A stretch of DNA of 64,000 bases from Desulfosporosinus youngiae DSM 17734. Its GTDB lineage: Bacteria; Bacillota; Desulfitobacteriia; Desulfitobacteriales; Desulfitobacteriaceae. Location: positions 3,306,226-3,370,225 of the forward strand of contig NZ_CM001441.1 of assembly GCF_000244895.1 (NCBI RefSeq), written 5' to 3'. Numbering within the stretch: position 1 is the first letter of the stretch; the number at the start of each line of letters is the position of its first letter. The notes beneath the pieces are model-generated. The model worked only from the letters and a program-made list of their open reading frames with translations, had not been told where the DNA came from and did not search any database. Both the position numbers and the translations under genes were made by a program. Shown piece after piece: positions 1 to 64,000 of this stretch.

Positions 1-2006
1 ACCACAGCGTCAAGACGGGAGAATATCTTTGCTTTGAGAATATCACTGACTTCAATAGGGGATGTTTTAAGATATAACCGGGTTGATTGTTCAAGCCAGG
101 TTACTTGTTTGGGGTTATTTACATTGATCGCCTGGGTCAGAGTATCGACAAGTTCCTGCAGCTCCCTTTGGTGGCTCGTTAAGATATACTTTAATTCTTC
201 AATCTCATCGGCGTCTTCTTCGCTTAGGATACCTGTCAAACCCTCAAGAGTCCTAAGTAATGTTTTGATCCTTCCAACCAGGTTCTCGATCTGGACATTA
301 AGCCCGTTCCACCAAGGGCTTAAGGCATGCTGAGCAACAAAGCGAAAGGTTCGCTCCTCTCCTAAAATCATTGACAATAAGTCAAATAGTTCCTTCGTTT
401 GCGCCATGACACCGGCACAAATTCCAGGTATACCTTCAAGCCGCTTAATCACTATCTCCCAAGGTACTGACGGTACAATATGGGCAAGTGCATCCAAACG
501 TTGTTTAACTGTCCCATAGAAACTTAGTCCGGCCGGTCGATAAATACTGTCAATAATCCTGCCGACATCCTCGACACTTAGTTCCGAACCAAGATGCTGC
601 AGTGCCGTTTGATAGATCTGATGCGCTTCATCAATCACCAACCGGCGATACTCAGGCAAGACATTATAGTCTGTTTTAAGATCAGAGAAGAGAAGGGAAT
701 GATTCACGATCAGAACATCCGACTCCTCTGCTTTTTTCCGTGCTCTAAGCAAGAAACAAACTCCGGCTTTGGCACACCTGCCGGGAAGACAGGTTTCATT
801 GTCGGCGCATACGCTTGGCCAAATCTCCATCAGTCCGGGAACCTTGGAAAGTTCTTGAACATCTCCGGTTAAGGTTTCTCTTAACCAGACAAGGACACTC
901 AATATGGCAAGTTTTTGCTCTGCACTTAAATGTTCACGAATACCTAAGCATCCCTGCCATTTTTTCAGACAACAATAATTGTTCTTCCCTTTCAATACAG
1001 AAGCCCGGAACGGAAACGGCAATACCCCTTCCAAAACAGGAATATCCTTTTTTTGAAGTTGTTCCTGCAGGGGAATTGTATGAGTTGCAACGACGACTTT
1101 TTGGCCTGTCTTTTTAGCGGACCACAGACTGGGAATCAAATAGGCAAATGACTTTCCTGTTCCTGTTCCGGCCTCAACTACCACATGATGTGAAGAAGAA
1201 AATCCTTCAGCAATTAATTTTGCCATCATTACCTGACCCGGTCTGCTTTCATAGCTTGCTAAATTCCGCTCAAGATTTCCCCCCGGTGAAAAGTTCCCTA
1301 CAACCCAGTCAATCGACTCGGGAATCATTGGCGGCGGATTTTTTTCCAACACAAACAAGCCCTCCGGAGGAGGAGCAAGTACCAAATCTGTACGGATTGG
1401 ACGATCCGGAAACGAGCGGATCATTTCTTTTTGCAGCTCTTGAAAAAATCCTTTCCCCGCCCATCCCTCCAGAAAACTGTTGGCGTGATCAAAGAAACTC
1501 AGATCGAATTCCAACCCTTTTTTCCAGCAAGCTTCGAATAATTTCCAGATTAACCAAACTCCGTTTTCAGAGAGATTTAAGGTTTCTTCTCTTGATGGCA
1601 GGGAAAGCTTTTCAGCCAAATATAACAACTGATAATGATGCATGGATGGATACAAAATCCTGGCTAAGTCTAAGGTATCCCAAAGGGGCTGCTGAAAGCG
1701 AACCTTCAACACTTGTTCCAGCCTAGAGAGGTACTCAGATACATCGTGACCCACTAAAATTGCATCGTCAAAAAAATCAAGAATTATTTGACCATGCTGA
1801 GATAGCGATATACTTTCCAAGACTTCATCCGTTATATCGGCACCGTTCAGATGATGACTAATGATTCCTTGATGCCCAATAACCATATGGACTGATTTTT
1901 GAATCTGCTGGCAGCAAACCCGGAGGGCAGCCAATTTAAAAACCGTATCCTGATCAGACTCCAAATCTGTTATCTCTATATCCAAAACCACGATATCTTT
2001 ACCCAC
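1..2006 (-). CDS. dinG: DinG-family helicase with N-terminal exonuclease-like domain (partial, C-terminus beyond window)
   Basis: Superfamily 2 XPD/DinG-type DNA helicase; 668 codons are visible and the C-terminal helicase half continues past position 1. A DnaQ-like domain fills about the first 170 residues (VVLDIEITD, first acidic motif). The helicase follows, with Walker A GTGTGKS, a cysteine-rich stretch (NYCC...C...CLPGRC...C) matching the 4Fe-4S domain of XPD-like helicases, and a DEAH box (IDEAHQ). The GTG start at 2006 is preceded by GAGAGGGG eight bases upstream. The exonuclease third motif (usually HxxxxD) is not recognisable: the matching stretch reads ETLNLSENGVW, so nuclease activity may be lost. 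The family acts in DNA repair and R-loop or G4 unwinding; the role here is inferred. Confidence 0.9.
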   Translation of the reverse strand, partial: MGKDIVVLDIEITDLESDQDTVFKLAALRVCCQQIQKSVHMVIGHQGIISHHLNGADITDEVLESISLSQHGQIILDFFDDAILVGHDVSEYLSRLEQVLKVRFQQPLWDTLDLARILYPSMHHYQLLYLAEKLSLPSREETLNLSENGVWLIWKLFEACWKKGLEFDLSFFDHANSFLEGWAGKGFFQELQKEMIRSFPDRPIRTDLVLAPPPEGLFVLEKNPPPMIPESIDWVVGNFSPGGNLERNLASYESRPGQVMMAKLIAEGFSSSHHVVVEAGTGTGKSFAYLIPSLWSAKKTGQKVVVATHTIPLQEQLQKKDIPVLEGVLPFPFRASVLKGKNNYCCLKKWQGCLGIREHLSAEQKLAILSVLVWLRETLTGDVQELSKVPGLMEIWPSVCADNETCLPGRCAKAGVCFLLRARKKAEESDVLIVNHSLLFSDLKTDYNVLPEYRRLVIDEAHQIYQTALQHLGSELSVEDVGRIIDSIYRPAGLSFYGTVKQRLDALAHIVPSVPWEIVIKRLEGIPGICAGVMAQTKELFDLLSMILGEERTFRFVAQHALSPWWNGLNVQIENLVGRIKTLLRTLEGLTGILSEEDADEIEELKYILTSHQRELQELVDTLTQAINVNNPKQVTWLEQSTRLYLKTSPIEVSDILKAKIFSRLDAV

Positions 2007-2153
2007 AAATATTGACCCCTCTCTTGATATATTGTACACTATTTTTAGGAAAGGGACCAATGGAAGCAGGATTTTGCGGAATCTACAGCGAATTACTTTC
2101 CTCGTCCAATTTAATATTTCGACTAGCTTTGATTAAGGAAGAAGGATACCCCA

Positions 2154-2651
2154 TTGTTAAGACGCAAGATATCAATTTTCGGACTCAGTCTCGCGATTTT
2201 ATTCACCAGTCTCTTCCTTAGCGGATGTTCCCCAAAACCTTTTTTGACCAAGGATTCCACGTATGTTATTTTATCGGTTTCTCCTTCGGGGATGACTCAA
2301 TCAGAACTTGTTGACTTACCATGGAATACGAACACGGCGGTCCTACAGAAATTTCTCTTGGAAGCTTCCTTTGTCCTAAGTGATTTACAAACACCCAGTT
2401 CCACAGAGGTATCCAAAGAAGCCCCTCTCCAAGCCACAAGAATCCAGGCTAACTTTCATCAACCCAAGCGCATGAAATTCGTTGTCGATAAGCACGTACT
2501 AAACTTGGATGTACAATCTATTCAAATTGAAGTTGAGGGTGCACATGTGGGGCAGGTTATCATCAATCAGACCTTGGTATTACAGGGCATAGATAACCCT
2601 AACCTGCAGCCTGCTTTCAAAGAATTAACCGATGTTTTGAATAAGAAGTAG
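2154..2651 (+). CDS. Putative lipoprotein, unrecognised family
   Basis: A 165-residue protein with a classic lipoprotein signal peptide: MLRRK basic start, hydrophobic core, then lipobox LSGC near residue 25. It is probably anchored to the outer face of the membrane. The rest (polar, beta-rich) matches no family I recognise. The TTG start at 2154 is supported by GGAAGAAGG about 8 bases upstream. It is divergent from dinG and followed at once by a strong terminator, so it is likely monocistronic. The function is unknown. Confidence 0.7.
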   Translation: MLRRKISIFGLSLAILFTSLFLSGCSPKPFLTKDSTYVILSVSPSGMTQSELVDLPWNTNTAVLQKFLLEASFVLSDLQTPSSTEVSKEAPLQATRIQANFHQPKRMKFVVDKHVLNLDVQSIQIEVEGAHVGQVIINQTLVLQGIDNPNLQPAFKELTDVLNKK

Positions 2652-2655
2652 GACA

Positions 2656-2690
2656 AAAGAAAAGTTGCATCGATGCAACTTTTCTTTTTG
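2656..2690 (+). terminator. Rho-independent terminator
   Basis: A 32-nt perfect palindrome (AAAGAAAAGTTGCATC and its complement, 2656-2687) followed by a T-rich tail. It sits just after the lipoprotein stop and ahead of the pabC-like gene. Confidence 0.85.
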
Positions 2691-2731
2691 TAAGTCTAAG
2701 CCCTCTTTCGGGTTTTGAAAGGACGATTAAA

Positions 2732-3544
2732 TTGAATTCCAGCACAACCTTATTAGCAAATGACCGTCTGGCTTTATTTGGCTTTGGGCTTTTTGAAACT
2801 CTGCTCATTACAGATTATGGTCCATTGTTTGCCGATCTCCATTGGCAGCGCCTGCATAGAGGCGCTCAAATTCTCGGCCTCGTACCGCCGGATCAGCAAG
2901 AATGGCTGCAACATATCCAGGCATTCATGGAACAAACTCCCGGGACCACCCCTTATGCCCTTCGCATCACACTAAGCGGCGGAGCGCCTCTTGCCGGTCT
3001 TCCTTCTCAGCTTCTGTTTCAGCGGCGTTCAGTACCCTACACACCCGCTCAATATACTGCAGGAATACAACTTCACCTTTTAACCAGCCCTCGCAATGAA
3101 CACTCCCCTTTGTGCACCTTGAAATCAACCAATTATTTAGAAAACATTTTAGCAAAGGAAGAAGCGGCTTTACATGGATGTGAAGAAGGCCTGTGGCTTA
3201 ATACTCAAGGATATCTTGCTGAAGGTACGATGAGTAATCTATTCTTTCTGAAAAACGGCGCCCTCTTTACTCCTTCACTTTCAAGCGGATGTCTGCCCGG
3301 AACACGACGTCAGCTTATTCTTGAATTAGCTCGCGCACTTCAGATACCAACCCATGAAGGCTTATACACCTTTAGCGACTTGTTATCCTCCGACGAAATC
3401 TTTATGACCAACGCCCTCATGGGAATTATGCCCGTCCGGAAGATTCAAAACCTTACATTGACGGTTTCCCCGCCCGGCTCGCTGAATTCAGCAATGAGAT
3501 GCCTGGAATTGGGCTATGCAAAACTAAGCAGGGGCAATTCATAA
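2732..3544 (+). CDS. pabC: Class IV aminotransferase-fold protein, probable aminodeoxychorismate lyase
   Basis: 270 residues, normal length for PabC/IlvE-like fold type IV PLP enzymes. The N-terminus (NDRLALFGFGLFETL) is typical of PabC. The PLP lysine lies in LKSTNYLENI, and EGTMSNLFF is the conserved glutamate and phosphate-binding segment. PabC converts 4-amino-4-deoxychorismate to p-aminobenzoate and pyruvate for folate synthesis. The TTG start at 2732 follows GAAAGGA at 8 bases. No pabA/pabB lies in the window, so a D-amino acid or branched-chain aminotransferase cannot be excluded; the aminodeoxychorismate lyase assignment is the best fit. The stop codon lies inside the terminator hairpin. 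Confidence 0.75.
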   Translation: MNSSTTLLANDRLALFGFGLFETLLITDYGPLFADLHWQRLHRGAQILGLVPPDQQEWLQHIQAFMEQTPGTTPYALRITLSGGAPLAGLPSQLLFQRRSVPYTPAQYTAGIQLHLLTSPRNEHSPLCTLKSTNYLENILAKEEAALHGCEEGLWLNTQGYLAEGTMSNLFFLKNGALFTPSLSSGCLPGTRRQLILELARALQIPTHEGLYTFSDLLSSDEIFMTNALMGIMPVRKIQNLTLTVSPPGSLNSAMRCLELGYAKLSRGNS

Positions 3545-3570
3545 ATTTGAATTGCCCCTGCTTAGTTTTA
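3521..3570. terminator. Long bidirectional terminator hairpin, GGGGCAATTC family
   Basis: 21-bp arms at 3521-3541 and 3548-3568 with a 6-nt loop. A-run and T-run flanks let it serve both the pabC-like gene (plus) and the monooxygenase gene (minus). The stem contains GGGGCAATTC/GAATTGCCCC, the same palindrome seen at 15.5 and 47.2 kb. Confidence 0.85.
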
Positions 3571-3608
3571 CAGCCTGATTTAACAGCCTTTATCCCGCCT
3601 AAATTAGA

Positions 3609-3872
3609 TTAATATTTTTCTTCAAGTACTTCAAACATTTGCGGCGTTGATGATTTAAACGCTTTATTTTCACCAACAGTGTCCGCCCAATTTTCGTAAG
3701 CCGAGCGATTTTCCCACTTTGAAAAGAGCATTATATCTCTTGTATTCTCTTGCTTATTAACGGAAGCAAATTTGAAGCCCTTGATATCTTCAACGGATTG
3801 TATCCCGGTTCGAACTTCACCTAAGATTCGATCAGCATCCGGTCCGTTGAACGTATGAATTACTGTCAGCAT
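3609..3872 (-). CDS. Antibiotic biosynthesis monooxygenase (ABM) domain protein
   Basis: 87 residues from ATG 3872, which has GGAGGG at 6 bases (an upstream in-frame ATG at 3908 lacks such a site). The sequence MLTVIHTFNGPDADRIL ... FSKWENRSAYENW is a dimeric alpha/beta-barrel (ABM) protein, the family that includes small heme- or quinone-active monooxygenases. The substrate is unknown. It stands alone on the minus strand between two plus-strand genes. Confidence 0.75.
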   Translation of the reverse strand: MLTVIHTFNGPDADRILGEVRTGIQSVEDIKGFKFASVNKQENTRDIMLFSKWENRSAYENWADTVGENKAFKSSTPQMFEVLEEKY

Positions 3873-4100
3873 ATTATACCCTCCATTATCTAATTTCGTC
3901 GTCAGCATCTATAGTTTATCCTCAACTTCATGAACCATACGCCAATATTCTGTGAACCTTCGATCAGCCTCTGACATAAATTAAGATATAATGAGTGATG
4001 TGACGTAAGCACAAAAATGCCCATCGTTTTATTCGTCAATTCGTGCTATACTAAGGTGGATACGTCAGGAATCTCTGGAATTTACAGAGGGGGATTATTG

Positions 4101-4409
4101 ATGAGACTTAGTTACATACGAACCGATTTTCCTAACGGCCGTTCAAACATATTGATGCGTGATTCTGAATCCACCAATCCTGAACTAATTCATTTTTTGC
4201 TGGTTTTAAGCAATAAAGGAACCTTATGGGTTGATGTATTTTGGCCCTATGATGAGGAATCTGAAGGGTATACACGTAGAATCACTGAACAACAATTTTG
4301 GCAGACTTTCCGCGAATGGAGACTGCAGGGTCTCATTCTGGGGGACAATGGCAAAGTGGCTAATATGCTGGCCAGGAAGCATTTATCGAGGAAGCGTGAA
4401 AAGGCTTAA
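4101..4409 (+). CDS. Hypothetical protein, 102 residues
   Basis: The start is ATG 4101, preceded by GAGGGGG at 7 bases; a longer reading from 4017 has no such site. Charged, soluble, no signal peptide or membrane span. It begins MRLSYIRTDFP and has aromatic-rich stretches around VDVFWPYDEE and FWQTFREW. I do not recognise the family. A terminator hairpin follows 20 bases after the stop. Confidence 0.6.
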   Translation: MRLSYIRTDFPNGRSNILMRDSESTNPELIHFLLVLSNKGTLWVDVFWPYDEESEGYTRRITEQQFWQTFREWRLQGLILGDNGKVANMLARKHLSRKREKA

Positions 4410-4429
4410 TGAATTGCAAAGGGATAAGT

Positions 4430-4455
4430 AAAAGCGGCGAAAGCCGCTTTTATTT
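4430..4455 (+). terminator. Rho-independent terminator
   Basis: AAAAGCGGC GAAA GCCGCTTTT: a 9-bp stem with a GAAA tetraloop and a T-rich 3' flank. Confidence 0.85.
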
Positions 4456-4475
4456 TCGCTTATATACTAGCTTCT

Positions 4476-4919
4476 TTATATATTATTGTAGAGACCTTCC
4501 CGTAAGTTCTGTAACTGCTTGAGATGATCATGCTCATTTGCCAGGATCGGTTCCAGAACCTCCTTTTGAGCACTATCCAGGTATTGTTCCGAATACTGAA
4601 CAGCTCTGGCCAATCCCTTGTCTTCTCCGTCATATAGGTGTTCAAGTATCTCCAGCGGCGCGGTCTCCCCGGCATTCATCAGCTTGGTTTTCCATTCTGC
4701 CATGGTACCGGCCAAACCTGCGCCTTCTTCAGCCTGTCCTCCATTGGTTTGAATGTAATACGATATACGGGTTGCATGCTCTTTGTGATCCGAGAGAATA
4801 GCGGTAAGATGGTTGCGAAGCGGACTGTCCGTCAGTTCGTCAATGTAGGTTTGATATTGTTTAATTGCCATATGCTCACCCTTTAGGATCTTATTCAGTG
4901 CTTCAAAAGGTGTCATCAT
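4476..4919 (-). CDS. Ferritin-like four-helix-bundle protein (DUF2383 type)
   Basis: 147 residues, almost all helical. Carboxylate/His motifs spaced as in ferritin-like proteins: EHMAIKQYQTY near residue 15, DHKEHATRI near 44, and NEHDHLKQL near the C-terminus. Such proteins may bind a di-metal centre; the substrate is unknown. The start overlaps the stop of the FlhB-like gene by 4 bases (ATGA), so it is translationally coupled as the last gene of that run. Confidence 0.7.
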   Translation of the reverse strand: MMTPFEALNKILKGEHMAIKQYQTYIDELTDSPLRNHLTAILSDHKEHATRISYYIQTNGGQAEEGAGLAGTMAEWKTKLMNAGETAPLEILEHLYDGEDKGLARAVQYSEQYLDSAQKEVLEPILANEHDHLKQLQNLREGLYNNI

Positions 4920-5293
4920 AGAGAGCCCTCCCGCCGTTTTTTACTATCTTTAATAGTTTGCGGAGCATTCTCTGAATTATGTATGGCCGATGAGGATCCT
5001 GAGTGAGATTTGGCATTATTCAGCCTATAAATAAATGCTAATAACTCTGCGACGGCACGATAAAGCTGAGGCGGTATTTCCTTAGTCAGCTCTACCTGCA
5101 TCAGTGCTTCAACAAGCACTTCATTTTTTTGAATAGGAATTCCTTCCGCCTGAGCGGTTTCAATCATTTTTCGAGCAACTTCTCCTGCTCCTTTAGCCAC
5201 AACCCGCGGCGCTCCCGTCTGATCATAGATAAGTGCCGCCGCTTTATCCTTTTTAAGTGGCTTCCTGGCATCATTCTCTTTTTTGTCAATCAT
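4916..5293 (-). CDS. FlhB C-terminal-domain-like protein (YlqH type)
   Basis: 125 residues resembling only the cytoplasmic tail of FlhB/EscU export-gate switch proteins: AAALIYDQTGAPRVVAKG, EGIPIQKNEVLVEAL, then EIPPQLYRAVAELLAFIY. The membrane domain of FlhB is absent and so is the NPTH self-cleavage site. B. subtilis YlqH has the same layout. It starts inside the end of the upstream FliK-like gene (4-base overlap). The role in export is inferred only from family membership. Confidence 0.8.
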   Translation of the reverse strand: MIDKKENDARKPLKKDKAAALIYDQTGAPRVVAKGAGEVARKMIETAQAEGIPIQKNEVLVEALMQVELTKEIPPQLYRAVAELLAFIYRLNNAKSHSGSSSAIHNSENAPQTIKDSKKRREGSL

Positions 5294-6399
5294 CTCGAAA
5301 TATCAACTCCACTTCGGCGGGATCCCAGTAAGAACTTTTGGAATTCCAGATTTTGTTCAAGTTCTCCCACTTCAACATTTCCTAACGTAAAGCCCATCTG
5401 AGCAAACCGTTTCCTTGTTTCGGGAATCACCATGTCCAGAAGCTGAGGCAAATCTGACAAGTCATGACTGAGAACACGGCAGGAAAGAGAGTCCTCCGTA
5501 AAAAATGCGTCAATCCCAAGTTCTCCAAGCTCCTCAGTTTCTACTAAGACAGCAATACGGCAATGTTCTTCGTCCATTTTCAGTCCCTTACGGGCACTTT
5601 CAATGGCAATCTGCACAGGGACAAATCGTTCCTGATCAAACAGCAGGAAATGCAGCAACATATAAGCATTGTCCATGGCTCCTGTTTTAAACCACAATTG
5701 CTGACCTGTGATTTTCTGGAGTAATCCCGCTAACGGACTATCAGAATCAGAAAAGCCCTGGTCTTCTTGACGTTGTATCGCTTCAAGAAGCCTGCCTTTA
5801 AAGGTATCTTTCAGACTATTCTTTTCTATTTCCTTGGCAGGATGATCTAATTTCAGCATCTGTTGCAGGCGCTGTTCATAATTAAGACCAAGTTTTTTCA
5901 AACTTGCCAAAAGCTTATCAACACCATTTTCTTCAGCTAAGCTATTCCATTGCGGAATTGCTTTTCGCAAGTTCTTCAATAATTCATCCGTCAGCAAAGA
6001 CCCCGGCATACTCCCCAAGAGCGAACTCAATACCCCCATCTTTGCAGCGGGAAAGGATTTAAGCAAAGCAATAATCTCGGGATTGTTAGGTAATCCCCTT
6101 TCAGTTAGAGCTTGAAATTGCTGTGGAGCGGAAACTTCTCCTGGTTTTCCAGGCAGGGGTTCACGTACCAACAGTAAGCCGCCCTCGTTCAAACTAGCAA
6201 CTCTAGCCCAAAATTTCTCTCCTGCCTTAGTCGAGGTTTCTATCAGAGCCAGCATAGTCTGTCCTCTTGTGCGGATGGTTCCTTCACCTTCACTGGTTTT
6301 ATGGATTATTTCAATTAAAAGCCGCTCCCCAAGTTTAAACTTATTCAGCTGCAGATTTTGGTTAACCGAACCCGGGGCGGATATGCCGCCTACTTCCAT
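5290..6399 (-). CDS. FliK/YlqG-like protein (flagellar hook-length-control-like C-terminus)
   Basis: 369 residues: an N-terminal beta-rich part, a helical middle, and a C-terminal region (LLFDQERFVPVQIAIES ... RIAVLVETEELGELGIDAFF) like the C-terminal domain of FliK-family proteins. It is paired with the FlhB-tail protein, as ylqG-ylqH are in Bacillus. In flagella FliK signals to the FlhB tail when the hook is complete; whether this detached pair does so is unknown. GGAGGTGG precedes the ATG at 6399. No other flagellar genes are in the window. Confidence 0.65.
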   Translation of the reverse strand: MEVGGISAPGSVNQNLQLNKFKLGERLLIEIIHKTSEGEGTIRTRGQTMLALIETSTKAGEKFWARVASLNEGGLLLVREPLPGKPGEVSAPQQFQALTERGLPNNPEIIALLKSFPAAKMGVLSSLLGSMPGSLLTDELLKNLRKAIPQWNSLAEENGVDKLLASLKKLGLNYEQRLQQMLKLDHPAKEIEKNSLKDTFKGRLLEAIQRQEDQGFSDSDSPLAGLLQKITGQQLWFKTGAMDNAYMLLHFLLFDQERFVPVQIAIESARKGLKMDEEHCRIAVLVETEELGELGIDAFFTEDSLSCRVLSHDLSDLPQLLDMVIPETRKRFAQMGFTLGNVEVGELEQNLEFQKFLLGSRRSGVDISR

Positions 6400-6437
6400 C
6401 CTTGTCCACCTCCTTATCTGCTCAGGTGCATATGCCG

Positions 6438-6473
6438 AAAGACAGCTTGAGACAATGAGTCTTAAGCTGTCTT
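6438..6473 (-). terminator. Hairpin at the end of the DUF2103-like gene
   Basis: 15-bp stem AAGACAGCTTRAGAC with one G-T pair. It overlaps the stop codon at 6472 and is followed on the minus strand by TTTC. A weak terminator or attenuator ahead of the YlqG-like gene. Confidence 0.55.
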
Positions 6474-6810
6474 AGATTTTCTTATTTCGTTTACCCCTTA
6501 CCTGCGGATTTTGACTCCTGTGTTCTTCCAGTGATTTTTTAAACTCTTTATCAACCCATTCCCTGACTCGTTCAGGGTATTTAGTGATGACAAAGGCTTC
6601 TTGAATGGAACCATTGCTTTTAAGCAACAGCTTACAACCTGTTTGAGTTTCATATTTGTAAACAACCCCTCTTTCGGATGACCGGTTAACATCAATAACA
6701 CCAGGAATAATGTCAGTTACTTCCGCCAGATGGCTTAAACTTTCAAGCCACTGCAAGGCATTTTCAATAATACCGTGTTCACGTTTCACCTTATTCCTGC
6801 GATGTTTCAT
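6472..6810 (-). CDS. DUF2103-like small basic protein
   Basis: 112 residues, strongly basic ends (MKHRRNKVKREHG and VRGKRNKKI). The middle, VTDIIPGVIDVNRSSERGVVYKYETQTGCKLLLKSNGSIQEAFVI (in parts), resembles DUF2103 proteins, described as predicted metal- or nucleic-acid-binding. The assignment is from memory and tentative. It lies 15 bases downstream of the phosphodiesterase gene on the same strand, so they are probably co-transcribed. Confidence 0.55.
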   Translation of the reverse strand: MKHRRNKVKREHGIIENALQWLESLSHLAEVTDIIPGVIDVNRSSERGVVYKYETQTGCKLLLKSNGSIQEAFVITKYPERVREWVDKEFKKSLEEHRSQNPQVRGKRNKKI

Positions 6811-6825
6811 GATTTCCTCCGGACT

Positions 6826-7317
6826 TTAGAAATAGAGATGTTTTGCCTGAACCTGCCCTTTTCCGATTTCCATCAGTCCAAAGGAAAAGTGCGGCTCACG
6901 TCGTTTATCCGTTGGCGAGCCAGGGTTAAACAGGAGGATACCGTTTCTCCATTCCATGTAAGGGGAATGGCTGTGTCCAAAAACTATGATGTCAACCTTT
7001 GAATCCAGAAAGGCTGAATAGGCCCGTTCCGGAGTGTTTTTTCCCTTTCCCGCGTAACCATGAATTAATCCTACATTCAACATCTCACATTCTATAATAT
7101 CACGATCAGGCAGCGAAACATTCCAACCGTCACAATTTCCCCTGACAGCACGAACAGGCGCCAAACAAGCAAGCTCCTCCAATAAACCCATATGGGTTAA
7201 ATCGCCGGCATGCAAAATCAGATCAACTTGAGTTAAGTGTTCCCAGACGAAGCTCGGGAGAGATTTACCCTCGCGTAAATGAGTGTCGGACAATACTGCA
7301 ATCTGCATCCTATTCAC
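6826..7317 (-). CDS. YfcE/MJ0936-type metallophosphodiesterase
   Basis: 163 residues. Calcineurin-like motifs are complete: SDTH, LILHAGDLTH, VRGNCD, LIHGYAGK and FGHSHSPY. These bind two metal ions and hydrolyse phosphodiesters. The family (YfcE/YsnB) is small, cytosolic and of uncertain physiological substrate. The start could be 7317 or the internal ATG at 7308 (MQIAVLSDTH). AGAGGTGAATAG upstream supports either. Confidence 0.9.
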   Translation of the reverse strand: MNRMQIAVLSDTHLREGKSLPSFVWEHLTQVDLILHAGDLTHMGLLEELACLAPVRAVRGNCDGWNVSLPDRDIIECEMLNVGLIHGYAGKGKNTPERAYSAFLDSKVDIIVFGHSHSPYMEWRNGILLFNPGSPTDKRREPHFSFGLMEIGKGQVQAKHLYF

Positions 7318-7352
7318 CTCTAGGTTTTTACTCTCGGCTTACGGGCTATTTA

Positions 7353-8453
7353 CTAAGGACGTAGGGTCTTTATAACCTGATAATAGGTATCCCTTTCAAC
7401 AGCCTCCAGACCTAATTCATGAATCATGCGAATCAACTGTTGTTCGGTTTGCATTTGGGGACTTGTGGCACCGGCAGTATGATAAATTTTTTCTTCCCGT
7501 ACTACACCGTCAAGATCATTGGCTCCAAAGGATAGAGCCATTTGGGCTACTTGAGGGCTGGAAGAAATCCAATAGGCTTTAATATAACGGAAATTGTCCA
7601 GTATGAGACGAGCTACTGCAATTACTTTTAAGGTGCGAATGGCACTGGCCTGAGGCAAGTCTTCAAATTTCGTATTTTTAGGATGGAAGGCTGTTGGAAT
7701 GAGCGCCATAAACCCCTTTGTTTCATCTTGCAAAGCCCGTAAAGCTAAAAGATGATCAATCAGTTCCTCATCAGTCTCAATAATACCATAAAGTATATTG
7801 GCATTGGTAGGAATACCCATCTGATGAGCCAGGCGATGAATCTCCAGCCAACGCTCACCCGAAAGTTTTCCGGGGCAAATAATCTCTCTTACTCTCGGAC
7901 TGAAATTTTCCGCTCCTCCGCCCGTTATAAAGCTAAGGCCGGCAGCTTTCAATGTTTTTAGAATTTCAAGCACCTGGACATTCTCAATCTGGGCAAAATA
8001 ATCATATTCCGCTGCCGTAAAGGCTTTCAAGCTGACTTGAGGAGCACGTTCTTTGATTTTTGTAATCATGTCTAAGTAATAAGAAAATGGCAGGTCCGGA
8101 TGTATTCCGCCAACAATATGTATTTCCGTAACCCCTTGATCCGCATATTGTCCGGCTTTATCGACAACCTCTTCAATGGACATCGTATAGGAGCCTTTTT
8201 CTCCGGGATCTTTGGCAAAGGCGCAGAGTCCGCAGCGCACCTTACATACATTACTGTAGTTAATATGAGCATTATTATTATAAAAAACCTGATCACCGGT
8301 CATGGCGCGTTTCATTTCATTGGCCAAATAACCGAGACCAAGTATATTCGTCGTTTGTAAAAGGTCTAAACCATCCTTCCGGTTCAGGCGCTGATGATGA
8401 CTAATTTTTGTATATACCTCTTCTAACCCTTTTATTACTGGATCAAATCCCAC
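7353..8453 (-). CDS. mqnE: Aminofutalosine synthase MqnE (radical SAM)
   Basis: 366 residues. Radical SAM cluster CxxxCxxC at Cys70, Cys74, Cys77 (NVCKVRCGLCAFA), followed by the MqnE hallmarks TEIHIVGGIHPDLPF, LKAFTAAEYDYFA and a GGGAENF segment. MqnE joins the chorismate-derived MqnA product to adenosine-derived radical chemistry to make aminofutalosine, step 2 of the futalosine menaquinone route. MqnC was considered, but the GIHPDLPF/KAFTA motifs favour MqnE. The GTG start at 8453 follows AGAAGGG at 6 bases. Its partner mqnA lies 17 kb away. Confidence 0.9.
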   Translation of the reverse strand: MGFDPVIKGLEEVYTKISHHQRLNRKDGLDLLQTTNILGLGYLANEMKRAMTGDQVFYNNNAHINYSNVCKVRCGLCAFAKDPGEKGSYTMSIEEVVDKAGQYADQGVTEIHIVGGIHPDLPFSYYLDMITKIKERAPQVSLKAFTAAEYDYFAQIENVQVLEILKTLKAAGLSFITGGGAENFSPRVREIICPGKLSGERWLEIHRLAHQMGIPTNANILYGIIETDEELIDHLLALRALQDETKGFMALIPTAFHPKNTKFEDLPQASAIRTLKVIAVARLILDNFRYIKAYWISSSPQVAQMALSFGANDLDGVVREEKIYHTAGATSPQMQTEQQLIRMIHELGLEAVERDTYYQVIKTLRP

Positions 8454-8572
8454 AACGGACCCTTCTTTCCTGAAATTGTTACTTATTCTTATTATAACAT
8501 AATTCCTGAAATTCGAGAAAAGATATAGCTAAGGACTGCAAAGCAAAATGCCTCACAGCCCATGATTATAAT

Positions 8573-8956
8573 TTAGTGAAAATACTTCATTCCCTTACTT
8601 CCCTTATGCTGCCGTTTAATTGCTTTGCGAACCTCATTTGCTACTCGCCATGTTTCAGGTTGATGGGGGGTTATTAATTCCAAGCGTCCCGTCCGTTTGT
8701 CGATCAATATATCAACCGTCGGCTTCCGATCCTGGGATTTTTCCTCACCGGGATGTAAAATGTCAATTCCGATTTTATTTTCATCATATTGCGGAGGTAC
8801 AAGATAGTTTAATACTTCTTCCGTTGCATCCATTAATTCCCCCACTTGTTCTTGAGGATATCCTTCCCTTAAGAGAATCTCTCTCACCTGTGTCAAAGGA
8901 TGGTCTAGGGTGAGTAGCATCTGGGCCCGCTGCACTAAATTATAATCAATGTCCAC
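8573..8956 (-). CDS. Hypothetical protein, about 127 residues
   Basis: The preferred start is GTG 8956, which has GAGGTGG 4 bases upstream; an ATG at 8974 has no ribosome site. Soluble and charged. The N-terminal helical part (VQRAQMLLTLDHPLTQVREILLREG, in two pieces) looks like a small helical DNA- or protein-binding domain, followed by a beta segment PTVDILIDKRTGRLELITPHQPET. I do not recognise the family. Confidence 0.6.
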   Translation of the reverse strand: MDIDYNLVQRAQMLLTLDHPLTQVREILLREGYPQEQVGELMDATEEVLNYLVPPQYDENKIGIDILHPGEEKSQDRKPTVDILIDKRTGRLELITPHQPETWRVANEVRKAIKRQHKGSKGMKYFH

Positions 8957-9087
8957 GACGCCACCTCGTTTCATTTATTTTTACGATACCTACATTTTCC
9001 CCTCAACCTTTGTAATGAATACTGATACTTCTTAACGGAATTGGCTTTATTCACCATCATGTCAAAAACTTATACAGGAGGTTTATT

Positions 9088-9531
9088 ATGTCAAAATTAC
9101 TTTCTCTGCCTTTTTTGATAGCCGCGATCTCAGGGGTTGCTATGGCGGTTCAGGGTACCATTAACTCATCATTAAGCCAAAAAACATCCTTAATTTCAGC
9201 TACACTGGTCGTCCATATTATCGGTACGATTGTCGCTTTTTTGGTGGTACTGGCTTGGCGGGCCCCCCTCTTAAAGCATGATTGGGGTTCAGTGCCCTGG
9301 TATCTTTATCTCGGCGGTATACTAAGTGTCGTCATCGTCGGGCTGGTTGCCGTGAGCATTCCCAAAGTAGGAGTTTGTAATGCCACCACGGCAATCATCA
9401 TCGGGCAAGTCAGTATGGCCGTCCTTATTGATCATTTTGGCTGCTTCGGTGTAACCAAGGTACCTTGGAGTCCGTGGCAGATTCTGGGCATCGGCTTTTT
9501 CGCCGCCGGAGCGAAACTGCTTTTCCGCTAA
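9088..9531 (+). CDS. YdcZ-family (DMT superfamily) membrane protein
   Basis: 147 residues with about five hydrophobic helices. The layout MSKLLSLPFLIAAISGVAMAVQG ... GTIVAFLVVL ... WYLYLGGILSVVIVGL is that of the half-size drug/metabolite transporter family YdcZ (DUF606), which often works as a dimer or with a second YdcZ. The substrate is unknown. AGGAGG precedes the ATG at 8 bases. It stands alone. Confidence 0.8.
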   Translation: MSKLLSLPFLIAAISGVAMAVQGTINSSLSQKTSLISATLVVHIIGTIVAFLVVLAWRAPLLKHDWGSVPWYLYLGGILSVVIVGLVAVSIPKVGVCNATTAIIIGQVSMAVLIDHFGCFGVTKVPWSPWQILGIGFFAAGAKLLFR

Positions 9532-9542
9532 TTATTGAACAT

Positions 9543-10067
9543 TTATGGAGTGCTGCGATTCATAATCAAGGCCATATTCGTAATAATGGCATAGATTTCT
9601 TCGCTAACAACATATTTGCTGATTTTTCCATTAGCCGACAAAATAATCGTGATTTTCCCTCCGGCATTTTGATCACTTTCGATCAAACGAAGCAAATAAG
9701 CATAAGCCTCACTGGTTACAGACATTTGCTTAAAGTCTCCGTCAGCGACAAAGATTACCCAATAACCTACGGAGACTTCGTTATTCGTATTATTGTATAG
9801 AGCATTGGTTACACTAGAAAAGTCTTGCCCGAAGAAGTTTTGAGTATCTGTTGGATCCGGGGTTGTATTTAAAGAGTTATTTAATGTATATTGATCATTA
9901 AAACCACTGGTTTGAGTAACAGGGTCCGCCAGGTGGGAGTAAATATCTTTAAAAAAGTTCGGGAAAAGTACATAGCCCACAACTCCAATTATTAAAATCC
10001 AAAGGGCCAGGGCTTGCAAATCCTGCCATATTTCATTGCGTGGTGGTCGTCCCCAGGTATTTGGCAT
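9543..10067 (-). CDS. Membrane-anchored hypothetical protein
   Basis: 174 residues. A single hydrophobic segment at about 18-40 (LQALALWILIIGVVGYVLFP) follows a short cytosolic N-terminus. The long extracytoplasmic part is Asn/Thr/Asp-rich and then folds into a predicted alpha/beta region (VGYWVIFVADGDFKQM...). I recognise no family. It converges on the YdcZ-type gene with an 11-base gap. Confidence 0.6.
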   Translation of the reverse strand: MPNTWGRPPRNEIWQDLQALALWILIIGVVGYVLFPNFFKDIYSHLADPVTQTSGFNDQYTLNNSLNTTPDPTDTQNFFGQDFSSVTNALYNNTNNEVSVGYWVIFVADGDFKQMSVTSEAYAYLLRLIESDQNAGGKITIILSANGKISKYVVSEEIYAIITNMALIMNRSTP

Positions 10068-10233
10068 ACCTTTCCCCTCCCATACTTATACTAGGTTAAT
10101 TGACAACCGCAATGTTCTCCTAACATGTATACGTCAATTAGAGTCAGGATATGTATAATCATCTTCACGCTCTAAATCTCCCCTACTTGCATCTCACAAT
10201 TCCACCCTCTAAAATAGAAGTGAGGTGGGGAAT

Positions 10234-12000
10234 ATGGATCTGCTTCGACAAAAATTGACCTTGTTGCCAGATAAGCCAGGCGTCTATCTAATGAAAGATA
10301 GTCAGGGACAAATTATTTATGTCGGCAAAGCTAAACTATTAAAGAACCGGGTAAAATCTTATTTCACCGGTTCACATGATGGCAAAACTGCACGCTTAGT
10401 TCGTCAAATCACAGATTTTGAATATATAATGACTGACTCAGAAGTTGAAGCCCTCGTCTTGGAATGCAATCTGATTAAAAAGCACAATCCGAAATACAAT
10501 ATTCTTCTGCGTGATGACAAAACCTATCCCTACTTGACGATTACCGAGGAAAGCCACCCCCGGGTCCTTGTCACACGCCAAATAAAAAAAGACAGCGGCA
10601 AATACTATGGACCTTACCCTAATGCAACTGCCGCAAAAGAGGCTGCCCGTTTACTAAATCGCTTGTTTCCCTTTCGAAAATGCCGCCAGATGCCTTCGCA
10701 GCCGTGTCTTTATTATCATTTGGAACAATGCCTTGCCCCTTGTGCAAAAAAGGTCTCTCCTGATGTTTACAAAGTTATGCGTAAAGAAGTATCCGCCTTT
10801 CTCAAAGGAGATCAAAGCGGAATACTGGCTCTCTTACAAGAAAAGATGCAAAAAGCTTCAGAAGCCCTTCAATTCGAACGAGCCAAGGAATATCGTGACC
10901 TGATCGACGATTTGAAGCAGCTTGGCGAAAAACAAAACATCACCCTTAATGACTTCATTGATCGTGACGTCTTAGGCTATGCCATAACCACCGATCAAAT
11001 GTGCATTCAAGTCTTTTATTTACGTCAGGGCAAATTACTGGCCAGAGACAGCTTTATTTTCCCCTATTACGAAGACCCCGAGGAAGCCTTCATCTCCTTT
11101 GTCGCTCAGTTTTATCTGGAACGCGCGGTTTGGCCTAAAGAGATTTTACTCCCGTCCATCGAATCCATCGTCTTATCTAAGCTATTTCCCATCAGCGTTC
11201 CACAGAAAGGGAAAAAACGGGAATTGATTCAGATGGCCATGACCAATGCCCGGACTACCCTTCACGATCAAATTACCATTGAAGTAAATCAGCAAACTGA
11301 AACAGGGCAAGCCTTAGCTACACTTGGTGAACTTTTAAACATCCCTGCTCCCAGCCGAATCGAAGCCTTTGATATTTCAAATACTGCAGGAACACATACC
11401 GTTGCCGGGATGGTTCAATTCGTTGAAGGCAAACCTCAGCGCCGGGGATACCGGAAATTTAAAATCCAACCTATGGAGACATTGGACGATACTGCCGCTA
11501 TGAAGCAGGTCATTCAGCGCAGGTATACCAGGTTAGTGTCTGAAAATGACCCGCTGCCGAATTTAATCTTAGTCGATGGAGGGAAAGGGCAGATCACGGC
11601 AGCTTTAAAGGCCTTGAAAGAATTAAATTTAGCGATCCCTGTTGCCGGGATGGTTAAAAACGACCGTCATCAAACCCATGGACTGTTAGATCAGTCAGGA
11701 ACTCAGGTCCCCTTGACTAAAAGTCATCCCACGTTTTTTCTGCTCAATCGAATCCAGGATGAAGTCCATCGCTTTGCTATCACCTTTCACCGTCAGCAAC
11801 GCGCTAAAAATATGACCCTCTCTGCCCTGGATGGCATTCCTGGTATCGGTCCCAAACGCAAGCAGTGCCTGCTGCGGCATTTCTCATCTCTTGATGACAT
11901 ACGGCAAGCTAATATCGAAGAACTTCAAGCAGCCGGTATTCCACAAAATTCAGCCGCGGCAATCTATGAATATTTTCGTACAAAGGGGGATGCATCTTGA
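10234..12000 (+). CDS. uvrC: UvrABC system protein C
   Basis: 588 residues, full length. GIY-YIG nuclease domain at 12-90 (GVYLMKD, IIYVGKAKLLKNRV), UVR motif LLQEKMQKASEALQFERAKEYR near 205-230 (UvrB contact), RNase-H-like C-terminal nuclease domain (RIEAFDISNTAG ... LILVDGGKGQ), then tandem HhH motifs (LDGIPGIGPKR). It makes both incisions in nucleotide excision repair. ATG 10234 has GAGGTGGGG 4 bases upstream and is preferred to the in-frame GTG at 10225. The last 4 bases overlap the next small gene. Confidence 0.97.
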   Translation: MDLLRQKLTLLPDKPGVYLMKDSQGQIIYVGKAKLLKNRVKSYFTGSHDGKTARLVRQITDFEYIMTDSEVEALVLECNLIKKHNPKYNILLRDDKTYPYLTITEESHPRVLVTRQIKKDSGKYYGPYPNATAAKEAARLLNRLFPFRKCRQMPSQPCLYYHLEQCLAPCAKKVSPDVYKVMRKEVSAFLKGDQSGILALLQEKMQKASEALQFERAKEYRDLIDDLKQLGEKQNITLNDFIDRDVLGYAITTDQMCIQVFYLRQGKLLARDSFIFPYYEDPEEAFISFVAQFYLERAVWPKEILLPSIESIVLSKLFPISVPQKGKKRELIQMAMTNARTTLHDQITIEVNQQTETGQALATLGELLNIPAPSRIEAFDISNTAGTHTVAGMVQFVEGKPQRRGYRKFKIQPMETLDDTAAMKQVIQRRYTRLVSENDPLPNLILVDGGKGQITAALKALKELNLAIPVAGMVKNDRHQTHGLLDQSGTQVPLTKSHPTFFLLNRIQDEVHRFAITFHRQQRAKNMTLSALDGIPGIGPKRKQCLLRHFSSLDDIRQANIEELQAAGIPQNSAAAIYEYFRTKGDAS

Positions 12001-12161
12001 TCCTGAATTACCGAGTTGAGTTGTGCCGGAAATGTTATTTTAAACGAACCCATAATTGCCATTTGACAGATTATTATATTCATAATTCTTCGTTTTCCCT
12101 TGCTAAACCGGGCGGTGAATGTGTCAGATTCAAACCCGTCCCTTGGTTGCCGCAGTTTTAA
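11997..12161 (+). CDS. Small Cys-rich protein overlapping uvrC (54 residues)
   Basis: A TTG start at 11997 overlaps the uvrC stop (TTGA) and has AAAGGGGGA six bases upstream, a strong site. The 54-residue product carries four cysteines (LCRKCYF at 10 and 13, HNCHL at 21, GECVRF at 42), a pattern able to hold a zinc ion or Fe-S cluster. It ends PVPWLPQF. I know no family for it. Translational coupling suggests it is made with UvrC. Confidence rests on the start signal and overlap rather than homology. Confidence 0.5.
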   Translation: MILNYRVELCRKCYFKRTHNCHLTDYYIHNSSFSLAKPGGECVRFKPVPWLPQF

Positions 12162-12181
12162 ACTGATGTTCAACGATCAAA

Positions 12182-12222
12182 AAGCGTCCTCCTTTCACTA
12201 TAAAAGTGGAGTGGGGACGCTT
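12182..12222. terminator. Hairpin after the small Cys-rich gene
   Basis: AAGCGTCC (12182-12189) pairs with GGACGCTT (12215-12222), with an inner CACT/AGTG stem. It lies 20 bases beyond the Cys-rich gene stop. It lacks a clean T-run, so the terminator call is moderate. Confidence 0.45.
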
Positions 12223-12224
12223 GA

Positions 12225-12291
12225 AACGTGTCAGGGGGACGGGGTTATTGACACCATAACGGTGTCAATAACCCCGTCCCCCTGACACGTT
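12225..12291. repeat. 31-bp perfect inverted repeat, GTGTCAGGGGGACGGGG family
   Basis: Arms at 12225-12255 and 12261-12291 are perfectly complementary with a 5-nt loop, and a CCTTTTT tract follows. GTGTCAGGGGGACGG...GACAC is the kind of palindrome found near REP-associated (RAYT/Y1) transposases in many Firmicutes (recalled knowledge). No such transposase is in the window. A looser relative is at 48862-48898. It may also act as a terminator between the convergent small Cys-rich and NlpC genes. Confidence 0.8.
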
Positions 12292-12337
12292 CCTTTTTAA
12301 AGTTTGTTTCATTTGTTAAGACATTTTATGAACTGCA

Positions 12338-12364
12338 GCAGGGGAATTTTAAATTCCCCCTGCT
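12338..12364 (-). terminator. Terminator of the NlpC/P60 gene
   Basis: AGCAGGGGAATTT pairs with AAATTCCCCCTGCT with one bulge. It overlaps the last codon and stop of the minus-strand gene. The sequence resembles the pabC terminator stem. Confidence 0.7.
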
Positions 12365-13145
12365 AGTTAACCCGCCGGGCACCAAGATAACGGCTCTCAT
12401 AATAACCGTCGCTAAGGCTTGTAGTACGAACCCCGCTATTAGAGGCATGCACAAATTTTCCGCCGCCGATATAAATCCCAACATGAGACGCTCCCTTAGC
12501 ATAGGTTGAAAAGAATACCAAATCACCTGTTTGTAGTTCGTCTTTAGTTACAGATGACCCTACCTTAAACTGCGCTTGGGATGTCCTGGGTAAGGAAATA
12601 CCCGAGCCCTCAAAAACATATTGAGTATACCCCGAACAATCAAAGCCGTTCCTGGTGTTTCCTCCAAAAACGTAGGGAACGCCTGCTAGGCTTAAAGCAT
12701 TATCCGCCAAAGTAGAGCTACTTGACCGGGATACTTGTTGTTTAGGTGCTTCAGCAACTTGAACAGGTTCTGTATCCCTAACAGCGGGCTGTGCTTGTTT
12801 CAAAATTTGTACTTCCTGTGAAGCCTGAGTTGAGGTTTCTGCCACTGCGACCGGCTCATTCGCTGGTACTGGTATGGGGGTTTGAGCGGGTTCAGGTGCG
12901 GGAGCACTTTCCACACTCTCATCGGTTTTAACCGGGCTGGCAATCCATTTCATTTGCTTGCGAACGGTCTCCGTATAAGTTTCTGTCGGAACAGTGGCAG
13001 AAGCTGCGAGCAACGGCTTCGCCGGGGTCCGGCTTGCTGCCGTATCAGATTCAGCAGAAGCTAATGCCGGAAGGCTGCTTGCCAGAAGTAAGCCAGCTAA
13101 AGAAATGCTTCCCAGCCACTTTCGCGTAGATGAGGAAACCAACAA
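12363..13145 (-). CDS. Secreted NlpC/P60 peptidoglycan endopeptidase
   Basis: 260 residues. Signal peptide in 1-31 (KWLGSISLAGLLLASSLPALASA), then a low-complexity Pro/Ala/Thr/Gln linker (about 32-140), then an NlpC/P60 domain with Cys170 (NGFDCSGYTQYVF), His221 (ASHVGIYIG) and His233 (KFVHAS). It cleaves gamma-D-Glu-diamino acid bonds in cell-wall peptides outside the cell. The TTG start at 13145 has AAAGGTGG at 8 bases. A c-di-AMP riboswitch lies directly upstream, a known arrangement for wall hydrolases in Firmicutes. No separate wall-binding domain is seen. Confidence 0.93.
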   Translation of the reverse strand: MLVSSSTRKWLGSISLAGLLLASSLPALASAESDTAASRTPAKPLLAASATVPTETYTETVRKQMKWIASPVKTDESVESAPAPEPAQTPIPVPANEPVAVAETSTQASQEVQILKQAQPAVRDTEPVQVAEAPKQQVSRSSSSTLADNALSLAGVPYVFGGNTRNGFDCSGYTQYVFEGSGISLPRTSQAQFKVGSSVTKDELQTGDLVFFSTYAKGASHVGIYIGGGKFVHASNSGVRTTSLSDGYYESRYLGARRVN

Positions 13146-13162
13146 ACTTTGTCCACCTTTCT

Positions 13163-13290
13163 TAGCTTACGAGGTTAGTTGACGGATTCGGGCAGCAGGT
13201 GTAAGCCCTACACGTGAAAAGACAACGTGATTCACCCCAAAATAATCCCCCGCTCCAAAGTACAGGATTTGGATTCAGCTCTTACTATAA
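13163..13290 (-). promoter_or_regulatory. c-di-AMP riboswitch (ydaO/yuaA type)
   Basis: Read on the minus strand this leader has the conserved blocks of the ydaO motif in order: GAGCGGGGGA (13246-13255), GGGGTGAATC, TAGGGCTTACACC, CTGCCCGAATCCGTCA and ACTAACCTCGTAAGC just before the gene's ribosome site. In this family c-di-AMP binding turns the downstream gene off. The target here is the NlpC/P60 wall hydrolase, as in many Gram-positives. The 5' border is approximate. Confidence 0.9.
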
Positions 13291-13332
13291 TTATTAGTAT
13301 TCGGGACAAACAGAAAATGTCCTTCAAAATTT

Positions 13333-13515
13333 TTAAGGGAAATTATTCCTATACTGTAGAAAAAGATCTTTTCTGGGCATTATGCGGACTCTTTGACACG
13401 AATCCAGGTCCCAGGGGGTAATCTTTTCTGTCAAATCTCTATCTTCCTTGGCTCGATTATTAAGGGATCTCGCTAAAACTCCTATAACAGTGTATCCCGA
13501 TTTTTTGAGATACAT
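13333..13515 (-). CDS. Possible 60-residue protein upstream of the riboswitch
   Basis: An open frame MYLKKSGYTVIGVLARSLNN ... RIMPRKDLFLQYRNNFP with plausible composition, sitting between the UPF0210 terminator and the riboswitch. GAGAGG lies too far upstream (about 14 bases) to be a convincing ribosome site. No family recognised. The rest of 13146-13661 holds the riboswitch, its likely promoter region and the terminator at 13589. Confidence 0.3.
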   Translation of the reverse strand: MYLKKSGYTVIGVLARSLNNRAKEDRDLTEKITPWDLDSCQRVRIMPRKDLFLQYRNNFP

Positions 13516-13588
13516 CCAGCCAGTATTTTCCTCTCAATCAAGTTTTAGCCATTTAGGTTTTAGACATTTTCCATTAAAGGTTACTTCA

Positions 13589-13636
13589 AAAAGAGATTAA
13601 GACCTCAATTTAAATCCTGAGGTCTTAATCTCTTTT
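13589..13636 (-). terminator. Terminator of the UPF0210 gene
   Basis: 19-bp perfect stem (AAAAGAGATTAAGACCTCA and its complement) with a 10-nt loop. On the minus strand it ends in CTTTTTGAA. Confidence 0.85.
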
Positions 13637-13661
13637 AACGAATCAAGTCATATTTCCGACG

Positions 13662-15029
13662 TTAATTAGTAAGGCTGATAATCGGGGCAGGTATTCGCCC
13701 GCCGCGATGCACAAACATGTTTGACGAATAAGGATGTATGGCTATAATAGGCGCTCCTCCCAAAAGCCCTCCAAATTCCACCCGCTCTCCTGCCTTCTTG
13801 CCAATGGCCGGGATCACTCGAACCGCCGTTGTTTTCTTATTAATCATCCCTATAGCCGCTTCATCCGCTATAATCGCTGAAATCGTTTCTGAACTGACAT
13901 CACCCGGTAAGGCAATCATATCTAAGCCAACTGAACAGACACAGGTCATAGCTTCCAGCTTATCAAGGGTTAAGGCTCCTTCTTCCACGGCTCTCACCAT
14001 TCCCGCATCCTCTGAAACCGGAATAAAAGCACCACTCAAACCTCCGACGTGAGACGAGGCCATCGCTCCTCCCTTTTTAACGGCGTCATTCAGCAAGGCC
14101 AAGGCTGCAGTGGTTCCATGGGTTCCACATCGTTCAAGACCCATATTCTCAAGGATTTCTGCGACACTGTCTCCAATTGCCGGTGTCGGCGCGAGAGAAA
14201 GATCGACAATTCCAAACGGAACATTTAAGGATTTTGAGGCAGCTCGTCCGATGAGTTCCCCCATACGAGTGATTTTAAAGGCAGTTTGCTTAATCAAATT
14301 GGATAGCTCACTAAAATCTGACTGGGGATATTCTTTTACAACCTTTGCGACAACCCCCGGACCACTTACACCGACATTGATCACACAATCCGGTTCTCCT
14401 ACGCCATGGAAAGCGCCGGCCATGAAGGGATTATCTTCCGGGGCATTGCAGAAAACCACTAATTTTGCAGCCCCTATCCCATCTTGCTCCGCAGTAAGTT
14501 GGGCAGATTGCAGAATCACATTCCCCATTTTCAGAACCGCATCCATGTTAATTCCTGCTTTTGTGCTGCCAATATTCACTGACGAACAGACAAATTCAGT
14601 CTCACTGAGTGCTTGCGGTATAGCATCAATAAGTGCCATATCCCCGGCTGTAAACCCTTTTTGAACAAGGGCGGAAAAACCACCGATAAAATTGATTCCG
14701 ATCTCCCGGGCGGCCTTATTTAACGCTTTAGCAATCCGTACCATTTCCTCTGAGTTCATCCGGGCTGCCGCAATCGCTATGGGTGTTACCGATACCCGTT
14801 TATTGATGATAGGTATCCCGTAACGAGCTGAAATTTGCTCGCCTACGGCCACCAATCGTCCGGCATTCTTAGTGATCTTATCGTAAATGTTTGTCTCCAG
14901 CTTACCGATATCATCGGTGCAGCAGTCCAGCAGGCTGATTCCCATTGTAATAGTACGGATATCAAGGTTTTCTTTATGTATCATGTTAATCGTTTGTTGG
15001 ATTTCTTCGCGTGCGAACGTGATTGTCAT
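13662..15029 (-). CDS. UPF0210 (DUF711, PFL-like) protein
   Basis: 455 residues, the usual family size. Family signatures: [15 protein letters not shown] near residue 20, [33 protein letters not shown] and a Gly-rich C-terminus ([14 protein letters not shown]). The family has a pyruvate-formate-lyase-like fold prediction, but its reaction is not established. It is nearly always paired with the UPF0237 ACT protein, as here (40-base gap, same strand). The start could be the ATG at 15029 or the internal ATG at MIHKENL. Confidence 0.9.
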
Positions 15030-15068
15030 GATTTCCCTCCACTATTTCCTTAATCCTCTGGGATTCCT

Positions 15069-15365
15069 CTAGATACGGTGCATAAACCTAAAAATATCTT
15101 CGTGTTGAACCTTTACCTGCAAACCTTTGCCATTTCCCTCTTGTTCCAGTAAGCGCGCTAATTCCACAAGCTCTATGGTAGATGGTTCTAAGTCGACGAC
15201 CATGATCATCGTGAAAAATTCGTTCAAAATGGTTTGACTAATATCCAATACATTGACACGATATTCCGCAAGACGCCCGGTAACCCAGGCAATAATTCCA
15301 ATCTGATCACGTCCTAATACAGTGATAATTGCACGGTTAGAGTTTTCATTTTGTGTCATAGTCAT
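15069..15365 (-). CDS. ACT-domain protein, UPF0237
   Basis: 98 residues forming one ACT domain: RAIITVLGRDQIGIIAWVTGRLAEY, then VLDISQTILNEFFTMIMVVDL. ACT domains bind small ligands such as amino acids and usually regulate a partner. The partner is most likely the UPF0210 protein encoded immediately downstream. GAGAGGAAGAACC precedes the ATG. Confidence 0.9.
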   Translation of the reverse strand: MTMTQNENSNRAIITVLGRDQIGIIAWVTGRLAEYRVNVLDISQTILNEFFTMIMVVDLEPSTIELVELARLLEQEGNGKGLQVKVQHEDIFRFMHRI

Positions 15366-15522
15366 GGTTCTTCCTCTCTTTTATAGACTAAGTATCTATT
15401 ATGGGGATTAGACTAACATATATACTCAGTATACTCAAGCCCTATTCAAGCTTAATACAAAGTGCATTGCCAATTCGAAAATATTTACCCGTTTGAACTT
15501 TGCAGCCCTATAAAAAAATGCT

Positions 15523-15552
15523 GTAAGGGGCAATTCATGAATTGCCCCTACC
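15523..15552. repeat. GTAnGGGGCAATTCATGAATTGCCCCTAC palindrome
   Basis: GGGGCAATTC ATGAATTGCCCC (15527-15548) is a perfect 22-nt palindrome in the gap between the HesB-like gene and the ACT gene. Relatives occur at 3531-3558 and 47237-47260. This palindrome is scattered in many unrelated genomes (recalled). It has no loop and no T-run here, so it is listed as a repeat rather than a terminator. Confidence 0.8.
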
Positions 15553-15584
15553 ATCTTGCCAATTATACTTTCCGCTGCCTAAAT

Positions 15585-15612
15585 AAAGAGAGCTCAATTT
15601 CGAGCTCTCTTT
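15585..15612 (-). terminator. Terminator of the HesB-like selenoprotein gene
   Basis: AAAGAGAGCTC/GAGCTCTCTTT, an 11-bp stem with a 6-nt loop, 52 bases after the stop on the minus strand, ending CTTTATTT. Confidence 0.8.
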
Positions 15613-15663
15613 AACATTTCATCCACATTCGAGAACCCACTCATAAGTGGTGTTCCGTGTTAT

Positions 15664-15990
15664 TTATGAACAGCTGCCGCCGCAACTGTCGCCACAGCCG
15701 CCGCCGGATTTCGCAGTACGAATTTCGAATCCGCCGCCATGGCTGGATTCAATAAAATCAATGACTGCCCCTTCTAAGTAACTGGTAAGTTTTTTATCCG
15801 TTAGTATGGATACACCGTGTTCTACATCGAGAATATCTTCATCCGTTTTTGACTCTTCCAGAGTCATGCCGAAATTCGGCCCACCTCAGCCAACGCCTGC
15901 AAGATAAAGGCGGAGAAATGCATCTTCTTTATTTTGGTTTTTAAGCACTTCTTTAACTTTCTGGGCAGCTATTTCAGTAATATTAACCAT
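15664..15990 (-). CDS. HesB/IscA-like selenoprotein (in-frame TGA read as Sec35)
   Basis: The frame from ATG 15990 (AAGGAG 8 bases upstream) runs MVNITEIAAQKVKEVLKN ... LRLYLAGVG, meets TGA at 15886-15888, and continues GGPNFGMTLEESK... to 15664, 108 residues in all. HesB/IscA relatives have Cys at this place in a CGGPSFG-like motif. The C-terminus GGGCGDSCGGSCS supplies further thiols. HesB-like selenoproteins are a described family in Firmicutes and other anaerobes. Alone, the part after TGA (15867-15664) would be a headless fragment with no ribosome site. The probable role is Fe-S or redox chemistry. SelA-D are not in the window. Confidence 0.85.
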
Positions 15991-16083
15991 TATCTTCACT
16001 CCTTTTTAACCAATTCAACTTAATATACCATACTTCTCGTTTTTTTAAAAGGCAAACTGCCAGAACAACAGCCCCGCGGCAGA

Positions 16084-16323
16084 TTAAACTTCTTTGCCGC
16101 TTCCGTTTGGTTGGAAATCCTTCCAGAGTCGCCGTACTTCGACTTCTATACTTGCCGGAAGATCCTGTGACAATCTTTGCCATTGTCTCAACTCACCTTG
16201 AATTTTCTGGACCCAGTTCTGCTCTTCCGGCCATGCAATAAATGCTTTGGGCTGGGGAACAAATAGAGTTTGTACGAGTCCCAGAAAAACAACAAGAGTT
16301 AACAAACGCCAAAACCAACGCAT
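16084..16323 (-). CDS. Small membrane-anchored hypothetical protein
   Basis: 79 residues: an N-terminal hydrophobic helix (WFWRLLTLVVFLGLVQTLFV, residues 3-22) followed by a charged, Trp-rich extracytoplasmic or cytosolic tail. AAAGGAT lies upstream of ATG 16323. It is 25 bases downstream of the HD-domain gene on the same strand, so probably co-transcribed. No family recognised. Confidence 0.6.
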   Translation of the reverse strand: MRWFWRLLTLVVFLGLVQTLFVPQPKAFIAWPEEQNWVQKIQGELRQWQRLSQDLPASIEVEVRRLWKDFQPNGSGKEV

Positions 16324-16348
16324 TTTTTTGACTCATCCTTTCAAGCCG

Positions 16349-16978
16349 TTATACATTGCTAGCTTGTCCAGAAAGAGATAATTTAAGTCGTTCGGCATGC
16401 AGCTCTTGCCAAAAGCCTTCCATGTAAAGAAATAAAGGATCAAAATAGGCTTTAGCAGTCTTTGTAAACAAATGCTCTCTATAGGTACTAATCTTTGCCC
16501 GGTAAAACTCTTCACAGGAGTTTTCACCAACCAAAGTCCACCCTTCTGCCCCGGCCAATGTAAATAATCGAGCTAACCCGATTGCTCCCACGAAATCTAA
16601 TTTGTCGGCATCATACAAGATTTTTGCCTCAAGGGTCTTGGGTTCATGCCCTGCTTCCCGGGAATGAGAGATAATTGCCTCTTTAACCTGTTGAACGACG
16701 TCCTCTGAGTACCCGTTTTTTTGCAAAATAGTCACTGCCAAACTTGCACTGCTTTCAGCATGGGTTTTTTCAACGGCACCTGAACGGCCAATATCATGAA
16801 GAAGGGCTGCTAACTCTATGACCGCGGTATCTGCACCTTCCGCTTGGGCAAGTTTTTTGCCCCATTCCCTCACTCTCAGTGCGTGTTCTAAATCATGGGC
16901 CCGATCCTTTCGAGAATAAAATCCTTGAGCCACCTGAATAATCTGTTGAAACTTATCTTGTGATGCTGTAGTTTCCAT
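16349..16978 (-). CDS. HD-domain phosphohydrolase
   Basis: 209 residues. HD superfamily motifs: H in DLEHALRVREW, LAALLHDIGRSG (the HD pair), ISHSREAG, and the last Asp in KILYDADKLDFVGAIG. This is the predicted metal-dependent phosphohydrolase group (COG1418-like, YedJ-like); the substrate is unknown. A smaller HD relative is at 41417-41914. Confidence 0.85.
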   Translation of the reverse strand: METTASQDKFQQIIQVAQGFYSRKDRAHDLEHALRVREWGKKLAQAEGADTAVIELAALLHDIGRSGAVEKTHAESSASLAVTILQKNGYSEDVVQQVKEAIISHSREAGHEPKTLEAKILYDADKLDFVGAIGLARLFTLAGAEGWTLVGENSCEEFYRAKISTYREHLFTKTAKAYFDPLFLYMEGFWQELHAERLKLSLSGQASNV

Positions 16979-17152
16979 AAATAACCCCCATCCAGAGCCT
17001 AAACATAACTATGATCTACACTCCGTGCTAAGGTGTAACAACCTAAAATCATCTTATGCCTGGATTTATTCCTTGTCAAGTTTTCCATTTTCAGGTTATG
17101 GAAGTTTAAATGCTATGCTATAATTGGCCTAGGATTCTTGAAAGGAGTGCTT

Positions 17153-17887
17153 ATGCGTAAACGATATTCATCCCGGATAATTTTAGTTGCATGTCTGCTG
17201 ATCATAGCCGGGCCAACTGCTTATTATTTCTTAAGCAACAATTCTTCCTCTCCCTTTGCGAGTCACACGAACCAAACCCAACCCTTAGATGAACCGCCTG
17301 TTCCTTCAACCTCTCCTGCGGTAAATACAGAGTCTTCATCTCCAGTTGAAACTGAACAGGTCCTACCGGCTCCTAAGCCGGTTCATATCTCGGATCCTCA
17401 GGCAGTCCTTCTCTATGAACAGGGGCTTAAGCTTTACTATCAACGCAGTTACCCGGAGGCACTTGATCGTTTCAATCAGGCTTTACAAATCGACGCACTC
17501 TGTTATGAAGCGTTAAACGCTAAAGGGGCTACCTTAGCCTTTCAAGGGCACCATGATCAAGGGCTTGCTCTGATAAAGCAAGCCCTTGAACTCAATCCAT
17601 CGTTTGTTTATGCCCAATTTAACCAAGGTCTGGCTTTAGAACTGGCCGGTCGATGGGATGAGTCAATCGCAGCCTATCAAAAAGCATTACAACTCGACCA
17701 TAGAGATACATGGAGCTATTATGGCATAGCCAGCATTTACGGCCGTCAAGGAAATGTTGACAAAGTCCTGGACTATTTGAAACCAGCCATCGAACTTGAG
17801 GCAGAGGTCAAGGAAGTCGCCCGTAACGAACATGATTTTCTCCCCGTTCGTAATGATCCACGATTTCAGGAGTTGGTCAAACCCTAA
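17153..17887 (+). CDS. Membrane-anchored TPR protein
   Basis: 244 residues from ATG 17153 (AAAGGAG at 6 bases). One N-terminal membrane anchor (IILVACLLIIAGPTAYYFL), a Pro/Ser/Thr-rich linker to about 80, then at least three TPR units (ALLYEQGLKLYYQRSYPEALDRFNQAL, ALNAKGATLAFQG..., AQFNQGLALELAGRWDESIAAYQKAL; quoted in part). Probably an extracytoplasmic protein-protein scaffold. Its partner is unknown. The stop is followed by GC-rich repeats. Confidence 0.8.
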   Translation: MRKRYSSRIILVACLLIIAGPTAYYFLSNNSSSPFASHTNQTQPLDEPPVPSTSPAVNTESSSPVETEQVLPAPKPVHISDPQAVLLYEQGLKLYYQRSYPEALDRFNQALQIDALCYEALNAKGATLAFQGHHDQGLALIKQALELNPSFVYAQFNQGLALELAGRWDESIAAYQKALQLDHRDTWSYYGIASIYGRQGNVDKVLDYLKPAIELEAEVKEVARNEHDFLPVRNDPRFQELVKP

Positions 17888-17952
17888 CCCCTACCCTGAA
17901 AAAAGCCTCCGGGGTTAGACAGGGGGTTGGTTCTACTGTCTGGCTCTGGGGC

Positions 17953-18132
17953 GGAGCGCTTATCTGCACGCGTCTGCGAGTTCCGCCGCTGGCTCGCTGG
18001 ACGGTTCGCGAGCGCGTCCGAACCTCTGGGTATTTCTGCATGTGAACCTGCGGCGCGCTACGGGGACGCGAACCGTCTGCGCTCGCCTTAGCGCGGCTCC
18101 ACTGACGCATCCGCTTAGCAGACAAGCGCTCC
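17953..18132 (+). repeat. Diverged relative of the dispersed structured element (copy D)
   Basis: The outer stem GGAGCGCTTATCTGC (17953-17967) pairs with 18118-18132 (14 of 15). The inner stem at 18000-18010 (GACGGTTCGCG) pairs perfectly with 18067-18077. The apical part (about 18019-18060: AACCTCTGGGTATTTCTG, ATGTGAACC, GGC, CTACGGGGA) matches the apical core of the elements at 18.3, 27.3 and 46.8 kb, while the stem sequences are unrelated. The block is far richer in GC than its neighbours. No credible gene is seen in 17888-18532. Confidence 0.6.
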
Positions 18133-18199
18133 TTCAGCCAGTTTGTTGGGAATGTAAGCAGAACTTTGGGGGGAGGCTGGTAAGGCTTCGTGGAATCTT

Positions 18200-18540
18200 T
18201 TTCATCTTCTGATGGTGCTGCGACAGCGGCATGGCAGGCTGCCCTGAAAAAGACCCCAAAGACATGCAGAAGAATCCCCAGACCCGCAAGCAGGGCAGCT
18301 TCGTCCACAGAAGCGAACCCATTGCATGGAGAGGCGATAAAAGCCCACAAGACGGTGCGGGGATACGGAGCCACGGGTTCACATCAGGTATTACCCTGAG
18401 GTTTGGCGGAGTCCCGCACCGGCGAGTGGGCCAGCCTCGGAGTGCTGCGGTGAGCGGATGTGGACGAAGCGGCCCAACCCGGACACAGCTCCTTTTCATC
18501 CTCTGCTGCTGCCACGGCAACAGCATGGTCGGCTACTCTA
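18200..18540 (-). repeat. Dispersed structured GC-rich element, copy A
   Basis: The core hairpin is 18293-18475 (183 nt): GGGCAGCTTCGTCCACA (18293-18309) pairs with 18459-18475 with one mismatch, and CGGTGCGGG (18353-18361) with 18413-18421. It is near-identical in reverse complement to 27216-27398. It is flanked on both sides by a roughly 45-nt module (CATGCCGCTG...GCACCATCAGA, GATGAAAA) at about 18200-18240 and 18494-18535. The module supplies the TAG stop of pepF. Open frames across it do not survive comparison with the other copies. Confidence 0.8.
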
Positions 18541-20335
18541 AAAGCTTCTCCAACTTCTCCACAAGTTCCGAGAAAACCTGCAGCGCATTCCGTACAGGTA
18601 CGGGAGTCTCCATATCCACGCCCGCTTTACGCAGCAATTCGATGGGATAATCTGAACTACCGCCGCTTAAGAACTCTAAATACCGGGTTACTGCCGGTTC
18701 CCCTTCTTCCAGAATCGCCCGGGCAAAAGCAATTGCCGCAGAGAAACCTGTAGCATATTTATAAACATAAAATGCGTTGTAAAAATGAGGTATACGCGCC
18801 CATTCCAGGGCAATTTCCGGATCAAGGACAACCTCCTGACCATAGTATCGGGCATTTAAATCCCGATACATTTCAGAGAGGTTTTCGGCCGTTAAGGCCC
18901 CGCCTTCCTCAACGACTGAATGAATCTTCTTCTCAAATTCAGCAAACATGGTTTGCCTGAAAATAGTCCCTCGGAACTGCTCTAAATAATGGTTGATCAA
19001 ATACGCCAGAGTTTTAGAGTCCTTTGTTTCTTTTAAGAGATGCTCCATTATTAAGGATTCGTTTAATGTCGAGGCTACCTCAGCGACAAAGATTTTATAT
19101 CCGGCATAAAGATGGGGCTGTTTGCGATTTGACAAATAGGTGTGCAATGAATGACCCATTTCATGAGCGAGAGTAAACATAGAATCCAGTGTATCCTGAT
19201 GATTCAGCAGCACATAGGGATGGGAGCGATAGGTCCCCCAAGAGTAAGCTCCGCTTGTTTTCCCTTCATTTTCATAAACGTCAATCCAGCTCTTGGCAAA
19301 CCCTTCTTCCAGGATATTAATATAATCCTTTCCCAGCGGCCTCAATCCTTCGACAACCATTTTCTTCGCTTCTTCATAGGTAATGGTCATGCTTGTTTCA
19401 GGTACGATGGGCACATAAATATCATACATATGTAATTCATCAAGTTTCAGAGCTTTTTTACGGAGTTGGACATACCTGTGCATCTGAGGTAAGAACTCGT
19501 GGACTGTATCAATCAGAGCATCATAAACCTTTAACGGAACCCGGTCATCATCTAAAGAAGCCTCCAGGGCTGACGGATAGCGCCGTGCTTTAGCAAAAAA
19601 TACGTCTGACTTTACACTGGAATTCAAGGTAGCTGCCCAGGTATTTCTTTGCTTGCCATAAGTACTGTAAAGAGTTTGGAAAGCTTCCTTGCGCACCTCC
19701 TGCTTTTGGCTCTCCATAAATTGAATAAAGTTCCCTTTAGTTAACTCAACAGATTTGCCTGATTCATCGGTAATACTGGGAAATTTAAGGTCAGCATTAT
19801 TAGCCATGGAAAAGATTGCTCCGGGCGCCTCTGCCAGCTCCCCAACTTCAGCTAATAATCGTTCCTCCACGGAACTAAGAATATGTTCCTTCTTGCGCAG
19901 AATATCATCCAAGGCATGGTTATAGAGTTCCATCCCGGCAGATGCTGCGCGGAATTCGTCAAGTTTTCCTTCCGGCATAGCCAGTAACTCCGGAACTACG
20001 TAAGAGGCAGCGCTGCTCACCTTGACAGCAAGCGCTCCCGCCCGGTCGGTTAAAGCCTGATAGTTGGCAATTCGATTATCTTCATCCCGCCTCATACGGG
20101 CGTAGGCATACACTTCTTCAATCCGGAGACTTAAATCATCCATCCATTCAAAACAGGAGATTAAAGTATCCGCATCATCCGCTAAATGACCCTGAAATTT
20201 CTTCCCCTCATCCAAGAGTTTTTCCACATGGGCGAACTCTTTCTCCCATTCATCATTATTGGCGAAAATATCTTCCAAATGCCACTTGTCCGCTTCCGGA
20301 ATCTCTGATCTGGACTTTAAGGTCTGTTGTTCCAC
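18533..20335 (-). CDS. pepF: Oligoendopeptidase F (M3B metallopeptidase)
   Basis: 600 residues, full length. The zinc site HEMGH is at 391-395 (FTLAHEMGHSLHTYL), with the third-ligand region LNESLIMEHLL downstream, and the PepF-type N-terminal helical domain (WHLEDIF, CFEWMDDLSLRIEEVYAYA) is intact. It degrades short peptides in the cytosol. The C-terminus ends EKLEKLLE, and its TAG stop lies in the first bases of repeat copy A. The likely start is ATG 20335; GGGGGG lies a few bases upstream. Confidence 0.95.
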   Translation of the reverse strand: MEQQTLKSRSEIPEADKWHLEDIFANNDEWEKEFAHVEKLLDEGKKFQGHLADDADTLISCFEWMDDLSLRIEEVYAYARMRRDEDNRIANYQALTDRAGALAVKVSSAASYVVPELLAMPEGKLDEFRAASAGMELYNHALDDILRKKEHILSSVEERLLAEVGELAEAPGAIFSMANNADLKFPSITDESGKSVELTKGNFIQFMESQKQEVRKEAFQTLYSTYGKQRNTWAATLNSSVKSDVFFAKARRYPSALEASLDDDRVPLKVYDALIDTVHEFLPQMHRYVQLRKKALKLDELHMYDIYVPIVPETSMTITYEEAKKMVVEGLRPLGKDYINILEEGFAKSWIDVYENEGKTSGAYSWGTYRSHPYVLLNHQDTLDSMFTLAHEMGHSLHTYLSNRKQPHLYAGYKIFVAEVASTLNESLIMEHLLKETKDSKTLAYLINHYLEQFRGTIFRQTMFAEFEKKIHSVVEEGGALTAENLSEMYRDLNARYYGQEVVLDPEIALEWARIPHFYNAFYVYKYATGFSAAIAFARAILEEGEPAVTRYLEFLSGGSSDYPIELLRKAGVDMETPVPVRNALQVFSELVEKLEKLLE

Positions 20336-20756
20336 TAATTTACCCCCCTATAAATAGTTCCTATCTTATTATATACATCAAGCCGGAAAATTACTATTTT
20401 CTCAGGGCCATGATCAGGTAAGGAAGCCCATACTGCCGTAAAACAAAGCGAAACAGGCAGCGTACGTTCCACTGCCTGCTTCACCTTGTCCACTATCCCC
20501 TAGGAAGGTTCCCCAACCTTCCTAGCTATATTTTACTAAATCACAGCGCCCTATGCAAGTGACTGATTATTTGTATTCGACAATAAACTTGCTGATAATC
20601 TTTATCTGTATTATGATAGTAAAAAATATTTAATATTCATCATGAGTTTACATAAATATCCTGACTACTAAACGGCCTGAGGTTGGAACATGAGATTCTG
20701 ACTCGTCCCTTGAATGGATGGGGCAGATCCTTTTTATTTATGGGAGGAAACTAAAC
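20336..20756. other. Intergenic leader region of pheA
   Basis: 421 bases without a gene, between divergent pepF and pheA. It holds a hairpin AGGCAG...CTGCCT (20455-20481) and a strong palindrome TAGGAAGGTT CCCC AACCTTCCTA (20500-20525). The AT-rich stretch 20560-20650 probably carries the pheA promoter. A short hairpin-like TCTG...CCC/GGGGCAGA with CCTTTTT after it (20695-20737) could be an attenuator, but no Phe-rich leader peptide is visible. Confidence 0.4.
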
Positions 20757-21620
20757 ATGAAAAAAATGGGCTTTTTAGGGCCAAAAGGCAGCTTTTCTGA
20801 GGAGGCAATTCACTTATTTCTAGCCACACAACCTGAATTTAAGGATTCACCGCCTGAGCTTATTCCCTTCCCTACCATACCGCGGTTACTGTTCGCCTGT
20901 AATGATAAAGAAATTGACTGGGCTTTTGTCCCTTTAGAAAATTCAACGGAAGGGCAAGTCGGCGTAACCATGGATACTCTGGGGCAAACCGAACATCTTT
21001 ATATCACTCGTGAATTTGTCCATCCTATTGATCAATGCCTTTTAACCCACGAACCTATGTCCCTTGAACAAATCGAGCGAATTTATTCTCACGAGCAGGC
21101 GATTGGGCAATGCCGGGAATTTCTTGAGAAACACCTGCCTCATGCTCAACAGGTCACTTGTCTAAGCACGGCTGAAGCGGCTCATCGGATTTCTTCAATC
21201 CGGGAAAACTGGGCGGCTATAGGACCACGCCGAGCCGCCCGGCTTTATAACCTTCATCTTCTGCAAGAATGCATTCAGGACGTCACCTTAAATGCCACGC
21301 GCTTTGTACTGGTCGGTCATCATCTTGCGGAAATGTCCGACGGAGAAGATAAAACATCTCTTCTGGTTATTGCTGCCAATACGCCGGGTTCTCTCTATCG
21401 AATCCTAGGGGAATTCGCTAAACGCCAAATCAATCTTAGCCGCATTGAATCCCGTCCCTCGAAACGGAAACTAGGCGAGTATGTTTTCTTTGTGGACGTA
21501 GACGGCTATGTTTTTGCTCCTCCCATTCAAGATGTTCTATGGGCACTCAAGCAAGAACGTATTTCCGTTAAACTACTGGGGTCCTACCCCAAAGCACTGC
21601 CCGATGAGAGAATATTTTAA
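20757..21620 (+). CDS. pheA: Prephenate dehydratase
   Basis: 287 residues from ATG 20757 (GGGAGG at 8 bases). The catalytic domain starts GFLGPKGSFSEEA and ends with the Thr-Arg-Phe motif at 181-183 (NATRFVLVG). The C-terminal ACT domain (SLLVIAANTPGSLYRILGEF, ESRP at 231-234) is the phenylalanine-sensing part. It converts prephenate to phenylpyruvate and is normally inhibited by Phe. It is a stand-alone gene, not fused to chorismate mutase, and is followed by a terminator. Confidence 0.95.
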   Translation: MKKMGFLGPKGSFSEEAIHLFLATQPEFKDSPPELIPFPTIPRLLFACNDKEIDWAFVPLENSTEGQVGVTMDTLGQTEHLYITREFVHPIDQCLLTHEPMSLEQIERIYSHEQAIGQCREFLEKHLPHAQQVTCLSTAEAAHRISSIRENWAAIGPRRAARLYNLHLLQECIQDVTLNATRFVLVGHHLAEMSDGEDKTSLLVIAANTPGSLYRILGEFAKRQINLSRIESRPSKRKLGEYVFFVDVDGYVFAPPIQDVLWALKQERISVKLLGSYPKALPDERIF

Positions 21621-21649
21621 TTCTTTCTTTCATGATTATTTAGACGAAA

Positions 21650-21694
21650 GAGGAGCTGCGCTAAAACTATCAACAAGTTTTCGCGCAGCTCCTT
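21650..21694. terminator. Bidirectional terminator between pheA and thrC
   Basis: AGGAGCTGCGC...GCGCAGCTCCT stem (21651-21661 with 21682-21692), extended by AAAACT/AGTTTT. The two genes converge here. Confidence 0.75.
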
Positions 21695-21738
21695 AACTCT
21701 TCCCGTCTACTCCCGCCAATTAGATGTTTCTTTAACCT

Positions 21739-23217
21739 TCATCCGACGAACATCGTTTGGATTAAGTCGGCAATCCCTTCCGGTGTACAAGAGCTGACTG
21801 TTTTCTCCGGCTTATTTTCCAAGCCCTGTAAACCTTTAGGGATTTCCCAGCCCGTTAATTGATTTAAACGCTTAAGAGCTTCCCATTCATCCCGGCAGCT
21901 CTCTTGGTTCACTCCATCCAAACCTCTTATCACATTCGATGAAAACTTGAAAGGGCTTGCCGTTGAGGCAATAACTGTGAATGTTTGATCCTTTGTCTCA
22001 GAGCGGTAATCCTCGTACACTTTCATAGCAACCGCAGTGTGAGGATCAAACACATACTGATAGGTTTGATAACTTCTGGTTATTGTTTCAAGAGTTTCCT
22101 CTTCATTCGCCCAACCGGCATAAACTGTATCCTGACAGGCTTTTAGGGTTGTTGGATCAACCGTAAAGGTTCCCTGCCGACTCGAATCGTACCAGGTCCG
22201 AATTTTCTCCGCATCTCTTCCACTCATCTCATAAAGAAAACGTTCGAAATTACTGGAAACTAAAATATCCATGGAAGGGGAGATAGTTTGATAGAAGGCT
22301 CGCTGGCTCTCATAAACCCCGGATGCAAAGAAATCGGCTAAGACATTATTGCTGTTTGAAGCGCAAATAATCCGGTCAAGGGGCAGACCCATGCGCTTAG
22401 CATAATAAGCGGCCTGTAAATTTCCGAAATTTCCGGTAGGAACCACAACGTTCATCTTACCCCCCGAGGGGACTTTTCCCTGTTTTACGGCCTGCAAATA
22501 TGCCCAGTAATAATAGACGATTTGAGGCAGAAGCCGGCCCCAGTTAATTGAATTTGCGGAGGAAAAGATCAGCTGTTTCTCTTGAAGCTGAGCTTTTAAG
22601 GTATCGGAACCAAAAATTTGTTTTACGGCAGTTTGACATTGATCGAAGTTTCCCTTAACCGCAACAACATGAGTATTAGAGCCTTCTGTTGTGGTCATTT
22701 GACGTTCTTGAACCGGGCTCACGCCTCCCTCAGGGTAAAAGACCACGATATGCATACCTTTTCTGTCTTTAAACCCTTCTAAGGCTGCTTTCCCAGTATC
22801 ACCAGATGTTGCTACCAGAATTAAAACCTCTTCATCCCGGTTAAACTGTTTAAGACTGATCCTCAATAAGTCGGGCAGCACTTGCAGGGCCATGTCCTTA
22901 AAAGCGGCCGTGGGGCCATGCCAGAGTTCCAACACTCCGAAGCTGCCCAGAGAAACTAAAGGTGCCGGGTCTTCTCCATCAAATGTTCCATCTGAATAGA
23001 CATTGACAATTTGAGAAACAGCTTCCTCGGAGAAGTCCGTTAAATATGGCATCATAACACGTTTGGCAACCTCACCATAGGTTAACCCCTCCAAGTCCTG
23101 CCAATTCAAGTCGGGAAAAGCTGAAGGAACGAAAAGTCCCCCGTTTGGTACCATTCCTAAAGTGATGGCTTGTGATGCAGTTTGGCCATGCAGATTACCC
23201 CGTGTGCTTTCGTACAA
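21739..23217 (-). CDS. thrC: Threonine synthase
   Basis: About 492 residues. The PLP lysine is in HGPTAAFKDMALQ (residue 107 from this start), and the phosphate-binding loop is ATSGDTGKAA. The N-terminus YESTRGN is characteristic of the long (E. coli/fungal-like) ThrC class. It turns O-phosphohomoserine into threonine. TTG 23217 has AAGGAGG at 8 bases and gives a family-like N-terminus. An upstream TTG at 23283 (MGEYTAND..., AAGGAGG 13 bases before) would add 22 residues and is less likely. Confidence 0.92.
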   Translation of the reverse strand: MYESTRGNLHGQTASQAITLGMVPNGGLFVPSAFPDLNWQDLEGLTYGEVAKRVMMPYLTDFSEEAVSQIVNVYSDGTFDGEDPAPLVSLGSFGVLELWHGPTAAFKDMALQVLPDLLRISLKQFNRDEEVLILVATSGDTGKAALEGFKDRKGMHIVVFYPEGGVSPVQERQMTTTEGSNTHVVAVKGNFDQCQTAVKQIFGSDTLKAQLQEKQLIFSSANSINWGRLLPQIVYYYWAYLQAVKQGKVPSGGKMNVVVPTGNFGNLQAAYYAKRMGLPLDRIICASNSNNVLADFFASGVYESQRAFYQTISPSMDILVSSNFERFLYEMSGRDAEKIRTWYDSSRQGTFTVDPTTLKACQDTVYAGWANEEETLETITRSYQTYQYVFDPHTAVAMKVYEDYRSETKDQTFTVIASTASPFKFSSNVIRGLDGVNQESCRDEWEALKRLNQLTGWEIPKGLQGLENKPEKTVSSCTPEGIADLIQTMFVG

Positions 23218-23424
23218 TACGTTTCCCTCCTTGACCTTTAATTTAGACTGATTATTTACATCATTCGCGGTATATTCGCCCAATAAGAATAAATATCCTC
23301 CTTATAAAAAAGACTTATGTAAATGACCATTTGATTTTAAATTTTAATCTAAAAATTGAAGGAAAGCAATCATTCTTGTTGAATAACCATTTTAATGCAA
23401 CTAAGATTGGAAAGGAGAGCAGGA

Positions 23425-24813
23425 ATGTCAGACTACTCAATACGTAAATATCGACAAAGTTTGGTTATTGGACTCATTGGAGTCGTGAAAGACCTTTTTC
23501 CTGGTGAACAACTCAAAATTTCTCACTCAATCCTTGACGGTGTGTATTGCGAACTTGAAAATTCTGTTTTATCTTCAAGGGAAACCCAAAAAATTGAAAA
23601 TTATTTAAGAGCTTGGGTGCTTTCAGATCAGGCTATCTCTTATGAAACCGGAAAGGATCATCTCTATCGCTGCCGCATAAACGATGAAATGATCACAACA
23701 ATCTATCAGCCGCTGGAGCGATCAGGTTCTTTAACGTATTTTAAATTAATTCACTTTTTGCCTGGTTTTATTCTCCTCTTTCCGAATGCTAACCATCCGG
23801 AGTCTCTGTCTCCCTTTGTTCCTCCGGAAAAACTCTCAGCAACGTTTTCCGAAACTCAGCGTTGGTTAGAAAATTTGCACCTCTCGAACGTTCAAGATGT
23901 CAATGCCATTATTTCTACAAAGTCTTCCCACGATCTAATCTATTTGGCGGAAGCCTTACATGAAAAAAAGATTTCCTCGATTGCGGATCGGATTTTTGAG
24001 CAGCGTTCCAAAGTCCGGGTCATCCTTATATCAGGGCCAACCTCATCAGGTAAAACGACCTTTGCTCAACGACTTTCGACCCAATTACGCGTCAATGGTC
24101 TGCGTCCAGTTGCTTTATCTCTCGACAATTACTTCTTGCCTCGAGAAGAAACCCCTCTTGACAGCAACGGACAATACGATTTTGAGTGCTTGGAAGCCCT
24201 TGATTTACCCTTACTGGCCGCCCAGTTAAATGCTCTTATTGGGGGATCAGAAGTTGAAACTCCGGTCTTTGATTTTGTCTGCGGCGGACGCTGCCCTGCC
24301 GGCAAACCTATGCGCCTCAGCTCCGATGAAATTCTGGTTATTGAGGGGATTCACGCTTTGAATCCAGCCTTATTGCCTTCACTTGATCGGACCCAAATGT
24401 TCAAGATTTACGTAAGTGCCCTATTCCAGCTGAATATTGATGCCTACACTCGGGTTCCTACAACAGAGGTCAGGCTCATCCGCCGGCTTGTCAGAGATGA
24501 TAAATTCCGCGGGACCGACCCTGCCCGAACTCTTGCCCAGTGGGAGAGTGTCCGCCGAGGGGAAAACAACAATATCTTCCCTTATCAGGAAGAAGCGGAT
24601 GTCATGTTTAACTCCAGCCTTCTATACGAACTCAATGCTTTACGTCCCTATGCCGAACACTTATTAGTCTCTATTACCCCGGATTGCCCTCATTATGAGA
24701 TGGCAGTCCACCTCCTGACTCTTCTCTCCTTTTTTGATACTTTAGATATTTCTAAAGTTCCCTTTAACTCAATTCTCAGAGAATTTTTGGGAGGAAGTGC
24801 CTTCAACGTATAG
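23425..24813 (+). CDS. Uridine kinase-like P-loop protein with N-terminal TGS/ThrRS-editing-like region
   Basis: 462 residues from ATG 23425 (AAAGGAG at 8 bases). The C-terminal half is a PRK/uridine kinase domain: Walker A GPTSSGKTTFAQRL, LDNYFLPREETPLD, Walker B-like ILVIEGIHALNPAL, and RLIRRLVRDDKFRG. The N-terminal roughly 200 residues (YRQSLVIGLIGVVKDLFPGEQLKIS...) look like the nucleotide-kinase-associated domain common in clostridial uridine kinase family proteins, related to ThrRS second additional domains. Whether it phosphorylates uridine is unproven. A terminator follows. Confidence 0.8.
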   Translation: MSDYSIRKYRQSLVIGLIGVVKDLFPGEQLKISHSILDGVYCELENSVLSSRETQKIENYLRAWVLSDQAISYETGKDHLYRCRINDEMITTIYQPLERSGSLTYFKLIHFLPGFILLFPNANHPESLSPFVPPEKLSATFSETQRWLENLHLSNVQDVNAIISTKSSHDLIYLAEALHEKKISSIADRIFEQRSKVRVILISGPTSSGKTTFAQRLSTQLRVNGLRPVALSLDNYFLPREETPLDSNGQYDFECLEALDLPLLAAQLNALIGGSEVETPVFDFVCGGRCPAGKPMRLSSDEILVIEGIHALNPALLPSLDRTQMFKIYVSALFQLNIDAYTRVPTTEVRLIRRLVRDDKFRGTDPARTLAQWESVRRGENNNIFPYQEEADVMFNSSLLYELNALRPYAEHLLVSITPDCPHYEMAVHLLTLLSFFDTLDISKVPFNSILREFLGGSAFNV

Positions 24814-24885
24814 CATGGGGGCCTAATCCTAATTTGCCCCTAACCTATGGATGAGTCTATCAACCAAATCCATCAGCTCAATAAT

Positions 24886-24929
24886 AAAGCCAAGTGCGAA
24901 GTTCAGTCTTGCTTCGCACTTGGCTTTTT
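24886..24929. terminator. Bidirectional terminator
   Basis: 15-bp perfect stem AAAGCCAAGTGCGAA/TTCGCACTTGGCTTT with a 12-nt loop and TT flanks. It lies between the convergent kinase-like gene and the tautomerase gene. Confidence 0.85.
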
Positions 24930-24954
24930 GCTTATACTCTGATCATAGTGCAGA

Positions 24955-25140
24955 CTATTTGTCACTGGCCAGCTTCCCGGCTTTGGCATAGTTTTCCCTG
25001 GCCATATCCCGAAGGATGATTGAAATACTCTCCGCTGGAGCCCCAGTCGATTCCATGATAGCCTGAGTGACTTTCTCTACGAGTAAGCGTTTCTGATCAA
25101 GTGTACGTCCTTCTAACAGATCGATTTGAACTATTGGCAT
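24955..25140 (-). CDS. 4-oxalocrotonate tautomerase family protein
   Basis: 61 residues starting MPIVQIDLLEGRTLDQKRLLV. Pro1 (after Met removal) is the catalytic base of this superfamily, and an Arg near 44 (ILRDMARENYAKAG) fits the active site. The family isomerises 2-hydroxymuconate-like enols; in Firmicutes (YwhB/YusQ) the physiological substrate is unknown. Last gene of the HD-GYP-nth-FAH-mqnA run. GGAGG precedes the ATG. Confidence 0.88.
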   Translation of the reverse strand: MPIVQIDLLEGRTLDQKRLLVEKVTQAIMESTGAPAESISIILRDMARENYAKAGKLASDK

Positions 25141-25154
25141 GGTATACCTCCAAA

Positions 25155-25511
25155 CTATTTATTATCAAGGGATCCATCCCCGGAATGAATGAACTCTTGA
25201 GAAACCTCTAGAATTGAGAAGGTGAGGTTGCGTCGTTCTGCAAGCTGGGAAATGCGGTCCGGTTGATTTATTAGCTGCTCCTTTTCTATTCGCGGGCATT
25301 GTTTTATAGCGTACTCTAAACGTAAAGCTTCACTCCACGAGCCAACCTGCCAGGCTTGAGCCAACGTAACCGGAAGATGCGAGGCTGTGTATCTGGCTCC
25401 TTTCCCTCTCGCTGTACCGTTATGTTCTTTCAGTCTCCGCCTAAGATCGGTTGTCGCACCGGTATAGATCGTATTGTTTCCGCACCTTGCCAGGTAAACC
25501 CAATATTCCAT
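25155..25511 (-). CDS. GIY-YIG nuclease-domain protein (UPF0213)
   Basis: 118 residues: EYWVYLARCGNNTIYTGATTDLRRRLKEHNG is the GIY-YIG core (VYL/IYTG) with the catalytic Arg. The following residues GKGARYTASHLPVTL and EYAIKQ are typical of the UPF0213/YhbQ group. The natural substrate is undefined. The start lies 3 bases after the mqnA stop, so it is translated from the same message. The tail after about residue 90 is longer than usual. Confidence 0.85.
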   Translation of the reverse strand: MEYWVYLARCGNNTIYTGATTDLRRRLKEHNGTARGKGARYTASHLPVTLAQAWQVGSWSEALRLEYAIKQCPRIEKEQLINQPDRISQLAERRNLTFSILEVSQEFIHSGDGSLDNK

Positions 25512-25514
25512 CCT

Positions 25515-26333
25515 TTACTCCTTAGGCCAAAACTCAAGGACCGGACGGCTGGGCAGCAAATTCAGCTCAAAACATTGATTATAGTATTTCTCCAGCCCTA
25601 AGACCAAGTCATGATCAAGTCCGTAGTTAAACTGAGCAAAATAGTCCCGCCAGTATTCCAGCGATCCTCCAAGCATCATTTGGCATGTCCTTAAAATATC
25701 ATCCATATTGCCCAAAGCCTTAGCCTTTGCTTCCAGAAGCAAATCATAAATGCGCATTATCTCTTCTTCTCGTTCAGCTAAGAGACTCTTAGGAAATGCC
25801 CAAACAGCATAGGTCATAGAGCAGCCTGTGTGTTTATGCCATTCTTCACCCAGGTCGTAGATATAACACTCCGGGCGCAGAAGCGCAGCTTGTATTGCTG
25901 CATCTCCGATCAGGAGTGCCGCATCCGCTTTGGCAAACATTTCCGGGAGATTAGCCGGCATGGTTAAATAGCCAGGGGTAACTCCATAGTAATGATGGAG
26001 TAAAATCTTAGTAAGATTAACGGACGTTGCTGAAGCATTTGTCAAAGCAATCGTCAAACCTTCCAAATCCCCTATGGGGACTTTAGAGAATAATAGAATT
26101 GATCCTACTCTTCCGTTGGTCGAGACCGAGAGGTTCCGCAAAATCGCGTAGTCCTTCCAATGCTCACCATAGGAAAAGGCACTGATCGGAGCCATATCAA
26201 TCCGACCTTCAGCCAGCATTGCATTATGCCCTGTTGGTTCTGCCGTAACTGATTCGAGTAAAGGATGCTCTTTCTCTAAGTAATAAAACATTGGCAGCAT
26301 ATTAGTATTTGGATTATGTCCGATGCGAATCAT
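25515..26333 (-). CDS. mqnA: Chorismate dehydratase MqnA
   Basis: 272 residues with the periplasmic-binding-protein-like fold of MqnA: IRIGHNPNTNMLPMFYYLEK, RIDMAPISAFSYGEHWKDYAILRNLSVS (in parts), SILLFSKVPI, TNASATSVNL, LIGDAAI and LGEEWHKHTGCSMTYAVW. It dehydrates chorismate to 3-enolpyruvylbenzoate, the first step of the futalosine menaquinone route. Downstream of an FAH-family gene and upstream of a GIY-YIG gene on the minus strand; unlinked to mqnE at 7.4 kb. Confidence 0.9.
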   Translation of the reverse strand: MIRIGHNPNTNMLPMFYYLEKEHPLLESVTAEPTGHNAMLAEGRIDMAPISAFSYGEHWKDYAILRNLSVSTNGRVGSILLFSKVPIGDLEGLTIALTNASATSVNLTKILLHHYYGVTPGYLTMPANLPEMFAKADAALLIGDAAIQAALLRPECYIYDLGEEWHKHTGCSMTYAVWAFPKSLLAEREEEIMRIYDLLLEAKAKALGNMDDILRTCQMMLGGSLEYWRDYFAQFNYGLDHDLVLGLEKYYNQCFELNLLPSRPVLEFWPKE

Positions 26334-26349
26334 GCTTGTACCCCCATGC

Positions 26350-27108
26350 CTACTCTACAGTGTTTCTTAATTCTCCAATACTTTGCAGTCTGACAATAAC
26401 TTCATCCCCTGGCTGCATAGGACCAACCCCTTCAGGAGTTCCGGTCAGCACCACATCTCCTGGATTAAGCGTCATAACCTGAGACATAAAACTCACTAGT
26501 TTTGGTACTGAGTTTATAAAATAACGGGTATTCGAAGACTGCTTGATTTCCCCATTAAGCAGCAGCTGAATATCTAAGTGGCTGGGATCAATATCTGTCA
26601 CAACCCACGGTCCAATTGGACAAAAGGTATCAAATGATTTTCCCCGAGTCCATTGACCATCTTTCTTTTGCAAATCTCTGGCAGTAACATCATTGGCGCA
26701 GGTATAGCCAAAAATAGCCGCGGCGGCTTCGTTTTCAGGAACGTCTTTGATTGTCTTGCCAATGACGACAGCCAGCTCTGCTTCATAGTCAACACGCTGG
26801 CTGACTTTAGGGCAGATAATCTGAGCATCCGGACCGATGACACTTGTCTGCGGCTTCATAAAAATAACCGGATCTTCAGGTAAGGCATGATCTAACTCTT
26901 CAGCGTGCAACGCATAATTAAGTCCTACACAAATTACTTTACTGGGTTCTACAGGAGCAAGCAAGGTAATTTCATGGCTGGATAACACAGCATCCGTCGG
27001 GTTGCTTTTGGAATCTAAAAAGGGTCCATCCAGAAGGCGCACCTTCTCCCCTTCGACGATACCATATCTAATCTCGTTTTTACTATCTAAGAAACGGACA
27101 TATTTCAT
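26350..27108 (-). CDS. Fumarylacetoacetate hydrolase (FAH) family protein
   Basis: 252 residues from ATG 27108 (AGAAAGG about 9 bases upstream). FAH fold signatures: VICVGLNYALHAEEL, FMKPQTSVIGP, DYEAELAVVIGKTIKD (metal-binding E..E..D), GYTCANDVTARDLQ, GKSFDTFCPIGPW and LTGTPEGVGP. These enzymes hydrolyse or decarboxylate acylpyruvate-like diketo acids; the exact substrate cannot be read from sequence. It is 16 bases from mqnA. Repeat copy B lies in its upstream region, between it and nth. Confidence 0.9.
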   Translation of the reverse strand: MKYVRFLDSKNEIRYGIVEGEKVRLLDGPFLDSKSNPTDAVLSSHEITLLAPVEPSKVICVGLNYALHAEELDHALPEDPVIFMKPQTSVIGPDAQIICPKVSQRVDYEAELAVVIGKTIKDVPENEAAAAIFGYTCANDVTARDLQKKDGQWTRGKSFDTFCPIGPWVVTDIDPSHLDIQLLLNGEIKQSSNTRYFINSVPKLVSFMSQVMTLNPGDVVLTGTPEGVGPMQPGDEVIVRLQSIGELRNTVE

Positions 27109-27156
27109 AAAGACCAACCTTTCTTAATGGACAAATATGGGAGGAGATCCTTGGCA

Positions 27157-27435
27157 GCCTTTCATGCAGTTGACGCAGCACCATCAGAGGATGAAAAAGA
27201 GAGCGCTCTCGGGTCGGGCAGCTTCGCCCACATCCGCTTACCGCAGCATTCCGAGGCTCGCCCACCCGCCGGTGCGGGACTTCGCCAAACCTCCGGGTAA
27301 TACCTGATGTGAACCCCTGGCTCCGTATCCCCGCACCGGCTTATGGGCTTTTACCGCCTCTCCATGCAATGGGTTCGCTTCTGTGGACGAAGCTGCCCTG
27401 CTTGTGGGCTTAGGGATTCTTCTGCATATCTTTAG
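27157..27435 (+). repeat. Dispersed structured GC-rich element, copy B
   Basis: The core hairpin is 27216-27398 (183 nt): GGGCAGCTTCGCCCACA (27216-27232) pairs with 27382-27398 with one mismatch, and CCGGTGCGGG (27269-27278) pairs perfectly with 27330-27339, extended by one pair compared with copy A. The flanking module (CATGCAGTTGACGCAGCACC, ATCAGAGGATGAAAA) lies at 27162-27200. The far end (about 27412-27435) supplies the last codons and TAA stop of nth. No gene is credible inside. Confidence 0.8.
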
Positions 27436-28082
27436 GGCCTTTGTTCAGAATAGAACTTACAAACCTGATTAACAGGGCATTCCTCACAAGCAGGCTTCCG
27501 GGCACTGCAAATTCGCCTTCCATGAAAGATCAAAAGATGATGGACCAGGGACCAACGTTCTCTTGGGAAAATCTTCATCAATTCTTCTTCAACCTTCTCC
27601 GGGGTTTTCCCGCGGGCTATGCCTAAGCGGTGGGCAACTCGAAAAACGTGGGTATCGACAGCAATTGCCGGAATTCCAAAGGCGTTACTGACAACGACAT
27701 TGGCAGTTTTGCGTCCGACACCCGGGAGACTCCTTAATAATTCTAAATCCGCAGGTACTTCTCCATTAAATTTCTCAACGAGCACTTTGCAGGCCGCAAG
27801 TATATTTTTAGCTTTATTATGAAAGAGACCCAAGGAACGAATCTTACTCTCAAGTGCGGTTTGCCCTAAATTAAGGATCGATTGGGGAGTATTTGCTTCC
27901 GCAAATAGGGACGCAGTAACCAGATTCACTCTTTCGTCGGTGCATTGAGCGGATAAAATCGTAGCTACCAATAGCTCAAAAGGGGTGTTGTACTCCAACT
28001 CACAGTGAGCATCCGGGAATCTCTCTTGTAAAGCATCACAAATAAACTGTGAAACTGGCTCATTAGAACCAATCTTTGTCAT
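27432..28082 (-). CDS. nth: Endonuclease III
   Basis: 216 residues. HhH motif with catalytic Lys125 (LPGVGRKTANVVV), catalytic Asp143 (AVDTHVFRVAHRLG), and a C-terminal 4Fe-4S loop with Cys192, 199, 202, 208 (C-x6-C-x2-C-x5-C). It is a DNA glycosylase/AP lyase for oxidised pyrimidines in base excision repair. The last few residues and the stop come from the edge of repeat copy B. It is 17 bases downstream of the HD-GYP gene on the same strand. Confidence 0.96.
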   Translation of the reverse strand: MTKIGSNEPVSQFICDALQERFPDAHCELEYNTPFELLVATILSAQCTDERVNLVTASLFAEANTPQSILNLGQTALESKIRSLGLFHNKAKNILAACKVLVEKFNGEVPADLELLRSLPGVGRKTANVVVSNAFGIPAIAVDTHVFRVAHRLGIARGKTPEKVEEELMKIFPRERWSLVHHLLIFHGRRICSARKPACEECPVNQVCKFYSEQRP

Positions 28083-28099
28083 TATCTTACCTCCGCTGT

Positions 28100-29155
28100 C
28101 TAGCTTAAGACTTCCTGAATAAAGATCGTTCGTTTTTCCACCATATTATACTCTTTCATCCCATTTGATCCAAATTCTGACCCATCAAAAACCCGGACGA
28201 TCGGCCTTGCCGGCATGCTTAAATTCTGATCCACAACAACCCCGATTTCACCTGTATTTAATTTGACCGTGATCCCGGTCGGATACGCAGCAATACTTTT
28301 GAGGAATACCCGGACCATTTCTAAGGGGTAGAGCACACCGGCCAGTCCCATTAAAATTTCACAAGCTTCATGGGGCATGATTCTCTTTCCACTGCTTTGC
28401 TCGGATGTCATCTTATCATAGAGATTGGCAATCGCTACAATCTGCGCCAAAGGGTGAATTTCCCCTTCTTTCAGACGTCTGGGATAGCCGGTACCATTTA
28501 TATGTTCATGATGTTGAAAGGCAATATGGGCGATAACCAAATTAAGATCTTTTCGCTTTCTGAGCTCCTCAAAACCAAGGGTTGTGTGTGTTTTGAGGAG
28601 CTCAGCTTCTTCAGCCGTCAAATCATCGTTTGCTAATAGCTTAGGGTCGAGATGTACCTTGCCAATATCATGGAGTATGGCACCAATGGCCAAATTTTCA
28701 AGCTTTTCGCGGTCTAATAGCATGGCCTTCCCTAAAATGGTTGAGAGAACACACACATTAACAGAGTGGGCAAAGATTTGGTTGTCTAAGCTGCGCATCT
28801 CCATCATGTTGACTAGTATATCCTTTTTAAATAAGATCTCCTCGACAATTTTGTTGATAATCTTTTTCAAGTCAAAACCATCAAGATCTTTGCCTAATCG
28901 AACAGACCTTGTGCTTTTCTCCAGAATCTCCATGGCCTCACGACGATGCTCTTCGCTAATAACATCTTCAACTATCACATCGTCAAAACGATCATCTTCA
29001 ATGTAGAGAATAGAAATTCCCATATCTTTTAATTTCGCTATATACAATGGAGTAAGTTTAACTCCTTTCCCTAGCAGGATTCTGCCTGAACTAGAGAAAA
29101 TGGTTTTACCCAATACATCTCCCATTGTTAACGAATTCACACTTACTTGCCGCAC
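28100..29155 (-). CDS. HD-GYP domain protein, probable c-di-GMP phosphodiesterase
   Basis: 351 residues. An N-terminal region of about 110 residues of the DUF3391-like or sensory type is followed by an HD-GYP domain: His130, LHDIGK (162-166), QHHEHINGTGYPRRL (GYP at 223-225) and NLYDKMTS. All metal and GYP residues are present, so c-di-GMP hydrolysis is plausible. The C-terminus after 260 (KLNTGEIGVVVDQN...ARPIVRVF) is a small beta domain common in this subgroup. It opposes the diguanylate cyclase at 33.2 kb in function. Confidence 0.9.
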   Translation of the reverse strand: MRQVSVNSLTMGDVLGKTIFSSSGRILLGKGVKLTPLYIAKLKDMGISILYIEDDRFDDVIVEDVISEEHRREAMEILEKSTRSVRLGKDLDGFDLKKIINKIVEEILFKKDILVNMMEMRSLDNQIFAHSVNVCVLSTILGKAMLLDREKLENLAIGAILHDIGKVHLDPKLLANDDLTAEEAELLKTHTTLGFEELRKRKDLNLVIAHIAFQHHEHINGTGYPRRLKEGEIHPLAQIVAIANLYDKMTSEQSSGKRIMPHEACEILMGLAGVLYPLEMVRVFLKSIAAYPTGITVKLNTGEIGVVVDQNLSMPARPIVRVFDGSEFGSNGMKEYNMVEKRTIFIQEVLS

Positions 29156-29318
29156 TTAGATAGTTGCTCCTTCCTGTTGAAGCATCATTTTCAACACCCT
29201 GCACTATAATCCTACACTATTTTCAGCGTTTTTCCCAGTCTGGGTTTTATAACAAGTATATACTCAAGCTGCTTTCAAGGAGTATACTATAAAGGGATGT
29301 TGAATGTGAGGTAAAACT

Positions 29319-30071
29319 ATGTCTCTTGATCTAATCATAATATGTACCTTTGGCTTTATTGCTGCGATGGTCGATGCTATTGCCGGAGGAGGCGGGCTTA
29401 TCAGTCTGCCGGCCTTGCTGATGGTCGGGCTGCCCCCTCATTTTGCACTGGGTACTAATAAATTTGCTGCATCGCTGGCTTCTTTGAATAGTTCTATCAC
29501 CTTCGCCCGGTCTGGTAAAGTGCACTTTCCTCTGGTTAAGTGGCAGATTCCCTTTTCTTTGCTTGGCGCCTTCCTGGGTGCTTGGGCCGTACTTGGTGTT
29601 AGTTCGGATTTTTTAAACAAAGCGGTCTTATTCTTGATTCTTTTTGTAGGAATATACACTCTTGTCCGTAAAAACTTAGGGATGGAAAATAACTTCAAAG
29701 GCCTCAGCTCATCGAAAATAGTTATGGGATGTTTATTGGCCATGTTCTTAGGATTTTATGATGGATTTTTTGGACCGGGAACTGGGTCCTTCCTGATTTT
29801 CTCATTCATCACACTCTTTGGCTTCGACTTTGTTTCCTCTTCCGCAAATTCTAAAGTATTAAATTTCTCAAGCAATATTTCTTCTCTTATTTTCTTTGCC
29901 TGGAATGGGAAGATTCTTTACTCTATTGGAATCCCTATGGCTCTATTCATGATTTTAGGCTCTTATGCGGGTACCAGGCTTGCCATTCATCATGGTCCGG
30001 AGCTTGTAAGGCCTCTTTTTGTTATAATGTCTATCCTAGTGGCCGCCAAACTTATTTTTCAGTTCTTGTAA
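29319..30071 (+). CDS. TSUP-family (TauE/SafE-like) membrane transporter
   Basis: 250 residues with about eight hydrophobic helices. Family motifs: AMVDAIAGGGGLISLPALL near the N-terminus and FYDGFFGPGTGSFLIF in the second repeat. TSUP proteins export sulfite or organosulfonates or move organic anions; the substrate is unknown here. GTGAGG lies 7 bases before ATG 29319. Flanked by a terminator at 30110. Confidence 0.9.
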   Translation: MSLDLIIICTFGFIAAMVDAIAGGGGLISLPALLMVGLPPHFALGTNKFAASLASLNSSITFARSGKVHFPLVKWQIPFSLLGAFLGAWAVLGVSSDFLNKAVLFLILFVGIYTLVRKNLGMENNFKGLSSSKIVMGCLLAMFLGFYDGFFGPGTGSFLIFSFITLFGFDFVSSSANSKVLNFSSNISSLIFFAWNGKILYSIGIPMALFMILGSYAGTRLAIHHGPELVRPLFVIMSILVAAKLIFQFL

Positions 30072-30109
30072 CAATCCGGGATTAAACTGTAATACTGCTG
30101 AAAAACCAG

Positions 30110-30158
30110 ATTGACTCGCGAATAGGGCGCTAACCCCCTGTCCGCGAGTCAATTCTTT
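30110..30158. terminator. Terminator between TSUP and VanW genes
   Basis: ATTGACTCGCG (30110-30120) pairs with CGCGAGTCAAT (30143-30153), followed by TCTTTTG. Converging genes share it. Confidence 0.8.
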
Positions 30159-30179
30159 TGAATAAATACTTTATAAGAC

Positions 30180-31304
30180 CTATTTAGGATCTTTATCCCA
30201 GGATTCCGGGCCAATAGGATAACCTTCCGGCTTCCGAAGCTCAGGATGTTTTTCATCCGCTACTCCAAATAATCGTATTCTAAGCCAGTTTGGTCCAATT
30301 CGTGCACTTATTAATAAATATCCCTTTGTATTATTGCGAAAGCGAAAATCAAGAATTCCATAGGCCACTGTGGCATCTTGTCCTCTCCGAACATAAGATA
30401 CCGCCAAAGAATGGCTGTGCCTTTCTTCAATAGCTAGATTAGCTTGGAGGACCGCTTGATAGAGAGTACTTGAGTCTTGGCAAATCCCTCCTCCAATATC
30501 TTTGATCATCGACTGATTTACAAAAACAACTGAGGGGGAATAACCAGAAGCTTCCGTACGTTCTCCCACTACCTCATTGAAAGAAAACACGTCTCCCGGC
30601 GGAATCAAACGGTTATTCAAGGCCAAAGCGGCCAAACGAACATTATTCGTTCGCAGCTTATCCAGGGGATTAAAATATGTAGTGTAATCTCCCAAATTAT
30701 TAACAATTTTATTGATATCAGACGTGCTTGGCTTAGCGGGAATAACATTTACACTAGCTTCTACCTGCTTTTGTTGGGGCTCCTGGGAAATCTTCAGCCA
30801 GGTCGCTTCAATATCCAATTCCTTCCCTGCTGCCCCATCGGACTTTTTTAACTGACCATCTGCAAAGCTGATGGTTGCTGAACGTACAGGTTGATTGATC
30901 TTCAAACTAAATGCTTGCAGCTGTTCAAAGATTTCAGCTTGGTTTAAGGAAATACTGCCAAATGAGGTGACGTCAGAAGGCCGGGCGAGATTTTGAAGGA
31001 CATCCTCAAACCAAGAACCCGTGGTGACAGGATAGACTCGATCCAGCCATAATTCAATCTCCGCATAAGTTTTATCCCACTTTAAGGGATAAACTTGTCC
31101 TTCATACGTAACAGCCGTCGGTAATTTTTCTCTTATTAGAGCAGATACTTGGGCTCTATTGAGTCCAGTCAGATCCTCGCCCCAGACCATTAAACCGGAT
31201 GGTGCTCTGTCACGCGTATTACCATATGAAACGACCGTTCCTAACCCTAATGTGAAGCATAATTGAAACAATAAGGCTAGGATAAACAACTTAGTTTTTA
31301 TCAT
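30180..31304 (-). CDS. Exported VanW-family protein
   Basis: 374 residues. Signal peptide in 1-28 (KLFILALLFQLCFTLGLGTVVSYG), a middle peptidoglycan-binding-4-like region (to about 200), then the VanW domain (NNVRLAALALNNRLIPPGDVFSFNEVVGERTEASGY in parts, DIGGGICQDSSTLYQAVL, RHSHSLAVSYV). VanW accompanies some vancomycin-resistance clusters but is widespread in Clostridia with unknown function at the envelope. 17 bases downstream of the PRC-barrel gene. Confidence 0.88.
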   Translation of the reverse strand: MIKTKLFILALLFQLCFTLGLGTVVSYGNTRDRAPSGLMVWGEDLTGLNRAQVSALIREKLPTAVTYEGQVYPLKWDKTYAEIELWLDRVYPVTTGSWFEDVLQNLARPSDVTSFGSISLNQAEIFEQLQAFSLKINQPVRSATISFADGQLKKSDGAAGKELDIEATWLKISQEPQQKQVEASVNVIPAKPSTSDINKIVNNLGDYTTYFNPLDKLRTNNVRLAALALNNRLIPPGDVFSFNEVVGERTEASGYSPSVVFVNQSMIKDIGGGICQDSSTLYQAVLQANLAIEERHSHSLAVSYVRRGQDATVAYGILDFRFRNNTKGYLLISARIGPNWLRIRLFGVADEKHPELRKPEGYPIGPESWDKDPK

Positions 31305-31321
31305 AAATCACATTAACCTTC

Positions 31322-32095
31322 TCAGCTTTTTCGCAAATGAGAAGTTACTTCCATTAATGTGCTTCTGGTCGTAATATTTGCAACCATTTCAGGTGTAATA
31401 CTTTCACCAGCATGTAAAATATCATTATTGTCCAAGACAATGTCCTTATCAACCTTTTTGCCAATGAAATATTGGAGTTGGCGCTGCTCAAACAAGTTAA
31501 AATCAGCTTCTTTTTCCGCAGCAGATTCTGCCGTTTCAGCAATATCCTCAACGTTGTCTAAGGTCTGAATTTGAGATTCAGCTTGAATTAGTGGTTCATT
31601 GCTGAATTCTAGGCTCTCATGATTTGTAGGCGAAGGTTCCCCTTCAATGATCAGTAATTCTTTACCTAAGGTAATGATTTTGTCTTTATCAATTTCCTTC
31701 ATCTGTCCCTCTGATTCAAAAAGACACGATGCAATAAGACCCGTCTCTTCATCAATAATGATCTCTTTTACTTCTCCAATAAGTTGACCCTTTTTAGTCA
31801 AAACTCTAGTTCCTATTACGCGGATATCTTGCTTTAGGAGATGTTGCACCTCGGTATTTTGAGCAACATCTTGAATTACCTGCTGATGGGGGATCGTAAT
31901 TGCAAACTCCCCAAGGCCCAAAATATCCGAATAGGGGATAACTTTTGCTCCAAAATAATCAGATGGCTGATCAATAATCAAAAAATCCAGAGATTTACTC
32001 TGCTGATTAAGAACCAGATCCTTTATAACCCCAACTTGTGTCCCATCTGAGATACTAATAACTCGTAAACCAATAATTTCGTTTGTCGGCTTCAT
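31322..32095 (-). CDS. PRC-barrel domain protein
   Basis: 257 residues with two PRC-barrel units: GLRVISISDGTQVGVIKDLVLNQ (about 9-80) and GTRVLTKKGQLIGEVKEIIID (about 95-165), then an acidic linker and a third short segment (YFIGKKVDKDIVLDNNDILHAGESIT). PRC-barrels mediate interactions in sporulation, photosynthetic and RNA-processing proteins; YlmC/YrrD-type proteins of Firmicutes look similar. The role is unknown. Middle gene of a three-gene minus run. Confidence 0.85.
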   Translation of the reverse strand: MKPTNEIIGLRVISISDGTQVGVIKDLVLNQQSKSLDFLIIDQPSDYFGAKVIPYSDILGLGEFAITIPHQQVIQDVAQNTEVQHLLKQDIRVIGTRVLTKKGQLIGEVKEIIIDEETGLIASCLFESEGQMKEIDKDKIITLGKELLIIEGEPSPTNHESLEFSNEPLIQAESQIQTLDNVEDIAETAESAAEKEADFNLFEQRQLQYFIGKKVDKDIVLDNNDILHAGESITPEMVANITTRSTLMEVTSHLRKS

Positions 32096-32115
32096 GGCTA
32101 ACGCCTCCTATTCAA

Positions 32116-32955
32116 TTAAGAAATACTTGTGATAGTTTCCTTGGTCATCCAGGCGTCAAAGCGATTTCGCAGTTCTGGATTAAATTGAGGTAAATAATTC
32201 TGAATATGTACCTTTAACTCAGTTAATGCATAATCACGCTCCTCCAGATTATTCAGCAGCCAGTAGTAATCAATGATTAAATAAAAGGCTAAATCAGGCA
32301 CTGGTTTTTGAGCTAAAGCCCGGGAAAAATAATAAGCTGCTTGTTGGAAATTCCCTGAACTTTTTTCGTCAAATCCCATATCGATAAGTTCCTCAATGGT
32401 TAGGGAACCTTCGGATCGTTCAATGATCTCTATCGAGACATTATTATCCACCGGATAGTCTTCTTCAACTAGCGGTTTTGCTTCAACAACAGCTTCTGAG
32501 GGCATAGTATCTACTTCCTCTATTGCTTCTGCCTGGCTTATCTCTTCTTCCTGGCCTATCTCTTCTACTTGGTCTATCACTTCTGCTCGGCCTATCTCTT
32601 CTGCTTGGTCTATCTCTTCTTCTTGGCCTATCACTTCTGCTTGGCCTAGCTCTTCTGCTTGGCCTAGCTCTTCTTCCTGACCTATCGCCTCTTCCTGACC
32701 TATCACTTCTGCTTGGCCTAGCTCTTCTGCGCGGCCTATCTCCTCTGCTTGGCCTAGCTCTTCCGCCAGTTGCTTTCTTGACCATAATATACTACCACAG
32801 ATAACCATAATCATCACTGACAAAAACCACCAAAGTGCCCAACCTAATCGAAGAGCCCTTGGAAACATCAAGACCGCACCCATTACTAAAAAAGTGACCG
32901 AAAACGCCCTCATGCGGGATATTCCAAATGCCTTAGCTTTCTGTATAAAAAACAC
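32116..32955 (-). CDS. Membrane protein with 14 acidic hexapeptide repeats and a C-terminal TPR-like domain
   Basis: 279 residues from GTG 32955 (AGGGAG 11 bases upstream). Two membrane helices at about 17-35 and 38-56, then 14 tandem hexapeptides of type AEELGQ/EEEIGQ (residues 64-147), highly acidic and likely a rod or flexible spacer, then a helical region (LTIEELIDMGFDEKSSGNFQQAAYYFSRALAQK, in part) like a TPR pair. No family recognised. The repeats are encoded by an 18-bp tandem array, so repeat number may vary between strains. Confidence 0.7.
   Translation of the reverse strand: MFFIQKAKAFGISRMRAFSVTFLVMGAVLMFPRALRLGWALWWFLSVMIMVICGSILWSRKQLAEELGQAEEIGRAEELGQAEVIGQEEAIGQEEELGQAEELGQAEVIGQEEEIDQAEEIGRAEVIDQVEEIGQEEEISQAEAIEEVDTMPSEAVVEAKPLVEEDYPVDNNVSIEIIERSEGSLTIEELIDMGFDEKSSGNFQQAAYYFSRALAQKPVPDLAFYLIIDYYWLLNNLEERDYALTELKVHIQNYLPQFNPELRNRFDAWMTKETITSIS
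32515..32766 (-). repeat. 18-bp in-frame tandem array (14 units)
   Basis: 14 imperfect 18-bp units (plus-strand consensus near CTTCTGCTTGGCCTAGCT) fill 252 bases inside the membrane protein gene. Each encodes one hexapeptide. Unit variants recur in blocks, which suggests duplication of multi-unit segments. Confidence 0.9.
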
Positions 32956-33201
32956 AAAAAATGGTATGCTCCCTAAAATTACGGTTACTTCATATATCAG
33001 AATAGGTCCCCCTTTATCTTGGCCATTCTGTATTTAAAAATTCGACAGAACTCCTGTTTCTCCTTCTTCTGTCTCCTCTGATTTGCATTTTTAGGGTATT
33101 ATTAATAAGCTTTTTTAGAAAAAATAAAAGTTGGAAAGGATTATTTAATCTGAATAGAGAATAATATAATGTTTTAAGAATGGGTTATAGGGGGCATAGG
33201 T

Positions 33202-34254
33202 ATGTCAAGTGATCACAAAACTGATCCAGAAGACACTTCCAAATTACTGCAAAGAATAAAAGTATTAGAAAACCAATTAGAGGAAATACGTTTACAGACA
33301 AACGTTCTTTTAGACATTGCACGTGCTCTTAATGCTTCTCTTGATCCAAAGGTAATAGCCACCAATATTATAAGCGCCATTGCCTGCCTAATTAGTATTG
33401 ATCAAGCAAGCGTTTGCCTTTTCAATGAGAAAACCCAAACGTTTGAGGTTATAGGAGTCTTCGACTCACGCACCATCTCACCTCAGATACCTTCAAATCT
33501 TGATTTGTCTTTTCTTTCTCAAGTATTATCAAACGGTGTGACCTATTATTGTCCACCCGGAAATAGAACACAAAATTGGGAATGGATCTGTTGTCTGCCT
33601 CTTCAGAATGCCCAACACAAAACAGGTACCATTAACATTCACTCTATTCGCCAGCCGGAAATCACTCCTGAACAAATGAGATTCTTAGAAACTGTAGCCG
33701 GTCACGCCACTTCAGCGTTGGAAAACGCCCTTCTTTACGCTATAGTAGAACGCGAATCAATCACGGATGGATTAACGGGTGTCTATAATCATCGTTACTT
33801 CCAAAAGCGTTTGCGCGAATACATATCCCTCTGCCAACGTCATAAGCGGTCAGTAACCTTTGGCTTACTTATGATTGATGTTGACAATTTCAAACACTTT
33901 AACGATCGTTATGGACATCAATTTGGGGACACCGTCCTTAAAACGATTGTCCGGGAGCTTCGCAATAATTTAAGAGAAGAAGACCTCATTGCCCGATATG
34001 GAGGGGAAGAATTTGTCATTCTTATCCCGGAAGCTACTGAAAAAATCGTATTATTTATCAGTGAAAAAATACGGCAAGTTGTGGAAAAAACCCAAGTACT
34101 GAACCCAGCGACGGACAGTTATGTATCTGTCACTATAAGTATCGGAGTGACTCTTTGGCATCCCTCCGATTCACCCTCTATTGTGATTTCAAGAGCAGAT
34201 CAGGCTCTTTACCAGGCCAAAACAACAGGACGTAATCAAAGTATCTATAAGTAA
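33202..34254 (+). CDS. GAF-GGDEF diguanylate cyclase
   Basis: 350 residues. Short N-terminal coiled coil (LLQRIKVLENQLEEIRLQ, 15-32), a GAF domain (about 35-180), then a GGDEF domain with an intact GGEEF active site at 267-271, the inhibitory RxxD I-site at 258-261 (REED), and DxD/N metal residues (MIDVDNFKHFND). It makes c-di-GMP from GTP, probably with product inhibition; the GAF domain would sense a small ligand. GGGGGC lies upstream of ATG 33202. A terminator follows. Confidence 0.95.
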   Translation: MSSDHKTDPEDTSKLLQRIKVLENQLEEIRLQTNVLLDIARALNASLDPKVIATNIISAIACLISIDQASVCLFNEKTQTFEVIGVFDSRTISPQIPSNLDLSFLSQVLSNGVTYYCPPGNRTQNWEWICCLPLQNAQHKTGTINIHSIRQPEITPEQMRFLETVAGHATSALENALLYAIVERESITDGLTGVYNHRYFQKRLREYISLCQRHKRSVTFGLLMIDVDNFKHFNDRYGHQFGDTVLKTIVRELRNNLREEDLIARYGGEEFVILIPEATEKIVLFISEKIRQVVEKTQVLNPATDSYVSVTISIGVTLWHPSDSPSIVISRADQALYQAKTTGRNQSIYK

Positions 34255-34265
34255 CAGGAATGCCT

Positions 34266-34300
34266 AAAACACCCCTTCAAAATAATGAAGGGGTGTTTTT
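34266..34300 (+). terminator. Rho-independent terminator
   Basis: AAAACACCCCTTCA ... TGAAGGGGTGTTTTT: a strong GC stem with a T-run, 12 bases after the diguanylate cyclase stop. Confidence 0.9.
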
Positions 34301-34323
34301 ACGACCTGCCATTTAAACAAAGA

Positions 34324-34470
34324 CTAGGCTTCAATTGCTCTGCGAATCGATCTGCCGTTTTTGGGTAAATTGACCGTTAATTTAACAAGCTGTAAACATG
34401 AAGCTGTAATAACCACTGCGCATCCCCCAAGAAATCCTCCGATAATTAGAGCCGGAATGAAAGCTAACAT
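34324..34470 (-). CDS. Small hydrophobic protein, 48 residues
   Basis: ATG 34470 is preceded by GAAGGGAG 7 bases upstream. The product begins MLAFIPALIIGGFLGGCAVV, a Gly-rich membrane helix with two Cys, then ends in a basic tail (KNGRSIRRAIEA). It resembles many uncharacterised 45-60-residue membrane proteins of Firmicutes, but I cannot name a family. It lies alone between a terminator on each side (34266 and 34592). Confidence 0.55.
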   Translation of the reverse strand: MLAFIPALIIGGFLGGCAVVITASCLQLVKLTVNLPKNGRSIRRAIEA

Positions 34471-34591
34471 AGAAACAACTCCCTTCATTCATTTTTTTTA
34501 CGAGAATAACTTGCACATTCTTCGCTGATCATTATTTGCTGTACAATCATTAATTGTTCTGATACTCATCATTAATATTACCAGATATATA

Positions 34592-34623
34592 TAAAAAAAG
34601 AAAGTGATTGTGTTCACTTTCTT
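34592..34623 (-). terminator. Terminator of the YigZ-like gene
   Basis: AAGAAAGTGA/TCACTTTCTT stem (34598-34607 with 34614-34623), followed on the minus strand by TTTTTTTAT. Confidence 0.85.
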
Positions 34624-34668
34624 AAAGTTTTATTATTCTAAATCGGGAGACTTTTCTGACTAAATGGA

Positions 34669-35283
34669 CTACCTCCAGACAACCCCCAGCGCCTCAAATT
34701 GAACTTGTTTTCTGGTGAAGTCATTGATCCATTTTTCGAATAAACCGGTTTCTTGTTCAGGGACATGAACAGTAAGCTTAATCACATCACTGAAATCTTC
34801 TTCTTGAATGATCCAAGTATGTTGGTCAAATTGATATTTAAGCGTTTCGTACCATTGATAGGGCACACGAAGGGCATAGATCTGATAAAGAGTTAACGTT
34901 TTTAATTCTGTCTCATTAATAACTTGCCGGGCAGTCCCGCCATACGCTCTGGATAGTCCCCCCGTTCCTAAAAGGATACCGCCAAAATATCTTACAACCA
35001 CTACTAAAACGTTCCAAATATTCCGATGTTGTAGAATATCCATAATCGGGCGGCCACCCGTCCCTTGAGGTTCACCGTCATCGGAGGATTTCTCAATAAA
35101 TCCATTGTGCAGTCGGTATGCGTAAACATAATGACGGGCATTGGGATAGTCATCGCGAATCTTCAGCATAGCCTTTTCAATTTCCTCCAGGGATGAGAGG
35201 GGAATGCCAATACAAATAAAGCGAGATTTATCAATCACTTGTTCTCCGGTTATAATCCCAGAGAGTGTATTAAACCCTTCCAC
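34669..35283 (-). CDS. YigZ/IMPACT family protein (UPF0029)
   Basis: 204 residues. N-terminal UPF0029 domain: DKSRFICIGIPLSSLEE, YPNARHYVYAYRL, SSDDGEPQGTGGRPIMDIL and VVVVRYFGGILLGTGGLSRAYG, all hallmarks of YigZ/YvyE. The C-terminal EF-G-like domain is present. Relatives regulate translation stress (IMPACT) in eukaryotes; the bacterial role is unclear. It starts 2 bases after the stop of the thioesterase gene, so the two form an operon. Confidence 0.92.
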   Translation of the reverse strand: MEGFNTLSGIITGEQVIDKSRFICIGIPLSSLEEIEKAMLKIRDDYPNARHYVYAYRLHNGFIEKSSDDGEPQGTGGRPIMDILQHRNIWNVLVVVVRYFGGILLGTGGLSRAYGGTARQVINETELKTLTLYQIYALRVPYQWYETLKYQFDQHTWIIQEEDFSDVIKLTVHVPEQETGLFEKWINDFTRKQVQFEALGVVWR

Positions 35284-35285
35284 GC

Positions 35286-35684
35286 CTAAGACTCCTGTTT
35301 ACGATTTTGGGTTTTAGCAAGGAAAGGTTCAATATCGATGATAAAACGCTCATGATTTCCTATACCGATCTGCCCGGCTTCATCGCATGCTTCTACCTGA
35401 AAAACTAGCCGGCGGCGGTCTATTTCAAGTAGTTCTGCCGTTGCGAAGACTTTAGCACCCAGAGGCGTAGCCGCGGTATGTTTTATAGTTATTGAAGTCC
35501 CTACACTAGATTGACCTTGCGGTAATTCTAAAGCATTCACAGCAGCTTGTTCCATAAGCGCTACCATTGCAGGCGTCGCGAAAACTTCAAGTTGTCCACT
35601 GCCCATGGCCTTGGCCGTATTTGAGACAGTGACGGTCGTTTGCGCCTGTCCTTTTATTCCAACATTTAACGTCACAGCAAGCAC
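35286..35684 (-). CDS. FlK-like (fluoroacetyl-CoA-type) hotdog thioesterase
   Basis: 132 residues forming one hotdog fold: MGSGQLEVFATPAMVALMEQAA is the central helix with its catalytic Glu, and GTSITIKHTAATPLGAKVFATAELL follows. This is the signature of the FlK/YbgC-like group of stand-alone acyl-CoA thioesterases. The physiological substrate is unknown. Co-transcribed with the YigZ-like gene. Confidence 0.85.
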   Translation of the reverse strand: MLAVTLNVGIKGQAQTTVTVSNTAKAMGSGQLEVFATPAMVALMEQAAVNALELPQGQSSVGTSITIKHTAATPLGAKVFATAELLEIDRRRLVFQVEACDEAGQIGIGNHERFIIDIEPFLAKTQNRKQES

Positions 35685-35746
35685 ATCCTTCTCTTAGTAA
35701 TATTGTCGTTATTTCTCATAAGTCTATCACAAAACTCTCATAACAG

Positions 35747-35785
35747 ATAATAGCGTTGTGATTTTCTCACAACGCTATTATTTTA
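35747..35785. terminator. Hairpin between CBS and thioesterase genes
   Basis: ATAATAGCGTTGTG (35747-35760) pairs perfectly with CACAACGCTATTAT (35768-35781). TTTT follows on the plus strand; on the minus strand the tail is weaker. It probably ends the CBS-protein message. Confidence 0.7.
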
Positions 35786-35825
35786 CCAGTTCAACCTATA
35801 TCCTGCCAAGTCACTGCCGGTAAAT

Positions 35826-36248
35826 TTAATGACGGGCCCCTTGCGAAATATCGCTTAGTGCATCACCGGCTTCATTAATATGAATCTTTTCAATCGCCAA
35901 ATCTCCTAAGGCTACAATACCAACTAGTTTGCCCTGTTCCACGACCGGCAATCTGCGGATTTGGTACTCTGACATTAAATGAGCAGCCTCATGAACATCC
36001 TGATCAGCCGTTACTGTGATAACCTGGGAATTCATAATATCTTTAGCCGTTTTGCTTTCCCAGTTTAAACCATCTGCGATAACTTTTAAAACGATATCTC
36101 TGTCTGTGATCATTCCAATAACCTTTTTGTCTTCACAAATAGGGATTGAACCGACATCTTTGTTCTTCATTAACCGCGCGATTTCTGCTATTGAAGCAGT
36201 TGGAGCAACCCAATCAACCTGCTGAGTCATAACGTCACGAACTTTCAT
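35826..36248 (-). CDS. Two-CBS-domain protein
   Basis: 140 residues: CBS1 about 1-60 (VRDVMTQQVDWVAPTASIAEIARLM ... GMITDRDIV, in parts) and CBS2 about 70-125 (AKDIMNSQVITVTADQDVHEAAHLM, GIVALGDLA). Stand-alone CBS pairs bind adenylate nucleotides and respond to energy or stress. GAAGGGAT precedes the ATG. No enzymatic domain is attached and the partner is unknown. Confidence 0.92.
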   Translation of the reverse strand: MKVRDVMTQQVDWVAPTASIAEIARLMKNKDVGSIPICEDKKVIGMITDRDIVLKVIADGLNWESKTAKDIMNSQVITVTADQDVHEAAHLMSEYQIRRLPVVEQGKLVGIVALGDLAIEKIHINEAGDALSDISQGARH

Positions 36249-36371
36249 ACTTATCCCTTCCTTTAAACGTTAATTATTTCATATAACAAGGATAGTATGA
36301 ACTCCTTTGCTTCGAATCATGCAAATTAAATAAAACCCCCACTTGAAAAGCGGAAGTATTATTCGCTGCGG

Positions 36372-37094
36372 CTAATCACGTGGTTTTGTTCCTGAAACGA
36401 TGGCTACAACACCACCGGCCAAATTCGTAAAATGAGCATCCTGGAGTCCACATTCCGCAAATAGTTTGACTAATTCTTCCTGAGCCGGAAACTCTCGGGC
36501 TGAGTCATGAAGATATTGATAGGCACTAGCCTTCTTGGCCCATACTTTACCCATTAAGGGAATAAGCTTTTCGAAATATAACCAATAGGCTTGTTTAAAA
36601 CCGAAAAGTGATGGTTTAGCCATATCCAGTGATACGACTTTTCCTCCCGGCTTAACATTCCTTACCATTTCCCGTAAACCCTGACGCAAATCCGGCAGAT
36701 TTCTCAATCCCCACCCCACAGTCACACCGTCAAAGGAATTATCCGAAAAAGGAAGTTCCATGGCATTTCCTTGAATAAATCGAATATGTCCGGGATTCGA
36801 GGTTTGAAGCAATGATTTCTCGGCAACCTCCAACATTTTTTGCGAAAAGTCCAAACCTGTCACGCTTCCTTCAGGAGCGACTGCCCTTCCTAATTCCATA
36901 GAAAGCTGGCCTGTCCCACAGCAAACATCAAGAATATGCATGCCAGGCTTTGCACCGACTTCCTTAACCGCCAGGCGCCGCCATCGCTTATCCATTCCCA
37001 GACTCATTAAACTATTCATTAAGTCATAACGCGCTGCTATTGCATTAAACGTCTCTTTTACATAAGTTGCTTTATCTTTCCCTGCAAAATCCAT
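36372..37094 (-). CDS. menG: Demethylmenaquinone methyltransferase (UbiE/MenG)
   Basis: 240 residues. SAM methyltransferase with the UbiE/MenG hallmarks YDLMNSLMSLGMDKRWRR, motif I LDVCCGTGQLSMEL, GLDFSQKMLEVA, and VTVGWGLRNLPD. It performs the last methylation of menaquinone. The futalosine genes mqnE and mqnA are elsewhere in the window, so menaquinone is made by that route. The gene stands alone. Confidence 0.93.
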   Translation of the reverse strand: MDFAGKDKATYVKETFNAIAARYDLMNSLMSLGMDKRWRRLAVKEVGAKPGMHILDVCCGTGQLSMELGRAVAPEGSVTGLDFSQKMLEVAEKSLLQTSNPGHIRFIQGNAMELPFSDNSFDGVTVGWGLRNLPDLRQGLREMVRNVKPGGKVVSLDMAKPSLFGFKQAYWLYFEKLIPLMGKVWAKKASAYQYLHDSAREFPAQEELVKLFAECGLQDAHFTNLAGGVVAIVSGTKPRD

Positions 37095-37234
37095 CCTAAT
37101 CTCCCTATCTAACGGTTTTTAATGGTTTCAACGAGTTCTTTTAAATAGTATTAACAGTTTCTTAAATACTACCCCTACATTAACATCTTGTCCAGAGACT
37201 AAACAATTCTACCTTTGCAATAGATTAAAGGTTG

Positions 37235-37280
37235 TTGACATTATGCGGCCACGGCAATATAGTGTAAAAAACAGTACACT
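37235..37280 (+). promoter_or_regulatory. PadR promoter with overlapping operator dyad
   Basis: TTGACA (37235-37240), a 17-base spacer, then TATAGT (37258-37263): a near-consensus sigma-A promoter. The palindrome AGTGTA...TACACT (37261-37280) covers the -10 and start site, and a second half-like AAAAAACAGTATA follows. This placement fits self-repression by the PadR protein made just downstream (inference). Confidence 0.7.
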
Positions 37281-37310
37281 GCAAAAAACAGTATAGCGAG
37301 GAGGAAACCA

Positions 37311-37652
37311 TTGAATCGATCTAAACAAAGCCGTCATACGAATGCCTTTATTCTTCTCCTTTTAGAAGAGTCGGAATCTGCTTACGGTGCCCAGATTCTC
37401 TCACGCTTACAGGCAGATTTGCCCTTTTGCTTAACAGATAGCCCCAGTGTTTATCGTGCTCTTCAAGAAATGGAAGACAAGAGTTGGGTGAAATCGAGTT
37501 GGATAGCTCCAAAGACCGGTGCTCCTCGCAAATGGTATTCTATCACGCCCCAAGGGCGGATGGCACTCCATGATTACGCTAAAGACATTACTCAACGTCA
37601 AGCCAACTTTAACTACTTTCTTGAGCATTATGGTCGTTTAATGCAAAAATGA
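37311..37652 (+). CDS. PadR-family transcriptional regulator
   Basis: 113 residues, a winged-helix PadR domain: NAFILLLLEESESAYGAQILSRL, SPSVYRALQEMEDKSWV, GAPRKWYSITPQGRMAL. The TTG start at 37311 has GAGGAGG 5 bases upstream. It precedes an MFS exporter by 30 bases. PadR-exporter pairs typically respond to toxic phenolics or drugs, with the regulator repressing both genes until ligand binds. Confidence 0.9.
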   Translation: MNRSKQSRHTNAFILLLLEESESAYGAQILSRLQADLPFCLTDSPSVYRALQEMEDKSWVKSSWIAPKTGAPRKWYSITPQGRMALHDYAKDITQRQANFNYFLEHYGRLMQK

Positions 37653-37682
37653 TTTCCGTATTATCCGAAAGGAGCCTCCTTC

Positions 37683-38867
37683 ATGAATCCTAAGCAACCT
37701 ATAGAGTATTCAACGATCGGCATACTGTCCTTGGCTCATATGCTAAACGACATGTACAGCAACTATCTGCCGCAAATGCTCCCGTTTCTTGTAGCCGCCA
37801 CATCCCTAAGTGCCACTAGAGCAGCAATCTTAGTTTCTGCTTTTACTATAAGTTCATCCTTCATCCAACCAATCTTTGGCTACTTCCTCGACAGGCAGGG
37901 AAAACGTTGGTTGGTCCATGTGGGCACACTATGGATGGCGATCATGCTCAGCTTGACAGGTCTTGTCAGTAACTATTTTCTTCTGGTACTCCTGGCCGGT
38001 TTAGCCGGTCTTGGAACTGCCGCTTTTCATCCTCAGGCATCAACCATGATTACTGCTGTAAGCGGCAACCGAAAAGCGGTTCTCCTATCTGCTTTTATCG
38101 CTTTTGGAAATATGGGTTTTGCACTTAGCCCGCTTCTGCTCGTTCCCTTATTTCAAACCTATGGGCTTAGAGCCACTGTTTACACAGTTATCCCCGGAAT
38201 TCTCGTCGCCTTGCTGCTCTTTTTCTTTGCCCCTAAAAATACTGTGCTTAGCGGAGCCCCCCCGACCTTAACTGACGTATTACGTTCTTTGAAAAATGCT
38301 CGCACTGAACTGCTGGCAATTACCAGCGTCATTGCAATTCGTGCTTTAGCCTATACCGGATTGTTAACCATCCTTCCTTTATACTTTCATGCCCAAAATC
38401 TTTCTTCCATCGCTTCAAGTCATTTGGTCTTTATCATGCTCTTCTCCGGAGCAATCGGCGGAATTCTAGGTGGATATATATCCGATCGTTATGGTCGTAA
38501 ACTATTGATCGTAAGTTCACTGGTCTTGGCTACCCCTCTATTTTTTGGTTTCACACACACTCAGGGCACTCTAAGTGTTGTTTTCTTAGCCCTTGCAGGC
38601 GCTTCTCTATTGTCCAGCTTTTCGGTAACCGTTGTTGCAGCACAGGAAGCAATTCCTAACAATAAGTCTTTAGCAGCTGGATTGACAATGGGGTTTGCCG
38701 GAGGAATCGGAGGCCTGATGGTCATTTTAATCGGTCGCATAGCAGATCTGCATGGTTTATCTACGGCAATTTCCGTACTGTTCTTTCTCCCCCTGGCAGC
38801 AGGTACTACCGCCTTATTCATGAAAAAACGCCCTACGGCAAAATCAGAACGAGTAACCGCACCATAA
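37683..38867 (+). CDS. MFS transporter, fosmidomycin-resistance-like
   Basis: 394 residues, about 12 helices. LAHMLNDMYSNYLPQMLPFL at the N-terminus and FGYFLDRQGKRWLVHVGT (MFS loop 2-3) resemble the FSR subfamily of drug exporters; GGYISDRYGRKLLI is the loop 8-9 motif. In an operon with the PadR regulator. The substrate is not predictable. AAAGGAG precedes ATG 37683. Confidence 0.9.
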   Translation: MNPKQPIEYSTIGILSLAHMLNDMYSNYLPQMLPFLVAATSLSATRAAILVSAFTISSSFIQPIFGYFLDRQGKRWLVHVGTLWMAIMLSLTGLVSNYFLLVLLAGLAGLGTAAFHPQASTMITAVSGNRKAVLLSAFIAFGNMGFALSPLLLVPLFQTYGLRATVYTVIPGILVALLLFFFAPKNTVLSGAPPTLTDVLRSLKNARTELLAITSVIAIRALAYTGLLTILPLYFHAQNLSSIASSHLVFIMLFSGAIGGILGGYISDRYGRKLLIVSSLVLATPLFFGFTHTQGTLSVVFLALAGASLLSSFSVTVVAAQEAIPNNKSLAAGLTMGFAGGIGGLMVILIGRIADLHGLSTAISVLFFLPLAAGTTALFMKKRPTAKSERVTAP

Positions 38868-38911
38868 ACATACCTTGGCTCCGCCATCAAAACTGGTTCA
38901 TTGACAAATAG

Positions 38912-38956
38912 AGCCTTTCACTTTCATTTTTTGATAAAATAAAGTGAAAGGCTTTA
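38912..38956. terminator. Terminator between MFS and TetR genes
   Basis: AGCCTTTCACTTT (38912-38924) pairs with AAAGTGAAAGGCT (38941-38953), followed by TTATGTTTTT. Confidence 0.8.
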
Positions 38957-38986
38957 TGTTTTTCTCGTATGAATTATAGAACAGTA

Positions 38987-39574
38987 TCACTCTTTAATTC
39001 TAAAGGCTCCGCGCATTAGATCGAAAACTAAGTCTTCTATCCCCTCTAGTGGACGTGGCTTCTTAGAACTCACCCAATCACTGATCACAGCATCCAGAGT
39101 TCCGAAAAACATCTGGCGGCCTACTTTTACGTCCGCTAAGACAATTTCTTCTCTCTCAATCCCTTCAGCGAGAACCTGCTCTATCAAATGAAAGTAGTCT
39201 CGCAAAGGCCCGGAAATAGCCTCTCTGATTTTTGGGTCGGACTGTCTAAGCTCAATCTGAGTAACTATGGCCAGAGAACGATTTTCCTGTAGATATCTGA
39301 AATGAGTTCGAATTATACATAATAATTTTTCTTGAGTTGTCTGATACTGCACAACTGAATGAAGAATTTCCTGAATGAATTTTCCCATTCGATCTGAAAA
39401 AAGGCTTACCAAAATATCTTCCTTATTCTTGAAATACAAATAAATCGTTCCATCAGCAACGCCGGCTAATTTTGCAATTTTAGAGACTTGGCAAGTGAAA
39501 TAGCCATATAATGCAAAAGCCTCCGTGGCAGCATCTAAAATTGCGTGATATTTTTCTTCACGGGGCTTACTCAT
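38987..39574 (-). CDS. TetR-family regulator (FadR-like)
   Basis: 195 residues from ATG 39574. HTH at about 10-55: ILDAATEAFALYGYFTCQVSKIAKLAGVADGTIYLYFKNKEDI (in parts). The C-terminal ligand domain (VVQYQTTQEKLLCIIRTHFRYLQENR) resembles the fatty-acid regulator FadR/YsiA of Bacillus. No fatty-acid genes are adjacent. An AAGGGAG lies 12 bases upstream; a longer start at 39604 is possible but has no better site. Confidence 0.88.
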   Translation of the reverse strand: MSKPREEKYHAILDAATEAFALYGYFTCQVSKIAKLAGVADGTIYLYFKNKEDILVSLFSDRMGKFIQEILHSVVQYQTTQEKLLCIIRTHFRYLQENRSLAIVTQIELRQSDPKIREAISGPLRDYFHLIEQVLAEGIEREEIVLADVKVGRQMFFGTLDAVISDWVSSKKPRPLEGIEDLVFDLMRGAFRIKE

Positions 39575-39709
39575 ATGGATACAAGCTCCCTTCTTTACTC
39601 TCAAAACTCAGTATTACTTAATATAACACCCATCCATCATACCATATAATTTAAGATTCTGACATTATTTGCAGGGATTTTGATCTAATAAAGTTTTGAC
39701 AGAAATATG

Positions 39710-40390
39710 TCAAAAAGACCGCCCCCTTGTCTCACCTTTGTTGTATAACTTCTCCCTTAGAAGCCTTACATCATCATCAATAAACCTATGCTGGATACTA
39801 TTAATATCAAATTTGAGGAGTTTAAATTCAAACTGCATTATATACCCCAAAGCTATTGACATAATCAAGGTTCCTAACCCCGCGTACCCACCTAATAGAT
39901 AGCCTATTAAAAGTGCGTTGATTTCTAAGGAATTTCTGATGAACCGAACTGATTTGTGAGTCTTTTTGGTCAAGGCAATCATTAACCCATCCCGCGGGCC
40001 GGAACCTATTCCTGCGCCAATATAGAAATAACTAGCAATGCCTATAATAATCATTCCCAAAAACATCATCATCAGGCCGGATACGGCATTATTCGAGATT
40101 GGGATCAGGTGATTGAGCATGATCAGATCCATAAAGTACCCAATAAAGAACATATTGAATAACGTTCCCCATCCCAGCCGTTCTCCCAGGACTGAACTGA
40201 TGATTATTATAAGAATTCCCACTGCTATGGTTGCCTGCCCCATTGTTATGCCAAACAAAAAGGTAATTCCTTGATGAAAGACATCCCATGGGGATAGACC
40301 GAGGTTAGCATTTATCGTCAATACTATACCTATAGCATACAAAAAAAGACCCATAAATAAACGGATAAGTTTTTGAATGATCCGAGACAT
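39710..40390 (-). CDS. YczE/YitT-like integral membrane protein
   Basis: 226 residues with about six membrane helices. LFMGLFLYAIGIVLTINANLGLSPWDVFHQG and GSGPRDGLMIAL are the signatures of the YczE/YyaS group. The function is uncertain; in B. subtilis YczE is needed for bacillomycin/surfactin output in some strains. The C-terminal 25 residues are soluble and charged. Separated from the TetR gene by a 105-base gap, with the same orientation. Confidence 0.85.
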   Translation of the reverse strand: MSRIIQKLIRLFMGLFLYAIGIVLTINANLGLSPWDVFHQGITFLFGITMGQATIAVGILIIIISSVLGERLGWGTLFNMFFIGYFMDLIMLNHLIPISNNAVSGLMMMFLGMIIIGIASYFYIGAGIGSGPRDGLMIALTKKTHKSVRFIRNSLEINALLIGYLLGGYAGLGTLIMSIALGYIMQFEFKLLKFDINSIQHRFIDDDVRLLREKLYNKGETRGRSF

Positions 40391-40558
40391 AATATTACCA
40401 TAACCTTCCTGAATTACATAATATCCCTAATCCTAATAGCAGGATGACTCTACTATACATAATTCCTCTTCAAGATAATCATACTTAATAATATTAAGAA
40501 ATAAGTTTAAATACTATGTTTTTCGCCATATCCAACCATGCGTAAGGAGGAAGATACC

Positions 40559-40717
40559 ATGCCATCTCAAAAAAGGCCGGTTGCCAACCAAGCCGAATCC
40601 CAGCCATCTAAACCTGATTCTCAGAACTCTCCTCTAACTAACACCAGAGGGAAAATTAAAGACGACGTGATTTTTGCTAAAGATAAAAGCCCGGATGATC
40701 TGGAGATCATGGAGTAA
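40559..40717 (+). CDS. Small polar protein, 52 residues
   Basis: ATG 40559 has TAAGGAGG at 8 bases. The product begins MPSQKRPVANQAESQPSKPD, is Ser/Pro/Asn/Gln-rich in the first 30 residues and ends with charged IKDDVIFAKDKSPDDLEIME. It is likely disordered. No family recognised; the strong start signal and a following pair of hairpins argue that it is real. Confidence 0.6.
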   Translation: MPSQKRPVANQAESQPSKPDSQNSPLTNTRGKIKDDVIFAKDKSPDDLEIME

Positions 40718-40744
40718 CCTCGTGCAATTAATTGAATATGGAAT

Positions 40745-40764
40745 ACCCACTTGTGGAAGTGGGT
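40745..40764 (+). terminator. Hairpin after the small polar gene
   Basis: ACCCACTT GTGG AAGTGGGT, an 8-bp stem with a 4-nt loop and no clear T-run; 28 bases after the stop. Confidence 0.5.
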
Positions 40765-40815
40765 GTCTAACGATTGGATGTAGAATGATATTGTAAAGAC
40801 TTCGATAATTGTATT

Positions 40816-40852
40816 AAAGAAGGCTAGGGGGTATCCCCTAGCCTTCTTTTAA
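40816..40852. terminator. Bidirectional terminator
   Basis: AAAGAAGGCTAGGGG GTAT CCCCTAGCCTTCTTTT: 15-bp near-perfect stem with A- and T-runs. It serves the small polar gene and the zinc-ribbon gene. Confidence 0.9.
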
Positions 40853-40858
40853 TCGTTC

Positions 40859-41167
40859 TTAGTAACGGCGCATGGATTGGAAGCAATCCCGACAGTATAC
40901 GGGTTTTTCTCCAGATGGTTGGAAAGGAACTTCCGTTTGTACTCCGCAACTTGCGCAGACTGCCGGGTACATTTCACGGGGTGAACGGCTAAAACCGCCG
41001 TAATTACTGCGACCGCCACCTGATTGTTGCTTACGAGCCTGACGACAAGCAGGGCAGCGGGTTGGTTCGTTTTCAAATCCTTTTTCAGCGTAGAAATCCT
41101 GTTCACCTGCAGAAAAAACAAATTCCTGACCACAATCCCGGCATGTTAGATATTTGTCTTGAGCCAT
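40859..41167 (-). CDS. Zinc-ribbon protein with three CxxC pairs and a lone Cys-x2-Cys tail
   Basis: 102 residues. Four CxxC motifs: LTCRDCGQEF, TRCPACRQAR, AVCASCGVQT and VYCRDCFQSM, enough for two zinc ribbons. The first block (CRDCGQEFVFSAGEQDFYAEKGF) is a common clostridial zinc-ribbon often linked to cold-shock or stress proteins. The Gly/Arg/Ser linker (QQSGGGRSNYGGFSRS) resembles an RNA-binding spacer. Probably binds nucleic acid (inference). AAGGAGGAG lies 5 bases before the ATG and takes part in the upstream inverted repeat. Confidence 0.85.
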   Translation of the reverse strand: MAQDKYLTCRDCGQEFVFSAGEQDFYAEKGFENEPTRCPACRQARKQQSGGGRSNYGGFSRSPREMYPAVCASCGVQTEVPFQPSGEKPVYCRDCFQSMRRY

Positions 41168-41177
41168 GATAACTCCT

Positions 41178-41240
41178 CCTTATTTGGTGTTCTTGTACGA
41201 GTTGGATCCTCACAAATTATCATCCTTGCACCAAATAAGG
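41178..41240 (-). promoter_or_regulatory. 12-bp inverted repeat masking the zinc-ribbon gene's ribosome site
   Basis: On the minus-strand message CCTTATTTGGTG (41240-41229) can pair perfectly with CACCAAATAAGG (41189-41178). The second arm ends inside the AAGGAGG ribosome site, which runs on to ATG 41167. Closing the stem would partly hide the site, which could give temperature- or protein-dependent translation. Confidence 0.5.
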
Positions 41241-41416
41241 TCTGAATTATGGATTCTAAATTTAGTTAGGCCCCAATATTAACAAGCACAGGGTCAGTAT
41301 AGCAGAGGGTCTGCCTAATAGCAACCAAAATTTTCTACAAAATCATAGTCTTTTGAAATCCCTTATCGAAATCTAACTAAGTAGATAACTTAATTTAGAG
41401 TCCAACCTTAACTCTG

Positions 41417-41914
41417 TTACTTGTTAAGCACTTCAGGATTATGGATCTGCAGTTCCGCTAAAGCCTTCTTCAGTCTGGCTATATGAAATGGTTTCATAAT
41501 ACCTTCTCCGTACCAATGACAATCTAAGATGTCAGCATCTTTTACAATTTCTTCAAGCAACGTTCCAATCTCATCCTTTTTAGAATGGTTTATAACCGCT
41601 TGGACAATCTGTTCTTTTTCTTCATCTGTACCTTGTTTTTCGGCTAAGAAACGTCTTACTGCGTCTTCACCTTTTGGCGCATGGTCATGCTGTCGTCCCG
41701 TGATCCACCGGCCGATATCATGTAAAGCACATGCTAATCCAGCCTGTTCAATATCCGCTCCTCTTTTTTCCGCAAGCATGCGGCCAATCTGAGCACAGCT
41801 CACCGCATGAACTTTTTCCCACATGATCGGATAATCACGCTCACTTCTTTGCTTTTCAATACTATCCAATAATGTAAAAATCCTTTGCATATCCTTGATA
41901 AATTCCCATTTCAT
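41417..41914 (-). CDS. Small HD-domain hydrolase
   Basis: 165 residues. HD motifs: H in WEKVHAVSCAQIG, ACALHDIGRWITG, INHSKKDE, and DADILDCHWYGEG. Same broad predicted phosphohydrolase group as the protein at 16.3 kb, but only distantly alike. The substrate is unknown. It stands alone, with 249 bases upstream to the zinc-ribbon leader and no recognisable promoter logic. Confidence 0.8.
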   Translation of the reverse strand: MKWEFIKDMQRIFTLLDSIEKQRSERDYPIMWEKVHAVSCAQIGRMLAEKRGADIEQAGLACALHDIGRWITGRQHDHAPKGEDAVRRFLAEKQGTDEEKEQIVQAVINHSKKDEIGTLLEEIVKDADILDCHWYGEGIMKPFHIARLKKALAELQIHNPEVLNK

Positions 41915-42105
41915 ATCCGTCTCTCCAATACGTTCATTTTAGCAATCAAACCGCACAAAAATTATCCCCTCAAATCTATCCTAAACTTCTTAACAATTAA
42001 CCTTTTATTATTTTAAAATTTTTTCTAAAATGTAATCATATGTACTTGTTCTTTAGATGATGAACTATTATTATTGACTTGACTAATTATTAAGGAGATG
42101 AATAT

Positions 42106-42387
42106 ATGTATGAGCTTAAAAACCACACGGAAGTCGTTGTTCAACAAGCACTGGAAACCTACCTCCGTGACAACATTCTAAGTTGCACATGCAAGCGCTG
42201 TCAGGCCGACATTATGGCACTCGCTTTGAATCGCCTACCAGCACGATATTATGTTTCAAGCCGTGGAGAGATCATGACGCAATGTGAGGCCCAAGGCCTT
42301 CCGGACCAAGCCCGAGTTATGGCAGATGTCGTCCGTGCGGCACAGCAAGTTAGTACAAATCCCTCTCACCCACTCGATAATCCTTAA
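42106..42387 (+). CDS. ComFB-like late competence protein
   Basis: 93 residues: ELKNHTEVVVQQALETYLR, then SCTCKRCQADIMALALNRLPARYYVS, matching the ComFB family with the conserved CTCxxC cysteines (zinc in the known structure). In B. subtilis comFB lies between comFA and comFC; here it is isolated from other competence genes. AAGGAG precedes ATG 42106, with TTGACT...TATTAA-like promoter boxes about 40 bases upstream. Confidence 0.88.
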   Translation: MYELKNHTEVVVQQALETYLRDNILSCTCKRCQADIMALALNRLPARYYVSSRGEIMTQCEAQGLPDQARVMADVVRAAQQVSTNPSHPLDNP

Positions 42388-42408
42388 TAATCCAGCGAAA
42401 ATGTACAA

Positions 42409-42528
42409 TTAGTCTGCATTAATTATGATAATTACTGCGAGAACTGCGAATAGAAACAAGGCAAATATCCGAAATGCATCATTGATAGTTGGTATTATCC
42501 GAACGGGAGTCCATTCAATATCCAACAT
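42409..42528 (-). CDS. Small single-span membrane protein, 39 residues
   Basis: ATG 42528 has GGAGG 8 bases upstream, so this start is preferred to the longer frame at 42657. The product MLDIEWTPVRIIPTINDAF is followed by one hydrophobic helix (IFALFLFAVLAVIIIINAD) at the C-terminus. No family recognised. It converges on comFB and is divergent from the Crp-type regulator. Confidence 0.55.
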   Translation of the reverse strand: MLDIEWTPVRIIPTINDAFRIFALFLFAVLAVIIIINAD

Positions 42529-42660
42529 ATTCCACGCCTCCTCACCACTTTTCTCTAGTGTATGAGATTTAATGGAATTGTGAGAATGAGGCATTAAAAA
42601 TATTATTATATCAACGAAGCTAATTCTATAGGGAACAAATTCAGAATCGAGGTGCAATTA

Positions 42661-43335
42661 GTGCTTACCGCTGAAGACCTTCTCCGATTTTCTCTGTTTT
42701 CATCCTTAAGCTCTGATGATGTTGCCCCTCTTCTTCCACATTTAGTAGAGCGTCATTATCGTCGCGGACAGCTGCTATTTGTCGAAGGCGAGATTGGTTC
42801 ATCTGTATATTTTGTCCTTTCCGGGCAAGTAAAACTAAGCAAATCAACCTTGACAGGTGAAAAGCAAATTTTCGACTGGTGTGGTCCGTATGAGTGTTTT
42901 GCTGAGGTTCTTCTTCTTGAATCCGGTTCATATCCCGCAACAGCTGAGGTACTCAAAGACAGCACCCTGTTAGTCCTTAACAATGAACTAATGCCACAAA
43001 TTTTAGAAGCCAATCCTGCACTCTCTGTAGCACTGATCCGTACGCTGAGCCGACGTTTAAGACTTGCGCAAGAGTTCATACGAATCTTAACCAACCGATC
43101 TACTACCGGAATTCTTGCAGCACTTTTCCTTCGTCTGGCGCAACCGGCTACAACTCCCGGGCAGCCGATTTTCGTTGACGCTTCTCTGACACATCGTGAT
43201 TTAGCCAGTATGATCGGCACATCAAGGGAATGTGTCAACCGGGCTATTAATGGCTGGAAACGATCAGGGATCATAAAGCTGGTTGACAATCGGTTAGAAA
43301 TTATCAAACCCTATGAACTTGCTGAATGGCCTTAA
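42661..43335 (+). CDS. Crp/Fnr-family transcriptional regulator
   Basis: 224 residues from GTG 42661 (GAGGTG at 6 bases). Cyclic-nucleotide-like effector domain (GQLLFVEGEIGSSVYFVLSGQVKLSKST, in parts), dimer helix, and a C-terminal HTH (THRDLASMIGTSRECVNRAINGWKRSG). The FNR N-terminal Cys cluster is absent, so it is not a classic oxygen sensor; Desulfitobacterium CprK-like regulators are a possible relative group (inference). The target is unknown. Its end overlaps by 4 bases the convergent 285-residue gene. Confidence 0.88.
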   Translation: MLTAEDLLRFSLFSSLSSDDVAPLLPHLVERHYRRGQLLFVEGEIGSSVYFVLSGQVKLSKSTLTGEKQIFDWCGPYECFAEVLLLESGSYPATAEVLKDSTLLVLNNELMPQILEANPALSVALIRTLSRRLRLAQEFIRILTNRSTTGILAALFLRLAQPATTPGQPIFVDASLTHRDLASMIGTSRECVNRAINGWKRSGIIKLVDNRLEIIKPYELAEWP

Positions 43336-44189
43336 TTAAACATCATGGAACCAGCACTATTTGACCGTTCGAGTTGACAAACAATACGCCAGCATTCTTC
43401 CCAACTTATACTAGCCTGACGGCGCCAAAATATCATAGCTGCACGAGTTTTTTCACACTCACGATCGTTGAGCATGCTTTGGCTGGGCATTTTGCCGCCC
43501 CAGGCATTGAGCCATTCTTGATAACAATGAATCAATTCTGTGGATTGGCTTTTCAAATACCGCAGCGTGTAAATGCTCGTTATCCAATGGATAACCTTAT
43601 CTTCACCACCCCTGGAATATACTTGCCCATCCAAGTCTAACCCGGCAACTAAGAGCAGTAAGAACAAAAAATGCACCCGTACAGCTTGCCGCAATGTATC
43701 CGGATTAAGCTCATATAGCTCTGCAAAACGTCCCAAAGGTTTCAAAAACAGTTTAACACAGGGATCCCGATAAGTACATATTCCAAAGGCTGCAAGTGGG
43801 ATTGGGTAAATATCATCCAACCCGCTTTCTTGTAATTGACCTACTAACTCCCGCTCTGCCTGAATTAAACGCTGTTCTCTTAAAAGAAACTGGTCTGCCG
43901 TTTCTTTTAAAAAGGATTCCGCTTCTCTGGGACGTTCCGGAAGGGAATCTGCCCATTCACGCAAGCGGGATCGCCGAGGCATCAAAAGTTCTATTATCGA
44001 ACCAGTCTCTTGGTGCAAAAGTTTAAAGCCTTGACGGACCCGATCAGGATCGCGGTATAATCCCCGCATAAGCGCTTCAGCTGATTGGGGAATCTCCATA
44101 GATTCCTCAAACCGTACTATCACTTCTCCATTTCGCTCCGGAAACTTAAGCCCCATGGCCTTCTCAATATCTAATCTCATAGAAGACAC
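43332..44189 (-). CDS. Hypothetical protein, 285 residues
   Basis: GTG 44189 is preceded by GGGGGG 7 bases upstream; ATG 44180 is an alternative. Soluble and mainly helical apart from a hydrophobic stretch VHFLFLLLLVAGLDLDG (about 168-184). Seven or so Cys are scattered without a motif. I recognise no family. It converges on the Crp-type regulator and is divergent from the Ski2-like helicase. Confidence 0.6.
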   Translation of the reverse strand: MSSMRLDIEKAMGLKFPERNGEVIVRFEESMEIPQSAEALMRGLYRDPDRVRQGFKLLHQETGSIIELLMPRRSRLREWADSLPERPREAESFLKETADQFLLREQRLIQAERELVGQLQESGLDDIYPIPLAAFGICTYRDPCVKLFLKPLGRFAELYELNPDTLRQAVRVHFLFLLLLVAGLDLDGQVYSRGGEDKVIHWITSIYTLRYLKSQSTELIHCYQEWLNAWGGKMPSQSMLNDRECEKTRAAMIFWRRQASISWEECWRIVCQLERSNSAGSMMFN

Positions 44190-44327
44190 ATCTGATCCCC
44201 CCTAGCCTTGTCTCTTGTTTCATCCTATGGATTCGAGAGATAATTCAGACCTGCCGGAGCTAAATTTGACCATTATTCGTTGCTTTGTTAAAATTAGTAA
44301 AATGATATCAGAAACGAGCTGACAACT

Positions 44328-46574
44328 ATGTCTAAGCGTACATATCACGAAATGATCCTGGATCCCTTCCAGGAAGAGGCACTTGATGCAATCGATGCCG
44401 GTAAATCCGTCATTGTTGCCGCACCCACCGGGACAGGAAAAACTCTTGTTGCGGATTATTTAATAGAAAAGGCTATGAATGAGCACTTAAGAGTTATCTA
44501 CACGGCACCGATCAAGGCCCTCAGCAACCAGAAATTCAGAGACTTCAAAAAGCAGTTTGGAGAAGATGCTGTAGGAATAATGACTGGGGATGTTGTCCTT
44601 AACCCAACCGCTCCCCTGCTTATTATGACAACAGAAGTCTTTCGCAATCAAGTTATTACCGAAGATCCCAACCTGGAGTATGTTTCCCACATTGTATTTG
44701 ACGAGATTCATTGGCTGAACGACGAGGAACGCGGGACAGTATGGGAAGAGTCGATCATTCTTGCTCCGCCTAAAATGAAAATTCTTGGGTTAAGCGCCAC
44801 AATTGCAAACGCCCGGCATTTAGTGGATTGGATCGAATCCATTCGGCATGAAGAGGTTGCTCTGATCGAAGAACATAATCGAGTTGTTCCTCTTGAGTAC
44901 TTTTACTATACTAAAGACACCGGCCTCGTAAATTATGATCAGCTTTGGCGTTATTATCGTCGAAAAATCAAAGACCGGAACTACGACGAAAATCCCTTTG
45001 GCCCCACAACTCACTTGGACCTCATTCGCACAATTCAGCGCAGTCATCTTCCTGCACTTTTCTTTGTCTTCAGCAGAAAGCAATGTGCCTTAAAAGCACT
45101 GGAGTTAGCAAGCATTGCTAATTATTTAAGACCTCATGAACGGAAAATCGTCGAGGAGAAATTTATTCATATCTTTGGTCAGGAAATTGACTGGTCATCC
45201 TCAACACGTCAACTCAAACGTTTGTGTTCCAAAGGGATCGCTTATCATCATGCCGGATTACTTCCCTCTCAAAAGGTTGTCGTCGAGGAACTCTTTCTTG
45301 AACGATTGATTAAAGTCCTTTACTGTACAGAAACCTTTAGTGTCGGGATTAATTATCCGGTTAAGGCAGTCTGTTTTGATTCTCTCAATAAATATGACGG
45401 ACGGAATTTCCGTCCCCTTGCCAATCATGAATTTTTCCAAATGTCCGGTCGGGCAGGAAGACGGGGGCTTGATGAAAAAGGGTTTTCCTTCGCCATCGTT
45501 GATTTAGCCTATATGGAAAAAAGTCCGCCCCCTAAATTCCAGCTAAACCGGCTCGAACCTCTTACCAGTCAATTTCGGCTGACTTACAATACCGTTCTGA
45601 ATCTCACTGCAACTTTAACTCAAACTCAAATAGAAACTTACTTTCAAAAAAGTTTTTCTGCCTATAGCTACCACTTAAGTTCCGAGCGGCTACATTCCGA
45701 ACTGGCCCAAATACAGCAAAGACTCGAAGAAACCCAATATCTCTGCGAAGAGGTTGGCTCCTTTACCTGTCCTTTAAAACATCATCCCAAACGCAAAGAG
45801 CTCGAAAAGCTTAAAAAGGCCTATAAAGCATTGGGTCCCCGCAAGCAATCGCGCGTCTATGGACGAGAAATGGCTCGCAAAATTCGGGCTTGGGAAAAAC
45901 TCCTATCCCAAACTCCCAAAAACTGCTCCATTCAACACCAGGAAAACTGCCATGCTCAAGGTAAAACCTATTCGAAACTAAAACATCAACAGCAAGAACT
46001 ACAAAATGCTCTGGATGCGCTTCCTGATGAAAATGCCTTTCTTCAAGAATTTGAATACAAGAAGAATCACCTGCGTCAACTAGGATATTTACGAAATGAT
46101 GAATTATTACCTCGTGGTACGTGTGCCAGTCGTATCTATGTTCAAGAACTCCTGGTCACAGAATTGATTTACTCTGATGTCTTCCAGCAGCTGGATGACG
46201 ATCAATTGAATGCTTTAATTTCCAGCATTGACTTTGAAGCAAGGAAAAATGATATGTTTCATCGTACGACAGTCTTTGATCCAACCCCTGTCAAAGAAAT
46301 TGCAGAATACATCCAAAGCATTTGCGGACAGGATGCTGTGAGATACGACCCCCGAGTTGCTGGAATTACCCATGCTTGGAGTCAAGGCAGCACATTCGCT
46401 GAAGTCCAGGCGTTATGTAACCTGGATGAAGGAGACATCATCAGCGTTTTTCGACGAGCTATAGATCTTATGCGTCAAATGCGGGAGGCAGTTAGTGATA
46501 CAATTCTGCGCAATCGTCTGAAAGCTTGTATGGAAAAACTTGATAGAGATGAAGCCGCTATTATGGAACTATAG
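44328..46574 (+). CDS. Ski2/Mtr4-like DEAD/DEAH RNA helicase
   Basis: 748 residues. Walker A GTGKT (35-39), DEIH box 125-128, motif III LSATIAN, and the RecA2 motifs GRAGRRGLDEKGF. The C-terminal half has a helical region and DSHCT-like end (DVFQQLDDDQLNALISSIDFEARKND, HAWSQGSTFAEVQALCNLDEGDIISVFRRAIDLMRQM; in parts). Two C-x7-C pairs (LCEEVGSFTC and NCSIQHQENC) could hold a metal. Ski2-like helicases unwind RNA in exosome decay in eukaryotes; the bacterial role is undefined. Repeat copy C begins 17 bases after the stop. Confidence 0.9.
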   Translation: MSKRTYHEMILDPFQEEALDAIDAGKSVIVAAPTGTGKTLVADYLIEKAMNEHLRVIYTAPIKALSNQKFRDFKKQFGEDAVGIMTGDVVLNPTAPLLIMTTEVFRNQVITEDPNLEYVSHIVFDEIHWLNDEERGTVWEESIILAPPKMKILGLSATIANARHLVDWIESIRHEEVALIEEHNRVVPLEYFYYTKDTGLVNYDQLWRYYRRKIKDRNYDENPFGPTTHLDLIRTIQRSHLPALFFVFSRKQCALKALELASIANYLRPHERKIVEEKFIHIFGQEIDWSSSTRQLKRLCSKGIAYHHAGLLPSQKVVVEELFLERLIKVLYCTETFSVGINYPVKAVCFDSLNKYDGRNFRPLANHEFFQMSGRAGRRGLDEKGFSFAIVDLAYMEKSPPPKFQLNRLEPLTSQFRLTYNTVLNLTATLTQTQIETYFQKSFSAYSYHLSSERLHSELAQIQQRLEETQYLCEEVGSFTCPLKHHPKRKELEKLKKAYKALGPRKQSRVYGREMARKIRAWEKLLSQTPKNCSIQHQENCHAQGKTYSKLKHQQQELQNALDALPDENAFLQEFEYKKNHLRQLGYLRNDELLPRGTCASRIYVQELLVTELIYSDVFQQLDDDQLNALISSIDFEARKNDMFHRTTVFDPTPVKEIAEYIQSICGQDAVRYDPRVAGITHAWSQGSTFAEVQALCNLDEGDIISVFRRAIDLMRQMREAVSDTILRNRLKACMEKLDRDEAAIMEL

Positions 46575-46591
46575 GTGGACTGGTTTCAGAG

Positions 46592-46930
46592 TAGCCGCCC
46601 ATGCCGCTGTTGCGGCACCAGCGGAGGATGAAAATGGGGTCGCTCCCGGGGGTCAGGCAGCTTCGTCCACATCCGCTCACCGCAGCACTCCGAGGCTCGC
46701 CCACTCGCAGGTGCGGGAGCTACCTTCAGCGGATAAGTATTCTTTGGAGATAGCCGCTTCGGCGAAACTGTCCACCGGACACTTTCGTGCCAAACCTCAG
46801 GGTAATACCTGATGTGAACCCGTGGCTCCGTTTCCCCGCACCGTCTTGTGGGCTTTTACCGCCTCTCCATGCAATGGGTTCGCTTCTGTGGACGAAGCTG
46901 CCCTGCTTACGGGTCCAGGGGTGTTTTTGT
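46592..46930 (+). repeat. Dispersed structured GC-rich element, copy C (with about 66-nt extra loop)
   Basis: The core spans 46655-46903: AGGCAGCTTCGTCCACA (46655-46671) pairs with 46887-46903 over 16 bp, and GGTGCGGG (46710-46717) with 46835-46842. Compared with the 183-nt copies A and B it carries about 66 extra bases (about 46719-46785) just inside the inner stem. The 5' module CATGCCGCTG TTGCGGCACC lies at 46600-46630. The conserved core (AACCTCAGGGTAATACCTG, ATGTGAACCCGTGGCTCCG) is intact. Confidence 0.8.
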
Positions 46931-47280
46931 TGTGCAATTTTGGGGGCTGTTAGGCAGCGGTTTTAGGCCATTTTTAGATAGATCAGCCCTGAAATTCGCC
47001 AGCGCTGGCGAATTTGCTTTACCGTAATAAAGGATCTGCCATAGGAGTGTGCTATTGGGGTCTGGTACTTCCCAGAGTTTGTCGAAGGCGAGGATTTTTC
47101 AGGGTAGTCTTCCATGCCGCTGCCGCGGCACCATCAGAAGTAAAACTTGGCTTGTATTAGATCCGTACAAAGGGAAAGGGAAAAGCACAATGCTTTTCCC
47201 TTTGTACGATATCCAAAAGTAGATTGCAAACCATTGCCGGGCAATTCATGAATTGCCCGGCGGGTTTTCTTATACATTCT
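46931..47280. other. Non-coding region with several palindromes
   Basis: Contains a perfect 24-nt palindrome AAATTCGCCAGC GCTGGCGAATTT (46992-47015), a second copy of the CATGCCGCTG CCGCGGCACCATCAGA module at about 47104-47137, a hairpin GTACAAAGGG...CCCTTTGTAC (47165-47207, with a 6-base bulge) and the CCGGGCAATTC ATGAATTGCCCGG palindrome (47237-47260), followed by CGGGTTTTCTT. The last could terminate the rubredoxin message or its opposite strand. No gene is visible. Confidence 0.6.
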
Positions 47281-47442
47281 TTACTCTGAAACCTCAAACA
47301 TGTCTTTGCCTACGCCGCAGATCGGACAAACCCAATCTTCCGGGATATCCTCAAAAGCGGTACCCGGAGCAATTCCTGAATCAGGATCTCCAGCCTCAGG
47401 ATCGTAGATATAACCACATGCTGTACAAACATACTTTTTCAT
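47281..47442 (-). CDS. Rubredoxin
   Basis: 53 residues. Four iron ligands Cys6, Cys9 ([12 protein letters not shown]) and Cys39, Cys42 ([13 protein letters not shown]). Cytosolic one-electron carrier in anaerobes, often serving oxygen-detoxifying or reductase enzymes. ATG 47442 has GGAGG 9 bases upstream, preferred to an in-frame ATG at 47463. It stands alone. Confidence 0.97.
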
Positions 47443-47535
47443 AACAATTATCCTCCATTTCATAAATTTAAGTATTCCTTATTCTAGCACTATTTTGCTA
47501 GTTTAGCCAATCCTTTCCTATAATTTTAAATGTTT

Positions 47536-47985
47536 TTATCGAATAAATCCTGTATCAAAGGAAATATTGTAATTCGTTAATACATACCTCCGGAAATTAT
47601 CAACACAATTGCAAGGTTCTTGATGATCGCAAAAACCAACTTCTAATTTACCTGTTAAATGATGATGTAGAATATGAACGTTAACGTACAGATGACTCAC
47701 TCGCTCGTTTAGTTCAAGATAGTGTTTGGTTGAAAAATAAAACAGTATCAGTAGAACAATACTCACAGCTATCCCCGCTTTTGGAAACAACCAAGGAATG
47801 ATTAAGGCCAATAATCCTAATGTACAAACTATAATCATTCCCACATTTTCCTGGCGTCTAGCCAACTTCCACTCATTATACCGTCCTAGAAATTCAAAAA
47901 ACAACTGTGCCATACGCACTGATGGAAACGGCGGATTCGGACTCTCAACCGTTTTATCGCCAACGTACTGGCAAAGTACTCCCAC
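47536..47985 (-). CDS. Hypothetical two-span membrane protein
   Basis: 149 residues. Two adjacent membrane helices (MIIVCTLGLLALIIPWLFP and AGIAVSIVLLILFYFST, about 49-85), with a cytosolic N-terminus and a C-terminal His/Cys-rich segment (VHILHHHLTGKLEVGFCDHQEPCNC) that may bind metal. I recognise no family. Downstream of the HAD gene by 30 bases, same strand. Confidence 0.6.
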   Translation of the reverse strand: MGVLCQYVGDKTVESPNPPFPSVRMAQLFFEFLGRYNEWKLARRQENVGMIIVCTLGLLALIIPWLFPKAGIAVSIVLLILFYFSTKHYLELNERVSHLYVNVHILHHHLTGKLEVGFCDHQEPCNCVDNFRRYVLTNYNISFDTGFIR

Positions 47986-48015
47986 TCTTATCCTTCCTTT
48001 CTTGATCAGGCTTCT

Positions 48016-48708
48016 TTACAAGCTCCCCTGACTAATAAGCCTGTAGAGATCATCGAGCGAACCCGAATAATCAGTCTGAACTTCTAAATCAATTCCATCA
48101 ACAATAAATGTTTTCATTCCCAGTTCCCGACAGATCAAATCATTGATTTGCTTAGTAACTATTAAGCAGTTTTGTGGCCTAACCCCAAGATTATTGGCCA
48201 CTTCCTTAAAAAACCCCGGATGAGGTTTACAGTAATGGCAGTTATCCGGAGTTGCGATAACCTTAAAGTGTTCAGGAGTAAGACCGGCCCAGCGAATTTG
48301 TTCCTTTATGGCTATTAAGGGTATTAGGGGATTAGAAAGAACAGCTGTTAAAAAGCCTTGTTGAATAGCATACTCCACTGCTTTAACTCCTTGTGGATTA
48401 GCTTGAACTAAGCAGCGTAAGGCAGGAAAATCTGAAACATAGAACTCTTCAAAAATCGGCTTTAGCACCTGTACGGACTGACCTGTAGCTTTGGCTAAAT
48501 CATCTAACAATGTCTGCACAACTGTTTGCTCTGGCTTTGGTTCTTTTTGAATGGTTTCTATAGATTTTAATAAATGTTTAGTAAATTTATCAGGCGAAAG
48601 AAGATGGGCAAAACGAGGCGCCAAAATTCCAAGGTAATTCTGTATGAACTTTGCCGTATCAAGATTTATCATTGTTCCTTCTATATCAAAGAGAATAGCT
48701 TGGATCAC
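48016..48708 (-). CDS. HAD-family hydrolase
   Basis: 230 residues. Motif I FDIEGTMINLD keeps the nucleophilic Asp (the second acid is Glu, as in some HAD enzymes). A helical cap follows (FIQNYLGILAPRFAHLL...), with motif II AVLSNPLIPL, motif III Lys region TPDNCHYCKPHPGFFKEV and motif IV-like LIVTKQINDLI. Substrate unknown. The GTG start at 48708 has AGGAGG at 9 bases. Confidence 0.85.
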   Translation of the reverse strand: MIQAILFDIEGTMINLDTAKFIQNYLGILAPRFAHLLSPDKFTKHLLKSIETIQKEPKPEQTVVQTLLDDLAKATGQSVQVLKPIFEEFYVSDFPALRCLVQANPQGVKAVEYAIQQGFLTAVLSNPLIPLIAIKEQIRWAGLTPEHFKVIATPDNCHYCKPHPGFFKEVANNLGVRPQNCLIVTKQINDLICRELGMKTFIVDGIDLEVQTDYSGSLDDLYRLISQGSL

Positions 48709-49427
48709 AATTGTTGTCCTCCTAATTGAGGTCTCAAACGCAGAACAATTCTTTGTTCTGGTTCTGTACAGTAGTATTCTCCTTTTTCTTCGAAATTCCT
48801 TCTAACCTTCGTTGTTCACAGGTAACTATTAATATTCCCATCTTTACGAACTTAATTCCGGTGTGACAGGGACGGGTTTGTCAAGTCCCCCCGTCACATC
48901 CTCGTTCGTTTGTCGCTGAAACTAAAAATGACCCCAGAGTTTTCCCCTGGGGCACTTAACAATCTCAGTTCTTGCAACGACCCACTCTGTTATCAGAGGT
49001 GCAATCCCTAAGGCAGCCCTCCTAGTATGCTGCAGGCATATTGGGAGGGCCATTTGTGATTATGAGGCCTCAGCACAAAGGATCCCCATTCATGTCATAA
49101 AACGCTTAATTTAGTGGTTTTAAAGGGTAAGGATATACTGCAATTCCTTCTTACAACTAAGACTTGACTGAAAATTTAAGTCCGTCCCTCTCAACACACT
49201 AAAAATAATAAAACGTCACTTCTTAAAATGGTTAACCCTTCTCTGCCCTCTCCTCTCTCGCCAACAACCATTCTCCTGTCATGCGATTTCGCTCGCTTTC
49301 GTGGCAACACATTGCCTACTATCTTTAGATAAATGGTCGTCTGCTTCCTTTAGTTTAGTTCTTGGTATCACCTGGAAAATCCTTGGCAGAAAAAGAGAAT
49401 TTTGACACTAATATTGTCGGTTAGGGG
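48709..49427. other. 719-base intergenic region with hairpins
   Basis: No gene is convincing. From left: a REP-like hairpin TGTGAC...GTCACA (48862-48898; relative of 12225-12291), CCCCAG/CTGGGG hairpin (48932-48952) which on the minus strand is followed by TCATTTTTAG and may terminate the lut message, a GCCCTCC...GGAGGGC hairpin (49016-49050), and a half-element GTCCGTCCCTCTCAACAC near 49180-49198. An open stretch on the minus strand just before the HAD gene (48715-48810) has coding-like composition but no start. Confidence 0.5.
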
Positions 49428-51617
49428 TTACTTTTTCTTCTTGGTTTTGTTTGTATTCTTATTCCCAGTTTGATTTTTTCGTTTTTCCAAGAGAAGTTCT
49501 GCCGTGTGAATAACCTTAACCTTTGGATTATGCTTATCGAGGCCACCTGAAATTTGCATCAAACATCCAGGACAGTCAACAACAACAACATCCGCACCAG
49601 TTTTATCAATATTGTCTAGCTTACGGGCCAGGATTGGACCTGATAACTCGGGGAATTTGATGGAGTAGGATCCAGCGAATCCACAGCAGCGATCGGATTC
49701 CTGCATTTCAATGAGTTGGACCCCCGAAGTATCCGTTAATAACTTTCTTGGCTCTGCAAAAACTCCCATTGAACGTTTTAAGTGACAGGAATCATGATAG
49801 GTAATTTTTAGTGGTACTCCATCTCCCCCTGGCGTCAGTCCCCCCAGATCAAATAACAGCTTGGAGAAGTCTTTGGATTTCCGGCTTAACTCTTCAGCCC
49901 GGGCCGCTAATTTGGGATCATCCTGAAGCAACTCTTTAAAGCTCTCTTTAAGTGCATGAGTACAGGTTGGACATGCTGAGACTACATAATCAACCTTTTC
50001 AGCTTCTAAGGCTTCGATATTAATAATCGCAGACTTACGGGCATTAGCCCGATCCCCCATATAAGTCGCTGGAGCACCGCAACAGGATTGGCCATCCGGA
50101 AAAACGACTTTATATCCTTTTTCATTCAGTGCGCCGATAACACCTTCGCCAATTTTGGGGTAAACAAAATCAATCAGGCAGCCGGCATAAAAAGCAATCG
50201 TTCCTTTCGGATTCTTAACTTCCTGCTTGATTGTTTTGAACACATCCCGGAAGGGAACCTTAGCTACTGCCGGTAAGCTCTTATTCTCAGTAAGTCCGGA
50301 AAGAAACATTGGTAAGTGTCGTATAACCGGCTGTCCTTTGGTAAACGGCTTTTGGGCGACGGAGGCAACCCGCAGCAATGAATGGAAGAGTCTTCGATTC
50401 GACACTACATCAAGGGCAAACTTTTGCGTGAACGGGAGTCCTTCTTTTTCTCCCACACGATTGCGAATTTCCAGAATCATTTGTGGGATATCTAATTGCC
50501 CAGGACATACTTCAGTACACTTACCACATTGCAGGCAAAGATTTTGAGGATTTTGGGCATCTTTTTCGGAGTTAAGGAAATTAGTCAAAATCGTACCAAT
50601 GCCTCCGGTATAAATATGTCCATACACATGCCCGCCTACGAGCTGAAAAGCCGGGCATACATTAAGACAGGATGCACAGCGAATACACTGAAAGGTCTTT
50701 TTGAACTTTTCATCGTTATACATCGCTCGTCGGCCATTGTCCATGAGAATTATATGGAATTCCTTATCTTTCACCGTACCATCTGCGTAATAGGCAGGGG
50801 TTGGACCTGTTACCATACTGACATAGCTGGTAATTTGCTGGCCGGTTGCACTTCTCGGAAGTGCTTGAAGAATGTGGGTTGCATCTTCAAACTTTGGAAC
50901 TAGTTTTTCGATACCAACTAAGAACACGTGAATAGGGGGCAAGGTAGAGGTTAAACGACCGTTGCCTTCATTGGTAAGCATCATTAACGTCCCTGTTTCG
51001 GCAATCGCCATATTGGCCCCTGAAATCCCCATATCAGCTTCAAGAAAGGATTTTCGCAGCTCGGATCGAGCCGTTTTAACCAATTCGGCGATCACTGGCT
51101 GGTTCAATTTATGCAGGTGACCAGAAAAGACATCGGCAACCTCTTCTTTTGTCATATGAATCGCCGGCATAACCATGTGGGAGGGATGTTGGCCTGCCAA
51201 TTGTACAATCCACTCTCCCAAGTCGGACTCCTGTACTTCCATTCCCTCAGACATTAATGTTTTATTAAGTAGGATCTCCTCTGAGACCATTGATTTAGAC
51301 TTTACTACTTTTTTCACGTCGTTTCGTTTGGCTAACTCAAGAATATATTGCTTAGCATCCTCACCTGTCATGGCACGAAATACCTTAGCACCCCGTGAAG
51401 TTGCGGCTTTTTCAAATTGATCAATCATTTCATCCAAATGACTTGCCGCATAGGATTTGACTTGGGCAATATTGTCGCTGATTTCCTTAAAATTGTAGCC
51501 TTCATACGCTTTTTCACGAGATATGACATAAGCATCTCCAAAACGCCCCAAGGCTCCACGTAAGACGTCATTACCAAGTGCATCTGAAATTTTCTTTTTA
51601 AACTGTTTATCCGCCAT
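49428..51617 (-). CDS. Fused LutB-LutA-like L-lactate oxidation iron-sulfur subunit
   Basis: 729 residues. Residues 1-300 are LutB/LldF (DUF162-like: MAIAETGTLMMLTNEGNGR, ITSYVSMVTGP). Two 4Fe-4S clusters follow: Cys311, 314, 317, 321 and Cys361, 364, 367, 371. From about 470 a LutA/LldE half carries two CCG domains (SCCGAPATY at 512-514, RCCGFAGSY at 644-646). In Bacillus LutA and LutB are separate; the fusion places both on one chain. Function: electron transfer from L-lactate toward quinone. The Lys-rich tail is unusual. Adjacent to lutC. Confidence 0.9.
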   Translation of the reverse strand: MADKQFKKKISDALGNDVLRGALGRFGDAYVISREKAYEGYNFKEISDNIAQVKSYAASHLDEMIDQFEKAATSRGAKVFRAMTGEDAKQYILELAKRNDVKKVVKSKSMVSEEILLNKTLMSEGMEVQESDLGEWIVQLAGQHPSHMVMPAIHMTKEEVADVFSGHLHKLNQPVIAELVKTARSELRKSFLEADMGISGANMAIAETGTLMMLTNEGNGRLTSTLPPIHVFLVGIEKLVPKFEDATHILQALPRSATGQQITSYVSMVTGPTPAYYADGTVKDKEFHIILMDNGRRAMYNDEKFKKTFQCIRCASCLNVCPAFQLVGGHVYGHIYTGGIGTILTNFLNSEKDAQNPQNLCLQCGKCTEVCPGQLDIPQMILEIRNRVGEKEGLPFTQKFALDVVSNRRLFHSLLRVASVAQKPFTKGQPVIRHLPMFLSGLTENKSLPAVAKVPFRDVFKTIKQEVKNPKGTIAFYAGCLIDFVYPKIGEGVIGALNEKGYKVVFPDGQSCCGAPATYMGDRANARKSAIINIEALEAEKVDYVVSACPTCTHALKESFKELLQDDPKLAARAEELSRKSKDFSKLLFDLGGLTPGGDGVPLKITYHDSCHLKRSMGVFAEPRKLLTDTSGVQLIEMQESDRCCGFAGSYSIKFPELSGPILARKLDNIDKTGADVVVVDCPGCLMQISGGLDKHNPKVKVIHTAELLLEKRKNQTGNKNTNKTKKKK

Positions 51618-52187
51618 TTAAGCCAAACCTCCTACTTCCTCATCGACAAAGATAACAACTAGTTGTTTGGGTCCGTGAACTCCTATGGTTAAAACCCGCT
51701 CAATGTCTGAAGTTCTGCTTGGACCCGTAATAAACCCTACAAAGCCTGGGATTTCAGGAAGCCTATGGAGTGTGGCCATCGTTTCTTTGAGGGTTGGAAT
51801 TAAACTGGAAGTCGATACCAGGGCAATATGGATGGGAACAAGGGTCGAACATAGGCGCTGATTGACATCGGAATCTGCTTGAACGAGGGTTCCAAGTTCA
51901 GCTATGGCATAGTTCACTTGCGTGATACCCGCGTGCGCCTCTGGCGTTACTTCACGAAACTTATCCGTATAGACAGTTATGCCTTTTTCTCCGATTAAAT
52001 CAGCAAACCTTCCTTTTTGTGAGATAGAGGAATTCAGGAGAGCGACATTCTCAATTCCTTTTTCTATCATAACTTTGCAAACAAGTTCTCCTGCTTCTTT
52101 GGCAGTGTTCACACGATAACATTCGCCGGACACATTTTCTAATTTTGTTTTAAAACGTTCGTACAATTTTGTTTGGTCATCTCTCAT
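51618..52187 (-). CDS. lutC: LutC/LldG-like lactate utilisation protein
   Basis: 189 residues of the DUF162/LutC family: KGIENVALLNSSISQKG, ITQVNYAIAELGTLV, STLVPIHIALVSTSSLIPTL, GFITGPSRTSDIERVLTIGVHGPKQLVVIFVDE (in parts). Works with LutA/LutB in L-lactate oxidation. Its stop abuts the ATG of the fused LutBA gene, so both are on one message. AGGAGG precedes the ATG at 52187. A GntR-type operator lies 36 bases upstream. Confidence 0.92.
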   Translation of the reverse strand: MRDDQTKLYERFKTKLENVSGECYRVNTAKEAGELVCKVMIEKGIENVALLNSSISQKGRFADLIGEKGITVYTDKFREVTPEAHAGITQVNYAIAELGTLVQADSDVNQRLCSTLVPIHIALVSTSSLIPTLKETMATLHRLPEIPGFVGFITGPSRTSDIERVLTIGVHGPKQLVVIFVDEEVGGLA

Positions 52188-52222
52188 ACGGACTTCCTCC
52201 TAATGATTCTATAATTTATAAA

Positions 52223-52235
52223 ATGGTCAGACCAT
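52223..52235. promoter_or_regulatory. GntR/FadR-subfamily operator ahead of lutC
   Basis: ATGGTC A GACCAT is a perfect 13-nt palindrome of the TGGTnnnACCA class bound by FadR-subfamily GntR regulators (PdhR, LldR, FadR). Its place between the likely promoter and lutC suggests lactate-responsive repression. No GntR gene is in the window. Confidence 0.6.
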
Positions 52236-52410
52236 CATGCCACTTTAGTCTAATTTTATGACATAATTATTAAAATTACAATATCCTGTTTACCTAAAAT
52301 TTTAAAATATTAAGATAATATCTTTCTGTCTCTAAGTTCTGAGGGGGCTTGTATTATTTCATGGTTTTTGGAGATTGTAACACATATGACCATATAAGGA
52401 GGATTGTGAA

Positions 52411-52626
52411 ATGCCAGAACATGATGCACCCACAGAATTAAGAGCTATAGGCGAAGAGTGCTCGTATTTTAAATCTAGTTATCCTGTTGAGCTGGCTAAT
52501 GACCTTATGGGAGCAACCATTATTAGCTGTGATATGTGTCAACGCTGGGATAATGGTTATTGTGATATTTATCTAAGAGAACGTTTTGGGGAGTCTATAG
52601 ACGAAGATTCTTTGCGCAGACAGTAA
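52411..52626 (+). CDS. Small four-Cys protein, 71 residues
   Basis: AAGGAGG lies 8 bases before ATG 52411. Four cysteines: GEECSYF (17), ISCDMCQRW (40, 43) and GYCDIYL (51), a C-x22-C-x2-C-x7-C spacing able to bind zinc or a cluster. Acidic C-terminus. No family recognised. It is divergent from the lut operon and followed by a terminator at 52766. Confidence 0.6.
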   Translation: MPEHDAPTELRAIGEECSYFKSSYPVELANDLMGATIISCDMCQRWDNGYCDIYLRERFGESIDEDSLRRQ

Positions 52627-52765
52627 TGCCTTTAATTTAGCCAGATATAATTCCAGCCAACCTACTAAATCTCCTATAATTTACATATTGATTTTCGACA
52701 ATATTTGCGTTATGGTTTAGACAGTGAAGTCTAGTAGTTAAATCTTCTGGATTTTGCGCAAATAA

Positions 52766-52797
52766 GAGGATTCCCGGACGCGGGAATCCTCAAAAAT
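52766..52797 (+). terminator. Rho-independent terminator
   Basis: GAGGATTCCCG GA CGCGGGAATCCTC: strong stem followed by AAAAATTT; 140 bases beyond the four-Cys gene. The stretch between holds no gene. Confidence 0.7.
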
Positions 52798-52900
52798 TTA
52801 TAGTAAACGATATAAAGTTATAAATAATGATGCTCAAACTAATGATTTTAATGAAGAAATGCTTGCAATTTTAAATCAGTCGATTTAGTATATTGTTATT

Positions 52901-52976
52901 GGGGGTATAGCTCAGCTGGGAGAGCGCTAGATTCGCATTTTAGAGGCCAGCGGTTCGATCCCGCTTACCTCCACCA
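52901..52976 (+). tRNA. tRNA-Ala (anticodon CGC)
   Basis: 76 nt with all arms and encoded CCA. The acceptor stem has the alanine identity pair G3-U70. D stem GCTC/GAGC (10-13, 22-25), anticodon stem 27-31/39-43 with one G-U, loop TTCGCAT giving anticodon CGC at 34-36 (reads GCG), T stem AGCGG/CCGCT. Single tRNA, followed by a terminator. CGC alanine tRNAs are a minor species beside TGC and GGC. Confidence 0.93.
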
Positions 52977-52989
52977 TAATGAAAGCGTT

Positions 52990-53017
52990 AAACCCTTGGT
53001 ATTCCAAGGGTTTTTTC
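52990..53017 (+). terminator. tRNA terminator
   Basis: AAACCCTTGG TATT CCAAGGGTTTTTTC, 14 bases after the tRNA 3' end. Confidence 0.9.
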
Positions 53018-53426
53018 TTTTTGCATTATGTATTTTTTTTGAGTTAAGGGTTAAAAATGCAATTGGGGACGACCCATTATACCATTATAATAGGAAGCAT
53101 TTAAAACTTCAGCTTACTTTGCCTAATATTATAGGCAGAACCCCAGCTCGACCATACCGGAGTTCTGCTTTGCAAAAAACCCTGAATTACCTGAGCTACT
53201 ATACTCTATGTCACAGCAGAGCCAAGTGTGATAAAGAGTTATAAAGCCCTCCGCCAAAAGCAGAAACCCGGTGCCACCACACACCAGGTTTCTGCTTTTG
53301 GTAAACGAGATATGAAACCATAGATACAACAAACCCTACCCCTACGATACTATATGCCTCTGTCCAAGAGAGTGTGACAAGCGCTGGCTAATTACTGGCG
53401 TCACATTTGATCTTTAGCAAACAAAA
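53018..53426. other. Intergenic region with a long hairpin
   Basis: Nothing convincing codes here. CCAAAAGCAGAAACC-CGGTG (53254-53273) pairs with CACC-AGGTTTCTGCTTTTGG (53283-53302), an 18-bp stem with a bulge. It could terminate a transcript from either side or be a small non-coding RNA end. Short frames on both strands lack ribosome sites. Confidence 0.5.
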
Positions 53427-53455
53427 AAGGCCCTACCGCTTTCTGGTAGAAGCCT
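53427..53455 (-). terminator. Terminator of the XRE regulator gene
   Basis: On the minus strand AGGCTTCTACC AGAAAGC GGTAGGGCCT then TTTTTTG; it lies right at the stop codon. Confidence 0.7.
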
Positions 53456-53666
53456 ATTCGTTATTAACGAGCTCACCAATCGAGACACCTAGCCCTGCAG
53501 CCAATTGTGCAAGTTCGTTTATACGAGGAATCCTTGATTCATCTTCTATACTGATAAGGCGTTTCAAGCTTACCCCAACATTAAAGGCTAAATCTTCTCT
53601 GGTCAAATTACGCTTATTTCTGTAGTAAGCTATCCGTCTACAGACGGTTTCATCAATTATGATCAA
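53454..53666 (-). CDS. XRE-family helix-turn-helix regulator
   Basis: 70 residues from TTG 53666 (AGAAGGTG 9 bases upstream; a GTG at 53678 is also in frame but sits on the site). HTH in RRIAYYRNKRNLTREDLAFNVGVSLKRLISIEDESRIPRI (in parts), the Cro/CI fold with no extra domain. The target is unknown; the neighbours are small genes and no phage genes are present. Confidence 0.85.
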   Translation of the reverse strand: MIIIDETVCRRIAYYRNKRNLTREDLAFNVGVSLKRLISIEDESRIPRINELAQLAAGLGVSIGELVNNE

Positions 53667-53785
53667 ATAATAATTCACCTTCTCCCACGCTCTTGTATTG
53701 GCTTTTTCTGCAATGCATAGCCTTTATCCTCTATACGGATCAAAAACAGGAAAAAGGTCCTATCTTTAAAAAAGCCCCCACCGTT

Positions 53786-53851
53786 TTAGCGAGAGCCTAA
53801 GCTTGTAACCTTATGGGACAATCCGGCATAGTATGTATTGGTTGTGGCCAT
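53786..53851 (-). CDS. Possible 21-residue peptide
   Basis: MATTNTYYAGLSHKVTSLGSR from ATG 53851 with AAAGGAAG about 6 bases upstream. The stop lies inside a terminator-like hairpin with a T-run (53766-53798). Its size makes chance occurrence possible; upstream hairpin GGGGAGAG...CTCTCCCC (53873-53896) suggests a separate transcript. Confidence 0.3.
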   Translation of the reverse strand: MATTNTYYAGLSHKVTSLGSR

Positions 53852-54027
53852 TATTTGTCTTCCTTTCTGAAGGGGAGAGTCTGGACAGCTCTCCCCTGTT
53901 TACATTATCTGAATTGCGATCTGATCCCATAGAATATCCAATCCCGAACACTTTATGGACATGCTGCATAATATAAATCAAGAAACCTCTCAATCTTATG
54001 GGAATCTAAGATAAAGGGGTGAAGCAT

Positions 54028-54153
54028 ATGATTTGTGTAGCGCCGACAATAATTATTATTTTATTGCTTATCATTATTGGGCAATTACAAAGGTTTCCGA
54101 GACCGATCTTGCCGCCGCCGCCACAACCTTGCCGCTGCAGATTATTATTTTAA
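54028..54153 (+). CDS. Small membrane protein with Pro-rich Cys tail, 41 residues
   Basis: AAGGGGTG lies 6 bases before ATG 54028. Sequence: MICVAPTIIIILLLIIIGQL (one membrane helix), then RFPRPILPPPPQPCRCRLLF. A strong terminator (54196-54222) follows 43 bases on. No family recognised. Similar tiny helix-plus-proline proteins are common in sporulating Firmicutes but poorly named. Confidence 0.6.
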   Translation: MICVAPTIIIILLLIIIGQLQRFPRPILPPPPQPCRCRLLF

Positions 54154-54195
54154 CAAGTTCTAGCCCAAAACGTCGGCATGGACAAATTGTGCAGG

Positions 54196-54222
54196 CCAGG
54201 AGATTGATAGTCTCCTGGTTTC
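54196..54222 (+). terminator. Rho-independent terminator
   Basis: CCAGGAGA TTGATAG TCTCCTGG followed by TTTCTT. Confidence 0.85.
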
Positions 54223-54305
54223 TTATAATTTACAAATTTTAACCGGTATTGCATGAACGTAAATTACAAAACCTAAACTGTCGAATTAAAGAGGAGGTTT
54301 TGTGA

Positions 54306-54443
54306 ATGTTTGGCATAAAAATGAGATCCAGAAAACCAAATAGATTATTTAGTCCTCCTTCGTTATTTATCCTTAGCCTGGCTGCCATAGGAACTGCAGC
54401 TTTGATCGGTAAATCCTGCGGGGACAAAGAGGAGTGTAAATAA
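54306..54443 (+). CDS. Small membrane protein, 45 residues
   Basis: GAGGAGG lies 8 bases before ATG 54306. Basic N-terminus MFGIKMRSRKPNRLFSPP, one membrane helix (SLFILSLAAIGTAALIG), then a short Cys-bearing acidic tail KSCGDKEECK. A hairpin (54446-54468) follows directly. No family recognised. Confidence 0.6.
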   Translation: MFGIKMRSRKPNRLFSPPSLFILSLAAIGTAALIGKSCGDKEECK

Positions 54444-54445
54444 TC

Positions 54446-54470
54446 AAAGCCGTCCGAAAGGGCGGTTTCT
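54446..54470 (+). terminator. Rho-independent terminator
   Basis: AAAGCCGTCC GAAA GGGCGGTTTCTT, directly after the small membrane gene's stop. Confidence 0.75.
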
Positions 54471-54559
54471 TAATTATTGGTACAATTGAAAAAGCGCTCA
54501 CCTTCATAAAACAGTTCTATTTAGCAACCAACTATCGTAATAATGAATGAGGGGATAGT

Positions 54560-55330
54560 ATGCGATACGATCCAGAAATAATTTATGTTCAAAAACTATA
54601 TTTCTTTTTGTTCTTAACTACTTTGACCACACTTGCTGCCGGAATTATTCTATGGAAGTTTGATTGGCATACAGGACTTTATGTACTAGCCGGTGGGCTA
54701 GGCATTTCCTATGCGGCTATGGTTCTGAAAAAGAACTTTAATCCTCCTGAAAAAAAAACAACCGCGAAACGAATGGCTCACACAATCTCTCAAGACACCA
54801 GCTCTTTAACAATCGCACGTTTTGCCTGCCAACTTTATTATTACTTTCATGAATCTAATCAGGCAATATCTCTGCTGGAACAATTTCTTCCCAATCATGA
54901 TCCTCTCATCTATACGACACTTGGAGACATCCTTCTTAAAGAGGGAAAAGCGAAGCGGGCACTTTATATTCTCAGAGATAATCCCTATGCCCTGGTTGAC
55001 CCGCTTATGCTGGCGACACAAGGCCGTGTTCTTAAACAGATTGGTAAAATTCCCGAAGCTGTTAGAATGTTCGAACGAAGTTTACACCTCTCAAGACAGG
55101 TGAACTTTCCCAAAAGCTCCTCCAACTGGTTCACGCAAAAAATGCTTACCATAAGCTATATCGCTAATATTCATCATAAACTGGCTGATTGTTATGTTAT
55201 CCTTAATGACTTTAAACAAGCTAAAAAGCATTTCCGAGCAGGAAATCGCCTTCTGCTGGACATATCTCTCTGGCGCCATTGTCCGGCTGTTCATATTGAT
55301 TCAACAAAAAACTGCAAAAATACTTATTAG
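54560..55330 (+). CDS. Two-span membrane protein with TPR-like repeats
   Basis: 256 residues. Two helices at about 12-60 (FFLFLTTLTTLAAGIILW, LYVLAGGLGISYAAMVL) form an N-terminal hairpin anchor. From about 85 a helical array of TPR-like units (ARFACQLYYYFHESNQAISLLEQFL, YTTLGDILLKEGKAKRALYILRDN, LATQGRVLKQIGKIPEAVRMFERSL; in parts) faces the cytosol. GAGGGG precedes ATG 54560. The last 15 residues may be loosely conserved. No family name. Confidence 0.7.
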   Translation: MRYDPEIIYVQKLYFFLFLTTLTTLAAGIILWKFDWHTGLYVLAGGLGISYAAMVLKKNFNPPEKKTTAKRMAHTISQDTSSLTIARFACQLYYYFHESNQAISLLEQFLPNHDPLIYTTLGDILLKEGKAKRALYILRDNPYALVDPLMLATQGRVLKQIGKIPEAVRMFERSLHLSRQVNFPKSSSNWFTQKMLTISYIANIHHKLADCYVILNDFKQAKKHFRAGNRLLLDISLWRHCPAVHIDSTKNCKNTY

Positions 55331-55478
55331 TTCTTCATTCTTTTCCCTTTTGCCACCAATCCTTATGCCCTATTCCAACAGCTTTTTCAATGATAATTTC
55401 CTATAATATTGATAAAACTAATATCTTATTGCAAAATCGGACAATACTAACTCTGAGTTCTGAAATGGAGGGTGAAAA

Positions 55479-55679
55479 ATGTTGTCAACACATGCTGACG
55501 AGGTTCTGGGATTTATCCGTGATTTTGAAGTATCTTCTCGTGATTATCTCCTCTCCAAGGGCTTGAGTGAATACGAGATGAGAAATGCCTATCTTGACTT
55601 ACAATGGAATTTCCTGCATACGATCCTTAAAAAAAAACTAACTATTAAGACTCCTAAACTTGAGACTCTTCATAGTTGA
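55479..55679 (+). CDS. Small hypothetical protein, 66 residues
   Basis: GGAGGG lies 6 bases before ATG 55479. Helical, acidic then basic: MLSTHADEVLGFIRDFEVSS...YLLSKGLSEYEMRNAYLDLQWNFLHTILKKK (in parts). No family recognised. A terminator follows. Confidence 0.6.
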   Translation: MLSTHADEVLGFIRDFEVSSRDYLLSKGLSEYEMRNAYLDLQWNFLHTILKKKLTIKTPKLETLHS

Positions 55680-55690
55680 ATTACGCCCCA

Positions 55691-55724
55691 AAACAAGAGC
55701 CATTGAAAGAGGCTCTTGTTTTTT
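55691..55724. terminator. Terminator between the 66-residue gene and the cyclase
   Basis: AAACAAGAGCC ... GGCTCTTGTTTTTTCT: 10-bp stem with a T-run on the plus strand; A-run on the other side may also serve the convergent cyclase gene. Confidence 0.85.
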
Positions 55725-55731
55725 CTCTATT

Positions 55732-57318
55732 TCATCTAAAAAATGATGCTTTATACAAGCGTTGATAACGCTGTAAGGCCCTGATAGCTGTCAGAGTTGT
55801 TGTTATGGGCTCTTCATAATTCCATCCTTTGGCATAGATCCCCCGATAAGAGGGTTCAAATGAACCATTGCTTTTCTGTAAAGTAAGAAGGTTTTTCACC
55901 CCGTTGTCCAAAACTTGTTGCGGCACATGTCTCATATAACGCCATAACCCGGCAAGAGCTAAGCTCGTTTCAACAACAGAACCCCAGCCTCCATCACTAT
56001 TCTGTATTTTCAAGAGATAATCAAGCCCTTTCTTTCTTGCCCCAAGAATGTGACGTGCGGTATTCCAGCGTTCCCAGCTGAACTTCCACTTACTGAATAA
56101 TTCTAAGGCCTGTGCCGTACTATAAACCGACCCTTCGAACCAAGAGGCAGGAAAAGCGCCTTGATCATTCTGCTGCGACAAGACCCAATTCAGCCCACGC
56201 CATATTCTTTCCTCTTGAGAACGTGTACTTCGCCACAAGGCTTCTAAGACATGAATGCTGACATCCACACTTGGTATATAAACTGGAAATTCCGAAGAAA
56301 CATTAGGGGGAATCCCCTGAAAACTAGGAAATGTACTCCAGCTTCCATCAGCATTTTGTAACCGTTCAAGAAGATTAACTCCAAGGATATTTCGTTCTCC
56401 ACTCACTTGGTGCAGCCCAATCAAAGCAACTGCAGTATCATCCAGATCAGGATGGGTGTAGGGAGGTGTACTTCCATAACTGCCATCTTGGTTTTGTGCT
56501 CTTTTCAACCAATCGATCCCTTCATCTAACCATGGGATATCCGAGGGGTTTTGAGTTGTCTCTCCAAATACACTAATAGCCCAACCAATTGCCCATATTT
56601 GAAGTTGGTCAAAGGCGGGCCATCCGCCGCTTGGATATTGTTTCTGCACCAACCATCGTCCAGCTCTCCGAACCTGTTCCGTATGGCTTCCTTTGCTCAT
56701 GATCGCAAGAATTGACATACTCGTTGCAATAATATCTTCTGCCCATGAACCGTCCGGCATTTGGGTTTGCAAAAGATAGTTAAGACCTTTATGCATTTCC
56801 TCTTGAGAATTTGAAGCCAAGAGGGATGCCGCAACCACAACTGGTCTGCCATAGAGCGGCAGCTTAGTCAATACCCTGTCTTCCAGGATTGTAGGAAACA
56901 ATATTTCTTCCGGCGTTGGCCCCTCCAGGCCGGGAACTACTCTATGACCTAGGGATAAAATCACATGAGAAAATTGTCTTGCCTGAGATAAAAGTCTTAT
57001 TTTAGCCTTCCATCCGCCTTGACTTCCCTGAAGAACCATTCTTACAATCTGAGTTATCTCTTCGTCTCGTTCGTCTCCCGGAAACTTCCCCCATCCTCCA
57101 TGATCCTGCAGCACAAGCCATTTGATCCCTTGCTGTTGGGAGTTCTCATACCCTCTGCCAAGTGCGAGGAGAGCAAGAGCTGCCAGTGCAGTAGCCCCTG
57201 GGCTTGATGAAACGCCATAAGATTCACTGATGTTTCCCGATAAAATCTGCCCCACACCCTCAGACACATAAGATCGTGCCAAATCAAGGCATTCTTGAAC
57301 TTCTCTTCTAAGCTCCAT
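55732..57318 (-). CDS. Class II terpene cyclase (squalene-hopene/sporulenol cyclase-like), short form
   Basis: 528 residues, about 100 shorter than typical SHC (about 630). The protonating motif DxDDTA is present as DLDDTA at 291-296. At least six QW-type repeats are visible (QTQMPDGSWAED, QKQYPSGGWPAF, QNQDGSYGS, QNADGSWSTF, QNSDGGWGSV, QKSNGSFEPS). The usual N-terminal barrel part is abbreviated. Substrates could be squalene or a tetraprenyl polyprene as in sporulenol synthase; no squalene synthase gene is nearby. The start ATG 57318 has GGAGAGAG upstream. Confidence 0.85.
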   Translation of the reverse strand: MELRREVQECLDLARSYVSEGVGQILSGNISESYGVSSSPGATALAALALLALGRGYENSQQQGIKWLVLQDHGGWGKFPGDERDEEITQIVRMVLQGSQGGWKAKIRLLSQARQFSHVILSLGHRVVPGLEGPTPEEILFPTILEDRVLTKLPLYGRPVVVAASLLASNSQEEMHKGLNYLLQTQMPDGSWAEDIIATSMSILAIMSKGSHTEQVRRAGRWLVQKQYPSGGWPAFDQLQIWAIGWAISVFGETTQNPSDIPWLDEGIDWLKRAQNQDGSYGSTPPYTHPDLDDTAVALIGLHQVSGERNILGVNLLERLQNADGSWSTFPSFQGIPPNVSSEFPVYIPSVDVSIHVLEALWRSTRSQEERIWRGLNWVLSQQNDQGAFPASWFEGSVYSTAQALELFSKWKFSWERWNTARHILGARKKGLDYLLKIQNSDGGWGSVVETSLALAGLWRYMRHVPQQVLDNGVKNLLTLQKSNGSFEPSYRGIYAKGWNYEEPITTTLTAIRALQRYQRLYKASFFR

Positions 57319-57401
57319 AGAACTCTCTCCATCCTTCTATTTAGCGCACGCTGTAATATTAAGCTATGATATCCTGAGGAAAATTGTTCCAGAAACAGAA
57401 A

Positions 57402-57425
57402 ATGCCGAACTCATTAGTTCGGCAT
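57402..57425 (-). terminator. Terminator of the N-acetyltransferase gene
   Basis: ATGCCGAACT CATT AGTTCGGCAT, 10-bp stem; on the minus strand the tail is TTTTCTGTTT. Confidence 0.8.
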
Positions 57426-57438
57426 CTGATCTTATTTT

Positions 57439-57891
57439 TTAGAGATTTCGGCTAACTGCAATCTCATCACAATTCGGGAATTTGATACAATTGATACACT
57501 CCCGCCATACTTTTTGAGGCATTTGATCTTTACTGACCTCACTGTATCCACAATGCTTGAAGAACTCGGGCTGATATGTCAGAGCAAAAACTTTGGCACA
57601 GCCAAGTTCCTTGGCTTCTTCCTCAAGTGTTCTAACAATTTGTGTTCCAATCCCTCTTCGTTTGTAACCACTTGCGACCGCCAGCGCTCTTATTTCTGCT
57701 AAATCACTCCAGAGAATATGAAGGGACGCAACTCCTACTATTTGCCCATCAACTTCAGCCAGCAAGAACTCGCGAATGTTTTCATAAAGCATATTTCTGG
57801 ATCGGGGAAGCATGAGTCCTTCTTCTGCATTACTATTAATCAATGACATCATAGCTTCTACATCCGCTATTCGAGCCTTACGCAATTTCAT
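57439..57891 (-). CDS. GNAT N-acetyltransferase, N-acetylglutamate synthase-like
   Basis: 150 residues from ATG 57891 (AAAGGGG 9 bases upstream). GNAT core: AVASGYKRRGIGTQIVRTLEEEAKELG (acetyl-CoA loop, in parts) and VFALTYQPEFFKHCGYSEVSKDQMPQKVW. The C-terminal block KVWRECINCIKFPNCDEIAV is typical of clostridial stand-alone ArgA-like synthases that start arginine synthesis. No arg genes are close by, so the substrate is inferred. Confidence 0.8.
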   Translation of the reverse strand: MKLRKARIADVEAMMSLINSNAEEGLMLPRSRNMLYENIREFLLAEVDGQIVGVASLHILWSDLAEIRALAVASGYKRRGIGTQIVRTLEEEAKELGCAKVFALTYQPEFFKHCGYSEVSKDQMPQKVWRECINCIKFPNCDEIAVSRNL

Positions 57892-58185
57892 CGTTCGATA
57901 TCCCCTTTTATTAGTTTTTGCATAATTATACACCATATATTATATTTTTGCATATCCCTTTACTTAGCTTTCCAATATCAACTTAGTGACATGTATCTTT
58001 TTTAGTTTTGTCGGATTTTGAAACATTGTTTTCGGACTTAAGTCTTAAAAACCTAGGATAAAAGGCCACTCTAACAAATGTATTGAAAATTACACTATCT
58101 CCTTTTTCTTACAATTTTTTGCGGGCTTTTATGGTAAACTATGTCAGTGTGCTGGTTGTAGTAGTTTTTGGAAGGAGATTATCAA

Positions 58186-59601
58186 GTGATACCTCTCAAA
58201 TTTCGTTACCGTCCGTTTCTTCGTCAACGGGTTTTTATCGTTTTGTCACTTATCTTCATAATAACGATTATTATATCTGATATCTTGCCAATTCCCTATT
58301 CTTTGCAGATTGCCTTAAGATTCCTTCCGCTAATCATCATTATTATATGGTTTGAACTCTGGTTTCACAGTTGGGGAAAAGTTTGGATTCTATCTGCCGC
58401 TCTATTCACAGTTGGTTCACATGCGGATCCTGTCCTTCCTACAGGTCCATTACTTTTAGCTCATATCATCTTCCTGCTTGGGTTGATGTATCTGTTTGAC
58501 CGTAGGGAATCACAAAAAAGCGCTCTTCATCAACGTCATCTTAAAACGATGAAAGCCCTTCTCCGCCAAGATCCTCCTTTAATTCAAACCCTTGACTATA
58601 CTTGCGAAGCAGTTATCTTATTGGATAATACCGGTTCTATTATTGAACTGAATTCTCAATCGGCCTTACTTCTATCCCTGCCCGAATCCAATCTGATTGG
58701 CAAACATATATTTGATGTTCTGGGCATCCTGCCAAATTTACAGCAAACCGATGCTACGGAACATGGTGAATTTGCCTGGAAAACTCCCAAAGGAGTTACA
58801 ATCCAAGTAAAATACCATACTCGTCCTATCCTTGACGATGACATTCCAACGGGCACGCTTGTAACACTTTCCGATATCAGCGAAGCAAAAACTCGCTTAG
58901 AAGCGTCTATGCAGGTCGAAAAACTCTCGATCATCAGCCAGGTTTCAGCAGGTTTAGCGCACGAAATCCGAAACCCCTTGACAACCATCAAAGGTTTCAT
59001 GCAGCTAATCACCCCTGAGCAGTGGCCGGAATCATTTCGGCCTTACCAGCAGCTTATTCTCGACGAGATCCAAACCATCGATCAACTACTCAACAATTTT
59101 CTCCTCTTAACCAGTCCTACTGCGCCACATATAGAGAAACTTAACCTAGTAGAAGCTATTCCTTCCTTGACTCAAAAAACTCAATCTATCGTCCATAAAC
59201 AGAATGTTACGCTGGCTTTAGAATGTCCCTCTCACTCAGTCTATGTAATGGGCGACCGTGAACAACTTCTTCAAGCGCTATTGTCAATTCTCAATAACGC
59301 AATTGAAGTCTCTCCGAAAGGAGGAACGGTTATTATTCGCTTAACAGAAGAAGAGCCTTTTGTCAGAGTCAGTATCATTGACAATGGTCCCGGTATACCG
59401 GAAAATCTTCGCCAGCGAGTGCTGGATCCGTTCTTTACCACCCGCGCCGAAAATACCGGGTTGGGCTTAACCATTGCTCAGCAAATCATTCTCACCCATC
59501 ATGGCAAGCTCAATTTTTCAGAATTGGCATCCTCTTCCGGAACCATCGTCACAATCGATTTTCCCAGCCTATCCAATGTTAAAGGTAATCTTTCTGCATA
59601 A
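58186..59601 (+). CDS. Membrane-bound PAS sensor histidine kinase (orphan, sporulation-kinase-like)
   Basis: 471 residues from GTG 58186 (GGAAGGAG 8 bases upstream). Four or so N-terminal membrane helices (VFIVLSLIFIITIIISDIL, FLPLIIIIIWFELWF, ILSAALFTVGS, HIIFLLGLMYLF), a PAS domain (about 125-235), H-box GLAHEIRNPLTTIKGF, N-box NNAIEVSPKGG, G-boxes DNGPGIP and GLGLTIAQQII. No response regulator is adjacent. KinE/KinB-like phosphorelay kinases look like this, so a sporulation role is plausible. Confidence 0.9.
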   Translation: MIPLKFRYRPFLRQRVFIVLSLIFIITIIISDILPIPYSLQIALRFLPLIIIIIWFELWFHSWGKVWILSAALFTVGSHADPVLPTGPLLLAHIIFLLGLMYLFDRRESQKSALHQRHLKTMKALLRQDPPLIQTLDYTCEAVILLDNTGSIIELNSQSALLLSLPESNLIGKHIFDVLGILPNLQQTDATEHGEFAWKTPKGVTIQVKYHTRPILDDDIPTGTLVTLSDISEAKTRLEASMQVEKLSIISQVSAGLAHEIRNPLTTIKGFMQLITPEQWPESFRPYQQLILDEIQTIDQLLNNFLLLTSPTAPHIEKLNLVEAIPSLTQKTQSIVHKQNVTLALECPSHSVYVMGDREQLLQALLSILNNAIEVSPKGGTVIIRLTEEEPFVRVSIIDNGPGIPENLRQRVLDPFFTTRAENTGLGLTIAQQIILTHHGKLNFSELASSSGTIVTIDFPSLSNVKGNLSA

Positions 59602-60829
59602 GAGAATGATTTAAATAATTACTTTGACAGTTCAGCTGATAAATTCCATTATCCTGCCAATCTTCCGGTAATGTCCAAATAGGAAACCGATCCACATCGT
59701 TTAACCAGGAGTAACATCGCCGAAGTTCTTCCTCCTTGCCCAGCGTTGTCAGCCAGTGTACTCGTCCATCCCAAACTAAGGGATTTCCTTGATTATCTCT
59801 AGCAATCGCTAATAGTAAGCTGCCTTCCAACACAGATGCCAACAAAATGCTGCGCGCAGCTCTTAGAAGTGGTTTGTCGAAAATCGGACATACCACACTC
59901 AGCTGTCCATTACCCTGGAAATAAAACCATTCTTCCAATTCAAGGACAGCATTTTCACTGCGGTCTTTAGGGAGCCAGGGCCAGGGCCAGGGACTCCCCC
60001 ACAGTAATTTCAGTGCACCATCTCCTTGATGAAGCAACAAAGAAAGGAGATCTTGAGGACGAAGTTTACCCTCTCTCTTTAGAGAGTTAAGATAATCTAC
60101 AATTCCTGAGATCGTTTCACAAAAATCAGAGTTTAGAGACCCTGAAGAATCTACCCAGCCTTGTTTCTGCCACTTCAACATAAGGTCCTTTGCCTTAAGC
60201 CATTTTACTTTGCTGGTTAACTCAAATTTTTTGCCTTTACGCCGTACTTCTGCAATTTCTATGTTACCCCAATAAAAGTTAATACTTTGGCTTTTAATAA
60301 CAGACCGAACTTGCCGATCAGCCAACTGATTAAAAAACCCGTTCACGGTCATTAGTTGTTGTCTTGCCACAGGATTTAAGCCTACTCCCCAACGTTTCCA
60401 ATCTGAACGTTCTTCCCCTATAGCATATCGCGGTCGTCTGATTTGCTGTTTTTCCGGAATAGGGTATAAACTAGGAGTCAGTTTCTCACGCCAATATACG
60501 GCTTTGGCATGAATCATTCCTCCTATTTTAGTGAGCCCTGTCAGAAAGGACGCCGAAAAATCAGGAGCAACATAATAAATGACCGTCTTCGCTCCATTGC
60601 TCAGACGATTTCCCCATAGTAAGCCTGCAAGAAGAAATTCCTCTTCGTGAATTATGGAAGAACAGGCAATAATGCCTACTCTTAAAGTCGTTTCTCCGCC
60701 CATGAAATAGTCATACTGCAGAGGAAGCCGACTTGCCTTTTTTTTCTCTTCCGGGTACTCTTTCCAATCCCTGACGATAAATACATCCGGATGAGTTTCC
60801 CAGATTTTGTTCCAGGTAATACTCAACAA
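59579..60829 (-). CDS. Hypothetical protein, 416 residues
   Basis: Starts MLSITWNKIWETHPDVFIVRDWKEYPEEK. Mixed alpha/beta, no signal peptide, a stretch WGSPWPWPWLPKDR is notably Trp/Pro-rich. RVGIIACSSIIHEEEFLLAGLLWGNRL and the lysine-rich middle do not match a family I know. It overlaps the kinase gene by 23 bases at the 3' end. Downstream of the P1 peptidase gene by 78 bases, same strand. Function unknown. Confidence 0.6.
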   Translation of the reverse strand: MLSITWNKIWETHPDVFIVRDWKEYPEEKKKASRLPLQYDYFMGGETTLRVGIIACSSIIHEEEFLLAGLLWGNRLSNGAKTVIYYVAPDFSASFLTGLTKIGGMIHAKAVYWREKLTPSLYPIPEKQQIRRPRYAIGEERSDWKRWGVGLNPVARQQLMTVNGFFNQLADRQVRSVIKSQSINFYWGNIEIAEVRRKGKKFELTSKVKWLKAKDLMLKWQKQGWVDSSGSLNSDFCETISGIVDYLNSLKREGKLRPQDLLSLLLHQGDGALKLLWGSPWPWPWLPKDRSENAVLELEEWFYFQGNGQLSVVCPIFDKPLLRAARSILLASVLEGSLLLAIARDNQGNPLVWDGRVHWLTTLGKEEELRRCYSWLNDVDRFPIWTLPEDWQDNGIYQLNCQSNYLNHSLMQKDYL

Positions 60830-60907
60830 AGACCCTCCCTTAGCTTTTCTCCATAAGGATGTTTACGCGCTAAGTACGAAGATCATGACAAAATTTTCAA
60901 AAGGAGA

Positions 60908-61984
60908 CTAATATCCCAGACCTCCTTGCCAACAACGAACAATTTCTAAGGTTTCCTGGATTGGCAGCGCTGTCCGGATATGTCCATCCCGCCCTTCCAT
61001 TGTCTTAGCTAAGAACATTGAGTTCCAAATACTCTCTGCGCTTGCTTCAACTACAGCTCTGAAGAATTCATCTAAGTCCCAATCCGATAAATAATTATTC
61101 AAATTGCCCTTATAAGTACTGACCATCAGACAGAAATCCCCGCTTCCTGTCATGGAGATTGAACCAGTCCTTGCCATTCCCAAGCTTGCTCTGCGCGCCA
61201 GCTGTTTTAATTGCCAGCGGGATATGGGAGCATCCGTAATTCCTACGAGAATTAATGAACCTGGAATATACCCTAAGGGCTGCTGAGTTAACAATTTTCC
61301 TACCGGAACACCCACTAGATAAAAATCAGGTAAAACTCCGAAATTCGCAAGAGCAAGCATTCCTAAGACATAATTACGCCCACTCTGATCCTTAACAAGA
61401 CGGGAAGAACTCCCAATCCCGCCTTTCATTTGAAAACTGGACATACCAACTCCCGCCCCAACATTACCCTGCTCAATCGGACCTTTAGCAGCACGTTGAA
61501 GCGCCAATATGGCATCCCATGGTTTGACATGACGTCCGCGTATGTCGTTTAGATAAGAATCATCACACTCCAAAACAACAATATTTGGAGTTCGCCCATC
61601 ATTCCCAATTTCCGGATTCTGTTTTAATAGATAGGTGATAACTCCATTAGCTACATCATTCACGCTAAGTGTATTGGTTAATAAAATTGGAGAATTCAAG
61701 ACACCTGTTTCTTGAATGTAAGGAACTCCTAGAGACTTCCCATACCCATTTATGACCTCTATACCGGCGCTGCATGGCTCACGATACAGATTATTCGTGC
61801 GGGGTAAGATCGCAGTCACGCCTGTTCTGACAGGACCCTTACCTGGAATTAACGGTCCAACTCCTTGAATTAGGGATACATGACCCACTCGCACTCCCGG
61901 TACATCCGTTATATCATTGTTCGTGCCGGCCGGCATCTGTCCCACCCAAAGCCCTAAATCCCGCGGTGTCCTTCTTACTTGCAT
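60908..61984 (-). CDS. P1-family peptidase (DmpA/S58-like)
   Basis: 358 residues from ATG 61984. N-terminal nucleophile-type fold: NNDITDVPGVRVGHVSLIQG, VRTGVTAILP, CSAGIEVINGYGKSLGVPYIQETG (in parts), EQGNVGAGVGMSSFQMKGGIGSSSRLV, where the GIGSSSR Ser is the probable autocatalytic nucleophile. DmpA cleaves N-terminal amino acids or beta-peptides. The substrate is unknown here. The ribosome site GGAGGGG lies in a hairpin (61992-62026). Confidence 0.9.
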   Translation of the reverse strand: MQVRRTPRDLGLWVGQMPAGTNNDITDVPGVRVGHVSLIQGVGPLIPGKGPVRTGVTAILPRTNNLYREPCSAGIEVINGYGKSLGVPYIQETGVLNSPILLTNTLSVNDVANGVITYLLKQNPEIGNDGRTPNIVVLECDDSYLNDIRGRHVKPWDAILALQRAAKGPIEQGNVGAGVGMSSFQMKGGIGSSSRLVKDQSGRNYVLGMLALANFGVLPDFYLVGVPVGKLLTQQPLGYIPGSLILVGITDAPISRWQLKQLARRASLGMARTGSISMTGSGDFCLMVSTYKGNLNNYLSDWDLDEFFRAVVEASAESIWNSMFLAKTMEGRDGHIRTALPIQETLEIVRCWQGGLGY

Positions 61985-61991
61985 CAAAAAC

Positions 61992-62026
61992 CCCTCCGTT
62001 GTAACACTATGGGCACTATCGGAGGG
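61992..62026 (-). promoter_or_regulatory. Hairpin masking the P1 peptidase ribosome site
   Basis: CCCTCCG pairs perfectly with CGGAGGG (7 bp, 61992-61998 with 62020-62026). On the message the CGGAGGGG arm is the ribosome site, 6 bases before ATG 61984. The loop contains CACTAT GGG CACTAT on the plus strand. Confidence 0.45.
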
Positions 62027-62078
62027 ATATGAATAAATATCTGATAATTAATTTAAACTTTGACCCTGCAGACAATTG

Positions 62079-62660
62079 TCAAGCCTCCAACGTCTTTTCA
62101 GAGAGTCCGTCAAAAAAAACAGAGAGGGCATGGTTCAACTCCTGATGCAAATCTCCCGTACCGGAAACAAACCAGCGGATAAAATGCTGCACCATCATTC
62201 CTTCCAAGCTTTCCGCCAGAAAAGCAGGATCAAACTCACGGCTGATTTCACCATTTTGCTGCCCAACCGTTAGGATAGCTAATAAACCGTAATGCAAGCT
62301 CATATCATAATCTGCCCCTTCACGACTCCGCACAGTGACCCAGGCAATTTCACGATCCTTTGTCATAAAATCAGCCCAATCTTGAAGAAGGGTCCCTAAC
62401 CGCTGTCGTGTGCCTATACTGGGCTTTTGACGCCCCTTATTGGCAAGATCCTGCCATGTTCGTCTGGAAAACTCCGTAATCACGGCTTCTTTTGTAGGAA
62501 AATAGTTATAAAACGTTCCTTTACCTACATCGGCCTTCTGCGTAATTTGTTCAACAGATGTAGCTGAAAACCCTTGCCTACGAAAAAGCTGCATAGCATT
62601 GGAGAATATCCGTTCGCGAGTTTCTTTTTTCTTACGCTCTCTGCGAGACAACTCTTTCAC
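62079..62660 (-). CDS. TetR-family transcriptional regulator
   Basis: 193 residues. HTH at about 15-60 (ERIFSNAMQLFRRQGFSATSVEQITQKADVGKGTFYNYFPTKEAVI, in parts). The C-terminal ligand-binding domain is generic. A 16-nt palindrome upstream (62773-62788) could be its operator. No efflux or degradation genes are adjacent except glycerate kinase upstream and the P1 peptidase downstream. Confidence 0.9.
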   Translation of the reverse strand: MKELSRRERKKKETRERIFSNAMQLFRRQGFSATSVEQITQKADVGKGTFYNYFPTKEAVITEFSRRTWQDLANKGRQKPSIGTRQRLGTLLQDWADFMTKDREIAWVTVRSREGADYDMSLHYGLLAILTVGQQNGEISREFDPAFLAESLEGMMVQHFIRWFVSGTGDLHQELNHALSVFFDGLSEKTLEA

Positions 62661-62772
62661 TTTAGAATCCCCCCTTATCCCAATATCAGTAAGAAAAAAC
62701 TATAATTATCTATTCTAGATTTTACATTTTTTTCCTTCTGTTAAAAGGGGATATCTACAAATTATTTAGTTG

Positions 62773-62788
62773 GTTGAACGTGTTCAAC
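62773..62788. promoter_or_regulatory. Palindrome GTTGAAC GT GTTCAAC upstream of the TetR gene
   Basis: A perfect 16-nt dyad that overlaps the glycerate kinase stop and lies 113 bases above the TetR start. It could be a TetR operator or a weak hairpin. Confidence 0.4.
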
Positions 62789-63944
62789 TTCGGTTCAGTT
62801 TTGAAGCGGACTTCCATCCAAGTTTCCAGACCGAGAGGATCCTCCAAACTTCCCTTTCCAATTGTTCTTGAGCTTTGGCAAAGGCTTCTTCTAAAGAAGC
62901 AGGCCCTTCGGAAATACTAAAGCAACTCTCAATCCCTTGATCTGAGAGAAGATTTGGGGGCCCTTCTACAGATCCCGATACAACCAACACCGGGACATCA
63001 TACTTTTGGGCCAAGGCTGCAACACCTACCGGTACTTTTCCGTAAGCTGTCTGAAAATCGGTCCTTCCTTCACCTGTTAATACTAAATCAGCACCTTTGA
63101 TTTTTTCCTCTGCTTTAGATACTTCTAAGACGATTTGCGACCCCGGCCGCAATTCTGCGCCCAAAAAACCGACGGCACCTGCACCAAGTCCTCCGGCAGC
63201 GCCGCCTCCTGCTAATTCCAGCAGATTTCTGCCTGCAACAGCACTAAGACATTCCCCATAATTTTTCAAAGCCCCATCCAGTTTCTGAACCTCTTCCGGG
63301 TTAGCACCCTTTTGCGGACCATAAACAGCGCTGGCACCTTCCGGTCCACAAAGGGGATTTTGAACATCACAAGCTACTTCAATTCTTACCTTTGAGAGAA
63401 AGGGACTCAGTTCTGACATATCTATGCAGGCAAGCTGGGCAAGGGCCGCTCCCCCAGGAGGCAACTCCTTACCCCGGGAATCCAGTAATTTGGCTCCTAA
63501 GGCGACAGCAAGACCTGCTCCGCCGTCATTAGTCGCACTTCCTCCAATACCGAGCAAAATTTTATTCACACCACGTTCTAAGGCATCCTTAATAAGCAAA
63601 CCTGTTCCATAGGTAGAGGTTACGGATGGGTTCTTTTCATCATCCGCTAAAAGGGTCAGCCCGGAAGCCGCAGCCATTTCAATAATGGCGGTCGAACCAT
63701 TATCGATAAGACCATACATTGCCTCAATTGGACGGCCAAGCGGATCTGTAACCTTCACTTTAACCTCTGCTCCGCGGACCGCACTTAGGATAGCTTCTAC
63801 AGTCCCTTCCCCCCCATCGGCCATCGGGATCATATGGATCTCACTTTCCGGATAGACCCGCTGAACTCCTCTGCGCATAGCTTGGGCAACGTTTAAGGCA
63901 TTCAGACAACCCTTGAACGAGTCGGGTGCAATGACAATCCGCAT
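62784..63944 (-). CDS. Glycerate kinase (GlxK/GarK family)
   Basis: 386 residues, normal size. MRIVIAPDSFKGCLNA is the family N-terminus; MADGGEGTVEAIL, DPLGRPIEAMYGL, LLGIGGSATNDGGAGLAVALGA, ACDVQNPLCGPEGAS and LTGEGRTDFQTAYGKVPVGVA complete the signature. It phosphorylates D-glycerate to 2- or 3-phosphoglycerate. ATG 63944 has GAGGAG 10 bases upstream and is preferred over a longer start at 63992. Confidence 0.93.
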   Translation of the reverse strand: MRIVIAPDSFKGCLNALNVAQAMRRGVQRVYPESEIHMIPMADGGEGTVEAILSAVRGAEVKVKVTDPLGRPIEAMYGLIDNGSTAIIEMAAASGLTLLADDEKNPSVTSTYGTGLLIKDALERGVNKILLGIGGSATNDGGAGLAVALGAKLLDSRGKELPPGGAALAQLACIDMSELSPFLSKVRIEVACDVQNPLCGPEGASAVYGPQKGANPEEVQKLDGALKNYGECLSAVAGRNLLELAGGGAAGGLGAGAVGFLGAELRPGSQIVLEVSKAEEKIKGADLVLTGEGRTDFQTAYGKVPVGVAALAQKYDVPVLVVSGSVEGPPNLLSDQGIESCFSISEGPASLEEAFAKAQEQLEREVWRILSVWKLGWKSASKLNRS

Positions 63945-64000
63945 TATTATTTCACTCCTCAGACTGAGCGCGCCGCCCAAAATACAGACCAAGTTTAAGT

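Follow-up and report, generated by a model that had tools for sequence, protein, structure and literature searches.

A hesB-like reading frame with an in-frame UGA codon

The window analyzed here is the whole stretch of 64,000 nucleotides from Desulfosporosinus youngiae DSM 17734 presented above, and positions are counted from its first letter. Its minus strand carries a small hesB-like gene whose frame passes through a TGA triplet at codon 35 (Table 1). Reading this triplet as selenocysteine (Sec) gives a protein of 108 residues, with the terminal stop codon as the sole stop in the frame. The Sec residue, U35, lies in the context LAGVGUGGPNFGMTLEESK, and the protein ends in a Cys-rich tail, GGGCGDSCGGSCS, with C99, C103, and C107 (CGDSCGGSC). 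A preliminary description of this DNA had placed the gene and its TGA at these coordinates, which are borne out, and had called the ribosome-binding site strong; it had given no strand. It had also predicted that automatic annotation would truncate the gene, and the table 11 list of open reading frames (ORFs) of at least 40 amino acids indeed contains, for this frame, just a 67-amino-acid piece from an internal ATG (15867-15664).

Table 1. Features at the hesB-like locus (positions within the window)
Feature	Position	Strand	Remarks
hesB-like selenoprotein gene (predicted)	15664..15990	minus	108 codons + TAA; translation with TGA = Sec
In-frame UGA, predicted Sec codon (U35)	15886..15888 (read 15888-15886)	minus	aligned to first conserved Cys of E. 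coli IscA
Hairpin 1, GCCGA-AUU-UCGGC (hairpin of the preliminary description)	15868..15880	minus	+6..+18 after TGA
Hairpin 2, UGACUC-UGGAA-GAGUCA, probable SECIS core	15850..15866	minus	+20..+36 after TGA
Ribosome-binding site AAGGAG	15999..16004	minus	from sequence; 8 nt upstream of ATG
Promoter-like site, TTTAAA, 16 nt, TATATT, TG preceding	16022..16049	minus	consensus match only
Inverted repeat AAAGAGAGCTC-GAGCTCTCTTT, terminator-like	15585..15612	minus	3' of gene; visible in sequence
PRK05313-family and ACT-domain (PRK00194) proteins	13662-15365	minus (as Sec gene)	downstream of Sec gene

The promoter-like site is a weak prediction, the scan having returned three consensus matches on both strands of the region against 1.0 expected. 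A terminator scan of the region reported no terminator, including at the inverted repeat behind the gene. An Rfam search around the gene gave seven rows, none over the gathering score, and these were discarded; two of them, mir-46 and DapZ, coincide with inverted repeats.

The gene order HD - 79aa - hesB(U) - ACT - PRK05313 is complete in 12 of the 19 loci L002-L020 and partly present in L015 (3.8 kb of sequence) and L016, and it is absent from L013, L017, L018, L019, and L020. We considered a role tied to these neighbors and set it aside, given that none of the neighbors has an evident Fe-S or selenium link and that a terminator-like repeat follows the gene. From the lack of linked neighbors and the repeat, we infer that hesB(U) is transcribed alone.

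Conservation of the TGA site

The nearest named relatives are Desulfosporosinus contigs. Among the 18 nearest loci from named genomes (L002-L019; 59 to 94% identity), TGA occupies the site in 15 (L002-L012, L014-L016, and L019; 63 to 94% identity), which is more than expected by chance. The others have TGT (L013), TGC (L018), and AGT (L017), and L020 (38% identity) has TGT. A search of 45 genomes of the family yielded a match in 41 of them and at least one TGA-bearing copy in 38; these comprise 28 of the 29 genus members and 10 of the 16 family genomes outside the genus. G031, the one genus genome without a match, is 67% complete; the same search gave no match in G042, G043, and G044, and it found copies without TGA alone in G006, G036, and G037. 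In G003, G004, and G005, TGA is present just in distant copies (27 to 36% identity) and the closest copy lacks it; leaving these distant copies out, 35 of the 45 genomes have a close TGA copy.

These data bear on the simplest alternative, that the TGA is an ordinary stop and that the locus is a pseudogene, a sequencing error, or a pair of short ORFs (34 amino acids, and 67 amino acids from the ATG at 15867), as the table 11 reading would have it. However, a TGA copy occurs in most genomes of the family, the matches extend past the TGA on both sides, and the protein retains high identity to the 15 TGA-bearing loci among its closest relatives. Together with the constraint on synonymous sites just 3' of the TGA and the presence of the Sec machinery (both below), this makes an ordinary stop exceedingly improbable.

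The loci provided 114 distinct coding sequences and 110 distinct proteins. In the alignment of these proteins, the site column contains Sec in 59 rows, Cys in 50, Ser in 1, and Trp in none. An alignment of homologs with neither Cys nor Sec at this site had been named beforehand as one of two results that would speak against a selenoprotein; 109 of the 110 rows have one or the other, the exception being the Ser row. Almost all Sec rows (58 of 59) read UxGP, and the remaining one reads UGEP. The 51 Cys/Ser rows comprise 31 with CGGP or CSGP; 16 with CSGF, CSGL, CTGF, or CAGY; and 4 with CGIP, CDRP, or SDGP.

Some copies have features of their own. L160, L161, L162, and L163 encode a second, more distant UxGP protein with TGA (32 to 36% identity), which accompanies a closer Cys copy in G003, G004, and G005 and a closer TGA copy in G007. 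The Ser row stems from a paralog (L191, with a protein identical to that of L017) in which the site reads SDGP and the rest of the protein is kept; either a selenol or thiol is dispensable there or this copy is losing its function. In the family search, one copy (L176; G023:C239:23697-23990) had two TGA triplets, and the extracted sequence ends at the second.

RNA-level constraint and two hairpins downstream of the UGA

We compared synonymous differences among 25 Sec rows of at least 70% identity, with 14 Cys rows as a control. In codons 36 to 47, directly behind the UGA, the Sec rows showed 162 differences in 3,038 comparisons (0.053) versus 405 in 785 (0.516) for the Cys rows, the row pairs being related rather than independent. 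In other stretches, the values were 0.33 to 0.59 for Sec rows and 0.32 to 0.49 for Cys rows. This tenfold rarity of synonymous differences in Sec rows relative to Cys rows indicates that the RNA itself is under selection; where the Sec codon is missing, the stretch is free to vary.

The constrained codons underlie two hairpins. Hairpin 1, which falls within codons 36 to 41, had been singled out in the preliminary description as starting 5 bases after the TGA, and it is indeed present (15880-15868). Hairpin 2 lies under codons 42 to 47. Its loop can be drawn as UGGAA at 25 nt past the UGA or, with a closing U-A pair, as GGA at 26 nt, on a stem of 6 to 7 bp. According to a figure legend in PMC13188914, bacterial SECIS elements have a spacing of 16 to 37 nt, a loop of 3 to 9 nt with a G in its first two positions, a stem of 4 to 16 bp, and a minimum free energy (MFE) of at most -7.5 kcal/mol. 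Hairpin 2 has these properties, its energy coming only narrowly within the limit: it is -7.7 kcal/mol with one flanking base per side (z of -3.68; 0 of 200 shuffles as good) and -6.9 kcal/mol for the bare 17-mer.

Pairing is also well conserved in hairpin 2. Across 52 distinct Sec windows, 305 of 312 cells are paired, while sliding the partner by 1 to 3 columns gives a fraction of at most 0.50. The compensatory changes include G-C to A-T (5), G-C to T-A (1), A-T to G-C (6), and C-G to T-A (2). In hairpin 1, 212 of 260 cells are paired in the 52 Sec windows, versus a fraction of at most 0.57 when slid. In Sec rows of at least 60% identity, the two hairpins are paired in 171 of 174 (hairpin 2) and 141 of 145 cells (hairpin 1). 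In Sec rows below 60% identity, hairpin 2 holds at 134 of 138, whereas hairpin 1 drops to 71 of 115. For comparison, 32 Cys/Ser windows of at least 52% identity have 153 of 192 cells paired in hairpin 2 and 130 of 160 in hairpin 1. A rule-based scan, run without an energy limit, for a hairpin of at least 5 bp with a loop offset of 24 to 27 found one in 54 of 59 Sec rows versus 10 of 51 Cys/Ser rows. By this strict definition, five Sec rows are without the hairpin, and some Cys copies (L106, L113, L114, L182, and L183) retain one.

Hairpin 2 is probably the SECIS core: it conforms to the published rules, and distant Sec relatives retain it with compensatory changes. The sequences also speak to some extent for hairpin 1 as the core: in close Sec rows it is better paired than in Cys/Ser rows, compensatory changes occur in it as well (among the 52 windows, G-C to A-T in 7 and to T-A in 4), and its codons are constrained in Sec rows (138/1,688 synonymous differences versus 284/482 in Cys rows). 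However, its AUU loop starts 10 nt past the UGA and contains no G, which places it outside the spacing and loop rules of the legend in PMC13188914; it is less stable (-5.6 kcal/mol, a value equaled or bettered by 28 of 200 shuffles); and the codons under hairpin 2 are tighter still (24/1,350 in Sec rows versus 121/303 in Cys rows). With its poor retention in distant relatives, a core function of hairpin 1 appears very unlikely, and it may instead be an accessory part of the signal in the close group. The comparison points to the covarying hairpin as the SECIS core, in place of the one that first catches the eye.

Selenocysteine machinery in the same genome

The preliminary description had made its reading depend on a Sec machinery, and all components searched for are present in the same genome (5.66 Mb). 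We found selA (SelA, 486.9 bits), selB (SelB, 360.9 bits versus a cut-off of 242.25), and two selD genes over the cut-off (406.4 and 370.2 bits). A tRNA-Sec gene with anticodon tca reached 65.1 bits with the Rfam model, which alone is not specific (two tRNA-Ser genes and 5 of 14 control genomes also pass its cut-off), and was confirmed by ARAGORN. The SelA and SelB cut-offs were passed in 2 of the 14 controls each. Across the family, 35 of the 38 TGA-bearing genomes had a selA match, versus 3 of the 7 without a TGA copy (Fisher p of 0.007, not corrected for relatedness); the TGA-bearing genomes in which selA was not found are G030, G040, and G041, with completeness of 85, 78, and 90%, respectively.

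The 406.4-bit selD (L029; G000:C1:4833712-4834641) adjoins selA and has an in-frame TGA of its own, and its product is probably itself a selenoprotein.

UGA readthrough is known in bacteria, and the codon might be read without selenium, by a near-cognate tRNA, as Trp or another sense residue. This is hardly credible here, given that the 110 aligned relatives show a Sec codon, Cys, or Ser at the site and never Trp, that Sec rows preserve the SECIS-type hairpin, which has mostly degenerated in Cys rows, and that the genome encodes both tRNA-Sec and SelB.

Family assignment and predicted fold

When Sec is replaced by Cys, the protein scores above the cut-offs of Pfam Fe-S_biosyn (PF01521; 41.5 bits, cut-off 26.3) and NCBIfam TIGR00049 (72.8 bits, cut-off 58.8). 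Under the same substitution, it stays below the cut-offs of the two dedicated models, TIGR01911 (HesB_rel_seleno; 53.8 bits, cut-off 66.35) and NF038090 (IscA_HesB_Se; 64.7 bits, cut-off 85). A six-frame search with NF038090 scored the same gene at 57.6 bits, so Sec copies lose about 7 bits in such searches. No genome of the 82 in the class passed the TIGR01911 cut-off, while 1 of 14 control genomes did, and NF038090 passed its cut-off in none of the 82 class genomes and in none of 299 phylum genomes.

Residues 3 to 102 align with E. coli IscA, and U35 falls on the first conserved Cys of IscA and begins a UGGP motif, in agreement with the earlier claim that the TGA occupies a Cys position before GGP. 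An AlphaFold2 model had a mean pLDDT of 84.3, with residues 96 to 102 and 104 to 108 under 50. Foldseek matched it to nine PDB chains at E values up to 0.001, among them HI1723, E. coli IscA, IscA with a [2Fe-2S] cluster, AQ_1857, SufA, and DsrR; the predicted fold matches IscA (1s98, 1r94, and 1x0g) and SufA (2d2a).

HesB-like selenoproteins are a described family (PMC1794560, 2006), for which the review PMC13188914 gives the motif UxGP and the model TIGR01911 and for which a table in PMC5029168 lists 90 proteins from 86 organisms. The gene combines an IscA/HesB domain, a TGA aligned to Cys and followed by xGP, a Sec machinery, and a hairpin fitting the SECIS rules, and it is a member of this family rather than a new kind of selenoprotein. 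As these sources describe the family, it shares with our protein the small size, the IscA/HesB type, the Sec ahead of xGP, and anaerobic Firmicutes among the hosts; our protein differs in its longer Cys-rich tail and in its scores under the cut-offs of the family models. With the A-type carriers IscA, SufA, and ErpA it has in common the fold, the site equivalent to Cys35, and a TIGR00049 score above the cut-off. Unlike them, it has Sec for Cys35, GGP and not SGM or SGF after the site, and a CGDSCGGSC tail that is not of the CGCG type, so that the three conserved Cys of these carriers (C35 and the CGCG pair) are not found in it.

Frame, TGA conservation, machinery, RNA-level constraint, and fold family are all visible in the sequence data, and on these grounds the gene very probably encodes a HesB-like selenoprotein with an IscA-type fold, in which Sec replaces the first conserved Cys ahead of GGP. 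A selenoprotein is thus supported by sequence even though a standard-code gene caller would cut it to a fragment and neither of the dedicated NCBI models scores it above its cut-off.

The name Desulfosporosinus is absent from the main texts of PMC1794560, PMC13188914, and PMC5029168. In a survey of the literature on HesB-like and Desulfosporosinus selenoproteins, covering mostly titles, no title dealt with this gene, which does not imply that it is unpublished or unannotated. The archaeal protein MMJJ_08070 of Methanococcus maripaludis bears the same family name, and PMC11097638 describes its identification as a selenoprotein through mutagenesis and 75Se labeling; the same paper cites an unpublished observation that nitrogen fixation is unimpaired in a disruption mutant.

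Proposed decoding and role

From the conserved features, we infer that Sec is actually inserted in this organism, and the sequences strongly support a mechanism in which SelB places it at the UGA, hairpin 2 being the putative SECIS core. Translation would start at the ATG behind AAGGAG, the stem-loop 20 to 36 nt downstream of the UGA would recruit SelB with Sec-tRNA-Sec, and after Sec has been put in, translation would continue into the Cys-rich tail with its three cysteines. The role that we consider most likely is metal or Fe-S handling, in which the U35 selenolate and the tail cysteines would serve as ligands or as a redox-active group; a redox role is, according to PMC13188914, the usual guess for uncharacterized selenoproteins. 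Since the tail was modeled with a pLDDT under 50, the ligand set of the Desulfosporosinus protein is putative.

Cys paralogs and their genetic neighborhood

A tree of the 110 proteins, built by a quick method from 108 columns with the Sec column removed, left 47 of 107 inner branches open. The Sec label requires five changes on this tree, three of them forced by starred branches, and 18 distant Sec rows are placed beyond the midpoint root, a root that serves for drawing only. The 28 Cys rows that group with the Ser row (SH-aLRT of 94) are nested together with 17 Sec rows in a starred fork (98), and more Sec rows branch outside the fork. This nesting suggests that Sec was converted to Cys in the group, in line with Desulfitobacterium hafniense, whose Cys HesB-like protein has a remnant SECIS according to a figure legend in PMC1794560. 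We also considered whether the family is separate from the known HesB-like selenoproteins and dropped this idea, as one or several origins of Sec both fit a tree of 108 columns with 47 of 107 branches open.

Three Cys paralogs of this group, at 1520375, 232682, and 3504732, occur in the same genome as the Sec copy, and they look Sec-derived. The one at 1520375 follows an ORF that matches the C-terminal part of FdhA (L200:3688-5217; G000:C1, about 1519187-1520716), and the one at 232682 follows selD, yedF, and an 83-amino-acid ORF (L202:2213-4524; G000:C1, about 230712-233023). Among the 11 Cys-group loci with more than 2.5 kb of sequence, an fdhA match lies beside 6 (53 to 100% identity, L200 included) and yedF beside 1; none of the 40 Sec loci with more than 2.5 kb of sequence had a match to selD, yedF, the 83-amino-acid ORF, or fdhA. 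One genus has a kept Sec copy as well as Sec-derived-looking Cys paralogs that often adjoin fdhA or yedF, a testable setting for the function of HesB-like selenoproteins. A weak fdhA match (25%) also lies at L117, a Cys locus that does not belong to the group. L114 has an fdhA neighbor that is missing from its close relative L113.

A further idea is that the U35 selenolate is a natural ligand for an Fe-S (or Fe-Se) cluster that can be transferred and that the protein and its Cys paralogs serve selenium-enzyme maturation. Given the Cys copies beside fdhA and in the selD-yedF cluster, family members would then carry selenium or Fe-S specifically for formate dehydrogenase and for selenium-cofactor pathways. 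We regard this as unlikely. According to a structural study of E. coli IscA cited in PMC5471300, the cluster is bound by the two tail cysteines and Cys35 takes no part, which is an argument against cluster ligation by U35.

Within the L202 cluster, yedF matches TIGR03527 with 212.8 bits versus 110, and selD is the second selD of the genome, the one without TGA. The 83-amino-acid protein between yedF and hesB(C) is presumably DUF3343-like, and it matched none of the NCBIfam models at 1e-8. A gene of the cysteine desulfurase family precedes the cluster on the opposite strand.
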